64,000 nt of DNA, from positions 2,294,001-2,358,000 of the forward strand of contig JARKIF010000007.1 in the NCBI GenBank assembly GCA_029378245.1, read 5' to 3'. A model generated the notes under the pieces. It was not told the origin of the DNA. It saw only the letters and a program-made list of their open reading frames with translations, and ran no database searches. Below, piece after piece: positions 1-64,000 of this stretch (position 1 is its first letter; the number at the start of each line of letters is the position of its first letter). The translations under genes were made by a program, and so were the position numbers. This DNA is from Roridomyces roridus (lineage: Eukaryota > Basidiomycota > Agaricomycetes > Agaricales > Mycenaceae).

Positions 1-49
1 CCCGTCGCGGCCGCGCCTCTGGCCCATAGCTTATCTTGCACCCTCGCAG

Positions 50-1756
50 GGCTCGCTACCGGCAAGAACAAGCTGACCTTCGATGCGCGCGGTAACTTCA
101 AGGTTTTTCCGCCGTTCACCTGCGGGTTTACCTGATCCAAATTCAGGTCGTGTCTTTCTCGGATATGCACTTCGGGGAGGGAGAAGAGGTGGACTGGGGC
201 CCGCAGCAGGATGTAAACACATCACGCGTCCATTCTATCGTATTGGACAACGAGAAACCCAACTATGTGTGCGTCGTCCTTCAGCGCGCTGTCGACGGAC
301 TCTCATAGCGTGCAGTGTGTTTAACGGCGATTTGATTACTGGTACGTCGCCTGCAATTCCCCGAGGCGAATGATGCTCATGTCGTAGGGGAGAATGTCTT
401 CGCGGACAACGCCACCAAGTATCTGGATCAAATGTATGCACCGACGGTGGCTCGGAACGTCCCCTTTTCGTCTACGCATGGAAATGTGCGTACCTTTCGC
501 TGCTTCGTGCCATTGAATCTGAACTCTATCTCCAGCATGACAATACTGTTTGTAATCTGCTTGTGCTCGGATTCGACGCTCAATCTCGTTCCAGCTTGCG
601 ATAAACCACCAGGAGGAAATCGAGTAAGTGGCCTTTCTCCATAGAACTCTGAAGGCACTCACCTCGACAGCTACGAGCAAGCGCACTACTCCGCTCTATC
701 CCACACACGCTCTGATGTCGGCGTCAAGCCCTGGGGATCTGGAAACTACTGCACGATAAATTCCCTGCTCTATTTCGCAAGGCTAACACTATCTCGCAGG
801 GGTACCCGTGTACGCTAAGAAGACGGACGTGGTCCCAGCGGTCATCATGTGGTTTTTCGACTCTCGTGCTTTCACAATGGGCAAGCCGTCTGATGGAAAT
901 GGTGCGTCATACCAGTAGATATTGTCTGCAGAGCTGAGGAAGCCCAGGACCGATCCCCGATGCTGCGAACTTCTACTGGGTCGACGAGAATGTCGTGCCG
1001 CAATATATCAAGCAGCAGAGCGCGGTCATGGAGCTAGTGGTACGTCAAATCTAGCCGTGTTTTACGGGGCTTGCTAACGCGACGCCAGTGGAAGAAAGTC
1101 CCACCCGCACTTGTGTTTGTGCATATTCCGGTATGCTGGACCTTGGATCGTTCGACAAGTCATTCAGGATTCGTAGGTTCAGAAGGCCGATATCCTGGCA
1201 CCGCTGTATGTCCCTTCCTCGAATCCCGGACATACTGTTTTGATGCGCTCAGGCCCTCACCCGGAGACCACGACGATGAACCCGACCCCGCTACGCAAGG
1301 GTTCTTGAACGGCACCTACACTGGGCTGGACGTTCCATGTACGTATATCCCCTCATTCGTATCTCGCAAGCTCAAAACAATTCAGTCTGGAACGCCCTCG
1401 TGGATCTCGACGGCGGGCACGGTACCGTCCTGGCCGTCACCTCCGGACACGACCACGGCGAATCGTGGTGCGCACGCGCGAAAGCATCGAGCGGTGTACC
1501 GATTTGCTTTAACGGGCATTCCGGGTACGGGGGCTACGTCACGCCGAATAGTCAGGTGCGCAATGCACGTGTTTTTGAGCTGAATTTGGGGGATTTGCGG
1601 AAGAAGGTGCCGGTTGTGCGGACGTGGAATTCTTGTGAGTGTTTTTGAATTTAATTGGGGATGGCGGGAAGCTTACATATGGGGTCTGTAGATGAGAATA
1701 GTACGATTACCGATGAAGTGGTGCTCGGACCGGAGTATATGAAGGAGTACAACTAG
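50..1756 (+). CDS. Calcineurin-like metallophosphoesterase (DCR2 type), 5' end outside window
   Basis: Metal-dependent phosphatase. I see the metal-binding blocks in order: SDMHFGE just after the intron ending at 146, NGDLIT near 325-340, GNHD across an intron (about 478-545), FVHIP near 1115 and SGHDHGESWC near 1440-1470, followed by NGHSGYGG. This order is that of the fungal DCR2/phosphoesterase family. At least eight introns of about 45-65 nt are needed to keep frame; for example 103-146 joins FDARGNFK to VVSFSDMHFGE, and the GNHD intron ends in the usual CAG. The last exon reads ENSTITDEVVLGPEYMKEYN and stops at 1754-1756. The first visible exon starts after an acceptor at 49, so the N-terminus lies left of the window. 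Substrate cannot be told; family members act on phosphoproteins or phosphate esters. All metal ligands that can be seen are intact, so the gene is probably functional. Confidence 0.9.
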
Positions 1757-2106
1757 CCTCTATCTGTGTATCTTGTACGTTCAACTTATGATATTCTGAT
1801 GTTCTGCCGCCTCCAGTGCTGCTTTTAATCACAATGGCAAATGATGTTCCGCATTCAGCGGCTGCATCTCGCCTATTACCGCGTTTCCCGCCGTTCACTA
1901 GCAGCGGGATTCAGGCCCGGCATCACCCTAGGCCTATTTGTCGGCGTCTCGAGTCTCCCGTGTGTCAGGCTCACAATACAATGAGCCACTACTTACCGCA
2001 TTCCGCACTCGTGACACCCAGGCTTTTGGCTAGGTTATAACAAGAGCCGCGATTAGTGTATGATTATTGGACCCACTCACTTCCTCCTCCCCTCCATCTG
2101 CTACCC
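1757..2106. other. Intergenic, phosphatase 3' side to P450 5' side
   Basis: No conserved coding segment seen. The stretch must hold the phosphatase 3' end and the P450 promoter; I see no clear TATA box. Confidence 0.5.
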
Positions 2107-4351
2107 ATGGAGAACGTCCAGAACCTCGGGCTTGTCCTTCAAGCTGTCGCTGCTGCAGTTGTTGCTCTCATCATATGGCACATCCTCCACCGCAGACGCA
2201 ACTCGAGCAGCGTCCGAAACATACCCGGACCGCCGTCTCCTTCTTGGCTCTTTGGTAGGTTTTCACCACGTCAGCTTTAGCTTGAATACAAGATGGATTC
2301 AATCTTGCGTCGGCAGGGAATATGGTCCAGCTTCGGTTGCCCAACGAATACGGGGATTGTGAATTCCAGTGGCAGAAGTTGTACGGAACGGTATATCGTA
2401 TCAAAGGGTGTTGCGGTGTGAGTACTGAGTGCTTTCCCTGGGATAGAACTAGCGCTGATGCTGTTTGCAGGAAGATCGTTTAATGGTTTCCGACCCAGTG
2501 GCTATGAATTTTATCCTCAACGCCAAGAAATTCGAGCAAACGCCGGCGTACGCGCGGTCCAGGCGAATTTTGTTCGACAAGACGTGTCTTTTCAATGTCA
2601 CTGGTCAGGAACACGCCAGGCTGCGTGCTGTATTCAATCCGTCTTTCTCCGCTGCTGGCATCCGTGCGTTCCATCCGATGATGGCCAAGGCTGCGGAAGA
2701 GGTGGGTTTCAGAATCGTACTATTACTCGCTGACATCCTCTGTATGTAGCTCACAAACGTCATGGATAGTCATGCAGCGGGATCCAAGACGGTGAATATG
2801 TGGCCAGTCCTTGCGAACGCTACTCTCAGTGCAATTACTCGAGGTGAGAAATACACTCTTTGTTTCTTGAATTTGTCCGCTCAATATGTTTCCCGTAAGC
2901 CGTTCTGGGTTGTGAGAGCGCAGATTTGGGAGAGGAGTTCGTGGGTCTGGTCACACGTGTAGTGTAAGCACACGAACCCCTCTTCCCGCGGGCACAAAGT
3001 CAATGATTCCCTCGCACAGGGCACTGGTCATCCAAGTCAACAAGACGTCAATTCTGATCGAATTCTTTGGGAACCAGTTCCCGGAATGGATTTGGGATAT
3101 CATCGCCCTCGTCCCGACGCAGACTTTGAAGGAGCTGAGGAAGGGGAAGGAGCTGGCGAAGCGCATTGGTGTGCGACTCGTGAGGGAGAAGGTGGCTGCG
3201 GCCAAGCTGGGTCTCGAGATGGACGGGGATGTGTTCAGCCAGCTTGGTACCAGAGTCTCGCTTGCTGGAGCTGTGTGTGCTTATTCGATTTCAGCCAAAC
3301 CAAATCATTCGGGCAAGGTCCGGTTGACTGAAGAGGAGGTAGCGGCGCATACGTCTCTCCTCGTTCTTGCGGGATACGAGACCTCGTCTAACGCACTGGC
3401 GTTTGGGTTACTCGAATTGGCTAGGAATCCTGCGTTCCAAGATGCTCTTCGGCGCGAAATTCATGGGGCGTGCGGTGGGATGGCGTTGACTGATGTGGGT
3501 TTCAACGATATGCCTCTGCTCAATGCGTTTATCAAGGTGCGATGCCTAATATACACACTTACTCGACTCACTGCTGTTTTCAACATCAACAGGAGATTCT
3601 TAGACTTCACCCCGGGCTTGGGCTGGAAGACCTCATGGCGACGGAGGATACTGTGCTTCCTCTCAGGAAAAGCATCATTACTTTGTCCGGGGAGTGCATC
3701 TCTCAGATTCCGATCCAGAAAGGACAGATTGTTGGGTTGGCTATTGCTTCGAGTCAAAGGTGAGTTAGATTGACTTGGTTGATTGTTGATTCTCTGCTTG
3801 ACTTTGTGCAGAGCGGAGTCATTGTGGGGCCCTGATGCCGATAAATTCAACCCATACCGGTGGATCCAAGGGAATAACTATCAAGGTAAAGCCTGTTTGA
3901 TCTTTCTTTCAAGGAAGAATTCATTCGTTTGTAGGCGAAGCCATTGGACCTTATGCCAATCTGTCAGTTGACTGTTTACACCTGCCGAATCGTTTGGCTT
4001 GTCTAACTCTTCCATCAGTTCGTCTTTTCTCGGAGGACCACGGACTTGTCTCGGGTGAGGGCTACTTACGAAGGGACCACTGGAAAGATACTGACATATC
4101 CCCGCGGCTTTGCAGCTGGCGATTCGCGTCAGTTGCCGTCCTCCACTCTGCCACTTTTAATTTACTGATCGCTGATGTCTGCAAATAGTCTGGTGGAGAT
4201 GCAGATGTTCCTCTGCGAACTGGTTGGGAAATACTCGTTTTCGTTCCCGGGTGAGGGGGACTCTACCCGGGCGGCTGGTGCTCATATGGTTGCACCGGTC
4301 ACTTCTGATGGGCAGAGAGGTGCTCCCTTGCGCGTTACACGGATTGTGTAG
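2107..4351 (+). CDS. Cytochrome P450 monooxygenase
   Basis: Microsomal heme-thiolate monooxygenase. The start at 2107 (MENVQNLGLVLQ) is followed by one hydrophobic anchor helix, a basic stop-transfer stretch and the proline hinge IPGPPSPSW. Later blocks: I-helix LAGYETSSNAL (AGxxT replaced by AGYET, about 3368-3400), K-helix EILRLHP after the intron ending near 3593 (ExxR), a PERF-like FNPYRW, and the heme loop FLGGPRTCLG (FxxGxRxCxG, Cys ligand present) near 4023-4060, completed over an intron to GWRFALVEMQ. About ten exons with 45-75 nt introns are required; those I checked keep frame, for example exons 2107-2254, 2317-2417 and 2471-2701. The protein ends LRVTRIV and stops at 4349-4351. Length is normal (about 520 residues). 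The CYP family and substrate cannot be assigned from sequence alone. Confidence 0.93.
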
Positions 4352-4907
4352 GGTACAATTACAGTTTCAACTTCTCGGGTCGGTTGCATTTCGTCACCTT
4401 CACCTGCTGACAACCTTGGAAGTTCTTCTGCTGACCGTGGGCCGTGGTCGTCGGCATCAACCCTCGCCGGCCGCCACCCAAATAGCTGTGGCCAGAAATA
4501 CAAGCTCCTAGACCATGGGTCGACACTCACGCACGGATCTTTTGGGATAATTTGTTTTTGTACTTGATCGTGGAATCATGCAGGTCATCCGGCATGTGGA
4601 GTTTCCAAGCAGTCGCTGGCTACATCCGCTGAATTCGGCTCATATATAAATTTCGTCTCCGCGCATGAGCGAGAGTGAACCCGAGTTGGGTAGAGTACAA
4701 CTGGGAAATTAATCGTGCCGGGACGCAATTAATCCGCGCCGCACAGCGATCGGAGACGCCGTGATCGGCATTGACGGGCGTCTACCAAATCCATTTACCC
4801 GATCCCTCTCACTCTCACCGTCACTGCGCCCACACTGCGTCCACGTCCCTTCCTTCCCTCCACCACCCTCCTTCTCCTTCTGCACATCCACAAGACAACA
4901 GCGAGCG
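4352..4907. other. Intergenic between P450 and F-box gene
   Basis: No gene seen. Pyrimidine-rich tracts (CTCTCACTCTC, TCCTTCCCTCC) at about 4800-4880 directly precede the F-box start codon and look like the CT-rich 5' leader common in fungal promoters. Confidence 0.45.
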
Positions 4908-7810
4908 ATGCGCTATCCTTCTCTGAACAAGTACAGCTGCACCGACGGGGCAGAATACCAAGACGACCAATATAATCTTACACGGACAACACCCATACCC
5001 ACACGGACACGGACGAGCACCGTCACGACTGCTCAAGTCCACGGCTTGCGGAGGCGCATCTCGACGGTTTTCGCGCGAGTGAGCAGCAACCTTGGAGGAC
5101 GCGATCGCAGGTGGGTCTTTGCTCCACGGTCTTCATCATCATTCCCCATATCCTACATCCCCCATTTCTTTTTCGCTCGGCTTGACTCTGCGAGTTGGGG
5201 TGGGTTGTACACAGGCGAGGCGAGGGTCGGACTGCCCCTGTGCCTCACCGCCTCTGACTTTGGTGGTGCCTGAACGGCGGTCATCCATCATGCATGTCAG
5301 ATGTACTCTATGTACCCCTGGCTCGCTTGGACACTGCGGCGACGGCGGTTGGCAGGCCAGAGTCGGGCCCGGGTCCATCCTGCTCGCCAAAAAAAAATTG
5401 GGATTTTCTGCGGCATTTGTGCGGAATCGGCCACGTCTGTCGAGTGTACGACACTATCCCATGTCCTCTCTCTCTTTCCTGCCCGACTTGCTCTTTTCTG
5501 TATTGTATTCAAGTCACCCAAACGCGTACTGACTGCCTTGTTTTTTGTCCAGGTCGAATAATACCAGTACCAGAAAGTGAGCATCTTCTCATGTCCTCAT
5601 CTTCTGTTCTTCTTTTCCCCGCGGTCCCGGACGGTGCTCGGCTATCCTCTTTGCCCCGTCCTTCTCCGCCCCCGTCATCGCCTGCCTCTTGGCAGGCGCA
5701 CACCATGTCGGCGTGGTATTGTGATTTGAAATACCGCGCTATGGGCACTGGGCTTGCTTGCTGGTCATGCAGGTCGTTTGTTCCCGCCGAGGCACGCATA
5801 TACGCGGGTCCCTGGATGTGGATCTGTCATCATACCCGTCCTGTCCTGTGTTTGGGATGTGCCATCTGCCGCGCTCTGCAGTGGGCGCTCGGTCGGAGAT
5901 TACTGAGATCGGGCACGGCGGTCGGTCGAGTGCCTTGTCTCTCTGTCCGCGGGCGGGTAGAAATCTCAATCCCAATCTCCGGTCCTGCTGTCCACTTGGA
6001 TCAGCGGGAGTCGGCGGACTGGGATGGGGCGGGGCTGCTACTCACACGCCTTACCCGTTTTGCCGTCTTGACTCCTCTCCGTGCTCTGCATTGGGATCAG
6101 CGGACGTGGGTGTCGGGATCTGTCATGATGCTCTTTATCGGGTGGTGTCATTGGCGCGCGTCTCCAGATCTCCGTTGGCGTGGCGGGGGTCAGGACTGTC
6201 TTTCCAGTCGTTTCTGCTTTTCATATCCACCACCACCACGATACTGATCTTCTTCCTCCAGAGACACCCCACTACCACCTCTCCGACCCCTCCCCTCTCT
6301 TCCGCCCGAGCTATGGATTCAGATCCTTGAATACTCGACATACCCCTCCTCTTCCCACGTCTGCCTGGAAACAGAGCTCCCTACATCCTTCCTTTCTCCC
6401 GCCCTCTCTCCTGCTTCTTTCGGCCCTCGATTAGCGCACTACCGCGCAACGATGGCACACAAGCGCAACCTCACGCTTGTATCTCGGGAGTGGAATGCAT
6501 ATGCCCAGCCGGTGCTCTACGAGTTCGTCTGGGTAGCACGAAGCAAGCAAGCGCAAGCTCTAGCGCTTACACTGCTTTGTGGCGCGTACTGCCTAGCGGC
6601 AGGCAAGGCATCCTCATTTGCGTCTGCCTCCCTTGCAGCGCTTACCGACCCCGACGCGCAACCACCCTTTCGTCCACCCGCCCCTGCCCATGTGCGTGCG
6701 GGCGTGGGTCGATTTATCAAAAGACTGCATGTCGAAACACCCCCGCTCGAGCGGTGTAATCCTGCTGATCTGCGACTCATCGTGGATTACGCTCCTGCCC
6801 TCGAAGTGTACTCTGACGTGCGCTCCGTGCGGCGGCGGCCAGCAGCGCAAGATGCGCTATTCGCTGCCCTCGCTGCAGGTGGTGGCCTACGGAGGCTCAC
6901 CTGGACCAACTACGATGACCCGGCGCTCGTCGGGCTCGGTGTGGGTCTCGGTGGTACGGGCGCGATGGGGGCGAGACTCGAGTACCTCGAGCTCAGCCTC
7001 GTCTCGTCTGCACGTGTTGCAGCGCTTTGCACACCCTCCACGACGGCCTCGGGCCTTGCCCTCCCCGCGCTGCGCACTCTCAAAGTGACACTCGACAATG
7101 CTGCGTTTGCGGCTCTCAGCACGTGGGCGCTCCCGGCGCTGCGGCATCTGAGCGTCCTGAGCGCGGATTTCAGCTACGCCGGGGAGGGCTTTGCACGCTT
7201 CTTTGCTGTCCATGGTGCGCGTCTCAGGCAGCTTGAGCTCGGTCATTCTTCGGCTCATCTCGAGGAGCATTATCTCACTGGGCGGCCTGGAGGCGGCGGT
7301 GGTGCCCAAGGGGCCCTCAGTCTGGCGACGTGGTGTCCTGCGTTGGAGGAGTTTGTGTGCAGTGCGGACGCTGCGTGGAACTGGCAGCACCCGGATTGGA
7401 TCGCGCCGCATACGCTCTTGTCTGCTCACCCACGGGTCAGCCTTATTGGGATTAGGGGTATTGATGCAAGATTGAGGGATGATTATGCGGCTGCTGCTGT
7501 GGGCGCGGATGATAATGCCTTCTTCTTTCGACTCCGGGAGCAGGTGGAGAGTCTGCTCCGCCGGGAGGCGTTCCCGCGGCTCAAGTATGTGAGGGATATG
7601 AGCGCGGGGAGCGATGCGCTGCGCCGGGGTGTCGTTGGGCTGTGTCATGAGAAGGACAGCGACAGCGATGCGCCTGGGGATGCGAGGGTTGTGAGGTTCT
7701 GGGAGGGTGTTTTGGGGAGGTGTAAGGAGGAGGGGGTGTGGCTGGAGGATTGGCGGGGGGTGAATGTGACGACTGGTTCGTTGAGGCGTGCGCACGCTGG
7801 GTGTGCGTGA
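4908..7810 (+). CDS. F-box protein (three exons, one of 24 nt)
   Basis: Predicted substrate-recognition subunit of an SCF-type ubiquitin ligase. I join 4908-5110, 5553-5576 and 6262-7810: phases are 2, 2 and 0, splice sites are GT-AG, and the joined frame runs RSNNTSTRKDTPLPP into LPPELWIQILEYSTYP, the start of an F-box, with LTLVSREWNAYAQPVLYEF forming its second half. The total is about 591 residues. After the F-box come leucine-rich segments (LRRLTWTNYDDPALVGLG, LRHLSVLSADFSY, LRQLELGH) typical of fungal F-box/LRR proteins. A shorter ORF starting at 6452 would lose half the F-box, so the three-exon model is preferred. The 442-nt and 685-nt introns are long for this genome. GC content rises in the last exon. 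The partner substrate is unknown. It is not closely similar to the F-box family at 15, 17, 47, 54 and 59 kb. Confidence 0.82.
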
Positions 7811-8049
7811 TGCCGACCTCCTCCCTCCCCCTCCCCCCCTCGTCCAGGATGGTGTCTTTGCTTTCGGTTCTCCCCCTTGCGTTCCCCGTCATCATTTCCC
7901 ACTGCACCCGCGATCACACGTATACCGACCGGCAATCCTCTCTCATCTCATCTCACGCACATTTTTTCGTATCATATCATTATGCACATTGCACATAACA
8001 TAAGTATAGTACATACATGCTCGGTATAAGTCCCCTCCCTTTTTATCTC

Positions 8050-8106
8050 TGCGTTTGCGTTTGCGTTTGCGTTTGCGTTTGCGTTTGCGTTTGCGTTTGC
8101 GTTGCG
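8050..8106. repeat. Hexanucleotide microsatellite (GCGTTT)n
   Basis: About eight perfect GCGTTT units from 8051, ending in an imperfect unit GTTGCG. It lies about 240 bp after the F-box stop codon, so it may be transcribed in the 3' UTR. Confidence 0.95.
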
Positions 8107-8329
8107 TTTTTCCTTTCCTCCCTCCTCCCTCCTGGATACGGTACAATACAATTTGATGGCCTTGGTAAATAAACTGTGGAGTATCGGAATACATTGGAAT
8201 TCCTGTTCGTATCTATGTCTTCGTACTGCGACACAATGCGATACGAGTGGGTGGATGGTGGAGGAGACGATCTTGTCCCAAATGAGCTCGAGGATGCCTT
8301 TCGAGAGTAAGTGTATATATATGTACGCT

Positions 8330-8384
8330 GTTCGCGCCGAGACGCTTGAGAGTACTATCGCAGTTCGCGCCGAGACGCTTGAGA
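8330..8384. repeat. Tandem duplication, 22-bp unit spaced by 33 bp
   Basis: A 22-bp unit beginning GTTCGCGCCGAGACGC occurs at 8330-8351 and again at 8363-8384 with an 11-bp spacer. It sits directly before the F-box/LRR relic. Confidence 0.9.
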
Positions 8385-8460
8385 TTCTCGACGTTCGTTT
8401 TCGAGCTCACGCGTGGACAAAACTCGAAAAGCTTTCTCTCGCGTGTATTCTTGACGAAAA
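8385..8460 (+). pseudogene. Relic of an F-box/LRR gene
   Basis: The plus frame reads AWTKLEKLSLACI, nearly the same as SWSKLEKLSLACI in the F-box/LRR gene at the right edge (minus strand near 63360-63400). Nucleotide similarity is also clear around the AAGCTTTC.CTCGCGTGTAT block. Nothing else of that gene can be read beyond about 75 bp, so this is a short decayed fragment. Confidence 0.55.
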
Positions 8461-8624
8461 TTTAGCCGCACCTCTCCGCGTTAGTCGAATTGTGTGTCAA
8501 GTACTTTTCTGTTGTGTCGTTGTATGAAGGAGCGGAAATTGGAATTGGCTTTATTGAGCTAGGTGAGATAGCGGCACAGAGCACAGTTGCGCATCAAGTT
8601 GAACTGAGAAAAACCACAGCGATG

Positions 8625-8985
8625 AAATATGTGTTCGGCCGGAGTTGAACCGTCGACAGTGAACCGAAGGAATGTCGTTCAACTTGTGTAGCGATAATTG
8701 AGGCTTCGAGACGACGAGTACCCTCTAGAATGCATTTACTAAACGCTGTATTACTACCCGTGTAACCACGCGTGCCGGGTCGTGCAGCTGGGATGACTCA
8801 AGAGTCAAGATCTGCCACCCGGTTCGAAATACCAATTAATCGCACAGTGGCTTGTAGAACATATCTGTAGAATCTATTACATACTACCATGTATGTTGAG
8901 ATGAGTCGAGATTTGATACAGCGGGACTATGTGAAAAAACGATCCCGACACCTCAGATCTACGGCTGGATTCGAACCGTTGACCG
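8625..8985 (-). repeat. tRNA-like motifs, probably SINE or tRNA-pseudogene relics
   Basis: On the minus strand, 8945-8985 carries GGTTCGAATCC (perfect B box) 30-odd bp after TGGCGCAATTG (A-box-like). A second B-box-like GGTTCAACTCC occurs near 8640-8650 and a third (CGAACCGG on the minus strand) near 8815. None folds into a full cloverleaf: acceptor and D stems do not pair. I therefore read them as tRNA-derived repeats rather than working tRNAs. Confidence 0.3.
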
Positions 8986-10137
8986 TCAGAATTGTGGTTT
9001 CAATTGCGCCAGGGCGATTCACGCTCCCCAAGTCAGTATGTACTTACCTTCGGGAGATCTAGAGCATTGGTTCCCATTGAAGTTGGTCCAAAAAGTGTGA
9101 GTTGAAATGACACCTTGATAGTTCAACCATGATGGCAGGAAAGCAGCGTCTCTCCGAGTTCTTCCAAAAGAGCTTGTTGCTACTCTGATTGGTCTCGTTT
9201 CGGCAAACTTTCTTAACTCAGAGTGAGCCAGGCCTGACCTATGTATATTCATCGATTTAGACGAGAATCCGAGTAGAATATTCTCACCATGTGTAACATA
9301 ATGTTACTGGCCCAAACCTCAATAGTCGAACATTTGTAATTGCAGTTCCTCCTTCCGAGCGAAATGAAAACCGAAGAACGCACCACGCTAGATACTTTCA
9401 TCGCTAGAATATCCAAAAAACGCGTCGGATACCTCAGTCCAGATATCCCTCTGCTCTTCATCCTCCGACTCCAAGAATCCGTGGCGGAGGCCAGACCAAG
9501 AGGTAGCAGATCAACTGATCTCTGACACTGTCTCACGCACCCCCCCCTTCCTCATTTGGGTGTAGCTCCGTGAAGTCCGCTAAGCCCGACCGCTGTCGTC
9601 TATTCGTATGTCCATTCTCTGCTTGCAATTGGGTAGCATAGGGTTTTTAACCTCTTGCTCAACACTTAAGACTGATATTTGACACCACTCGATACATTTT
9701 GTTTGCGTTTTGTCGATTCCACTGTGCCATCAAGGCCAACCGGAGATATCACCCTTGTGTCGCGGATCACTTGATTTGCCACCTCTTGGGCCAGACGCGG
9801 GACAAAGACAAACGGTGCACGCGCACGTCACGGAGTCACATTCCGATACTTATCAGTGAAGCCGGTTGATCCGTCGTCTGGATCCGGGCGATCCGACGCC
9901 GCTTGAATCAAACCAACCAACTTGAAAGTTGAGCTCCATGACGGTGCGGAACCGCCCCGCTGAAGAAGAAGAATCCTAATGTGGAACTCTCGGCAAAGAT
10001 GACCCAGGAATGGATACCCGGGCGGATAGACGGATACGCGGATGTGGTACCAGTATAGGCCAAGTCTCGGGCAAACCTTGCGTAAGCCCGAGCTGGCTCG
10101 ACCAGTTCTTCCAAACATATGTACTCACCAGACTTGG

Positions 10138-10143
10138 TATAAA
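10138..10143 (+). promoter_or_regulatory. TATA box of the tautomerase gene
   Basis: TATAAA lies 36 nt before the start codon at 10179. The short gap implies a very short 5' leader, or that the motif is fortuitous. Confidence 0.45.
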
Positions 10144-10178
10144 GCCATACGCAACATTCCAATTTCAACCAACCAGAA

Positions 10179-10740
10179 ATGCCTTTCCACAGAATCTTCG
10201 CGCCCAAGGGATTCTACTCCCCCACCGACAAAGCCTCATTCTCCGAGTCCATCACCAAAGTCTACTCCTTCCTTCCCCCCTTCTTCGTCATCGTCGTCTT
10301 CATCGACCTCCCCGACGGCGACCTCTTCGTCGGCGGCAAATTGAGCAAGAATCAAGTCCGTATCAGCGTCGAGCACGTCGCGCGTAATTTCACCAAGTGC
10401 GTCCTGTCCCTTCCTTGACTTGTGACGCTGAATAATCTGGGTCCGCAGCGATGCGGATAAACGCAAATTCATGGAGCGCTATGAAAAGGCGATCCAGCCG
10501 TTCACCAAGGAACGCGGGATCGAATGGGAGGTCCAGGTTGTTGATTGCGATGTGCGCGAGTCTCTGCCGTCGTCCTCAGTGTCTAACAGTTGTTTTTGAA
10601 CGTATCAGCGTCACCTCTTGACCCTAAACGGAATGGAGCTCCCCAAGGAGAATAGCGTCGAGGAAAAGATCTGGAAGGACAAGAATCGGGCGGTTTCATA
10701 TGAGGAGATGGAGGAAATGAAGAGCCGTGGAGTTGTTTGA
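10179..10740 (+). CDS. Tautomerase / cis-3-chloroacrylic-acid-dehalogenase-like protein
   Basis: Small cytosolic tautomerase-superfamily enzyme (Tautomerase_3, cis-CaaD type). Exons 10179-10396, 10449-10551 and 10609-10740 total 453 nt, or 150 residues, the usual length. The start gives MPFHRIFAPKG: Pro at position 2 becomes the N-terminal catalytic proline once Met is removed. Further family blocks: YSFLPPFFVIVVFIDL, FVGGKLSKNQVRI, VEHVARNF, then FMERYEKAIQPFTKERGI and WEVQVVDCD, and LTLNGMELP near the C-terminus. Both introns are about 50-57 nt and keep frame. In bacteria, relatives dehalogenate chloroacrylate or hydrate acetylenic acids; in fungi the physiological substrate is unknown, so the dehalogenase name is only a family label. 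No partner gene is nearby. Confidence 0.92.
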
Positions 10741-11571
10741 ACTGTTCACTTGTTGGAAAAGTTAGAGTCGAAATAGGCGGGAATTCATACAGTCATCGTC
10801 TCGGAGCGCAAAAAACGTGGAGGCCATCAAGTTGTACTTAGTCCAACCTCGAGTCGAACGAGGGCAAGCTGGTATGGGTGGGAGCGTGCAATACGACCAT
10901 CCGAGGTACAGTCTTGTGCAGATTAGTCTGTCTGACCTCGAATTGAACGACGTCAGGCTGATATCGTGCGATACGCATCGGACTCTCCGACAGTCCTGTA
11001 GCAGATCAGGTTCAAGTTTTATGCGCCTCAGTTGAATGGAACCTGGAGGGAACGTTAACGAAGAGCCGCGGAAAGATTTCCACTGCTGAAAGTCTCCTGG
11101 TGCACTCAAAAAAATTGGGGCATCTCAGATATGCGATGCTATCAACTGGACCTGGAGTCGAACGAGGTAAAGCTGGTATATTGGTGGCGGCGTGCGGCAC
11201 CTTCTGAAGTACGGTCTTGTGTATGCAGCGCTGTGCGCCAAGTTCGCGGTTGAAGAGAGTAACTTCATTGTCCATCGCAAGAGGTGCTCGATGGAGGAAT
11301 TGGGAGGCACGAAAACATTTGAATTTTTCAGTCATTGGACTTGATGACCAGGGCAGCAGTTCATAGCTAAAAATACACCACATTGGCAGAGTCCCAGACC
11401 TCGAGTCGAACGAAGCCCAGCTGGTGCAATATCCACGAGAGCGTGTTGAACTCCTCGTAGCCCGACGTACAAACTTGTGACTCTGAGTTCACATGAAGGA
11501 CATTTGACTAGTAATTTGAATCGAGATAGCAGTACATGCAGTCAAGGGAGGAAAACAACAACATCTCCCTC
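10741..11571. other. Spacer carrying three copies of a tRNA-like repeat
   Basis: Lies between the convergent ends of the tautomerase and amylase genes. No protein-coding segment was recognised; the repeat copies are given separately. Confidence 0.5.
10838..11480 (-). repeat. Three diverged copies of a tRNA-like repeat
   Basis: Copies begin near 10843, 11150 and 11396. On the plus strand each has GAGTCGAACGA, then AGCTGGT about 8 bp later and a conserved tail with (T)ACAGTCTTGTG or TACGGTCTTGTG. On the minus strand this is CCTCG-TTCGACT-CGAGG in copy 1, a perfect 5-bp T-arm with a 7-nt loop; copies 2 and 3 have one mismatch or wobble. A similar block occurs at 43211-43235. This suggests a tRNA-derived SINE family; a complete cloverleaf was not found. 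Confidence 0.4.
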
Positions 11572-14338
<2,767 letters not shown>

Positions 14339-15015
14339 TCAGCGCAATAGAATTTCCCTGGCCTCCTCTCCGGCAGGTACCGCAAACAAAAAATGCCCCA
14401 GTGTCGCGCCCAGAACGATCGACAGAATCAAGTACGCCTGTACGGAAGACGATGGTAAGTGTGGATGTCAGTTAATGAAGACACCGAAATACGCACATTG
14501 TAAGTCATGCAAACGAGCATGAGGAATAGAGAGAGGAATACGAGGACACCGTACAACGTGGCTCGCAGGATTCGATGGAGTAACGATACAGGGGTCCTTG
14601 GAATTTTGAGTCAGACGGCAGAGAATATACTCGTGGTGAGTGAAAGATACCCATTCAAATTTTCGTGCTGCATTCTGAGCATTGCCTCCAGGTCCTCGTC
14701 CTCGTCTGTAGGCAAGCGAATATGACCGACCTCAGGGATGGCGTTAGCCAGCTCGAGTGCGATGCGTGCGTCGAATCTCTTCTGAAACGCCCGGAGCACT
14801 TCGTAAAGCACAGCCAGGCCCATCATGGTTGCACAGAAGGGAAGGAACGCCGTCCTTGACCGGATGTGCCACGAGCGAAAGATGACGCAGGTGTCGATAA
14901 TCTGGGTGTTCCTTGAAGCTCAAAGTCAGCGATGGATTGAAATGCAATGAATAGGGCTCAGAATTCACCAGAGCATGTGCAGTGAGCATCTTGGAGTGGG
15001 CGGAATGTGATTCAT
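14339..15015 (-). CDS. Ctr-family copper transporter
   Basis: Membrane copper(I) importer. The start at 15015 gives MNHIPPTPRCSLHMLW; an intron follows (gtgaat...aag) and the frame continues NTQIIDTCVIFRSWHIRSR, the conserved segment before transmembrane helix 1 in Ctr proteins. Helix 1 is FLPFCATMMGLAVLYEVLRA. A charged loop (LPTDEDEDLEAML) follows, then helix 2 with LMLVCMTYN (MxxxM motif, M-L-V-C-M) and helix 3 AYLILSIVLGATLGHFLFA with the GxxxG packing motif. Four exons; the intron in the loop uses an AAG acceptor and the last ends in CAG. Stop at 14341-14339. The N-terminal Met-rich region is short, with only one MxxM-like site, so this may be a short or vacuolar-type member. All parts needed for a trimeric pore are present. 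Confidence 0.88.
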
Positions 15016-15308
15016 GGTGGTGGTTCGTGTCAAAGGCGTGTCTGGCCAAACGCGGCTAAACACGTACGTACGTACGCCCGGCGGTTGGCGCGGCCTCCCC
15101 GTCGAATGAGCTCGAGCGCCCTCCACCCGCTAACGTCTGGTCTCACCCAGTTTTGGCCATTCCATGGAATCCAGTTCTTAATGGACGGAAGTCGTCCTCT
15201 CGGCAGCGGCCAACAGTCGGCATCCGAATACGTATCAGAGATGATCGGCATGTCGTGGACAGCCACCTGATCTCTATCTTGCTCTCTTCCACATTGTCAC
15301 CGCATCCC
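15016..15308. other. Ctr promoter side and upstream block shared with the 54.2-kb F-box copy
   Basis: Between two divergent genes. The part from about 15230 to 15308 (GGACAGCCACCTGATC..., then TCTTGCTCTCTTCCAC) resembles 54275-54331 upstream of the split F-box copy, so the duplicated unit includes the promoter. Confidence 0.5.
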
Positions 15309-16318
15309 ATGGCGTCAACTACTCATCTCTGCCCGCAATGCGGCTTCGACATGGTTCATATACCCACTCGAGGCAATCGACCCCGCCTTCGTGCTCGACT
15401 CTCCGAACTCGACTCCCTCTCTCCCCGCGGAAATTACCTTGGAAATATTCCAGAGCTGCGTGGATGTCTCCTCTGAGTCCTATCTTGACACTGCAACCGT
15501 ACTACCAGGCCCAGATCTGGCGCCCCTGCTACTGTTGCAGATTTGCCGACAGTGGCGGGAGATCGCTCTATCCAACCCACTGCTTTGGCGCTCCCTCCAT
15601 ATCATGGAGGACGTCCCGACGGAGCTCATTGACACGTGGTTTGCGCGTGCAGGGGATCTTCCGCTGCAATATCACCTCCAGAACCACAATCCATCCGAGG
15701 AAATTATATCTTCCTTGCTGAAAAACAGCCTCCTGTATGCATCTCGTTGGGAAGATGTACGGTTCATTATTCCGATCTCTCTGGTTCCCGAATTCGACCT
15801 CGGAAGCCAGTCTTTCCCTCATCTACGCAAATTCGCCTTGGACACCCACCCCGTCGGACCTATGAATACCTTAAATGCGAGTACCGCCGTTCCTATTGGT
15901 GATGCACCGCTGCTTGGCGCAGTGCGCCTCTCCAACATTCTTCCGACCATGCAATTGGATTTCCCATGGGCTCAATTGACCGACCTCAAACTGCACGGGA
16001 TGGACATCGCTAGATGTCTCTCAATCGTCGCGGGGTGTTTGCAGCTGCAACATCTCGAAGCCTTCACCACAGGCGCCTCCGTAACCCAGCCCCTTCTGAC
16101 CCTACCAACCGTGCAATCAATCAGCAGCACCTCTTCGGAGAACTGTCTCCTGCAGTATGTTATACTGCCGCAGCTCCACAAGCTTGTACTCCATGGGAGC
16201 ACAACCGACCAGCACGAGCATGTCGAGGGTGCTAGAGGCCTTGGTCCAGCGTTCCAACTTCCCGCTCAAGGATTTTCGCATCTACCGTGCCACCTCCTTT
16301 GAATTCTTCCGGTCGACC
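15309..16318 (+). pseudogene. F-box protein paralogue with two frameshifts
   Basis: Copy 1 of a local F-box family. The start at 15309 reads MASTTHLCPQCGFDMVHIP and LRARLSELDSL; here the coiled-coil segment that follows in other copies (ALTAERDALQAESD) is missing. The deletion shifts frame, and the F-box continues in another frame as SLPAEITLEIFQSCVDVS, then APLLLLQICRQWREIAL and LLWRSL. LRR-like blocks run to LPQLHKLVLHG. Near 16205 a second shift moves the end into a third frame (SRVLEALVQRSNFPLKDFRI, stop at 16316-16318). With two shifts it is unlikely to make the full protein, although an F-box-containing ORF from 15391 is still open for about 300 codons. Confidence 0.8.
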
Positions 16319-17028
16319 TGAGTTGACTTGGATGTCGGCAGATGATGCTGTGCGCTACATTTTCAGTGCTGTTGAATATTCATCCTCTCGCCCTCGTTAC
16401 AGTCTGTGCGATCAATCTTGTTTGGGGTTCACATATGCAGTCCTACTGTTTCCAGAGGTTATGTACACGAATGAAATTACTTCTGGTGACGCCTTTGGAG
16501 ACCAAACACGATAGACTTGGTTCGAATGAGACCACACCCCTTGACAGGGGCCCTTATGGATTTTTGAGCGAGCCGAAGTCGCGATTACCTTGTGCATTTT
16601 GCCGCATGTTACTTACAGTCCATTCAGGTGGATTTCAAGCCTTCGCAACCGAGGAGAAGCCATAGACAGGCCCGCCGTGAAAATCAAGGCCAAAATTCAA
16701 ACACAAGCGAATAGGCGCCAGGCACAAACACAACCAAAACTGACGTGATCGGGATCCCGACTTTCGAGCGCCGGCTCGACCCAGTTCTGCAAGCCTGCTC
16801 CCGGCCTGCCGCATTGTCGACTGCGATCTGTCCGAGGTGGACAGCTGCGAATTGGCTACCAATAGCAGTGAGATAATTTTTAGAGTCTGAGAAAAACTGT
16901 TCAACAGCTGTTTGAAAGGCCCGCACTGGGGGAGATGAACAGTCGATGAACAGAAGGAGAAACGGACACAGCCGAAGTGATCGGAATTTACGGTCTTCAT
17001 CTTCCTTTCTCTCCCCACGTCGCATCCA
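16319..17028. other. Spacer between two F-box copies
   Basis: No family motif seen. Two overlapping antisense ORFs of about 150 codons (16635-17130) lack recognisable domains, and their upstream ends overlap the next F-box copy. Confidence 0.45.
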
Positions 17029-17413
17029 TGCCCGCCCATCTGTGTCCGCATTGCGGCTTCGACATGGTTCATATTCCCAGCCAAGGCAATCGAGCTCGCC
17101 TTCGATCCCGCGTTTCCGAGCTCGATTCACTCATTGTGGCATTGACTGCTGAGCGCGATGCCCTCCAAGCCGAATCCGACACCATCGTATATCCAGTCCT
17201 GTCTCTCCCCGCGGAAATCACCTCGGAAATATTCCAGAGCTGCGTGGATGTGTCCTGCGGTATAGAGCTCGACGGTGACAAAATGGCGAGGCGGCTGGTA
17301 GTCCCAAAACCCGCTCTGGCGCCCATGCTCCTGTTGCGGATTTGTCGCCAGTGGCGGGATATCGCCCTGTGCGCCCCTCGACTCTGGAGGTCACTACAGG
17401 CGAACCTGTCATA
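17029..17413 (+). pseudogene. F-box paralogue truncated after the F-box
   Basis: Copy 2 of the local family. It starts at 17029 with MPAHLCPHCGFDMVHIPSQG, then a coiled coil (VSELDSLIVALTAERDALQ), the F-box (LSLPAEITSEIFQSCVDVS, APMLLLRICRQWRDIAL, LWRSL), and a stop at 17411-17413 just after the box. Other copies continue with about 200 residues of LRR. The sequence after the stop is not similar to any copy, so the 3' part was lost by rearrangement. A 127-residue coiled-coil plus F-box protein is still encoded and could in principle be expressed. Confidence 0.75.
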
Positions 17414-18049
17414 ACCCATACCTCTCGGTGGACGTCGAAAAGTATGGGTTTTCAGAGTCTATGGGTTTCCATAGGCGTGGGAATCTTTCGGCAAACTCCG
17501 GATGTTTCCGAGAACCCGTCCTCCGCTCACTCAGGTTCAAATTCTCTACTGAAACACGCTGCGATGTCCCATTGGGACCTTTATTGCCCTTGAGACTCGA
17601 ATATACCAACTAATCCATGTATTTTTGCCGATATACAGTGCGTGATGCCGATCACATCATGATGATGCAAAAGTTGATCGCAATTTTCCGCTGGGTTAAG
17701 CCGGTATTGGCACTAGTTTGAGCACTATCTTGCCATTTTGTAGCAATCCATCAAGATTCCTGTCCGATGAACGAACTGTGACATACTTGCATCATTAGCA
17801 TGCAGCATGCCAGGAAAGGTTGATGGCAACAACGGGGATCAAGAATTGATGTAAGGGGACCCTGTTCCGTCTGCCGGTTTGTGATTTGAACTTTACAGAA
17901 TAAGTTCATCGCCAAAGCTACGTTGTGTCTTTTTTGTGTCAAAAGTTGAACCTGTGTTGTTTCTGCAGGTTGTGCTCCTTCGTCTGAATAAAGTTGTGTT
18001 TTGTGCAAATTCCTCCCAGGTTTTGCTACAGTATACCTGCCATAAGTTT
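17414..18049. other. Unassigned stretch before the TFIIIC pseudogene
   Basis: No recognised gene. It may include remains of the missing 5' part of the TFIIIC gene, but no TPR motif can be read. Confidence 0.4.
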
Positions 18050-18912
18050 GCCTATGATGATGTTGAGCGGGCGGTGGAGGAGGATTCAGATGATTTGGAA
18101 CCGGGGTACCATGGGCTGGACGTGAATGCTCGGCATCGACTTGCGATTGCGCGAATTAGGATGGGGGACGAGGAAGAGGCTAAAGTGAGTTGTTTCTTTG
18201 TTGGATTTTCGGGAACTCATGCGTCGAGGATAGGTGCATACCGATATTGTTCTATGGCAAGACTTGATGGATTACTCGCCTTTGTTTGTCGAAATCGCCC
18301 ACGCGTACTTTGATCGTTGTCTGACAATCATAATTAGACGAGCAGCATTGATATTCTCATCAAGACTGCAGCTTGCCTGAGGAATATGGATGAGCTTCAG
18401 GACGCAGCGGAGATCTACGAGACAGGTCAGTCAGCTTGTCGAATTTCAAGAATTTTCAACCAACGCACAGTAGTTCCCAAGGCGGATCCGACGGAAAACG
18501 ACGTCAAGATGCGGCTTGCTGAGATTTACGAGGTCCTCAATGAACCGCGCAAGGCGCTGGATTCCGTGTTCGAAGGGATTTATTCCTACATACTTCCCGA
18601 ATTCGCTAGCTGACTCGAGAGCAGTCATGGACTCTCGTTACGGACGCCGTACTCGTAAATGCAGGACCGACGCCCCCGTGGACGAGCAGCCAACCGAAAT
18701 GCAGACCAACAACGCACCCCTCATCCAGGACAAAGCTCTGTGTTCTGGAATCAAGCGCGTCACCTCGAATGTACAGTATCGACTCTCGAACGCCGAGGTG
18801 CACAAGATGGAGGCGGAGAGGGAGAAGGCGGCGTTGGAAGGATATCGGAGGGTGAAACAACTTTGGCCGCGGATGTTGGCAGGGGAGGAAGAGGCGTCGC
18901 GGGAGTGGCTTG

Positions 18913-19196
18913 TGTTGGAATAATCTGGAGCAAACCGGATCGACGGATATGAACAGGCAGTGTCGAGACGATCAGTGCCACCTCCGTCGTGCGCCACAGA
19001 TGCGCCACGAACCTGTTCGATCGTATTGGTCTGGGGCTGTGTGTTTGGACGCTACTTACTAGAAATGGACTCTATAATTTATAAGAATTAATCTAGGGTT
19101 AGGATGGGAAAAGTATAAATACGAGGATGTATCTTACCTACAATAACAGAACAATTCCCCCCATCTGCGCACACATCCACCCATACATTTCCTACA
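18913..19196 (+). repeat. 5' LTR of the Copia element
   Basis: Runs TG...CA, 284 bp. It contains TATAAAT at 19114-19120, the likely transcription start signal of the element. Confidence 0.95.
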
Positions 19197-21411
19197 GGTT
19201 ATTGGCCCCCGCGCTGAAACTCTGATCTCATACACATACCTTTCCTTATTCACACACCATGTCGACAAACACTTTCTCGTCAACGGCCAAACTCGGTGAG
19301 TACTTCACGAAGCTTCCGAGTTGCAAGGCCGACGGCACAAACTGGGTCTTCTTTCGCGATCGGTTTCTATTTGCGGTGGACGCCGCCGGACTTAGCGACC
19401 ATTTTGAGGCAGGACCTTTGGGCACGGCGGAGGAGCCATTGGCTCCCACCGTCGTTGATCCCAAGAACCCTACAGCGGCGGAGACGACGGCGTTGGGCGC
19501 GCATATGACGCGCAGGAGATTTTGGAAGTCGGAGCAAGCGATCCTGAAGCAGGGGCTTGCGTCCGTCATTCCTGATTCGTTGTTTCTGAAGGTGAAGGGT
19601 GCCGGGACGATGGCGATGTGGGAGAAGGTGAAGGGAGAGTTCGAGAAGAAATCTAAAATGGTTACGGTTGATTTGCGCCGCAAGCTTCAGGATGAACGCT
19701 GTGCGGAGGGAGGCGATGTAAAGACACACCTAAACAAACTACAGACGATTCGGGCAGACCTCGTTGCGATGGAGGCTGATCCTGGCGATGAAAATTTTGT
19801 GGCGATCGTGCTCGGTTCACTGCCGACGTCTTACGAGACGTATCTGTCGGCTTTGACGGGGGCTGCGACGCTACTCGGTAAGACTCTTGACCCTGACATG
19901 GTGCTGCAGGGCATTAGTGATGAAGCCGACCGCAAGGCGGCGCGGCCTACGGGCAAGGGAGAGAAGGAAGCTGCATTCTACGGCGGGTCCGGGAATGGCA
20001 GCAAGTTGAAGTCGAAGAAGACTATGGAATGTTACAATTGCCATAAAAAGGGGCATATTGCGAAGGAGCGCTGGGCGAAGGGCGGTGGACGAGAAGGACA
20101 AAGCCCTCACCAGAGGAGGAACGGCAAGGCGAATATCGCCGAGACCATTGATGAATTGGACGCGGCTTGGATAGCCACGGTGCCAGAGTTGGATGACGAC
20201 GTTGAGTTTGATGAGATGGATGAAGAAGACGACAGGCGGGATACGGAAGGAAGCTACGAGAATGTGTTGGCTCCACCGGTCTCGTCGACGTCGGATAACG
20301 ACGACGAGCCGGGAGGTAGTGTATCAAATCACAATTTAGAATCACGTACCTTCGACGAGTGCATCGTCGCAGCCAACGTGACCACCACCACACCGACCAA
20401 AGAGCGGGAGATATACGATTCGGGCGCTAGTCAGCATATGACACCGTCACGACATCGGTTGATGAATTACAAGACCATCGCGCCGCGGGAAATTATGGCC
20501 GCGGGCGACAAGGGTTTGAGCGCAGTTGGAATGGGTGATATGCATATCGAGGTCCTGAACGGCGGGAATAAGACGAGAGTATTGTTGAAGGACGTACTTT
20601 ACATACCCAACCTACGCGTCACGCTGATTTCAATCGGGCGCATTGCACGAGCCGGCTACGCAGTCCAGTTCAGAGACGCCGAATGCCGCATTTTTGACCA
20701 CAAGAGTCGGCGGATCGGGACGATACCGCTATATCACGGGTTGTATTCAGTCGAGAGCGGAGGATGGATAGCTCAGGCGAACGTCGCGGATGTTGGTCCG
20801 TTGATAGCAACTCCGGAGGAGCTGCATCGGTTGTTGGGACACGTCCCGGTCGAGGCAGCGAAGAAGCTAGTAAAGAACGGGTTGGTCAGCGGAGTTGAGT
20901 TGGATGAGACGGCGGACACCTCCACGGAGGACTGCAAGTCATGCTTGCATGGCAAGATGACGCGGAAGCCGATCTCAAGAGCAAAGGAACGCGAACCGGC
21001 GGGAGAAGTCGGGGACGAGGTGCACACGGATCTGTGGGGACCGGCGACTGTCAAGACCCCGCAACACAAGCAGTATTACGCGTCGTTCACAGACGAGGCT
21101 TCGCGATACTCCGTAATAGTCTTGATGCACTCAAAGGACGAGACTCTCGAGGCATTTCAGAACGTTGACGCACGATGGGAGAGAGAGCACGGGATTAAAA
21201 TCAAGGTGTTGCATTCGGACAACGGTGGAGAATACAAGAATCACGAATTCGATAGATACTTGGCGCGGAGAGGTATCCGGCGCAAGTATACGGTCCACGA
21301 CACACCCGAACACAACGGGCTGTCCGAACGAGTGAATCGTACGTTCCTCGAGAAGGTCCGAGCGATGTTACATGCGGCAGGATTGCCGAGGAATTTATGG
21401 GGCGAGGCGTT

Positions 21412-21548
21412 ACTGGGAAGCTCCGACTCCGTCGGAGTAGACCTTGCTTGCTTGATTGGATCACCTTGAATCAGTTGATCGGAAGTCTTGTCGGGTTACA
21501 TCCGGATTAGGTAATTAAGGATCTCCAGAGACCTTGACAAGCAAGGTA
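21412..21548. mobile_element. Small insertion (about 136 bp) in the Copia integrase
   Basis: Sits between GAGGCGTTA and AAGCACGCC, which join to read EALKHAVWLKN. It contains the inverted pair ACCTTGCTTG / CAAGCAAGGT and a hairpin CTCCGAC-TCC-GTCGGAG at its left end. It resembles no other repeat in the window; TSD unclear (TA possible). Confidence 0.6.
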
Positions 21549-21768
21549 AAAGCACGCCGTGTGGTTGAAGAATTGAACCTCCACACGGGCGCTCGGCGGT
21601 CGTACGCCATACGAAGCGTTCTACGGAACGAAGCCAGACTTGCGGCACGTTTACGAATGGGGCTGCGAAGTCGATGTGCACGTCGAGGACGGCAGCAAGT
21701 TGGATGGTAGATCGCGGGAGGGACGATGGCTCGGATTCGATCAGGATAGTATCGACGGGCAACGTATC

Positions 21769-22313
21769 TAGGGCTCCGACCCGACCGTCAAAATGACGGG
21801 TCAACGAGCCGTCACGACGGGTGCCGGCCCGGCCGTACAGCCCTCTGAAGCCACAATTTTGACGGCCGGGTCCGGGTCCGGTTCCTTGGCTGACGGGGTA
21901 CCCGTTCCCGGCCGTCGACGGGCCATGACGGGTGGTGACGAGTCCTCGGCTAACTAACCATGCCGAGCTGCCATCATCACTTGATGCTCCAGGGGTAGCG
22001 CACATGGGTCATCGGCAATCTTCCCGATGGCCCACTACTGTGGTTCTGGCTGGTTCTGGAGGCTTCCCGAGTATCAATCCGTGATTTTGACTTGCCGGCA
22101 TCACATTGACATCAATCTGATGGTCGATTTAGCTGGAGGCATGGGCTGTCACCGCTCCGACCCGTCATGACGGCCGTGACGGGTCTGACGGGTACCACCC
22201 GGCCGTTTTGAGGCCTCGCAACATGGTCTGACGGCCGGGTGGGGCCCGTCCGACCTCCCATGACGGCCGTCAGAGCGACGGCCGTCGCCGTCAACGGCCG
22301 GGTCGGAGCCCTA
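21769..22313. mobile_element. 545-bp MITE with 8-bp TSD (AACGTATC), hAT-like
   Basis: TIRs TAGGGCTCCGACCCG / CGGGTCGGAGCCCTA. AACGTATC occurs at 21761-21768 and 22314-22321, and deleting the element restores the Copia frame DGQRI-YYPDTRSIRV. The subterminal regions are full of GACGGCCGT-type motifs, also seen in the 39.8-40.4 kb repeat. No ORF of note, so non-autonomous. Confidence 0.92.
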
Positions 22314-22794
22314 AACGTATCTACTACCCGGACACACGGTCGATTCGTGTCGAGCGGAGCGTTAAATTTCCGGACGTGAGGCGAAGTGGCGAGCTTTATA
22401 GGGTGCTGAATGAGGGGGAGAAGGACAATAAAGAGGTTGAGAAGAAGGCGGAATCAAGGAGCATCCAGCACGCACCTGAACAGCCCGCCGATCCCATTTC
22501 CACCCCAGCTCCACCTGAATCTCCGCTCTCCACACCTCCAAATACGCCGGAGAAGTCGACACAGGTTGCTCCGAGGAACATCTCGAGCACCATAGACCCG
22601 AAGAACATCATCGAGGGAACCAGGACGCGCCGCGCAGCTGCACACGTTGCACAGGTGGCGGATGACGTGTGCCTGGAAGAAGTGGCGATGGAGTTTGCAT
22701 ATCTAAGGACGGGGAGTCTATCAGACTCACCTACGGTCGAAGAAGCGATGACGAGGGAAGATTGGCCAGAGTTCTAAGGCAGCGATGGACGTGG

Positions 22795-24214
22795 TGAAAC
22801 GGTGCACCGACGTGCAGCCGTGAAATCAAGACTCAAAATAAGTACGAGCTGAAGGCGAGTAATCTCAAACCAACAACTAACAAATCTTTAATCCAAATCT
22901 CACAACTTCAAATCAATACTTCTCGTGTGTGTGTTCGGGGTGGTAGGACAGGCGTATCGTCCGTCAAGACCAATGTGCAAATATCAATTCCGCGGGAGCG
23001 GGATGTTCAATTCAAAGTAACAGGTAAGCCTGAGTAGTCTTCCCGCAAAGAGGGTTATCAATGGATTCGGGGATCTCGGGGACGCGAGGTCAACCGCACA
23101 AGATCAAGCTTGCAAGTATTCAAGTTTCAAGTTTCAAGTCCCGGGGACCAAAGGTCAACCACGCAAGACAGACAGGGGGGAATGCAAGCAAGCCTTCTAT
23201 TCGGATTCTAAGGTGAAGTCCCGGAGGAAGCTTCGATTTCAAGTGTAATTCAAATCCAATCAATAAATTCTGAGTGATCGTCCAGTTGCCTCCTAAGAGA
23301 GCGGTCGGGTCTACTACTGTACACGGTAAACTACTGCGGCTTATATACATTTTGCGGGCACTGATAAATATGGTATAATTGCGTGCGGATGACACATCGC
23401 ATCTTCCCGGGAGGCGTTCCGAGTGACCCTAGGCACTTATTAGGGAAATGGTCCTGCGGGACATCAATTGCGACAGATTGCGTGCTCGCAACCTCAGTCA
23501 GCACATTCGGCCGGCCATCGGCATCTGCCAATGTGGTCCCGCTGGTTGCCGGGAACCACGCCGGTGTTCTATCTGGTTTCAATTCATCAGCGGGAGAGAT
23601 TCCCGGTGACGGATGTCAAACTGTCATGTCGGCACTAAAGCGGCTCGGGAATGGCACCTCCGGGAAACCTAGCTACCAACCCGGGGGTAGTTTATTAAAC
23701 TCCCGCGAGATAGGCTTTGATAATGGCTCTGCCCGGAGGATGGCATTTCACATCCCACCATGTCCACACTGTGTAGTGGCTGTACGGTGCTCGTTTCTTT
23801 CAATTCCGTTCAAATTCAGAGTGATCGACCGATCATCTATGATATCATTGATCAGCGGACTCCCGGGAGGAGCCTCGATCATTTCCAATTCCAAATCATG
23901 GTTCCCCGGACAGTGAAGACTGCCCATTGAATTGATATAGTGGTTGACCCCAGAGAGTCAGTTTCATGACAGCCAGCGAAAAGGCTTGATAGTTTCTCTT
24001 AGTCACCCTTGGTGCAATAGTACGCGGCTGTCAACCGTTTCCTAGAGCCCGGCAGGTATGTACATTCCCGCCAGCTTGCGACCATTAGGGTTCAATATAC
24101 CGTCCCGAGTAGAACGTATACCCTCTGCAGCCATTGTATGCCTGGAGATGTAAGTCTTTGATAAAAGAGCGAAAATTGGTGTATTTCACGCGTAGCCGCA
24201 TGCACGCCTTATCA
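22795..24214. mobile_element. 1.4-kb LTR-like element in Copia pol, family copy A
   Basis: Begins TGAAACGGTGCAC and ends CTTATCA; flanks share CGTGG or CGTG. The first 200 bp match copy B at 32222 (CCGTGAAAT, CTCGTGTGTGTGTTCGGGGT, AGGACAGGCGT.TCGTCCGTCAA), and both have TATACATTTTGCGG later. No coding sequence seen. TG...CA ends and a 4-5 bp TSD suggest a solo LTR of a larger element. Confidence 0.65.
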
Positions 24215-25729
24215 TCGTGGAGATGGAAGCGATGAGAAGGACAGGCACGTTTGGTGACGGCTTAGTCATCCGACCTGATGGCCAGAATGTCGTCGGCTCC
24301 AAATGGGCGTTACGGATCAAGCGGAAGGCGAACGGCGAGATTGACAAATACAAAGCTCGACTCGTCGCTCGGGGCTTCACGCAGGTTCCAGGCGTGGATT
24401 ACTTCGAGACATTCTCGCCCACAGCCAAACTGTCCTCACTACGCACAATTTTATCTATTGCCGCGCGTTACGACTGGGAGATCAAGGTGTTTGATTTTTC
24501 CGCGGCATTCTTGAACGGCCAGTTTTCGGAGGATGAGGAGATTTATATGGAGCAGGCGCCGTACTACTCAAACGGCAACTCGGGGGAGGTGATCCGACTT
24601 CAGCGGACCATTTACGGCTTGAAGCAGTCCAGCCGCAAGTGGTACGAGAAGCTCACGGCATCTCTCGCCACGCTCGGCATCTACCCACTTCACTCCGACC
24701 ATGCGGTCTATCCTGTAACTCGAGGCGAAGACATCGCGTTGCTTGCCATTCACATTGATGACAGCACTATTACCGGCAACTCACCTGCGTTGATTGACGA
24801 GATTCAGAGGGAGATTGCTCAGATGTTTAAAATCACAATGCTGGGTTCGATCAGCTGGTTGTTGGGAATGGAGGTGAAGAGGAATCGGGAGAAGGGGACC
24901 TTGGCTTTGTCGCAGACGACCTACATCGACTCGTTGCTGCAGAAGTTCAACATGGTGGATTGTAAACAAGTTTCGGTTCCCCTGGATCCCACGGTTCAAC
25001 TCACTCGTGAACAGTGCCCTGTGGATTCAGAGGCAGCATCGGCGATGCGGAGCATCCCATATCGCGAGTTGATTGGCGGATTAGTCTGGTTGGCTACGGC
25101 AACTCGACCAGACCTTGCATTCGCGGTCTGTGTCTTGTCTCGTTTCATCGACAACCCCGGGCTACCGCACTGGCATGCGGCGAAGCGCGTACTTCAATAC
25201 TTGAAGGGTACACGCACACTGGCGTTGGTTTACAGCACGGCTGACACCACACTGGGTTTGGAAATCTTTGCGGATGCAGATGGAATGTCGTTGGAGAATA
25301 GGAAGGCCGTTTCGGGCTATGCTTTCGTTTTAAATGGAGGGGCGGTATCTTGGTCGTCGAAGCAACAGGAGATTGTTTCACTCTCGACGACAGAAGCTGA
25401 ATATGTGGCCATTACCTACACGGCGAAGGAGGCCATTTGGTTCCGTTATTTCATGGCCGAACTCTTCGGGTCCATTGAATTTCCGTTCATCATCTACAAC
25501 GACAACCAGTCAGCTATTGCACTTGCACAGGCTGAACTGGGTCAATTCCACGCACGCACCAATGATATACGCTACCACTTTATTCGGGAGCACATTGAGA
25601 AGGGAACTCTAGAGGTTGTTTATTGTCCGACGGCTGAGATGACGGCGGATGTCTTCACGAAAGCGCTGGCTGCTTTCAAGTTTAAACCCTTGGTTGGAAA
25701 GTTGGGGTTGATTCTGGTTTGAGGGGGAG

Positions 25730-26013
25730 TGTTGGAATAATCTGGAGCAAACCAGATCGACGGATATGAACAGGCAGTGTCGAGACGATCAGTGCCACCT
25801 CCGTCGTGCGCCACAGATGCGCCACGAACCTGTTCGATCGTATTGGTCTGGGGTTGTGTGTTTGGACGCTACTTACTAGAAATGGACTCTATAATTTATA
25901 AGAATTAATCTAGGGTTAGGATGGGAAAAGTATAAATACGAGGATGTATCTTACCTACAATAACAGAACAATTCCCCCCATCCGCGCACACATCCACCCA
26001 TATATTTCCTACA
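25730..26013 (+). repeat. 3' LTR of the Copia element
   Basis: Same length and ends as the 5' LTR. Differences seen: CCAGATCG for CCGGATCG, GGGTTGTG for GGGCTGTG, ATCCGCG for ATCTGCG and CATATATT for CATACATT. Confidence 0.95.
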
Positions 26014-26511
26014 GCTTGTGGAGGCGGAGAAATTAGTCGAGGCGTTCCGACAGAATAGGCGGTTGTTTCCGACCTCACGGGTATGTGTTTTGGATTCTCT
26101 CGTTTTTGATTTACCGAGCATCGTTCCCAGGTGTTCAAAGGCGTCTTTTTGAAGCGAACGTCTCGGGTGAAACAGGAAGCGGGCGACGAGAAGGAGATGC
26201 TTTCACGCCTGCAGTTTGATCTCGGTGTGTATCCGTGCATTGTTCTGCGTCCCATTCGTTCATTCCGTTCCAGCCCATGAGAATACCGCTCGGAAGACGA
26301 GAAGCGGGGACAAGTTCAACCAAGTCGATGTTTTCCGGGGCATCAGTCTCGACGATTGGCTCTGCCTTATCATCCAGGCTTGTTGTTTATTATTCTTTCG
26401 TTCGAGAAGAAGTTGACTCCCGGTGTTCAGTACTCGTTTATACTCACCCAGAGGGGAGGATACACCCAAGCCGACGAAGTTCTCCGACACATACTCGTGT
26501 CAAGCGCCTAC

Positions 26512-29500
26512 CACCTAGTGCACCTCCGGATTGCTGACTAATGGACCTCGATGGTCCCATTAGATGTTGGTTTGATGGGGCCTTGGAGGTCCCCGGCGGA
26601 GGTATGTAATGGCGCCAACAGCGCAGGTAGCTATTTTGGAGACATCCTCCGCCTCCGCCAGTCGACACGGGACCACTGCCACGGGCAGGAGCAGCGTTTG
26701 GGGCCGCACCAAAGGGCCCAATAGGCGTCCCGCGCATCTGGTAGGCAAGCAGCGAGTCGGGTGCAACGGGGAGAGAGAGGTAGGCAAGCAGGATCAGTGA
26801 TGGCCTAGGGGGGATAGGGCCCTACGCGATAGGGCCTATCCACGCCCTAAAATAGGGCCCTACAGGTCACGACCTTCAGCGGTAGGCCCTACCTAGGCCC
26901 TATTGATACCATCAAATCCGGATCAAACGCCAACTAAGCCTTGTCACCTCCTCCGATGGGGCTCTGGGCACGTTTCGGCAGGAATACGGAGGCTATGGCC
27001 GAGTTTGCCGAGAAACTCCAACCAACAGAGACGGGCTGGGATTTACAGAAATCAGACGACAGTGAGAGAATATTACCCTTTTCGCAGAGGCCGACGATGA
27101 CCAGAGAAAAAGCGGTCGGGAACGGTTCAGACGGGGATCAGAGGGGGTTAGGCGTCAGACGGCGAGCACACAGTAGCACTCGATGAGCAGAGTAGGTTGT
27201 AACGATTTATTGAGAGGACAGATGCTTATACAAAAGTGGGCAAAAGTGAACTGACTACCGACTACAACTCGGGCCTTTATATACTAGTCCAAGGTCCGGA
27301 TCAAGACGGACATATGGAAACTTCTTCACAAATGGGGAGCGGGCATGGTTTATCATCTTCTCTGTAATCCAGCAGAAATATTAGTAATGCTTCCCCGAGC
27401 TTCTTTCGTCCGTGGTTGTCCGGTTTGTACGTGCCGAGCCAGAAATCCTACATATTTGTGACATTGAGTGCGCCGGCTGTTCTCGGCACATTTTGCAGGC
27501 CTTCTGATGGTCTCAAAACATCACCCGAATGCAATCCATTATGCTCCATGGATGCGTGATGGAGAAAATCAGCTGAAGTGTCGGAGTTCAATTGATATGG
27601 CTGTGTGCCGAGATGCCGATCAGATCGGATCAATGTTCGGAACTTCGGCTGATCACGGCATGTTCGATTTGGACTCATTGGTGTGTTTATCCAGCAGTAG
27701 TGCAACTCATGATGGGATGCTGTTTATTGTAGACTTGTAAGCTACTTGAGAACGGGTTTTGCCGTGATTCTAGTGATTTCACATATGTGGCATCACACTA
27801 GGAGGGAGGGTGAGAGCCAGATTTGACACGCTGCGCCGCTGCGGGCGCACCTCCGCAACCTCCGCTCGCAGGCGGAGGTTGCTTGCAGGCTCACATCGGG
27901 GCTCCCAATCCCCCGTGTGCGCGTATTCCTGAGGTATTGGTCATGCACTGGATGGGCGACTCGGGACGGCGGCAGGAGGATGGTCGGAGAACACGAACCA
28001 TCCCTGCTACAGCCCGCGTGATGCTTCCACGGGGATTTTCATGGATTGGTGCATCAATTTACCAGTTACTTCATTATGTGCCTAGATTCTAGTTGCTGAA
28101 TAAAACAAGTGAATGTGGGCAAGCATTCAAATTGATCTAAGCTGCCCAGCATACCTTGGAATTGTACAGGCTAGGCTACGGATGCCCACAGCCTATAGAC
28201 ATCCCAGCAGTGATGTAGAGCCTGGCGTACGGTGGTTCCTCGGTTACACCACCGCCACCTGACCTCCGAATCCGCCGCTACCGCCGGCGTGCCGCGCTGC
28301 TACCTCTTCTTCATCTTGGGCTATATGCAAGTAGATGATGCAACTTACATCCCAGAATCCAAGGTATGTCCTTCAGAAATGCGGGTGAGGGCCATGACAA
28401 TCATTTACGACGAGACCTCGGGACATACCTCCGCCGCCACTGCCACTGTTTGGTATCGATACCGGCAGATCCACTGGCTGTTAGTACATGAATCAGATAG
28501 TGGAAGTGGTTGGAAGGTCCGCAGGATAGGGCCTGGAGGCAAAGCTGGCACTGTGTCGGAGGCAAGGGTGACCGCGCGGAGGTGGCGGAGGTGATTATGT
28601 ATTGTGGCCTTCGGGACCGTACCAGTGCAGAGAGTTCGCTTTCTGATCGATGATGAGTCTAAGATTTATTGGGAGAGTGCTCAGGTACTCCAGTTCACTC
28701 AGCACTGTGGTTCGTTCAACGTTGGAGGACGTTGGCGGTGGTGGCGAGAAGGAGGTGTCAAACACAGCCTCGGAGGTTCTTTGCAGATCCATGATGTAAT
28801 TTTGATCAGCCAATCAGCAACTGAATAAAGCGAGGATCGCCGTGATAACACTCGATAAGAGTCTTTTCAAGGCCATTCGGGCTCGGACCGACTTGCGATA
28901 ACATCAGGGAGGCCGCCCGGAGTCACCAAATCATTTACAAGTGTTGATCTCTACAGGACCTGTGAAAGGCACGGTTTGAACCGGACGGTACACTAGTTGT
29001 TGGTAGGAATTAGTGTTCAAGAGTGGACTTTTATCGTTCAAGACGGAAATGTTTTTGACTGCTCCTATATCACATCTCCGATACAGTTCCCTGTTTTGCC
29101 ACTCCAAAGATGCCTTTCGAAAGGGATATGTGCTCCCACAAATTTCCATGTTGAATTTATACAAACTTCCGGAATCTCTGAAAACACCAGGATCTACATA
29201 ATTATGTTTCCACCTTTGAAATGTAAGATCTTCAACATGTTCATAAGCAGATCCCCACGGAATTTGGCAGCTACTCGTTTGATGCAGATGTTGAAATCCG
29301 CGAGATTGGATGTTTCGGGAATACCGGACCGTCGAGCAGTTGCATGGCGTCGCAATATGAAATAGACAGCGGGGACATACAATTGATGAATCTGCGTATG
29401 GCGTAAACCACGGAGACGGCTTGGAGACAGCCAAGGAAATTCTGCTGGGTGAATCAACCAGCTCTCTGCCACCTCCGCCACCTGCGCTCGCTTTATCTTC

Positions 29501-30469
29501 GTCCTTCTATCTCAACCCAATCGCACGAAACTAACCCAAAACATCCGTAGAGGTAGGCGCTACACTCTATTCTCCTTCATAATCATGGCAGGGCTACAAT
29601 AAATTACCTGGCGGAGGTCTCAGGTCAAGCGGAGGTTGTGATGGCGGCGGAGGTGCCTCGGCGTTCAACATCTCCAATTGCATTTGAACTCACCTTCCAA
29701 GAGAAGCCAAGTGTTAGTGTGGGCCGGCACTCAAGGACCATCCATTTTGCATGGCTCAGATTCAAACAGTGGTTTATCTCATTCAGAAACTATTGAACGG
29801 GTAGTGCCCAATAACGTAAGGCTTGAACTGTTACAATATTCAGGTGCTCGTGCGGTGCAATATCTTGTTCTAACCACCCTCCCACACTGTCCCGCTTTCA
29901 CCGCTGCAGGGAATGAAGCAGGCCTCACGAGTAGATGTCCAGGTGTCTATTTAATACCAATTCAAGCCTACAATTACAATCCAACGCCACCCGTGAGCGG
30001 AGGCTGCGGAGGTCCGCCATACCAGGCCCGTCCATCGAAACTGCCTTCCCGCCGCCCTCCCCTGCAATACAGAGCCCGACCTACCCCCAGCAAGTACGCT
30101 GCACGGCGTGCATGTTGAGCCCAATTCCAGCCTGCGGGCCGTCCCCTGCTAGAAGTCGGAGGTCCCGAGACCGCCCTCAAAAGCCGCCCTCTCGCTTGTC
30201 TATCCCTCTCTCCCACTGCGCCAGACACACTGCTTGCATAGCACGAACACACGACACATATTGGCCTCCTGGTGCGACCCTAAGCGCTGCTCCCGCCCGT
30301 GGCGGCGGTCCCGGGTCGACTGGCGGAGGCGGAGGATGTCCCCAAAATAGCTACCTGCGCTGTTGGTGCCATTACATACCTCCGCCGGGGACCTCTAAGG
30401 CCCCATCAAACCAACATCTAATGGGACCATCGAGGTCCATTAGTCAGCAATCCGGAGGTGCACTAGGTG
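26512..30469. mobile_element. 3.96-kb DNA transposon with long TIRs of about 210 bp, 8-bp TSD GCGCCTAC
   Basis: Left end CACCTAGTGCACCTCCGG, right end its inverse; similarity between the ends runs for about 210 bp (26512-26722 against about 30260-30469). GCGCCTAC flanks both sides (26504-26511, 30470-30477) and lies in the TFIIIC exon after VLRHILVSSAY. GGCGGAGGT/ACCTCCGCC motifs are scattered throughout, dense near 27840, 28250, 28580, 29470 and 29610. No transposase was recognised; a 167-codon minus ORF (28931-29434) has no known domain. A TAGGGCC-rich relic (26815-26890) is probably nested inside. Probably non-autonomous. Confidence 0.88.
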
Positions 30470-30614
30470 GCGCCTACCAGTCACCTGTCTACTTACCAGA
30501 ACATGATCCGCATAAGGCTCATGAGTACGATGGCTCCCGGGCTATCAGTCTAAATACTGACCGATTCCGACAGCCTGCGCTTCATTCGCTGGCGTGTTAG
30601 CGAGGCACGACAGT

Positions 30615-31098
30615 TTTAGTAGCGTTAGGCGTCATCACGCCTAACGATCACTCTTTGATGCCTAACATTTTTCGGTTGCCATGTGATTTGCAGCCTGTCC
30701 ATCAACTGCCAAGAGTTTTTTTGAGACTCAGAATCCACCATGAGTGGTGGTTAGACTCTGTTAGGTTAGGTTGCACAAGACACTTGACTGGTTCCAAATC
30801 AGTGTTTTTCCCCCCCATTTTCGTCTGTGAATGAAGCACTCAGAATCCACTGTGAGTGGCGGTTAGACTCAGTTAGGTTAGGTTGGGCAAGATGCTTGAG
30901 TGGCCCCAAATCAGTCCTCTCCCCCCCTTTTTCATCTGTGAATGCAAGGACTCATGAGGGCAGAATCCAGATATACAGTGACTCGTGAGGTAAGCAGAGA
31001 GCCGAGCACATGCCAAGGCAATGCCAAGGATAGGCGTCTTGCTGATCTTAGGCATCGACCAGATCATTAGGCGCCATCAGACGCCTAACGCTACTAAA
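30615..31098. mobile_element. About 484-bp MITE with GTTAGGCGTC TIRs and an internal tandem duplication
   Basis: Left TTTAGTAGCGTTAGGCGTC, right its inverse ending CTACTAAA at 31098. Inside, a block of about 112 bp (CAGAATCCAC..TGAGTGG.GGTTAGACTC, GTTAGGTTAGGTTG, then a C-run) occurs twice in tandem from about 30727 and 30840. It separates two parts of the TFIIIC pseudogene. No TSD was found, so the exact ends are approximate. Confidence 0.75.
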
Positions 31099-31460
31099 GT
31101 GGTATAGCCTCCGTATTAGCGGTGATCATCGAGCAGACACGCAAGCTGCATGTGGGAAACCAATTCAACAACGAGCCTCTTTGCATGCAGGCCGCGGGAC
31201 TGGGCAGCGGAGCGGCAGCGACTGATTCGTTCAAATCCCCTTGGCCTCCCCCACCTCTGACATTCCCAAAAAGGAAATTCGGAGAACAAAGGCGGCCCAT
31301 TTCGGCTACAAGTAGATAATATGCACGCCACATTTTTCTGTCAGTAGTATCGTTGTAATAAAGGTTTTATCTACTCCGCCGCGCGCCCGCCTTCACCGCC
31401 ATCCCCAAGCATTTCTTCGCGTCTCGGAGGTTGGGGCCGATAGAACATCGCCGATCCGAT

Positions 31461-31924
31461 CAAGGGGCACCAAAGATAAGAGATCAGCACATCACCTCGA
31501 ATTTCTTTTTTCAGCCAAATCGGCAGACCCTCTCCCCCTCTATAAAAGGAAATTTCCTTTTTGGGGCGCATCAAATGACATTATTTTGGGTATTTTGCCC
31601 CCCCTGCTGCCTGTACATGCCTCCCAAGGGCTTCCAGTCCATTCTATCAGCTCTGGAGCCCAAGATCGGGGTTTTCCGTCGAACTTCTGAGTTGACGAAG
31701 GTCCGCATGTGACCAGAGCACGTGACTAATCGGACACGTGACCAAGTCGAGACCATGTACCGAAAAAATTGAGAAAGTTCACTGGGGCTCCATTCAGTGG
31801 CCTACTATGCAAACAGAGCCTTTCCAGTGTCTGCAGAAATTTGGTGCAAAACTTTTTTTTCAGCCCTTGGAGGGACCCCCCTCCCCTCCTATAATATGAA
31901 ATTTCTTATCTTTGGTGCCCCTTG
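31461..31924. mobile_element. 464-bp MITE, TIR CAAGGGGCACCAAAGATAAG, TSD GATCCGAT
   Basis: GATCCGAT at 31453-31460 and 31925-31932. The TIRs are perfect inverse copies over about 21 bp. A single similar end (CAAGGGGCTCCAAAGATAAGG) lies at 36518, so the family has at least one more, broken, copy in the window. Confidence 0.92.
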
Positions 31925-32009
31925 GATCCGATTGATTTATCCCATGTGGAAGGTGTCGTGCCTCGTGTCAATCTCTCGAGCCCGAGCCAAACGATGGGGA
32001 GTTACTCAC

Positions 32010-33618
32010 GTAAAACGATAGCCGCCTATCTTCCATATCTCAGTAGCCACCATCTGGACACGCTCCTTCGGGGACACCAACGGATCGACGGCAATGGTGT
32101 AGGACCCGCAGAAATCTACGGCACCGCGTTTGAAATGGCCTCGAAGCGCATCAAAGAAGCCCTCGGCATCCGCAAAGGTCTCCCCCCCGTCACTCTCTCC
32201 CGCGTCGGCATCGTCATCCGATGAAACGGTGCACTAGGGTGCGGCCGTGAAATAGAAACTCTGAGTAGTATCGAATGTAGTGAGATAACTCAACCACTAA
32301 TCAATCTAAATCTCAACCAATCCAATGCTCGTGTGTGTGTGTGTTCGGGGTAGTAGGACAGGCGTCTCGTCCGTCAAAACCTCGGTACAACGTCAAAGGT
32401 AACTCTCGGGGGTTCAAGCTCGTCGTGTCCGAACGCGCAGTCTCAAGCTAACTAGCCGGGGCTCAGTCAAACTCTGGTCTCTAGGTTGTGTTCTGAGCAA
32501 TTTATTGTCCGCACTGGTCTCACAGATTGGAGGGGTAAAATCTACTACTGTACATGCTGTTTTGCTATGGCTTTTATACATTTTGCGGACTGAAGAATAT
32601 ATATGGTATCTGTGATGCCAAGGCCTCGTCTGGCCAATGGCATAGCTCTCATTCCTCTTTCTGATCAGTTCGTCAGGATTGCGTGCTTGATGCCTCAGTC
32701 AGCCGTCGATCCTCACGTGCTGCCGGAAGTTCCAGAACGCTCCATCGGTTTATCTCTTTCCCTCTCAGACTGGCCGGAGGTTTCCTTCTGCCTTAGATGC
32801 CTGAACCAGTCTGCCGGGGGCTTGCTAGGCAGGTAATCAACCCGCCCGAGCCTCATCATCGATAATTGTGTCTCGGTTGGCTTTGGAGCCGGTGATGCCG
32901 GAAGTCGGCACTCGCGGCTTGTCAAACTTCTCTTTCTCAGTATCTCTGATATGTCTCCGGCAGACGTTTCCTGACGTCCGGCCCCTACGTGCGTGCCTGA
33001 ATGGTTGGGTAATGCAACATTCGTAATAGTCTGGTCTGATCTCCCCGGGTTCAACTCCCGGTGAGTACGGTTCGAGTATTGTCTCTGTTGGTAGGTGGGA
33101 CGGGCAGTCCCTTCTGATCCTCTTGGTTACTCTCGGGCAGTAGTACACAGTCGTCAACTAATTCCCAAAGCCCTTGAGTTTAATACACTGCCCCGAGGCG
33201 GACATGTACCCTCAACATTGATGTTATGCCTCACTGTTCCCGGGACTTGCTTGTAAGCTGGAAACACGATATTTCGTAAATTCCCGGCGTGTAAAAGTAC
33301 ACTGCTTATCACCGAGTCTGATTCCACAGTGGTCCGCGGACGTGTCGAGGGTCGCTCATCAGCATCCTCATCGGCTGGCCGCCCTCGTTTGCCACTGTTT
33401 GACGGCTGGGCACCGACAGAAGTGTTCGGCGCGGGTTTGCTGCGCTTCTTGCGTTGCAAATTGCGATCCTTTTCACGGCAAGCATCGCAGGTCTTCAGGA
33501 TAGAACCCAAGGGTAGTTTATTGTGGCACCACTTCTTGCCGCACTCGTGCGGCGTGTTCGTGTCGGCGGGTGAGGCTGGAGGCGGCGTAGCAGCCACGGG
33601 CACAAATGTGTAGTTCAT
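32010..33618 (-). pseudogene. Transposon-borne protein with Cys-rich motif, interrupted
   Basis: The start at 33618 gives MNYTFVPVAATPP, then CGKKWCHNKLPLGSILKTCDACREKD with spacing CX4CHX12CX2C and a basic run (QRKKRSKP), a probable DNA-binding zinc motif, and a nuclear-type sequence (GKRGRPADEDADERP). After PRTTVESD the frame is cut by the LTR-like element (32222-33311). It continues SDDDADAGESDGG and, after a run of eight Gs that shifts frame by one, TFADAEGFFDALRGHFKRG and VDPLVSPKERVQMVATEIW up to a donor at about 32010. It may be the N-terminal part of a transposase or a cargo gene of the 31.2-33.8 kb element. I do not recognise the family with certainty. Confidence 0.5.
32222..33311. 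mobile_element. 1.09-kb LTR-like element, family copy B, TSD CCGA
   Basis: TGAAACGGTGCAC...CTTATCA; CCGA at 32218-32221 and 33312-33315. The beginning matches copy A at 22795. It cuts the Cys-rich protein gene, and excision joins VESD to SDDDAD. Confidence 0.78.
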
Positions 33619-34214
33619 GGTCAGAGTGAAGAGATTGATTGGACGCCTCGCGCTGTTTACATAAGACATGTCCCGTACGAGAAACAATGCTACAACTCGG
33701 TTGCAACTCGGGTAGAACAATGGGATCATATTCTGATTGCAATTTCCCCTTTTGGTTGTCAGAGGTGGGGGAGGCTTTGGCTGGCTGATTCGTTCACCTT
33801 GCAAACTCTGCACAAGTACCTGCACCGTGAGATGGGACTGGCGGATGCTGCTGCGCTGAGGCCCGAGAGTTTGGTATGGAGTGTGCAGACGAAGCGGTTC
33901 AATGTTGGTCCCGACGATCCGGAGGAAGAGGAGGGCGCGCCGTCGAGTGAGCGCCGAAAGTCGATGAAGAGGAAGATGCCATTACCGGATGTCGCAAAGG
34001 AGTATAATCCTGTCATTGTTGCCTTTTACGCGCAGGTCCTACTCGCGGCGGGGAGCTTCCAGAGTACGTTGTGTGAGTGTCTAGATTCTTTTTTCGTTCT
34101 TTGGTCTGAATTGAGTAGATTACTTCCTCCTGCCATTTGACCACTGCGAAGAGGATCCAATGATCTCTCTCTGCATCACTGTAGCTTTGCTTGGGTGTGC
34201 GGCGCAGCGTCAGT

Positions 34215-34715
34215 CAAGGGGGTGTCAACGGCCGAAATTCTGACACCGGGTGGGGGAGGGGGGGGGTCCCCCAAGAGGGCTTAAAAAACTTTTTGACCTG
34301 CATTTCAAAAAAGTTGCAGAGGAGTGTAAAACCATCCAGAAACACAGTTCTACACCAAGGAGGTGCTTTTTACAAACTCAGGAGCAAGATTGATGAAAAT
34401 TTCTTAATTGGGCTAACATTGATGGCATCAGACTATTCTGGAAGGTTTTGCACAACATAATGGCAATCCTGGCTGAGAGCTGGGTGCCCTCGTACTCAAA
34501 ATGCACTGTGTCAGTAGATCTTCACCTTTGTAGGCAATCGGTGGCTGAATTTGCAACGGGGGATCGAGCTGATTGAGATCAAAATTTGATGGCCGAGCTT
34601 ATCGTGGGAAGCACCTGCCCTATATGGTGGGGGAGGGGGGGGGGAGGGGTCCCAGTGGAGGGCTTAAAAAACTTTTTAAGTGGATATCCGTTTTTCGAAA
34701 GTTGACACCCCCTTG
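34215..34715. mobile_element. 501-bp MITE, TIR CAAGGGGGTGTCAAC, TSD GCGTCAGT
   Basis: GCGTCAGT at 34207-34214 and 34716-34723. The left TIR is the perfect inverse of the right one. Both halves carry G-runs (GGGGGAGGGGGG) followed by GGGCTTAAAAAACTTTTT, at about 34245-34295 and 34625-34680, so the subterminal zones are repeated in direct orientation. Confidence 0.92.
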
Positions 34716-34719
34716 GCGT

Positions 34720-36229
34720 CAGTGTATGGGCGATATAGTGTGCAAAAAGTTTTTTGGACAACTTATGGATTTCGTGCCCTCTTTGACTGACAACTTCAAG
34801 CTTTTGAAATACAACTTGCATTTGCGTAGATACAACTTCCAATTTACCGGATACAACTTCTTGCACGAACAACTACAACTTGAAATTCGCGGAATACAAC
34901 TTCACAATGGTATCTCCGCAACTCTAGTCAAGGCTCAACTTAACCCAGTTGAAATGTTCCTGGTCTGCCGGTGGAGGGCTCGGGAGCGTGCCGAGCAGCG
35001 GGAGGCGGTTATGACACTGTGGAATGGTGTCTGGGGCGGCACAGACGAGGCCCGATCCGTGAAGTTTGCAGCGCATGGAATCACCGTAAGCCACCATTCC
35101 GGGCGCTGGCCTGGATTTTCTGTTTTTGCTGAAAGAGCCGTCCAGTGGAATGAAGGCAGAGATACTTGAAGACTCTTCTTCATCATGGGAAGTCTATAGC
35201 GAACATAATGGCCAACCAGGATCCAAATTTTATCTGGGCCGCGGGCAAGCAGCAAGCTTCGGGTGGAGCTCAAAGGTTTCTTAGCTCTCTCAGTCCCAAT
35301 CCAAAATCCTTGGGTCGCCACTGAACTACCTATCCGCTCCGCTCCATCCAAACTCAATCACTCGGCAAAGATTTCCGCTCACTTGAGTGTCAGATCAGGG
35401 AAGACTCTGCCAAAGCCTTAGATAAACTCACAGCTCCGTAGCCTCTGGCCTGTTCAATTCCGAACTGTTTTCAATAACATGTAAATGATCAATTCCGAGT
35501 CCTTGTATGGTGAAATAGCCTTCTCCAGTTTCAAGCACCAAGGTCCATCAGCATAAGGGGAACTGAACCGTGGCACTTTCTCAGGGATCGATCGAAGCAT
35601 TGATGTTTCATGCGTCCCCGGTATCCTCAGAGGCAGTGCTCAGATGAAGAGGATGATTGTGAACCAATCCGATTCATTCACGGGTGCATCAGTTGTGTGT
35701 TGAAACTTTGACCCAGTCTCATATCCCTCAAGGATTTCAACCGTGGGACATTGTTTATACAAGGAATGGTAAATCAAAAGATCTCCTTGAATGAGGTCTA
35801 CATATTCGGTTTTCAACTAAGCCATCAAATATTGATGTGCATCCACAGAGTCACAGCAGGCCCCTGACTTTGATTGACTCGGAAAACATCTCCAGCCTAT
35901 ATTGTGTATACATACAATGGTTCCCCAATTGACCCTCCGACGGAGTGATCTACTCAACAGACTCCCATCACTGCATCATTCAAATCGATCACTCTATGGT
36001 GGGACTATTGATTACCGTTTGTTGCCATTTTGATTTAATTGTGGTGAGGTAGAATCAAGTTGTGGGTCAGCAGGATGGAAGTTGTGGTGGCTCGAGTTCA
36101 AGTTGTAGGGCAGAAAGTTGAAGTTGCAGGCAGAAAGTGGTGGTTGCGAAGGCACAAAATCCAAGTTGTAGTTGCATTTTGAGCCCAAGTTGCAAAAACT
36201 TTTTGCACAGTATATCTGCCATATCAGTG
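34720..36229. mobile_element. 1.5-kb TIR element with CAACTT arrays at both ends (CACTA-like)
   Basis: The ends read CAGTGTATGGGCGATATA and, inverted, CACTGATATGGCAGATATA, followed on both sides by GTGCAAAAAGTTTTT. The left subterminal zone (34757-34905) has about eight ACAACTT units spaced 15-25 bp; the right zone (36025-36200) has AAGTTG(T) in inverse orientation. CACT-type ends with subterminal arrays are typical of CACTA elements. No TSD was seen and no transposase, so the class is inferred. Confidence 0.6.
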
Positions 36230-36885
36230 TAACAATCGCGCCCGTTTCATCGTGCAGGTACACTACAAACTTGCGCTCTGAGTCGAGGCTGCTTCCACGC
36301 GCACAGACACCGGATGCACCGTCGAAGCGGCGTATAAACTTTCCATGATCTACAGCTCCACGGGCGCGCGCCATCTAGCCATTGACTGTAAGGATGGTGT
36401 AAGGATGGCATCCTTACAGCCACATCACTGATCTGTCACCTGTCAGTCCCGGCATCAGGGATCTGTCTATCTCACACAGTACAGCCTTCCGTTACCGTAC
36501 ACAGCCTTCATGCTCAAGGGGCTCCAAAGATAAGGAATTGCCCAGTCTTGTACTACTAATGCAATTGCAATGTATTCACAATTTCTGTTGAGGACTAAGA
36601 CCGATTCGAGGCCAGAGTACTTATCATCGGACGTGGTGAGTGATATCACGCCTGCGGGCAATAGATAGAAATAGTCGGCTGCAGTGGGTGACAGCAGGGC
36701 AGTGACTAGGGCAGTGCTTGTCAAATCTGATCCATAAATACTTCTGCCACGTCAACACCTATTATCCTCCGACTTGCACCGCACCATTCAATGTCTCTGC
36801 CAACTGCTGAAATACAGACGGGGACACATTTCCATATACATGGCAAGTAGACACAATTTCCAGGTGGTGGAGTACTTAGCTGGCT
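36230..36885. other. Stretch between the CAACTT element and the NLR gene
   Basis: A minus ORF (36374 leftwards, MARARGAVDHGKFIRRFDG) looks codon-biased for about 45 codons, then runs into the element's TIR; family unknown. A hairpin (TGTAAGGATG / CATCCTTACA) lies at 36389-36420, and a solitary CAAGGGGCTCC MITE end at 36518. Confidence 0.4.
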
Positions 36886-39389
36886 TTCAGGTGGCACAGG
36901 TGGTGTGGGAGGGGTCGGTGACCAACATGGGGGAGAAGGTGGTCCCGGTGAAGGAGGGACCCTGATTTATAGAGATCACACCACTCACTTGAAGTAAGTT
37001 CTTGATGCTTCTACAAGAGTCAGGTCTCACTGTTGATAGCTTTTATTCACATGGCCAAGAAACTGGACAGCAAGGCCAAATCAGTAGGTGCCCAGTCAAT
37101 AGATGTGAAACCAACTAAACAAATAATGTAGCCCAAGAACAATGCCATTCTGCTCTGGCACTTGTCAGGTGTCCTCCGGCATCTCCCATATTCCAGGGCC
37201 GAAAAGAAATCCTTGACAAGATGCAACAATACTTTTCCTCAGACAACAAGCAGAGAATGGTTTTTGTTCTGCATGGTCTTGGCGGATCTGGGAAGACCCA
37301 GATAGCTCTGAAATTTCTTGAATCATGCAATGGGTGAATACTTCCTGTGAGAGGAATTCCTGATGATTGACAACCCTTTCCAGGTATACAGCCCAGTTCT
37401 TTGTCAATGCCAGCTCCTCTGAAGCTCTGAACGCATCCTTCATGAACATAGCAATTTCTCAGGGATTTGGAACAACACCAGAAGCTGGCTTTCAGTGGCT
37501 TATTTCTGAAAACAAGGAGTGGATCCTGCTCTATGACAATGCAGATGATCCAAACCTGAATCTGCAGCCATTTTTTCCACATTGCACCCATGGAAACATT
37601 ATCATCACTTCCCGAAACCCACAACTGGCTGCTTATGGCCCTGCTTCTCACTTGCAAGTTGGAAACTTGGATGAGGAAAATGCCACTCTTCTTTTTCTTG
37701 CAAGAGCAGTCAAGGAGAATACAGATGAGAACCACAAATTAGCCCTGGGTATTGTACAGGTAGGCTGCAAGCTACTCAGATAAGGATCATATACTCAATC
37801 GGAAGCCACAGGAGCTGTCATGCCTGCCTCTTGCAATTGTCCAGGCTGGGGCTTATGTAGCCAGGTTCAAATGTCTCATGAACTATCTGTCCATCTACAG
37901 GCAAAACAAAGAGGAACTGCTGCAGCAGCACCCTGGCCCGTGGCATGATAAGTATGAATCAACTGTCTATACAACCTGGCAAATTAGCTTTGAAAGACTG
38001 AGCCCAGTGGCTGCCCGCTTTTTGCAACTGTGTGCCTTATTGCATCATAGCAATGTTCCAGAGTCAATCTTTGCCAAGGCCACAGAATGGATAGTGGAAA
38101 ATCAGAGGGATGAAGCTGAATCAATGCAGGAAGCCAGGGAATTCCTTCAGAACTTTGTATCAAGTGCCGGAAGTTGGCAGGAACAACTGTTGAGAAATAT
38201 TGTAGCAGAGATTGAGGAATACTCCCTGATTGAGAGACATGAATTGAGCAACACACTGAGCATACATCCACTGGTCCATCTGTGGTGCTTGGGCACTTTA
38301 TCCAATAAACTGCCAGCCCAAAGATGTATGTTAGATATATTGGGGATGGCAATAGATCTTGGCCCTGATGGATATTTGGGGAGGATTGCGCTGAGAGCTC
38401 ATGTGGAAAACCTTGTTCCAGACTTGACATCCATAAGTTCCCAGTTGTGGGCTCAATATGGGGCCATTTATTATGACGGAGGCAGATTTGACAAAGCCAG
38501 GAGGGTGTATGAACTGAAGCTAAAAAAGCAGAGGGGGCTGCTTGGCGATGAGCATCCTGACACGCTGGTTACCATGGGGAACCTTGCGGTCACTTACTCC
38601 GCACTGGGACGGCACAGCGAAGCAGAGCAACTCAAACTTTCCGTGCTGCGGCAGCATCGGAAGCTGCTCGGTGATGAACATCCTGACACGCTGCTTGCCA
38701 TGGGCAACCTTGCAAGCACTTACTCGGAACTGGGACGGCACAGTGAAGCAGAGCAACTCGAACTTTCCGTGCTGCAGCAGCGTCGGAAGCTGCTCGGTGA
38801 TGAACATCCTGACACGCTGCTTGCCATGGGCAACCTTGCAAGCACTTACTCGGAACTGGGACGGCACAGCGAAGCAGAGCAACTCGAACTTTCCGTGCTG
38901 CAGCAGCGTCGGAAGCTGCTCGGTGATGAACATCCTGACACGCTGCTTGCCATGGGCAACCTTGCAAGCACTTACTCGGAACTGGGACGGCACAGCGAAG
39001 CAGAGCAACTCGAACTTTCCGTGCGGCAGCGTCGGAAGCTGCTCGGTGATGAACATCCTGACACGCTGCTTGCCATGGGCAACCTTGCAAGCACTTACTC
39101 GGAACTGGGACGGCACAGCGAAGCAGAGCAACTGATGAGCATCCTACAACGCTGCTTGCCATGGCCAACCTTACCAGGACCCGCGTGGACCTGGGACAGC
39201 ACAGCAAAGCAGCCGGAGAGCATGGGGGACATTCACAGCACACTGGTGTCAAAAGGCTCTCCAAACTCAAATGGTCTGCCTCCAAAAAGTGAGTGCCTGC
39301 AACAGGAATGCGTGCAACAGAATCACTTTACCTTTACCCAAAATGTTACGAGTACTTATGTAATGAGCGCAGTGAAATGGAATGAGTAA
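36886..39389 (+). CDS. NB-ARC / TPR NLR-like protein (STAND NTPase), ends uncertain
   Basis: Fungal NLR-type signalling ATPase. A Gly-rich linker exon (GGTGGVGGVGDQHGGEGGPG, about 36890-36985, ends at GTAAGT) is typical of mushroom NLRs. Next: exon 37169 with CPPASPIFQGRKEIL and the P-loop VLHGLGGSGKTQIALKF; after an intron, YTAQFFVNASSSEAL, Walker B WILLYDNADDP and sensor IIITSRNP; after a second intron, LSCLPLAIVQAGAY (GLPL-like), a winged-helix region and LSIHPLVHLW, an MHD-like motif. From about 38517 the protein is kinesin-light-chain-type TPRs (LLGDEHPDTLLAMGNLASTYSEL) in nearly identical 42-residue units. At about 39132 a 40-nt deletion in a repeat shifts frame, giving an unrelated tail that stops at 39387-39389. 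The join between the Gly-rich exon and 37169 is not resolved and no effector domain is visible, so it may be damaged at both ends. Confidence 0.75.
38517..39134 (+). repeat. Near-identical 126-bp TPR repeats
   Basis: The marker CTC(G/A)AACTTTCCGTGC occurs at 38631, 38757, 38883 and 39009, an exact 126-bp period; the next junction is 123 bp on because GTGCTGCAGCAG is shortened to GTGCGGCAG. Units 2-4 differ by only a base or two; the first unit is more diverged. Confidence 0.95.
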
Positions 39390-39538
39390 TCGGTTCTTTC
39401 AAATCCTGGACCCCATCAATTGAAAGCGGCTCCCGATCATGTAAGGTTGATCTTTGTCTTTGCATATATTTGTTCTGTCATGTGAGTCAATCTTTGTACA
39501 CATTTGTTCCAGTGTGTCACGCGCTCATCACGCGTCAA

Positions 39539-39569
39539 ATGTCACGGTCGGGCAGCCCGACCGTGACAT
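39539..39569. repeat. Perfect 31-bp palindrome (15-bp arms, one-base centre)
   Basis: ATGTCACGGTCGGGC, then A, then the exact inverse complement. Further GTGTCAC / GTGACAC pairs lie outside it (39514-39585), so the whole block can fold into a larger imperfect hairpin. It lies 150 bp after the NLR stop. Confidence 0.9.
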
Positions 39570-39782
39570 GTCACACTGTGACACCTCAGTAACTGAGGTC
39601 AAGTTCGACTTTTTTGGATGTACATCAAATATAAACCGGCATTTTTTACAGCACCCTACTCAAATGAACTCACTGGTGATTGTGACTGCAGCTGGATGTT
39701 ACTCTGCACCACATGCAGATTCCATCATTGATACTGTTACTGTACCACCTCTGAGTCAATGTCGTCGGTGGATGCCACCATG

Positions 39783-40415
39783 GATTATGTGTGCACCGTC
39801 CGTCTACGGGTGACGGCCGTCAGCCACGCGGGTCAAGACGGGTACAGACCGTCAGTCTGACGGCCGTTTTTTCAGGTTCCTTTTGGGCAGACGGGCACGG
39901 GACGGCAGAATAGACGGCCGTCACCCGTTAACGGACGGCAAGAGGTTGATATCATCTGAAAGGTTGTGTTTCTGGTGATTTGACGGGCTGAAGATTGACC
40001 GTTGTAGGTGGGTTTCGAATCAAACCACTGTCCTTGCGCCAGTGTTCAATTTCAGCTGAACCGAACACTTACCAGTGTGCATCACAGATCACCGGAACAA
40101 GTGGGATCAGCGCGGAGGTGTCGGAAAGCATCACGCCGTCCGTTGAACTGACTTGGTGCTGCTCCCTTAGCTGCCTGACCAGTGAGTATACCCTACTGTA
40201 AAGTTCGAGGGAGCCTTCTGAGTTTTTCCAGGCATGATAATCACATGAGTCCGCTGTAACCGTCGACGGCCGTCAGACGTACGGGTATAGACGGCATTCT
40301 TGCCGCCCGTACCCGTCCCGTCAAATGAGAGTCCGGAAGTCTGGACGGGTACGGGTACGTACCCGTGTACGGACGGCAGTCATACGGCTTCCGACGGTGA
40401 CAGTGCTCATCCCTA
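39783..40415. mobile_element. GACGGCCGT-rich repeat, probably a hAT-like MITE relic
   Basis: Subterminal zones at both ends (39800-39950 and 40255-40405) carry GACGGCCGTC and ACGGGTACGGGT motifs in inverse orientation, like the MITE at 21769. The right end reads inversely TAGGGATGAGCACTGTCACCG, a common hAT MITE end. The left end is degenerate and no TSD was found. Confidence 0.45.
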
Positions 40416-42064
40416 GCCTAATGTTGTATAGTAAGTATACGCAGGTGTCAGTCAGCTCTGAGTGTATGTACATAAGAAACACCTACCCCGTGGTAGTGTG
40501 GTTGGCAGAATGGCTGGTGGAATGGCAGAATCAGAGAGGGTGTGGCAGAATCTGGCAGGCAGACCGCAATCAAGTTGTCCAGCAAAGTCAAAGAACTCAG
40601 GGAGTTGAAAGCATTTTGCAAACAAAAACAAAATGGTTGGAGCTCTACCGTAGTGTAGGCTGAAATCACAATTCTGCCCTATTTCATCTGAACCTTGTCA
40701 TAAATTCCGAGTCTTAAAAATTTATTTTTAAGCTCGGTCTTATCGGCCCGTTTCCCGCCAAAGTAGGGGTCCAAATTTTGATCGATGACGTCTTTGAGCC
40801 TGAGTCACTTCCTCTTACTACACCCCGGGCTCCGCCGGCCAACGAGTTACGATAGGTTACGATCTCCACCGAAGATGCTTGACAGCTCGGAGCGGATCCC
40901 CGTTCCGTTGACAGCTCGGCATGCAGGCTTGCTCTGCACCGACCACTGCTCGACACCCATTTTTTCACTGGCCCCAACACTAGCCTGCTCTGACTCTGTC
41001 TTATCAGCCAGAATATTTCCTCAACGTATAGATGAATTTCCTGGCATTTTCTTGACATCGGACATCCACTGTGTGCCGTGCCGCCCGTGCGGCGTGCGCT
41101 GGCCTCGCGCATCTCTCTCAATGCCTTGGTCTAAGGGTCTTTGGATCACTTATAAGGCTCCTTGGACGATGATGGACACCCCTCATCTCTTTGTGCGTAC
41201 AATTGAATTGACAAATTCGTGCATTTCTCGTGTCAATACAATTTTGTTCACCCATCGTCCTGACTCCTTTGTGACTCCTCAACATTGCCATATCGCCCAC
41301 GTCGTCTCGTAAGTTGTCGCGCCTCGTCCACCGTCGCCGAAGCAGCCTACATGGTTGCACTTGGAATTCTAAAGCAATTGTCAAGGCCACTAGACTCAAA
41401 CTAGACTCGGACTGCCATGCACTAGCAATGGCCCTTAAAGGCAGGTTTAAGTACGAGTTCCGCCGGACACGGCATCATGCCAAGTATGATACTTGGGTTG
41501 AAATTTTACTGTTAGACCAGGTGCTAGACAGGGTCTCAATATGGTAGATCTAGAGCTGTCAAACCGGTACTCTTCAGGTTCGAAGTATGTATGGGTGATA
41601 AATTCGTTGTAAAATGTACTTTGCGAGTGTATGTGTACGGACCCCACCTCAATCACGAAATCCACCCAGCATTGGGCGAGTTAGCGGCAGTTGTAGCTGC
41701 CCGTCGGCCCCTTGACGCGATTTTGACGGGCACAGCCGTTGAAAAACTGTTCGGGAGGGCTACGGCAAGGGTCAATGCCGTGGTATGTCTCGGGTATGTC
41801 TTGAAATTTGTTGTGTGTTAGCCTGAGTCGTGTGCTGACATTGAAGCAGTTAATTTCTCGTTGTATTAGGTACCGATACAAGGCAAGAAGGAATAGCATC
41901 GGACGTTGTGAGACCTGCACCCACGGTCCAGCTCCTGAATGCGGCCAAGCAGGCTGTGGGTTCGATTCCCAACATCTGAATTCTGAAGCACCCTCTGGTT
42001 GCCTGTTATTGTTTCCAATTGCATAACATTCATTTGACTAGTAAATACATAGATTCAACCAAGG

Positions 42065-42720
42065 TTAGATCTTCACGTCGGCAAACACAAGGCGATGGTC
42101 ACTCGCGAGGACGCCATCGTCACTAAGCGCACTACCGACTCTATACCCCGTCGCCTCCCTATTTAATACGTCAGCCAACGAAGAAGAAAGAAGAAAGCAC
42201 ACTTACCACCCACCGCCATCAGCCCCAAAGACGAAATCAATCCGACTCCACTGGCAGGTATCGTTCGGTGCCGTGAAACCGGTAAATGTAGCATGGTTCG
42301 CGCCCACGAAGCGACGCGGGGTATGTGCCCTCAAATCGTGCAGCACGAAAGGCTGCTGCTGACCCCCCGGTATCGCGTACCGCCTGGCAAAATCCTCTGG
42401 CAATGTCCCCGGTGGACGCACGCCCGTGGCGATTTCGTAGGCCCCGGAATCAGAGCCTGTAGGAGGGCTGTTAAAATCCCCTAGGACAAAGACGGGGGCG
42501 GAAGTTGCGTGGGATTCATATCGTGCGCGTGCGAGAAGCATGGATGCAGCGTATTGGCGTTGGGCCTCAGAGCGGTCGTCGAGGTGAGTGTTGAGAACTG
42601 TGAGTTTGCGGCTACTAGTGAGGTGTTGGAGATATGCGGTTGTGCAGACGCGGTGGGAGCCGGCTCCGGGGTAGCGAGAGGGCGTGAAGGGGGTGTGCCT
42701 AAGAGGCATTGGTTTGACAA
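42065..42720 (-). pseudogene. Endonuclease/exonuclease/phosphatase (DNase I-like) protein, 5'-truncated
   Basis: C-terminal two thirds of an EEP-fold hydrolase. Reading leftwards: HTPFTPSRYPGAGSHRVCTT, LNTHLDDRSEAQRQYAA, VFVLGDFNSPPTG (the GDFN catalytic block), RFVGANHATFTGF, CQWSRIDFVF; then an intron (GTAAGT...TAG) and GVLASDHRLVFADVKI, which holds the catalytic SDHR, stop at 42067-42065. The N-terminal third with the metal-binding Asn and Glu blocks is not readable upstream: the sequence right of about 42735 belongs to a different, plus-strand gene fragment. The preserved part has no stop or frameshift, so truncation may be recent. Confidence 0.75.
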
Positions 42721-42738
42721 AGGCAAGGTGAAAAGATG

Positions 42739-42970
42739 ACGAACGAAGTCCAGAAGGAGTCGTCCCAGCCTGCCGGCCCTGCCCTACCCTCTGGTGCCAT
42801 CCTACGCACCCGAGCTCGGTGCGTGCGACGAAGCCCCCACCGACGACAATGCCCTTGATACCTACTTCAAGGCTCTGTGCAATTGGGACGAGCACTTTGA
42901 CAACCCCCTCGCTCGTGATAATTCCTCCTCCCAGGGATATGTCCGACACGCGCATTATCAGCCGTATTGA
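42739..42970 (+). pseudogene. 3' end of an unknown gene
   Basis: The plus frame reads LPALPYPLVPSYAPELGACD, then DDNALDTYFKALCNWDEHFD, and ends SSSQGYVRHAHYQPY with a stop at 42968-42970. Composition (C/G third positions, Asp/Glu/aromatic mix) looks like real coding sequence. An in-frame stop lies just upstream (about 42738), and the antisense EEP fragment begins there, so the 5' part of this gene is lost. I do not recognise the family. Confidence 0.4.
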
Positions 42971-43434
42971 CTCGCATTTTCACCTCAGTAGTCATGATCT
43001 CATGTTGGACCCGCATTTGTACCATATATTCTACGCATTGCAATATAAATCATGTCATATCTGGATCTCCGTTTCACTGTAATTCGAGTTTGTGCTTTGA
43101 ATTGTCAAAAAGATGTTGTAGCTATCCGACAAATACATATTTAGTTATCGCCCCAAGACTGACGTTTTACATCTGCGTTGCAAAATGGAATACGCAAGAG
43201 TTGTATAAACGATATGTGGCGTGGTCCCGAGTCGAACGGTAGATTCATGTCCACAGCCCGCAAGGGTGCCGACGTGCTTGGAGGAACGCCGCCAGGGCTT
43301 CAGAACTACGAATGGTACTTGGACATGGTCACTAGACAGACGCTTACAATTCGATTTCGATTCAACTTTGAAAATGTTGGTGGGAATGTAAGAATCAACT
43401 CCCCGCGCTTGAGTTCTTGCCATTCCGACAACTC

Positions 43435-44578
43435 GAGAACAAACGTATATAGAAAAGTATACCTAAGTATACGTAGACCAGGTAGACTCGATACACTGGG
43501 TAGACTACCAGGTACACTCGGTAGACTGTCAGGCCGATAGACTCGGTAGACCGTGCCGTTGATTCATCACGACTGATCAAGCGCATCGTCTGCGACGAGC
43601 TCGACCGGTCACCGCCAAGCCCGCCACGTAACGCCGCTACACCCGCTACGCCCGCCCGCCAGTCCCTGCCCACAGGACCATCGTCACTCATTTGCAAGCG
43701 CCTCGCCCTCACCCTCGCTTCGCCACGTCCCGACCTCGCTCTCCCATGCCTTACCCTCACTCCCGCCACGCGAAGAACTTGGCACACCTCGCCTCGCCAA
43801 GCAACACCCGCCTTTCCTCGCCACATTATGACGTCACACCGTCCGCCTCGTCGAGCAGCGCCAGGTACGCCTCGCCATACACCTCGTCTGCACCCCTCCG
43901 AGCCCGGGTACATGTTTGCCGCTGTAGATCCACTCGCCATGTTCGTACCGCTGTTCACAAGAGACCACGGGATCAGAAATGTCGGACATCGGGTACCCGT
44001 GAGAGAATTTTCCATCCCAAAAAGGAAAACTAGTGATGGCAATGTTTTTCGTGCATAACAGGACATTCCGAGCAACTTTCAAAAAAGTTTTTTCAGCTCG
44101 GACCCCCCTCCCTACGTAATGATTTGATCGGATCATGTCAAATCTCGCGGGAACCATCAGTCGCATCAGCGGTGACCCGAAACTCTCTCACGGGTACCCG
44201 ATGTCTGACATTTCTGATCCCGTGGTCTCTTGGCTGTTCATGCCCACCACACTGCCACTGTGCCGGCACCATTCCGGAACTGCCGAGCGCTAGCTGCTTG
44301 CTGGCGTGATGCTTGATGATACCGTATAGGCGAGGCGTCGGCATCGGTGCTGCCGCCGCTAGTTTATAATATGTGCACCTTGTGTAATTACGACTGTAAT
44401 ACTCCATTTCGTTTTCGTGCCGACAGCCGCCTCAATGCCGGCTGATGGGCTGATCAATGCCGTCTACAGAGTCTACACAACGTGAGGTGTACGTAGAGTC
44501 TATCAGAAATAACCATTGGTGTACGAGGTCTACCGAATCTATCACATTTCGTAGACTTCCGGGCTCACGGTCTTTCTG
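43435..44578. mobile_element. 1.14-kb element with GTAGAC subterminal repeats, TSD GACAACTC
   Basis: GACAACTC at 43427-43434 and 44579-44586. The left end has at least five GTAGAC units (43479-43550); the right end has GTAGAC/GTCTAC units (44459-44560). Terminal inverted identity is weak (GAGAACAAACG against CAGAAAGACCG). It contains the 275-bp MITE and an intervening GC-rich stretch without a recognised gene. Confidence 0.65.
43958..44232. mobile_element. 275-bp MITE, copy 1, TIR CAAGAGACCACGGGATC, TSD GCTGTTCA
   Basis: GCTGTTCA at 43950-43957 and 44233-44240. The TIRs are long (about 50 bp, through GACATCGGGTACCCGTGAGAG). It is the inverse-orientation sister of the copy at 57049-58792; both are 275 bp once the insertion in the second is discounted. 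Confidence 0.95.
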
Positions 44579-45434
44579 GACAACTCCGAACCTGAGATCT
44601 GCGGAGGAAAAGAATTCACTCGCGCTGAAGTTTTGCGTGCCCCGGCTAGGAGGTGTATCGCAACGATTCCTTTGGAAACAAAGACAGTGCCGAACTGAAC
44701 ACCTCCCACGTGCCAGCCCATCGGGACGAATATCTCGGAATGGGCCAACATTGGAATGTGACGAGATTCTCGTTCAGCAAAATGTTTCCAAAGAGCTTCC
44801 TTACCTCGGTCTGAGGATTACGGCTACCAAGGAAAAGGACATCCAGTCGCCGAAGCCGCGTTCGTCGTGGGCGTTGTCAATTCTGCAAGGCTTGGGGATG
44901 ATGGAATTAGAGACAAGGGAGGAAGCGTAGGACAGATAGCTCGAGAGGCGAGAAGATCCATGACGTCGAGAAAAGAGATGAAGATTGAGTGAAAATCCCA
45001 GTTAGAACAACAGTGATACTTATTGGCCGTAAGATCATGTCTGCAGAAACATCATTCAAACACGCTCGACGACCAAAGAAATGGAGGACGCACCAACGAA
45101 TCAACAAGCACGACCTCGGAATAGGCCGAGTCACTGATTACCACCCGTATTCTCCTCCCTTCATCCACCAACGCCCGCATACGAGCCAAACCACGGTCCT
45201 CAAAGATGCGTTGGCGCGAGCACCCTGTCAAGGAAACATCGGCCGACATCCCTCTACGCGCGTAGAGTGCATCCACAAGGGATATGAACTGCTCGTCCGT
45301 GAGTGTTGCACCCCGCAAGGTGAGATATTTGAGGTGCGGCAGTATCCCCAGCTCTGCCAAGAACGCAAACTGCGCTGGTATCTCATCGCTCCACGCGAGT
45401 GTGAGGTGTGTAGTCGACTCGGGAAGCGCTTTGA

Positions 45435-45641
45435 TGTCAGGAACTGGGTTTATTTGCATCGGTTCGTATTGTATGTATCCGTATACTTGATGTACAGCCT
45501 ACGTATGATATGAATCAGTCCTTCTATCTTCTTGACTTCCACGTCCCCTGTCGCACTATTGTCCATTTGTGCACTCGAGTGTCTCCTCAATCCTGAGCCT
45601 CGTTGGCTCTAGCAGCCACCTCCGGCATGCATTTTCTGACA
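45435..45641 (+). repeat. Left LTR of the TRIM
   Basis: 207 bp, TG...CA, directly followed by the primer site GGTTATGGGCCCC at 45642-45654. Confidence 0.95.
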
Positions 45642-46882
45642 GGTTATGGGCCCCGACAGCTCTAGCGACATCCGTCGCATCCACGTCATATCTGCCTTTA
45701 CGATCATTACCTTCGTCCATCCGACTCCACCTCTTGCTCTTTCCAATATGGCCCGATTTCCACCATCTGCGCATTCACCAGATCCGTTCTCTATGTGGCC
45801 TTTCCTTGCGCACCTTCATGCACACCACCTGGCTCACCACCGGTTGCCCCACTACTCCCTCTGACACCGTGGGATACACATGATATCCATCCGGATTCTC
45901 AAGATCCCGGGCACCCGCGCGTTCCGCGTTTCACACGCCAAGCGCATGCATGCAGATTCACCACCAGTACGACTTTTGGGTATCCTGCCCACTGGCCACT
46001 GTTACCACCAACATCCAGCTGCCATCCTCCATGGATTTCTAGGCTCAACATGTCCCGCTGTTCTACCCGGGGATATTTTTGCCTCCACAGCTTTGACCTC
46101 TTGGATTGGGTGGGAGCATTGACATCCGTCGTGCTCTGGAAATCCCTCTTGGGCTGTATCAGCCTTGGGGTTCAGGGGTCCCCACTCTGCCGCATGTTTG
46201 CGGAAGACCGATTCGGCAAGACCAGTTCGAGAGCCCTGGTCTTCACATTCCAATCGACATCAGCGCACACCAAATTTGCGCTCGTCGCCGACATCTCCAT
46301 CTCGGTCCTATGGTTCCGAAGCTAGTGTTTGGAGACACGTGCTAGCTCATCTGCACTGCAGGTTCGTTTTCGGTGCACCAGTTTTTCTGTGCATTGAGCA
46401 CCAGTGGTTGGAGACCGCTGCTGGTTGTTCTCACCAGATTTACCGGGGCATTTGGCTGTTTTTGGTATGGCCGCCGCATTGCCCTCGTCTTCACTTCCTG
46501 CGCTCAGTGGGAGCCCTCACACACTCATTGTTGATTTCTCTCTTCACGCCATCCCGTCCTCATTTTCCCCGGACGGCGTCTCCTCCTTTGGATTTTATTT
46601 TGGTATTGCCTTGGGCGCCTCCTTGCCGCGCATCATGTTTGTTGAACACTGGCTCGACACTGTTGGAGACTGCGGTGTTTGTTCCGGTCCCTTTGACGTC
46701 GGATCACCACCAACATATTTTGTGTTGGGTTCGGTGGGAGGATTTTTTCCTTCCTTCTCACACTTGCACCACATTGGGGTTACAATTTGGGATCCCATCC
46801 TTATCTGGTTCGGTGGGAGAATATTCTTCTATTTCCGGTTTTTACCACATTCCTATTCTTTCTTCCCTCGCAAAGGTGGGAG

Positions 46883-47089
46883 TGTCAGGAACTGGGTTTA
46901 TTTGCATCGGTTCGTATTGTATGTATCCGTATACTTGATGTACAGCCTACGTATGACATGAATCAGTCCTTCTATCTTCTTGACTTCCACGTCCCCTGTC
47001 GCACTATTGTCCATTTGCGCACTCGAGTGTCTCCTCAATCCTGAGCCTCGTTGGCTCTAGCAGCCACCTCCGGCATGCATTTTCTGACA
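46883..47089 (+). repeat. Right LTR of the TRIM
   Basis: 207 bp; two differences from the left copy (GACATGA for GATATGA, TTGCGCA for TTGTGCA). It supplies the false C-terminal codons of the F-box gene. Confidence 0.95.
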
Positions 47090-48349
47090 TTTGAGACAGA
47101 CGTGTAAGGCATCGAGAGAGATACCTCCGACTCTGAGCTCGAACGCATGGAGTGGGCATGCCGAGCGTCGAGTGAAGTCAATCATGGGCGTGGCGTGTTG
47201 GAGCACCATGTTCCAAGCGGTTACGACCAGTTTTTGGAGTCGTGGGAGCGTGAGGTGTTCCAAGATGGAGCTGCCGTCGGCTGGCGTTGTGTTAGCATCG
47301 GCACTCAGGGATTCTAGATGCAATAGGGTCACTGGCGAATGCGGTGTGGCAACCCCCGACGTGGCAACATTGAGATGCTGGAGCTGCGGGCATCCTGCGA
47401 GAAGCGAGAGGCAGTCCCCGATGGGAATGACGTTCAACGTCAAAGTCCGCAACTGGTGCCAGGGAAGATCGAATGTGACATAAGGCAGGGTGCGGATGTG
47501 CACTTCACGAAGTGAGGGCACGTTGCGCAGGGTGATGGTCCGCGAGTCGAGGTCTTCGAAAGGATGCTGGGTAACCACGAACGAGATCTTGCGCAGAATA
47601 GGGAACTGCACTTCGTCCAGCCGCAGCTTGGAGAACGAGGCGACTGGCATTCCGATAACTATATCCTGCCAGCGGCGAGAGTGCTGAAAGCTCGCCTCGA
47701 TCATTGGGCCGGCCTCAGCGACATCCCAACAGTGGAAGGTACAGTCCAGAGGAAGGTCTCCAGAACGCGGCAGCCACGTCTGCAGCAGTTCCCCTGGGAA
47801 GCGTCTGATGGAGCCAAGAGACCGCCATAGTTGGGGACTGGCGAGAGCAATCTCGCGCCATTGATGACAGACCTGCGTCAAGAGCAGTGGTGCCTCGGCA
47901 GGTGAATGCACCACCCAGTGACCGACGCACTGCTGGAAGATTTCCGTGGTGATTTCGGGTGGGAGGGACAGAATTGGGTAGACGATGGCGTCGGATTCCG
48001 CCTGGAGAGCATCCCGTTCGGCGGTCAATGCTGCGATGAGAAGATTGAATTCGGAGAGGCGCAAGCGTAGGTGGGCTCGGTCGGTCGGTCTGAGGAGTGG
48101 AGGCCGGTTGAATGCAGATTGAGGACTGGGTGACATGCGGAGTGACGTAGGAGACAGGCTCCGACGGGCCCTGAACAGTGAATCCGCGATGGATGTCGTG
48201 GCAGGAGACAAGAGCGAAGCGGTCAGGTGCTGATCACACTCGGCTGCAGAACGCGCTCGGCTGCGGAATCTCGGCAATCGAGGACCTCGTACGGCCAACA
48301 AGCGGCCAACTCTGTCTACAGAATCGCTGTTGTTCCGCTTTGCATGCAA

Positions 48350-48796
48350 CCCGAATCGAATACGGTGTGCATTTGACCTAAATTCCCGGCGTTGACATTG
48401 TACAACTTGAAATTATTGGAAGATGTCACCTTGATAATATGCCAATACTGCCGACTCAGACAAGGACTCGAGCATCGTATTCGAAATGTATTTCGACCAA
48501 ATTTCGACGCTCAAGATAAGTGTGAAACAGCGCTAGGGCATTCAAACTTCAACATTCACTGCTCATGTGCAGCGTGTCCATCGTAGACGACCTCGTTTCT
48601 CGTTCCACTCGGGATTGAGTTCAGGCGCGGGGAATGATCCTTTTTGAAAGAGTTATGTTCGTATGCAGTCGTGAATTCTACCAAGTACGTCCTACGTGAA
48701 GAGAACTCATAGTAAGTAACCATCATGATATGCTGAGACGTGAAAGATGCAACGGGAATGGTGGTTGAATATTCAATCAGGACGACTCGGAAATTC
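48350..48796. other. Spacer between F-box and HMG-box genes
   Basis: AT-richer than its neighbours; no ORF with a known motif. Contains the F-box promoter side and the HMG gene 3' side. Confidence 0.45.
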
Positions 48797-49450
48797 TCAT
48801 CCACGTCTGGACTCAGGCTCCGCGTGAGTTGAAGGATCCAAATACTGTTGGTAGAGTGCCTCGAAATCCTGACACTCGCTTGGATCGACCTCGTTGAACT
48901 CGTAGGTACACGTAGGGGCTGAGTTCGACGAGGATGTCGATGAGGGCGCAGACGGAGAGTAAGCCGCGAACGGCATCATGTTGGGTGGCGCTGCGGATTG
49001 CGCAGGCCAGACAGGGTGATGCCGCTGAGTTGGGGGCGGCGAATGAACGTGGTTGATGCTGGAGTTAGGGTAGGGAACCATACGCAGATGGGAGCCTCCC
49101 GGGCCACCGCGCGGGGACCTGGTCTTGCTCCTCGCCCGAGCCGCCTGCTTGTCCTTTTTAGCAGCCCGATGAATTGGTGCATACTTGTAGTCCGGATACA
49201 GAAACTTGTGCGCCGTATCCAATTCATTCGTCATGTCGACGTAGGGCTGTTTCTCATACATCTCCGCAGTGGCTTTGGTCTCATGAGCCATGCGGAGTCG
49301 GGAGAGAGAGTCGGGCTCCCGCAGGTTCTTGGCGACTTCCATGCGGAAGCAAATGAAGGCGTTGGGCGGGCGAGGGATGAGTGGCTCGTTCCCGGGCCCA
49401 CTGGGAGCGTGGGAGGAGTGGGAGGAGCTCGAGGAAAGAGAGGAAGGCAT
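48797..49450 (-). CDS. HMG-box protein (SOX/MAT-type DNA-binding domain)
   Basis: Single exon of 217 residues. After a Ser-rich start, PLIPRPPNAFICFRMEVAKN opens an HMG box of the MATA_HMG type. LSRLRMAHETKATAEMYEKQ and PYVDMTNELDTAHKFLYPDY follow, then YKYAPIHRAAKKDKQ, the basic tail. The usual box has a Trp in helix 2 (SRLxxxxW) that is absent here, though helix lengths are kept. C-terminal to it are Pro/Ser-rich segments (SPPPTQRHHPVWPAQ, SAPSSTSSSNSAP) and an acidic end (EFNEVDPSECQDFEALYQQY) that could be an activation domain. Probably a nuclear transcription factor; a mating-type role cannot be claimed, as no homeodomain or pheromone genes are nearby. Confidence 0.8.
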   Translation of the reverse strand: MPSSLSSSSSHSSHAPSGPGNEPLIPRPPNAFICFRMEVAKNLREPDSLSRLRMAHETKATAEMYEKQPYVDMTNELDTAHKFLYPDYKYAPIHRAAKKDKQAARARSKTRSPRGGPGGSHLRMVPYPNSSINHVHSPPPTQRHHPVWPAQSAAPPNMMPFAAYSPSAPSSTSSSNSAPTCTYEFNEVDPSECQDFEALYQQYLDPSTHAEPESRRG

Positions 49451-50034
49451 TGTTCGTCAGGACAGTAGGGAGCTGGGTGTGTTCCAGTTGATTTTCACTC
49501 CCCGAACACTCCCCTTTTAAACCCGTTCGCAGAGGGTCCACAACCGATGGCCATCAGGACCAGCGCTTTGAATTGTGGTGACCTCACACGACCTCGATCG
49601 GGACATGGTCCAAACATATGAACGTGGTCCAAACATATGAATGTTTCGTCAACTCGTACGTCGTTACCTCACATCGCTACAGCATTCCAAGCTGGTTGCA
49701 CGTCATCTCGATATTTTTTGGCGCGGCGGAGATTGAATCCGTTTTTCGAGCGTCTTTGATCATAGCTGCAGGCTTTGATCTAGACCCGCTGAAAGGAGCT
49801 GCTGATGAGCACGAACGAGCGGAACGAAACATAACTGGGACGAGATCAGGGTATTGGTGGCAGAGAAAAGGCGTAAAGACATTGGGCAGAGCCAGTACAA
49901 CTCGGATCTACGGGCCAAATTGGACCGCGAATTCAAGGCACGCCATCGGGTGCTCGGTAACCGTGTACGCGTCGACATCAATCGTGTATTTCGCTGCAAT
50001 TAGGTGAGTCTTCGCGGGCTATTCGGAGGCAATG
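49451..50034. other. Spacer, HMG promoter side to ML gene 3' side
   Basis: Contains a short tandem repeat (GTGGTCCAAACATATGAA type unit twice at about 49603-49641). A 129-codon plus ORF here has no known motif. Confidence 0.45.
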
Positions 50035-50637
50035 TTATCGGGCACCTTTAGGAACTTCCTTCGGGAGGTCGACGGACTGCACGATCTGATACACCCCCGG
50101 CTCCACGGGGCATGAGATCATTGCGTTTGCCTTGCGGCTGAAAATGGAAGTGAGTTAGAAAACGAGGCAAGAGAGATGGGAGGGTGCGGAGACGCACGCT
50201 TCTTCACAGAGGTCGAACCGTGTTTTGGGGAGCTTGATACGGCCAAACTTGACCGTGACATCCGCGTTAGCTCCTTCCTGGAGACGTATGTACAAATTCA
50301 GCCTCTGCCACCACTGTACACTCAAAGACGCACCTCGATAACCTCCTTCACCTCGGCGTCAATTATGACTGTCAGCTTTTCACCGATCTTTGGCGGGTCG
50401 GGCGACACGGAAATGGACTGGATCTGCACGGCATCCAAATCCGCGCCTGCTTTCTCTGTCAGACGAGGTAGAAAGTAAGAGGCCGCATTGTCACGGACCG
50501 CAATCGGTGTAGCCCCAGCTGTCAAAGGCAAGGGCGGCAGAGGCGGGGACAAGAATCAATTGAGACTGGCCAGGGAGAGCGGCAGCGAGGTTAGATAGAA
50601 GTAGCAGGCAGGCGGTGGTGAAGAAGCAGCAGTGCAT
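50035..50637 (-). CDS. ML-domain lipid-binding protein (NPC2 / PG-PI transfer type)
   Basis: Secreted or vacuolar lipid carrier. The start at 50637 gives MHCCFFTTACLLLLSNLAAA, a signal peptide. FDSWGYTDCEK follows across the first intron, then DAVQIQSISVSPDPPKIGEK, LTVIIDAEVKEVIE, EGANADVTVKFGRIKLP, FDLCEEARKANAMISCPVEP and GVYQIVQSVDLPKEVPKGAR, stop at 50037-50035. Cysteines at DCE, DLCEE and SCP match the ML disulfides. Four exons, introns of about 45-60 nt, all phases agree. Length (about 160 residues) fits fungal PG/PI-transfer proteins. Expected job: sterol or phospholipid handover in the vacuole lumen. Confidence 0.9.
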
Positions 50638-51299
50638 GGTGAGAGACAAGGTGCGAAGTCCGTGACAGGGATGTGACGACCCGGCTTGGAGAAATCACCG
50701 CAAGTGGCAGATGAGCGCTGAGCGCCCAGCGCCGACGGAATATTCCCACAGTCGTACCGTGTACAAAGAGTCGACATGGTTGCCGAGCAAAAGTACTCGG
50801 AACTGCGGCTCGAATTGCAGGTTTGGTGGCAAGGAGTCAATTGCAAAATTTGCAAAACAATGCAAATGGCTGTTGTCAATTGACAAGTGCCACGGTCTGG
50901 AAACCACAGCGTCGACAGTGGTTGGATGGACCAAGTTATGTACAAGATAAGCACGGCCACAGGTTGCTGAGGGCAAGCTCCATCGACGCGATGGTGGAAG
51001 AGAAGAAGGACAGGCGTGACCGAGGTGTGACAGGTCGGATTCAAGTCCGATCAGATGCCGATCCGACGCGGCTTGCTTCTTGACCACTACCGTCAAACCA
51101 CCGTGCTCACTGCTCACTCTGTGTCATGCTGCGGATGTCGACATTGCTCCTACTCGGATACTGCGGGCGCAGGCCGCCTTGACAGCAATCACCCAAATCC
51201 ACCGCGCATCTTTCTTGCGACACTCTATTCTCCGCGGTGGCTTAGTTATGTGCAGAATAAAAACCAGCGAGGCCATCCACCTGAATCACGAACCCAAAA
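50638..51299. other. Divergent promoter region of ML and oxidase genes
   Basis: No gene recognised. Overlapping ORFs on both strands show no motif. AATAAAAACC just before 51300 could act as a weak TATA-like element for the oxidase gene. Confidence 0.45.
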
Positions 51300-53303
51300 A
51301 TGAAGTCGCTCTCTCAACTCACCTCTCTATGCATTCTCCTCTCTTCTGCTATATGTGTCTCCTCACTGGCCACCCACTGTCGCAACGTCCCCGGCAGCAA
51401 CGGATACCCCTCCGTAGCTGCCTGGAGTGCGTTCAACGCCTCCATCTCCGGCCGTCTTGTCGACGTCGTTCCCTCTGCTGAATTCTGTGCCCGTCTCCCT
51501 GGCGGCGCGTGTACGGATGCGCAATGGGGTAGTGCGTTGTTTAGGAATGGCATTCCCGGGTCGATGGAACAAGTGCGTGTTACTGCTTCTCGATCTAGAC
51601 TTCAATCTTATGCGGTGGCTCAGGTGAATTGGGAGCAAGGCTACGATCAGAGTCCTCCGTCTCTGTGCTTTCAGAACCAGACGACGCTGTGTGGTCAGGG
51701 AAACGTCCCCGTCTACTCTGTCGAAGCCGAAAGCGTCGCTGATGTCCAGGTGTGTGGGCCCAAGTAATCCTTTGTTACTTTAGATTGAAGTCATCTCCTA
51801 GGCCGCCATAAAATTCGCTACGACCAACAACCTGCGGCTCGTCATCAAATCTTCGGGGCACGACCAACTCGGGCGCTCGACCGCCCCCGGTGCACTCCTC
51901 CTTCGTACCACAGCCCTCCGTAACATCTCTTTCACGGACAACTTCTACGTCGGCGACAACAACATGGGGCCAGCGGTCACTTTTGGGAGTGGGATGCCGG
52001 GTCATACGGTGTACAAGGAGGGTGCGACGAAAGGCAGGATTGTCACTGCTGGCGCGGCGGCGACAGTGTGTCCTGGTGGCGGGTACTTGCAGGGCACGGG
52101 TCATTCTCCGCTATCTCCGCTGTTGGGGTTGGCTGCCGATAATGCCCTTGGTGCGTTCTGTTTCTTTGCAATTTCATGGGTTGAACTCACGAGTGGTGTT
52201 ATTAGAGTTCCAAATTGTTGTCGCCAGCGGGGAGTTGCTGACGGTGAACGAAGATTCTCATCCAGACTGTACGTTCCTCGCCATCTCTCTTCGTCAAATC
52301 GACCAACAACCCCACAGTATTCTTCGCTCTCCGGGGTGGCGGGGCTGGCAGTTGGGGCGTCCTCATCTCCGCCACTGTGAAGACTTTTCCCACCTTCAAC
52401 TTGACGCAAAGCATCATAACCCTCGGGATCGCCAACGACACCGCCGCCTCGGCTCTTGCCACCGTACACGCACGGCACATCCACATGCTCGATTCGGTAC
52501 GTGGGGGGCAGTATTACTACCTCGAGAAGGCTGCGGGTTCCACTGTGTTCTGGATCGACACCTACCTTCCGCACACGACGCCAGATGAGGCGGAGACCAT
52601 CCTCAAGCCGTTTTTGGACGAGGCGTTGAACGTGGAGGGTGTCGAGATGATCTCATCCGAGTCAACGTATGCGGATGTGAACGATATTCTCTACGACGAC
52701 GACGATTCTGTGGGGTTTTACCTCTACATGGGATCTAGGTTGATTCCGGAGAGCGCATACGACACGCCGGAGACAGTCGGGGAGGTTTATGAGGGCTTGT
52801 TGGATGCCGGTTCTCAGATCATTCTCGGGCATATCATCGCGGGAGGTTCGAGTTTTCTTTCTTTTCTCGTCGGTGGCATACTAAACGTTGACTAGGTCAA
52901 GTCGCCGAAAACGCCAACATCTCCTCTGCTGTCCATCCGGCATGGCGTACAGCCAAGACTCACGTCAGTTGACTCCACTTTCATTCACTGCGGTCTAACA
53001 TCCGTCCAGCTAATCCTCGTCAACGAATTCACCGACGCCCCCTCCCCAGCCGACGTCTTTACCATCCACCGACAATTCCAAGACATCCAACTCCCCATCG
53101 TCGAAAAAATCTCCGGGCCCAACGCAGGATCGTACTCGAACGAAGCGGACCTCCTCGAGCCGAATTTCCAAACGACGTTCTTTGGTCCGAATTACGGGAA
53201 ATTGAGTGCGATCAAGAGCGTGTATGACCCCGAGGATTTGTTTATTGTCGGGGCGGGGGTGGGAAGTGAGCGCTGGGATCAGTGGGGGATTTGCAGAGTT
53301 TGA
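51300..53303 (+). CDS. Secreted FAD-linked oxidase, berberine-bridge-enzyme-like
   Basis: The start at 51300 gives MKSLSQLTSLCILLSSAICV, a signal peptide. The FAD-binding domain reads VPVYSVEAESVADVQAAIKF and LRLVIKSSGHDQLGRS; this His is the usual 8-alpha-histidyl FAD site. Then LLLRTTALRNISFTDNF, TVCPGGGYLQGTGHSPLSPL, and LEFQIVVASGELLTVNEDSH with LFFALRGGGAGSWGVLISAT. The BBE C-terminal block is NYGKLSAIKSVYDPEDLFIV, ending WDQWGICRV. Seven exons; six introns of 45-60 nt all keep frame. The Cys in TVCPGGGY lies where bicovalent BBE enzymes bind the flavin 6-position, so two-point attachment is possible. Substrate unknown (oligosaccharides or alkaloid-like compounds in relatives). One motif Gly is Thr (QGTGHS for QGGGHS). 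Confidence 0.92.
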
Positions 53304-53393
53304 TTACATCGACGGTTTTTTTAATTCTTTCGCGCACATCGTGCGAATCTTCTTTATGTTATTCACCGTAAATCTATGAGCACATCTATCTAA

Positions 53394-53915
53394 TCAAAAA
53401 CACCACTGGAACCAACGTCCCTTCCACTGTCTCCCGCTCATCTTGCGCTGTGACGGTGAAGACGGGGACAACGCCGAAACGCCAGTCACATCGGCGGGCA
53501 CAACTTTCGTTTCGGCCCCTGACGTCGGCTCGCTCAGATGGGCATAGGTCGGCGGTAAAAGATCGGACTCAGAAACGCCAATGTCAATGACTCCGCCACT
53601 TTGCTGACGCGCCATTGTCGCACCCCACGCGCTCTCGGATATCCGAACGACCACAGGAGGGTCCTGCTTGTTTATCATCGCGGCCGTGTTGAGTGAGATG
53701 TTTTCCCGAGGCACGGTGGAGAGTTCTGCGAACTCTTTCTGTGCGACATCAAGTGCGGTCTGAGTGGCGTTCGGTCGAGTTAGGCACAAAGGTCGGAATG
53801 TGCGGATATAATGAAGCCATACCTCGTACGTAGACGCAGGGCGGACGTAGACTAGTCGATTTCGAAAGCGGTAGGTGATGTACTCGGGGAGAGTGCTGGG
53901 GGTCAGAGTGGTCAT
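53394..53915 (-). CDS. Small conserved fungal protein of unknown function
   Basis: The likely start at 53915 gives MTTLTPSTLPEYITYRFRNR; an upstream in-frame Met exists at 54008 but is followed by non-conserved sequence. LVYVRPASTYE is followed by a 63-nt GT-AG intron that is also open in frame. Then TALDVAQKEFAELSTVPREN and ISLNTAAMINKQDPPVVVRI with SESAWGATMARQQSGGVIDI; the tail is rich in Pro, Ser and basic residues. The block from YVRPASTYE to the RISE motif resembles small proteins I associate with mushroom genomes, but no function is known. It ends 90 bp from the oxidase stop, tail to tail. Without intron splicing the protein is 21 residues longer. Confidence 0.6.
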   Translation of the reverse strand: MTTLTPSTLPEYITYRFRNRLVYVRPASTYEVWLHYIRTFRPLCLTRPNATQTALDVAQKEFAELSTVPRENISLNTAAMINKQDPPVVVRISESAWGATMARQQSGGVIDIGVSESDLLPPTYAHLSEPTSGAETKVVPADVTGVSALSPSSPSQRKMSGRQWKGRWFQWCF

Positions 53916-54331
53916 GGGCGTCGGGACTCTGGAATGAGGGGAGTTAACAGCTATGGCCGAGTGGAGACACCTGAGGACCTTTATATACTGGCGCGACATT
54001 CGTACCACAGCCCTGTCAATGAATCACTTGTCAGCGCAGCGGCGACAGTTAGAATGGTAAAGGCAGCACCGCTTCGAAGGCATGGATTATGCAAATCCGA
54101 CGTGAAACGTCCTGTTAGAATAATAAAGTGCAGGGCGATCGGAGAGCGAAAAACAGTTTGCCAGTGCATGTGGAGAGAGCATCTTGGAGCTGTGCTGGTG
54201 CTACAGTAAGTATGGCCAAACGCGGCAAACAATCGGCGCTCTTTGCGCGATCTCGGATCAACACACAGCGCCGGACACGGCGGACAGCCACATGATCCGA
54301 TCTCTCTCTCTTCCACCTTGCTTCCACCGCG
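53916..54331. other. Spacer; right part duplicated from the 15-kb F-box upstream region
   Basis: From about 54200 (GGCCAAACGCGGC...) to 54331 it resembles 15040-15308 upstream of F-box copy 1, including GGACAGCCACATGATC, TCTCTTCCACCTTG and CGCGATGGCG. Confidence 0.5.
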
Positions 54332-55725
54332 ATGGCGTCAGCTACTCATCTTTGCCCGCAATGCGGCTTGGACATAGTTCATCAGGAAAAACCTCCCTGA
54401 GAATTTGATGAAACCTTTAGAAACATTATTTTGACAGCCAGTAAGTGTCAAAACTTTTGCACATCTTTGACAAGATGTTGAAACTATGTGCACATTTGGT
54501 GAAAGTACAGCAACCTGGCACCAAATTTTCAAGTCCAAGTTCTGGTAGGCCTGCCAGCTACCAAGCTCACAATATATGCTTCGCAGCATCCGCCTGGCCT
54601 CGCAGTTGATCCGTATGGCAAAACAGTTCCAGAGGCTGGAATGTGAAAGATTATCTTAAAGTTTCGAAAGTTGTGCAAAGCTGGCTCGGCACGGGTCAGG
54701 GCAACGAAAGAATCCATCCAAGTCCATTGCCGAGCAAGTGATATGGCATCTGTTGCCGTTGCGGAGAGCGTCCGGGAATTGGGATAACCGCAGAACCGGG
54801 GTGCTGATCCCGGTTGTTCGGTGGTGATCCCGGTTGTCTCAGTGATCTCGGTGGTGATTCCATCATGGATCAAGGTTTGTCAGCCCCTTTCCACCTGTCT
54901 CAGCCGCCTCCTCGTTGTCCTCGTCCCCCGCCCATTGTCTAGCTCGCCCATCGCTCCCACTACCCACTCCCTGCTCTCACCACACCTACAGCTAACGCCA
55001 CCGACTGCCCAGTCTTCAAACGCCCCGTCACGGTCCGGTAAAGATCGTCTCGGCACCCTCGCCGTCCTTGCCCGACTCACAGTCGCCAGTCAGCCTCGTA
55101 CACACCATATGCACATGGCCTCCACCACACCGCTTTCCCTCGCGGCGCAATGCCTTCCTTTGCGCCTCACCATGACGTATTGCCCTCGCCGTGTCATGGG
55201 CATCCCGTCATAGCACCAGCCCGCCATCAGCTACTCCCCAACCTCTCCCGCTCTCCGCCTACTCTTCGTCGCTGTGCGTACGGCACCGTGCCCCAACCTA
55301 AGGAACCCACGCGTGCGCCGATTGCGAGTATTTTGTGCCCCGCCCGCCATCCATTACTTACACAGTATAAATTGTTATTCTTATATCAACTTCCTATATA
55401 CTGCAATACGTGAATTCAAGATATGGATCATGCAGGCGGAGTCTGGCGGGATGAGCCCGCCAGAGCATATCACGATCAAGACTTTGCTGGCCGTGATGGC
55501 TGCCGCACCGTGAGAACACCGTGGCACCGCCATCACGGTGACGGTTCTGCGGTTATTCCAAATCTCGGACTTTGTGCCGTTGCGATGGATTCGGAAGAGC
55601 GGCGTCCGATGTCCGAAGTTGCACACATGTGCAGGTTGATTGATGATCCGCAGGTGACATAAATACTGACAGACATCCAGCTGACTCTTCCTTTCGCCCC
55701 CCATCTTCTCTCCCTCCTCTCCTAG

Positions 55726-56486
55726 TAGGGCTGTGTTAGAATACTTTTTGGGGGTGTTATATTACAGGTAGTAGGTTCGGGCCTCTGGGTATATAACAGA
55801 GGGCTGTTATAAGTGTTAAATAACCGCGCGCAGCGTGGGAAAATTTTGTTATTTAACATGTTAAATAACAGTTAAATAGCTGTTATTTAACGGTTAAAAT
55901 TACTACACTGGTGAATAACTACTTGAAGCAGTCCTCGATGTCATAGTCGTCCGGTCTGCCTACAGGCACAGTGGGCTGCGCAGGAGCCGAGGGTTTAGTC
56001 GACGTGACCTTTTGTGATGGCCCGAGAAGTTCGGTCAGCGCTGCGCTGTCCAGTTTGATGAAGTCGGCGATTTCGAATCTGACGGATGAGCGTGAAACGA
56101 GGGCAGGAGCATCCCGATCTTGACGATCAACCTCGTCGAGGTCATACGGTCCGGATGCTCGAACCACAAGGTTTCGAGGTCGTCCGGATGCTCTGACGCA
56201 GAAGCCATAGACGTGGCAGGCTAAAAAAGAATGTCACACGAGTCACGGCATCACGCGCACTGAATCACGCGCATGTGTTTCGCGGTCCGGCATCGCAAGG
56301 TTCAAGGTCCGCTGGACGCGTTCAAATTGTGAGCAGGAGAGGGCCATCTAACTGCGTAATTTTCGAGTTTATAACACATTTTTAACAGGCCTCTGAGAAG
56401 GCTCGATGTTAAATACTTATTTAACCGTTAAATCACGTGTTAAGAAATGATCTGTTATTTAACATTTGGTTCTTAACACAGCCCTA
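55726..56486. mobile_element. 761-bp hAT-like element, TIR TAGGGCTGTGTTA, TSD TCTCCTAG
   Basis: TCTCCTAG at 55718-55725 and 56487-56494. Both ends carry repeated TTAAATAAC / GTTATTTAAC motifs (55815-55905 and 56400-56465). A minus ORF of 82 codons inside (56167-55919, FEIADFIKLDSAALTELLG, ending DDYDIEDCFK) has protein-like composition but no known domain. Nested in the 4.7-kb element. Confidence 0.92.
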
Positions 56487-57048
56487 TCTCCTAGCCTCTC
56501 CTCCGCCTCCCGGGTCTTCACCCACTCTTGCTGGTCATTCTCATGGTTCTCTGAGTCCATGGGCCTCGGTCATGTATGCAGAGACTGCATTATTGACTCC
56601 GGTGAGTTTTGGCTCCGTCTGCTTGGCCTCGGCTGAATGCCCTGCAGGCATCTCAGCAACGCTGGCCACGCTTTCATGGTCAGCCCGCCCTCCCCAATCC
56701 ATTCCACTGACTGACCTAGCTGTAGTTCTGCCCGTCCCAGTCCGTTACCGCGCTCGACCTTTCCCAACGCCACGTCAGCGTGCCCAGTACCTTAGCAACC
56801 GCGTCGGGGTCCCATCACCGTATGTCCATCACCGTGCCTCATGGTCCTCATGGTCTGCTAACCGCCGCTTCATTATAGCATCCGATGTTGTGCACCGCCC
56901 TCATTCATTTCCACCCCGCCCGTGCCAGCACACTCTCCGGTGTGTGTCTTCCCTCCCTGTACTCTACATGTGCTAATCTCGTCTCCCATAGGGTTTTTTC
57001 CGCCGTTAGTGCAGAAAAGCTCGGGCGTGTCCCGCCGTCCGTATTGGT

Positions 57049-58792
57049 CAAGAGACCACGGGATCAGAAATGTCAGACATCTATGGAGGCCCGGAGCACC
57101 GCGCGTTGAAACATGATGCCAATGCACGATTGCCGCTGTCAATTAGCTGTTCCGAGATAGGACCCCGTAACCGTCGACACATTCTGCCGTATTCGAACAT
57201 TGATTGGACATGAGATCAGTTGATTTACCGTCGCGCCGACTGTCACGCCGACCGTCGGAGCATACTACTACTTATGACGACCTTTTCCACTCGTACTTGA
57301 AGTTTTGGAATGGCCCATACCTTACGTGTGTCCTAAGTTCGCCATCACTTTCCTCTGCACGCCACTCCGGGCTGCATTGAATTGTAAGTAGACCCTCCCT
57401 TCGTAGTCCTCCTCAAGCTCATTGCAGCACATCCCAGCATCTCTTGGAGACTTCGTCCCCGATCCGACTACTCGCGTCAAACTCACGTGGGGGGGAGGGG
57501 GGGGGGGGTTGAATCGTTTGCAGTGAGTGATTGGAAATCCAACGGATCAGCTCTCCAGCCTTACATTCCGCTGGGCCTTCATCCCATGACTACAATCAAT
57601 GTGGTGGTCCACTTTCTTCTCCACACTCTCCTCAGCACCACACAGGCCCCCAGCTCGCTCTACGCCTCGTGCCTCCCTCGCCCTTCACGGTGTTGGGGAA
57701 CTCCGGGAACCAAGACGCGCAGAGCGAAAATGCAATGGATCCAGATACTCATAACCAAGTGATTGCTTACAGATAACTGTGGACTCTGGAGGAAGGCATT
57801 GACCTGGTTCCGAACGTTCGAGACATGTATGCTCCTGGCGACCCTGACATTTTACAACTGGTCAACGTTCCTATGGACTTCAATTTAATCACAACCCGGA
57901 TTTACGCAGACACTGATCAGCCTACAGTAAACAGGAAAGGTTGTTGGACCGTCTGTCTCACAGCCCTCCTTTGCCGACGCGTGAAACAATGCCGCTCGGA
58001 GCTGGTCTATGGACATTAAGGAGCGATGGGGATTTACAATACAGGCCGAATCAAATGACCTGCCAGTGGAATTACTCAACAGGTTACAGGTGCTGCACGG
58101 AGCAGAGTCGGCTGTGGGGCAGTACCGACTCTACCGATTCCAAGGGAGGCATCAACAATGGGAATGATCTTGGTTCGTGCTTCAGTGTTCACAACTCAGT
58201 TCCTCGTCATATCTCACCAGATTTTCAACGTATGTACCAGATTCTGAACATTTGCAGCAGTTGAACCATCTCGTCGATCAAGTGGGACGGGAGTGTTCTC
58301 ATCGATGCAGAGGAGGAAGAGGTATATGTCTGGTTTGAGAAGGAAGAGGGCCCTGCCAGTGAGGCCATCATGCAGATAAATGGTAATTTGCTCAGGCTCA
58401 GAGTCGGCGCCATGGTGCATCCGCCTGTCAAATCAATGTTGTGATACGGAAGAATGTGCCGACGGTTACGGGGTCCTGCCTTTGGAACGGTCATTGACAG
58501 CGGCCATCATGGATTATCATAGCGCGATGCTCCGGGCCTCCATAGACATCGGGTACCCGTGAGAGAGTTTCGGGTCACCGCTGATGCGACTGATGGTTCC
58601 CGCGAGATTTGACATGATCCGATCAAATCATTACGTAGGGAGGGGGGTCCGAGCTGAAAAAACTTTTTTGAAAGTTGCTCGGAATGTCCTGTTATGCACG
58701 AAAAACATTGTCATCACTAGGTTTCCTTTTTGGGATGGAAAATTCTCTCACGGGTACCCGATGTCTGACATTTCTGATCCCGTGGTCTCTTG
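57049..58792. mobile_element. 275-bp MITE, copy 2, enlarged by a nested insertion; TSD GTATTGGT
   Basis: GTATTGGT at 57041-57048 and 58793-58800. The MITE parts are 57049-57081 and 58551-58792, together 275 bp, reverse orientation to copy 1, about 98 % alike by eye. The rest is the nested element. Confidence 0.93.
57082..58544. mobile_element. 1.46-kb TIR element, TIR TATGGAGGCCCGGAGC, TSD GACATC
   Basis: A 16-bp perfect TIR with imperfect similarity for about 65 bp (CCGCTGTCAAT, GTTCC). GACATC at 57076-57081 and 58545-58550 (a 7-bp AGACATC reading is also possible). It sits inside the MITE. No transposase recognised. Contains a G-run (57489-57512). Confidence 0.9.
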
Positions 58793-59245
58793 GTATTGGT
58801 GGTGTTGTAGTGTATATTACATTTTGTGTTACATCCTGTATCTTATGTAGCTTTGAATGCATATTTCCTTTTCTAATTTTGTGTCTTGTCCAAGTCTGAG
58901 TGAGCTGCAGTGGAAAAAGTGCGCTGCTATTCGGCGAAACCCACCAGCAATTCTACGAAACCTTTGGGAAATAGTTGCACAGTATTTTTGGCAAGAAGAT
59001 AATGTGTAACATCTTTGCAAGGTTACGCAACTCGAGCAAATTGTTGAAACTATTTGAAATAGTTTCAACAATTTGCGCGGGAGGCTTTTCCTGATGTTCA
59101 TAAACCCACCCAAGGCAACCGCTCCCGCCTTCGAGCCCGCCAATCGTACTCCCACGACCATCTCTGGCGCCCCTGCTGCTGTTGCGGATTTGCCGACAGT
59201 GGCGGGAGATCGCGTGCCCCCAACTCTGGATGTCGCTCTATCTTT

Positions 59246-59427
59246 TCGTTCCACTTGCAGCACCGGCAACCAGCACGACATCTGTGGATTGTGTATGTCG
59301 TAAGTTGGCCACTTCCTATCAGACACTGGACAGCCGCGAGAATAACTTCTGAATAAGTCGGTACGCCGCACAGTACTAATCCTGTGCGCTCGCTACGTGG
59401 CAGTACTTCCGCCTCCTTCCTCGTACC
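59246..59427. other. Short spacer before the NACHT gene
   Basis: No gene seen; the promoter of the NACHT gene should lie here, directly behind the F-box relic. Confidence 0.4.
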
Positions 59428-62400
59428 ATGCTTGGCGCCGTATTGCGGATCTGTGGGGGACTCTGCGGCCAGAAGATAGAGGACTGCCCGTCTCCATCGG
59501 GCAACCCAGATGTTGGGTCAGCGAAAGGGAGCACCGCACTGGCAGGTACGTGCATGCACGTTCGAGTTCACTGCACAGCATCTGACAATTTGGCTGTAAT
59601 CATTTCACTAGAGCCCAAACTTCCAACGCCGAGTTCGAGTCTAACGGGTGTTGGACCATCAAGGGCTCCAGGCTACATCGACACCCTGAAGAGTGGATTC
59701 ACTCTCCTGGCGAAGACAGCAGAACCATTTCTAGACGGCACGCCCTTCAAAATCCCCATCGCCGTTCTTAATTCATTCATCGAACTTGCGAGCGCAAGTC
59801 ATCTCATCGGTTCAATCGAAACACAACTAATATTACTGTTTGCCTATTTCAGACTGTCTCAGACAACAAGAGTAGTCTGAGGGCTCTACTTGAGCAGCTC
59901 GCTGGTACGCTTGACGTGGTCATCGAGGCTATGGAGCACGCAACATCCAACGAAGCCAAAGAAAGAGCTCGAAGACTGTCCGAGTGAGTCACGTTGTTTT
60001 GAACGCTGGGCTTCCATATATTTCGTCCTGCAGATATTTAGGCCACGAAATGGAGGAGTTCGAAGTCCTTCAAAAACGTCGCGGAATCGTGAAGGTCTTG
60101 GAGAGTGACCAGGATGTCACGACGGTCGAGGCGGCTGTCAGGCGAATTGACGCCCAGCTTCGGAGCTTCCAGGTATTTATTCACTTAGAAGTGTGAGTGT
60201 TCTGTTGACCGAGGTCGTCGACTAGCTGGCCGTGATCTCCTCGATCGAGAAGAATACAGAAGTTTTGCGAAGCATCGCTGTTTCCGGTCGCGAACAATCA
60301 GGTAAGTAGCGGCCATTTCTGGTTTGAAGTGCCATCCGCTGACGAGTCCAATAGCACTCCAAACGTTATACCGCGTAACGGCCACGGATGCGTCCCATGA
60401 TTCGGGAGAGAGATTTCCCCCACCTCAATGCCACCCCCAAACTCGTACCGACATCCTTCAGCAGTTTTCTCACTGGGCCTCAACAAACGATCCGAGCACC
60501 CGGATTCTGTGGCTCCATGGGCCGGCCGGAGCAGGGAAGTCTGCCATTGCACAGACTCTTTGTCAAGAAATGGCTGCAGATGATCACCCGGTTGCCAGCT
60601 TTTTCTTCAAACGCGGGGACCCATCTCGCGGCGAGAGCATGAAGCTCTTTCCCACCATTGCATATCAGCTCGCCTACCTCATCCCCGAATTCCGTACCGC
60701 AATCGTTGATTGCGTGGGCGGTGCTCATATATTCAACAAACCATTGTCCACGCAGCTGAAGACCCTCATCATGGAGCCCTGGCATCAGCTCCCCAACACT
60801 CACAATGCGATCGTTGTTATCGATGGGTTGGATGAGTGCACGGGGGAGAAGCGTCAACAAGAGATTGTTCGGTCTATCGCTCAGGGGTTCATCGGGAATC
60901 CTACTCCCCTTCGATTTCTCATTGCCAGTAGACCCGAGCCCCACATCGCCGAGCTGTTTCAAGAGCCCAGCCTCCAAAACATCCACCGGGAGATCAATAT
61001 TGCCCCGTCATTTACGGACATCCACACATTTTTGCGGGATGAGTTTGGGCGCATTTCTCAAGATCACAGAATGATGGTTGGTGTAACAGCTCCCTGGCCA
61101 TCACATGAAGTTCTGGAGCATCTCATTCAGAGATCATCCGGATACTTCATTTATGCAGCCACAGTGATCAAATTCATCAACGACCCAGATTTTCGTCCAA
61201 CTGATCGGCTGAACATCATCATGGGCATGGCCAAACCCAAGCACGGATCTCCCTATGCCGCACTGGACCAGTTGTACACTCAAATTCTTGACGAGGTTCC
61301 TGATGGCTCTCAGCTCCTCCGCATTCTGGCTGTCCTCGCTGCTCATCATGTTCTCCCCATGTTCCAGATTGAACAACTTTTGGGCCTGGAATCTGGCGAT
61401 GTTTGGCTGACACTTCGTCGTGCTCGCTCGGTGCTAGATGTACCTTCCCAGCATATGGACACCACCCCGCTTCGATCTCACCATGCATCATTCATTGACT
61501 TTCTCCAGGATGAAGCACGCTCTGGTGCTTTCTTCACTGGTCCAGGCAGCATTCGTCATCAGCATCTAGGAGCTCATGTTCTGGATGCACTGTCTTACAC
61601 CTGCAAGGATCAATCTCTCAACGCTGTTGGCCATGTTGCATGGTATGTTGCGCCTGTATTCATTTTCTGGAGCACTTCTGACCTAATGGTGGTGACAGGG
61701 AATTCAACGAAGAGGATATAATTCAGTGTTTGCCGACAGAAGACCTCGTTGCCCGTTTACGCCCAGTGAATCCGGATTTTATTGTCAAGTTTCCAGATTC
61801 ACAGAGCTCCTCTGAGAAAGTCCTGGAGTGGTTGAAGGTATGTCGGAGAGACATACCTGCATTGAATGTATCTGATTCTGGGACAGACAATTCAACCAGC
61901 ACCTCCCGAGGACCTCATTCAAGTCTGGGAAGCATATCACTTCATGGCTGTGTGTGATGGTGCCTGGCGCCGCGCACCAAGGAAAACAAGGAATGCCGCG
62001 ATAGATGTATTGCTGGACATCAATCTAGTTCTGGCCTGGACATCCCCACACCTGATCGAGCTGTTCCATGCCTATGTCCTCCTATATGACTCCGTCAGAG
62101 GTCCGCCACCTTCCCTGGACAAGATCCGCCACGTTCTGGACTATTCATGGGATGACCTACGGAGGATTATATGTCCATTGCGTGAAACGGTTGGCCAAGA
62201 CTCTCATGCACTGGAATTGTTGTTTTTATCGGCATGCCATCCGACACGCATTAACGAATTTCATCCAGCTGCGACGCTCCAACATCTGGCTCAGGGAGGT
62301 ATGCGGACCATGATCAATGTGACAACGAACCACCTTCCAGTCAGGTTTTAGTGAGTTGTTACGGTTCAAATGATGAGTATTATTTCTAAATTCCTCATCC

Positions 62401-62782
62401 AGCGCGGCTGCTCCCTTGTGGGGTTCTGTGCTCAGAGCATGTCCTCCGGACACCAAGCTTCTGGAGACGCTGATCGAAAGCGAACGTGCATCGGCAATTA
62501 GTGATCCTGAACGCCCCTCAAACACATCTAATGTCCACAATGCTATAGAGTGGCTCAAGGTATGTGATCCCTGCTCCACCATAAAGACAATGAAAATGAA
62601 TTGTTATGACTTATGCCGATTAGACCTTCCCCGAATCTCCGCGCCAGTTAATTGAACGTATCCAAGAGCTCTTGCCCAATAGTGATAACTCACGGGGGGC
62701 GTCGACGAATGTGGACGTTGAAGATCTTTGGGTTGAATGGAAGAAGACGACAGGATGGCGTCCGAGTCATTACGCCGCGTAG
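59428..62782 (+). CDS. NACHT-domain NLR-like protein with helical N-terminus
   Basis: STAND NTPase of the fungal NLR type. A tentative start at 59428 gives MLGAVLRICGG, then an intron (GTACGT...TAG) into LPTPSSSLTGVGPSRAPGY. The N-terminal helical region (IDTLKSGFTLLAKTAEPFLD, SLRALLEQLAGTLDVVIEAM, ARRLSEYLGHEMEEFEVLQK) resembles the helical N-terminus of mushroom NACHT proteins. NACHT: ILWLHGPAGAGKSAIAQTLC (P-loop), ASFFFKRGDPSRGESMKLFP, NAIVVIDGLDECTG (Walker B), LRFLIASRPEPHI, LLRILAVLAAHHVLPMFQIE. The C-terminal part is helical without WD, ankyrin or TPR repeats, ending at 62782 (KTTGWRPSHYAA). About ten exons; the intron at 59794-59852 starts GCAAGT (GC-AG type). All nucleotide-binding motifs are intact, so it looks functional. 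Expected role by family: non-self recognition or cell death; trigger unknown. Confidence 0.85.
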
Positions 62783-62995
62783 GAGCATAGAGGGTGCATC
62801 TGTCATTCCTTTGAGTCAACAAAGATCCACGAGCTCGTGAGTAATGCGGCGTATTACAACCCGTGGTACGTAGAAGTCACCGTGATGAAATTGAGTGCAG
62901 TGTAGATTGGGGGCGAAAAGAAAACAAGTTCCGTTCAAGCGGCTACACTGAGATACATGTTTATTTCCTAGGTTTGAAGAACAAGAACGCACCCG
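62783..62995. other. Short spacer, tail-to-tail genes
   Basis: The 3' ends of the NACHT gene (plus) and the F-box/LRR gene (minus) face each other. No other feature seen. Confidence 0.4.
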
Positions 62996-64000
62996 TCAAT
63001 AGCGGTCAGGAAACAATTCTGATACCTCACTCCAGATCGCTCTCTCCTCTGCGTCCTCCTCCAGCCAGAATCCAGAAGACACCGACCGAAGGGAGGGAAA
63101 GCGCTCCTGCAAAAAGCTCGTCACCACCCCGGCATCCAAAATCGGAGAAAAATTGACGTTGAGCCGCTTCAGCGCGCCCTGCGAGAAAGAACCGTCAAAA
63201 TCGATAACATCAGACAACCTCTGTATCTCAGTGGCATCGAACAGCAGCGTGAGCTCTCTGAGCTCCCGGCAAAAGACGGCCAGGTATTCGAGACTGAGCG
63301 TCGAAACGTCCGGCCAGTAGCCTGGGGAACGACCGGGACCGATACACGCGAGGGAAAGCTTCTCGAGCTTGCTCCATGACCGCGCCAACCTCAGCACGGT
63401 GTCGTCGTCGATGTCGAACCCGTGAAACGTGTCGAGGGTTAGGGAAGTGAGGTTGGTGAAAGGCTTGAGGAGTTCGAGAGCCGCAGGCCCGATAGCGTAC
63501 TCGCCAAAGGCAAACTCGTCTGGGACAAGCTCTTCCGCTCCGCCATCAACCCAGTTGTCTGGGATGCAGAGTGTCGTCAAGTTGGATGGGGAGCAATGCT
63601 CTGCGATGGCGGTGTATAGAGCGGTCGTCGTTGAGATTGTCGGGAGTCGGGCTCCCTCGGATGTGTAGAAGTCAGCCTCGATGGAGGTCAAACGGCTCTG
63701 ACCCATAGCTGAGAGGATTTGGATCAAGATCTCGGGGGATATAAACCCTGAGATCTCTTCCAACGCAGGGAAGGCCGGCACAGACGGCTCCGCCGGGTCG
63801 GTTTGGAAGTGGAACTCAAATCCGGCCATGTGGCTGCGTAGGCATCGGAGATGAGGGAAGCCGAGAGAGGTGAAGGTCGATTTCGGCGTTGATGTTGGCC
63901 GTATCGAGCGATCGAAGTCGCCTCAAGGGGCGTATGCCCTCGTAGATGCAGCCCAAAATCGTAGAGTCTAATCTCCATCGGCACGTATGGCGTATGACGA
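62996..64000 (-). CDS. F-box/LRR-type protein, C-terminal part, runs off the right edge
   Basis: A 277-codon open frame (63829-62996) with fungal F-box LRR features: ISPEILIQILSAMGQSRLTS, LELLKPFTNLTSLTLDTFHG, SWSKLEKLSLACI, LSLEYLAVFCRELRELTLLF, GALKRLNVNF and FPSLRSVSSGFWL, ending SELFPDRY. The reading continues upstream of the Met at 63829 (FTSLGFPHLRCLRSHMAGFE), which looks conserved, so this Met is not the true start; an intron or frameshift is needed near 63930, because the same frame meets TGA. A second frame there (EGIRPLRRLRSLDTANINAE) may be the preceding exon. The F-box itself is outside the window. A short relic of a relative lies at 8385-8460. Not a member of the 15/17/47/54/59-kb family. 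Confidence 0.7.

What the first reader, a model, noticed from the sequence alone, without database searches (positions are those of the whole stretch)
54332..59245. Four-level nested insertion inside one F-box gene copy
The F-box start (54332-54382) and its continuation (59094-59245) are separated by a CAGGAAAA-ended 4.7-kb element. Inside it lie a 761-bp element (TSD TCTCCTAG) and a 275-bp MITE (TSD GTATTGGT), and that MITE is itself split by a 1.46-kb element (TIR TATGGAGGCCCGGAGC, TSD GACATC). Each step has its own duplication, so the order is fixed: F-box copy, then hAT-like element, then MITE, then the TATGG element. This gives a readable relative clock of element activity at one site.
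Basis: seen in the sequence. Interest (0 to 1): 0.8.

Follow-up and report, generated by a model that had tools for sequence, protein, structure and literature searches.

The report
Nested transposons in an F-box remnant
One broken gene fragment in a mushroom genome has been hit by at least five different jumping elements, one inside another; this is an ordinary but unusually readable record of transposon activity.

Summary
The nested insertion is real, with corrections. The window lies in a 90.8-Mb genome, probably the mushroom Roridomyces roridus. B (761 bp), C (275-bp MITE) and D (1463 bp, 6-bp TSD, TATGG ends, IS3EU-type) are as described. The outer element A (54380-59096) is not hAT-like with an 8-bp duplication: its ends are CATCAGG..CCTGATG with a 2-bp duplication (TT), as published for PlavakaB. 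A fifth element, E (54764-55576, TSD CCGTTGCG), was missed. All five have other genomic copies with duplications of their own. Two close copies of A lack E and B; one (C113) also lacks C and D, giving empty sites. The gene copy is a remnant: 187 bp with the first half of the F-box motif, and everything after about 59237, are missing. 'The order is fixed' is too strong: a cut-and-paste element can carry inserts along, and elsewhere a C-type MITE sits inside a D-type element. Divergence from the copies compared gives two strata: A and E 4-6%, B, C and D 0.4-2.6%. An AG spacer between 8-bp repeats at B's site may be the scar of an element that left. Known biology; low interest.

The parts
54282..54379 (+). 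Left part of the F-box-family remnant (homology from 54282; ATG at 54332, MASATHLCPQCGLDIV..), ending at the TT target duplication
   Evidence: 82% to paralogue 15257-15359; continuous with 5 of 5 paralogues after rejoining
54380..59096 (.). Element A: non-autonomous PlavakaB-like element, 1375 bp net without its inserts; TIR CATCAGGAAAANCCTCCC (17 of 18), TSD TT (54378-54379 / 59097-59098)
54764..55576 (.).
   Evidence: stand-alone relatives C273, C124, C268, C88; empty site in the C113 and C346 copies of A
55726..56486 (.). Element B: 761-bp hAT-type element, ends TAGGGCTGTGTTA, TSD TCTCCTAG (55718-55725 / 56487-56494)
55716..56502 (.). Candidate older excision footprint at B's target: CCTCTCCT-AG-CCTCTCCT in the pre-B sequence (55716-55725 joined to 56495-56502; B lies between)
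   Evidence: absent from the two closest A copies; extended pattern found once in the genome with up to 3 mismatches, at this place
57049..58792 (.). Element C: 275-bp MITE (57049-57081 + 58551-58792) split by D; TIR 33 of 33, TSD GTATTGGT (57041-57048 / 58793-58800)
   Evidence: unsplit copy in the window at 43958-44232
57082..58544 (.). Element D: 1463-bp non-autonomous IS3EU-type element, TATGGAGGCCCGGAGC ends, TSD GACATC (57076-57081 / 58545-58550)
59099..59245 (+). Right part of the F-box remnant; 187-bp internal loss removes the first half of the F-box motif and shifts the frame; homology stops near 59237
43958..44232 (-). Unsplit sister copy of C in the same window, opposite orientation, TSD GCTGTTCA; 3 of 275 differences to the split copy

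Best explanation
Five non-autonomous cut-and-paste elements of at least three kinds, judged by ends and duplication length, landed in and around one another at a dead F-box gene fragment. Element A (PlavakaB-like, 2-bp TSD) entered the F-box remnant. E (8-bp TSD), B (hAT-type, 8-bp TSD) and C (MITE, 8-bp TSD) entered A independently. D (IS3EU-type, 6-bp TSD) entered C. Shown: boundaries, duplications, other copies of each family, and empty sites for E, B, C and D. Inferred: the transposases that moved them (none was recognised here), that each inner insertion followed the outer element's arrival at this place, and that the fragment was already dead when A came. The mechanism is ordinary DNA transposition in trans, with accumulation because fragment and elements are not under selection.
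For: Exact TSDs for all five elements in the window. Other copies with their own TSDs, among those whose two ends I read: A 6 of 7 distinct sites with 2 bp, the seventh (C157=C194) with CAA/CAA, 3 bp (72 end matches exist); B 4 of 4; C 18 of 21 flank-distinct copies exact, out of 28 loci examined, 4 of which lacked recognisable ends and 3 of which repeated a site, plus both window copies; D 13 of 15 pairs, the two failures being one site on two contigs (76 ends exist); E 3 of 4 sites. The C113 copy of A holds none of E, B, C, D and reads through their sites. C346 lacks E and B as far as it was read. Removing D leaves 275 bp, the length of the unsplit window copy of C. Plavaka (142 exon-level matches) and hAT (32) transposase domains are present in the genome.
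Against: No element here shows a recognisable transposase, but the test was partial: of 42 open stretches listed, eight pieces from A, B, D and E were scanned, and the only Pfam match was a sub-threshold CYSTM hit in D (14.3 bits, cut-off 25.2). No IS3EU transposase model was searched in this genome; the open frames of four long D-type copies were only looked over by eye. The order of events could differ if A or C moved with inserts already inside. B's empty site in C113 and C346 differs by 10 bp from the pre-B sequence. The two gene halves have different best-scoring relatives.
Confidence: 0.9

Rival explanations
1. The composite was assembled elsewhere: E, B and C(+D) were already inside A when A jumped into the F-box remnant, so nesting does not give the order of arrival at this site.
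For: All elements are cut-and-paste types with ends in place, and nothing in the nested duplications dates A's last jump relative to its inserts. TIRs of A are nearly intact (17 of 18).
Against: No other copy of A with E, B or C at the same position appears in the match lists (lists are capped: 40 of 45 candidates scored, 40 of 48). Two close A copies lack E and B, and C113 also lacks C. A 4.7-kb non-autonomous composite is less likely to move than a 1.4-kb one (inference).
Confidence: 0.15
2. The site is an assembly or recombination artefact joining unrelated repeat fragments.
For: Short contigs that look like allelic duplicates exist in the assembly (for example C244=C90, C157=C194).
Against: Every junction has its own exact duplication, and the targets match uninterrupted relatives; joins of random fragments would not do this.
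Confidence: 0.02
3. The outer element is hAT-like with an 8-bp duplication.
For: TAGTTCAT/ATGTTCAT agree at 6 of 8 positions.
Against: The other copies read show 2-bp repeats (6 of 7 sites) and no 8-bp ones, and the TIR extends to CATCAGG on both sides.
Confidence: 0.03

Closest known systems
[quoted passage not shown]
   Same: Ends CATCA..TGATG and 2- or 3-bp TSDs, described from Agaricomycotina; element A matches these
   Different: Element A is 1375 bp net and no Plavaka transposase was recognised in it; no autonomous relative sharing A's ends was tied to it here
IS3EU superfamily (passages of PMC12730594 and PMC10045372)
   Same: 6-bp TSDs, long TIRs, TAYGG..CCRTA ends; element D fits
   Different: No transposase recognised; D's TIR is 26 of 30 identical at the tip; the published fungal TET-carrying IS3EU families also carry transposase and alpha-kinase genes
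hAT superfamily MITEs (8-bp TSD; superfamily traits other than TSD length recalled)
   Same: B and C (and perhaps E) have 8-bp TSDs and short TIRs; hAT dimerisation domains occur in the genome
   Different: No transposase was linked to any of them by shared ends; E's ends are imperfect and its superfamily is open
Interruption or nested-insertion analysis of transposon chronology (PMC2517846, PMC2672092, PMC5657132, PMC3014933: search listing with abstract starts only)
   Same: Uses which element interrupts which to order activity
   Different: Those are genome-scale methods; one site gives only local order

Membership tests
PlavakaB (element A) | Termini 5'-CATCA..TGATG-3' | tested here: met
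   CATCAGG/CCTGATG or CATCAGGG/CCCTGATG in the window and the 6 further sites read, except that C113's left end reads CATCGGG
PlavakaB (element A) | 2- or 3-bp TSD | tested here: met
   2 bp at 6 of 7 sites, 3 bp (CAA) at the seventh
PlavakaB (element A) | Plavaka-type transposase (PF18759) | tested here: inconclusive
   One open stretch of A scanned, none found; the genome holds many PF18759 matches but none was tied to A's ends, so A is at most a non-autonomous relative
IS3EU (element D) | TAYGG..CCRTA ends, TIR over 30 bp | tested here: met
   TATGG..CCATA; 26 of 30 at the tip, 78.8% over 132 aligned columns
IS3EU (element D) | 6-bp TSD | tested here: met
   13 of 15 pairs
IS3EU (element D) | IS3/IS481-like DDE transposase | tested here: inconclusive
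   None over cut-off in five open stretches of D; four longer copies were only looked over by eye; no family model was searched genome-wide
hAT (elements B, C) | 8-bp TSD | tested here: met
   B 4 of 4; C 18 of 21 plus both window copies
hAT (elements B, C) | Mobilised by a hAT transposase | not tested
   Domains exist in the genome but their element ends were not fetched
hAT (element E) | 8-bp TSD with short TIR | tested here: inconclusive
   8 bp at 3 of 4 sites, but other superfamilies also give 8 bp (Zisupton, PMC12730594 passage; others recalled); ends GAGAG/CACAA are not diagnostic
F-box gene family (the interrupted copy) | Whole F-box motif (PF12937) above cut-off | tested here: not met
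   Second half only, 20.1 bits against a cut-off of 24.3; first half deleted. Paralogue L086 scores 27.0 on the same half and keeps the first half

The most novel reading that the evidence does not exclude
The site also records a departure. Before B arrived, A carried CCTCTCCT-AG-CCTCTCCT where its two closest relatives have a single CCTCTCCT. An exact 8-bp repeat split by AG, the reverse complement of the preceding CT, is what a hAT-type element leaves when it excises through hairpin ends (a two-base P-nucleotide footprint). B then landed across that scar. The locus would then hold at least six mobile-element insertions plus one excision, and would show a second hAT-type landing on a hAT scar.
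Probability: 0.45. Interest if true: 0.35.

Novelty: new member of a known kind. Interest (0 to 1): 0.2.

Why it matters
It is a well-resolved example, with empty sites, of how a mushroom genome accumulates non-autonomous DNA transposons of several kinds. It documents a PlavakaB-type and an IS3EU-type non-autonomous family in what is probably Roridomyces roridus. The same copies could feed a genome-wide interruption matrix for ordering family activity, which one site cannot do.

Tried and rejected
Considered and rejected: an 8-bp hAT duplication for A (other copies show 2 bp). E as MULE-like with a 9-10-bp TSD (first reading, note; dropped because C273 and C268 support 8 bp). Captured gene in D: the DNA search with D returned many places (40 of 83 candidates scored), the strongest of them D-type copies, and no obvious separate host gene; Pfam gave nothing over a cut-off. 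Autonomous IS3EU among four long D-type copies (C90, C6, C124, C465): none recognised by eye. Outgroup test of the footprint with distant A copies: C431 and C157 are CT-rich and ambiguous; C244, C204, C168 and C490 align across the site only in short CT-rich pieces or not at all. Allele without A: not found in this assembly. Literature: no held paper has 'Roridomyces roridus', 'genome' and 'transposable elements' together; the rows listed (10, 10 and 8 of longer lists) showed nothing on this site.

Errors made on the way: one A piece was misaligned (11% difference), C35 was compared in the wrong orientation, and C423 across a replaced segment; all redone.
Full report
Where it is. The window is contig C469, bases 2294001-2358000, of a 90,791,526-base genome in 501 contigs. 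An F-box protein of the window (47057-48349) has its nearest named relative, 72% identical, in Roridomyces roridus, on a contig of 2,797,855 bases, the length of C469. So the genome is probably that mushroom; this is an inference from contig length and names.

Anatomy. All five elements have exact target-site duplications: A 54380-59096 (TT), E 54764-55576 (CCGTTGCG), B 55726-56486 (TCTCCTAG), C 57049-58792 including D (GTATTGGT), D 57082-58544 (GACATC). Taking out E, B, C and D with one duplication each leaves 1375 bp of A. So there are five insertions: A in the gene remnant; E, B and C side by side in A; D in C. Depth is three.

The outer element. On both sides the match extends to CATCAGG. 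In other copies the flanks agree over two bases only: TT (window), TA (C431), CA (C244 and its duplicate C90), CC (C204), CA (C113), CA (C490), that is 6 of the 7 distinct sites read; the seventh (C157 and its duplicate C194) has CAA/CAA. PlavakaB families are described with 2- or 3-bp duplications and CATCA..TGATG ends (PMC12730594, section 3.2.2). The pattern CATCRGGRAAANCCTCCC occurs 38 + 34 times in the genome and its reversal never. PF18759, the Plavaka transposase, has 142 exon-level matches. No transposase was found in the one stretch of A that was scanned.

The missed element. Searching the left part of A gave relatives covering only about query 382-1195 (C273, C124, C268, C88; 88-89% identity), while copies C431, C157 and C194 run from 381 straight into 1193. 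The C113 and C346 copies of A read through the site with a single CCGTTGCG. Duplications of 8 bp are seen in the window, in C273 (C124 is the same site) and in C268; C88 shows none: 3 of 4 sites read.

Inner elements. B: the three other copies read carry GTCGCTGG, ACTCGGTA and CTCAGGCC, so 4 of 4 with the window. Two of them (C149, C13) are themselves interrupted by other sequence. C: of 28 loci examined, 4 lacked recognisable ends; of the other 24, 21 are distinct by flank and 18 of these have exact 8-bp repeats; L015 and L021 may be one site seen on two strands, and one search lists further places that were not fetched. D: TATGGAGGCCCGGAGC occurs 39 + 37 times, its reversal never. Of 15 pairs of ends read, 13 have exact 6-bp repeats: 9 of 11, plus C90, C124 and C465 and C6. 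The two failures (GTTCCG or GTTCTG against GTTTCG) are one site on two contigs. IS3EU families are described with 6-bp TSDs and TAYGG..CCRTA ends (PMC12730594, passages; PMC10045372, passages).

Empty sites. C113 aligns to A as 54380-54528, 54742-54763, 55575-55723, 56495-57048 and 58793-59096, with short overlaps at the E, B and C sites as single targets should give. C113 does not align over 54529-54741. The window's second C copy (43958-44232) is whole, 275 bp, 3 differences. The five paralogues compared (two in the window, one downstream on C469, C2, C489) read GTTCATATNCCCA without interruption where A sits; the rejoined remnant reads GTTCATAAACCCA.

The gene. The remnant lacks 187 bp of paralogue L086, about residues 29-91, which include LPHEITSEIF; 187 is not a multiple of three, so the frame shifts. 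The second half of the motif remains at 20.1 bits for PF12937, under the cut-off of 24.3; L086 scores 27.0. Homology to the family ends at 59237. From 59288 the sequence matches another family on C13, and the ORF at 60324-61718 has NPHP3_N and NACHT domains. So A probably hit a dead fragment, but whether the losses came before or after A is not known. The halves are short and their best-scoring relatives differ: the left part matches window 15257-15359 best, the right part C469:2360147-2360244 (105 bits) slightly better than window 15494-15566 (96.9 bits). The clean join at the junction favours one gene.

Clock. Differences to the copies compared: A 48 of 1137 (C113) and 35 of 687 (C346); E 48 of 792 (C273); B 6 of 761 (C149) and 6 of 760 (C13); C 3 of 275 (window copy) and 1 of 275 (C334); D 12 of 1458 (C223) (all); C 7 of 275 (C35) and D 6 of 1202 over the part of C423 that aligns. 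This gives an older stratum (A, E: 4-6%) and a younger one (B, C, D: 0.4-2.6%). These are bounds set by the copies found, not insertion dates, and they do not order B, C and D. Of the 33 transitions between A and C113, 21 are at CpG, so rates are uneven.

Limits of the order. For cut-and-paste elements, nesting puts the inner insertion after the birth of the outer copy, not after its arrival here. No copy of the composite appears in the match lists, which are capped. At C57 (and its duplicate C158) a C-type MITE with TSD CACTCTCC lies inside a D-type element, the reverse of this site, so the local order is not the order of family activity.

A possible ghost. With B and one duplication removed the site reads CTCCCT-CCTCTCCT-AG-CCTCTCCT-CCGCC; C113 and C346 have CTCCCT-CCTCTCCT-CCGCC. 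The repeat is exactly 8 bp, and AG is the reverse complement of the preceding CT. [quoted passage not shown] The extended form was found once in the genome with up to 3 mismatches, at this place. Against it: the run is CT-rich, so slippage, or loss of 10 bp in the relatives' lineage, is not excluded, and distant copies did not decide it.

Verdict. Nested DNA transposons and their use for relative chronology are established ideas (listing). Interest 0.2.

Noticed in passing
window 55716-55725 and 56495-56502: CCTCTCCT-AG-CCTCTCCT at B's target, absent from the two closest A copies: possible hAT excision footprint.
   Followed up: partly
L017 (C57:589693-592941) and L020 (C158:31553-34800): A C-type MITE (TSD CACTCTCC) lies inside a D-type element, the reverse of the nesting in the window; the D-type element's own 6-bp repeat there is inexact.
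   Followed up: yes
L070 (C149:25450-27860) and L071 (C13:1586050-1587920): Both other near-full copies of B are interrupted by unrelated inserts of about 1.5 kb and 1.0 kb; the first has ends GGATAATTC and an apparent 5-bp repeat ATAAC (by eye).
   Followed up: partly
L096 (C346:58250-60400): The C346 copy of A carries its own insert of about 1.4 kb starting a few bases beyond the site where E sits in the window.
   Followed up: no
L041 (C423:324632-326095): A D copy about 99.5% alike over D 253-1463 has D bases 50-252 replaced by sequence that does not match D: a mosaic.
   Followed up: partly
C146:659155-659943, C124:313813-315951, C465:86960-89267, C90:1257689-1264638 and others: D-type elements share ends but range from about 0.8 to 7 kb with different interiors.
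   Followed up: partly
C244/C90, C157/C194, C57/C158: Short contigs repeat element insertions with the same flanks as long contigs, suggesting uncollapsed haplotypes in the assembly.
   Followed up: no
window 19259-25722: Open frames that look like copia-type gag-pol polyprotein parts (by eye from the ORF list, recalled motifs; no search made).
   Followed up: no
window 60324-61721: ORF with NPHP3_N and NACHT domains beside the F-box remnant; the stretch 59288-60500 has 65-88% matches clustered on contig C13.
   Followed up: partly
window 47057-48349: F-box-like protein gene with an open frame of 430 aa and relatives named as Roridomyces, Mycena and Favolaschia.
   Followed up: partly
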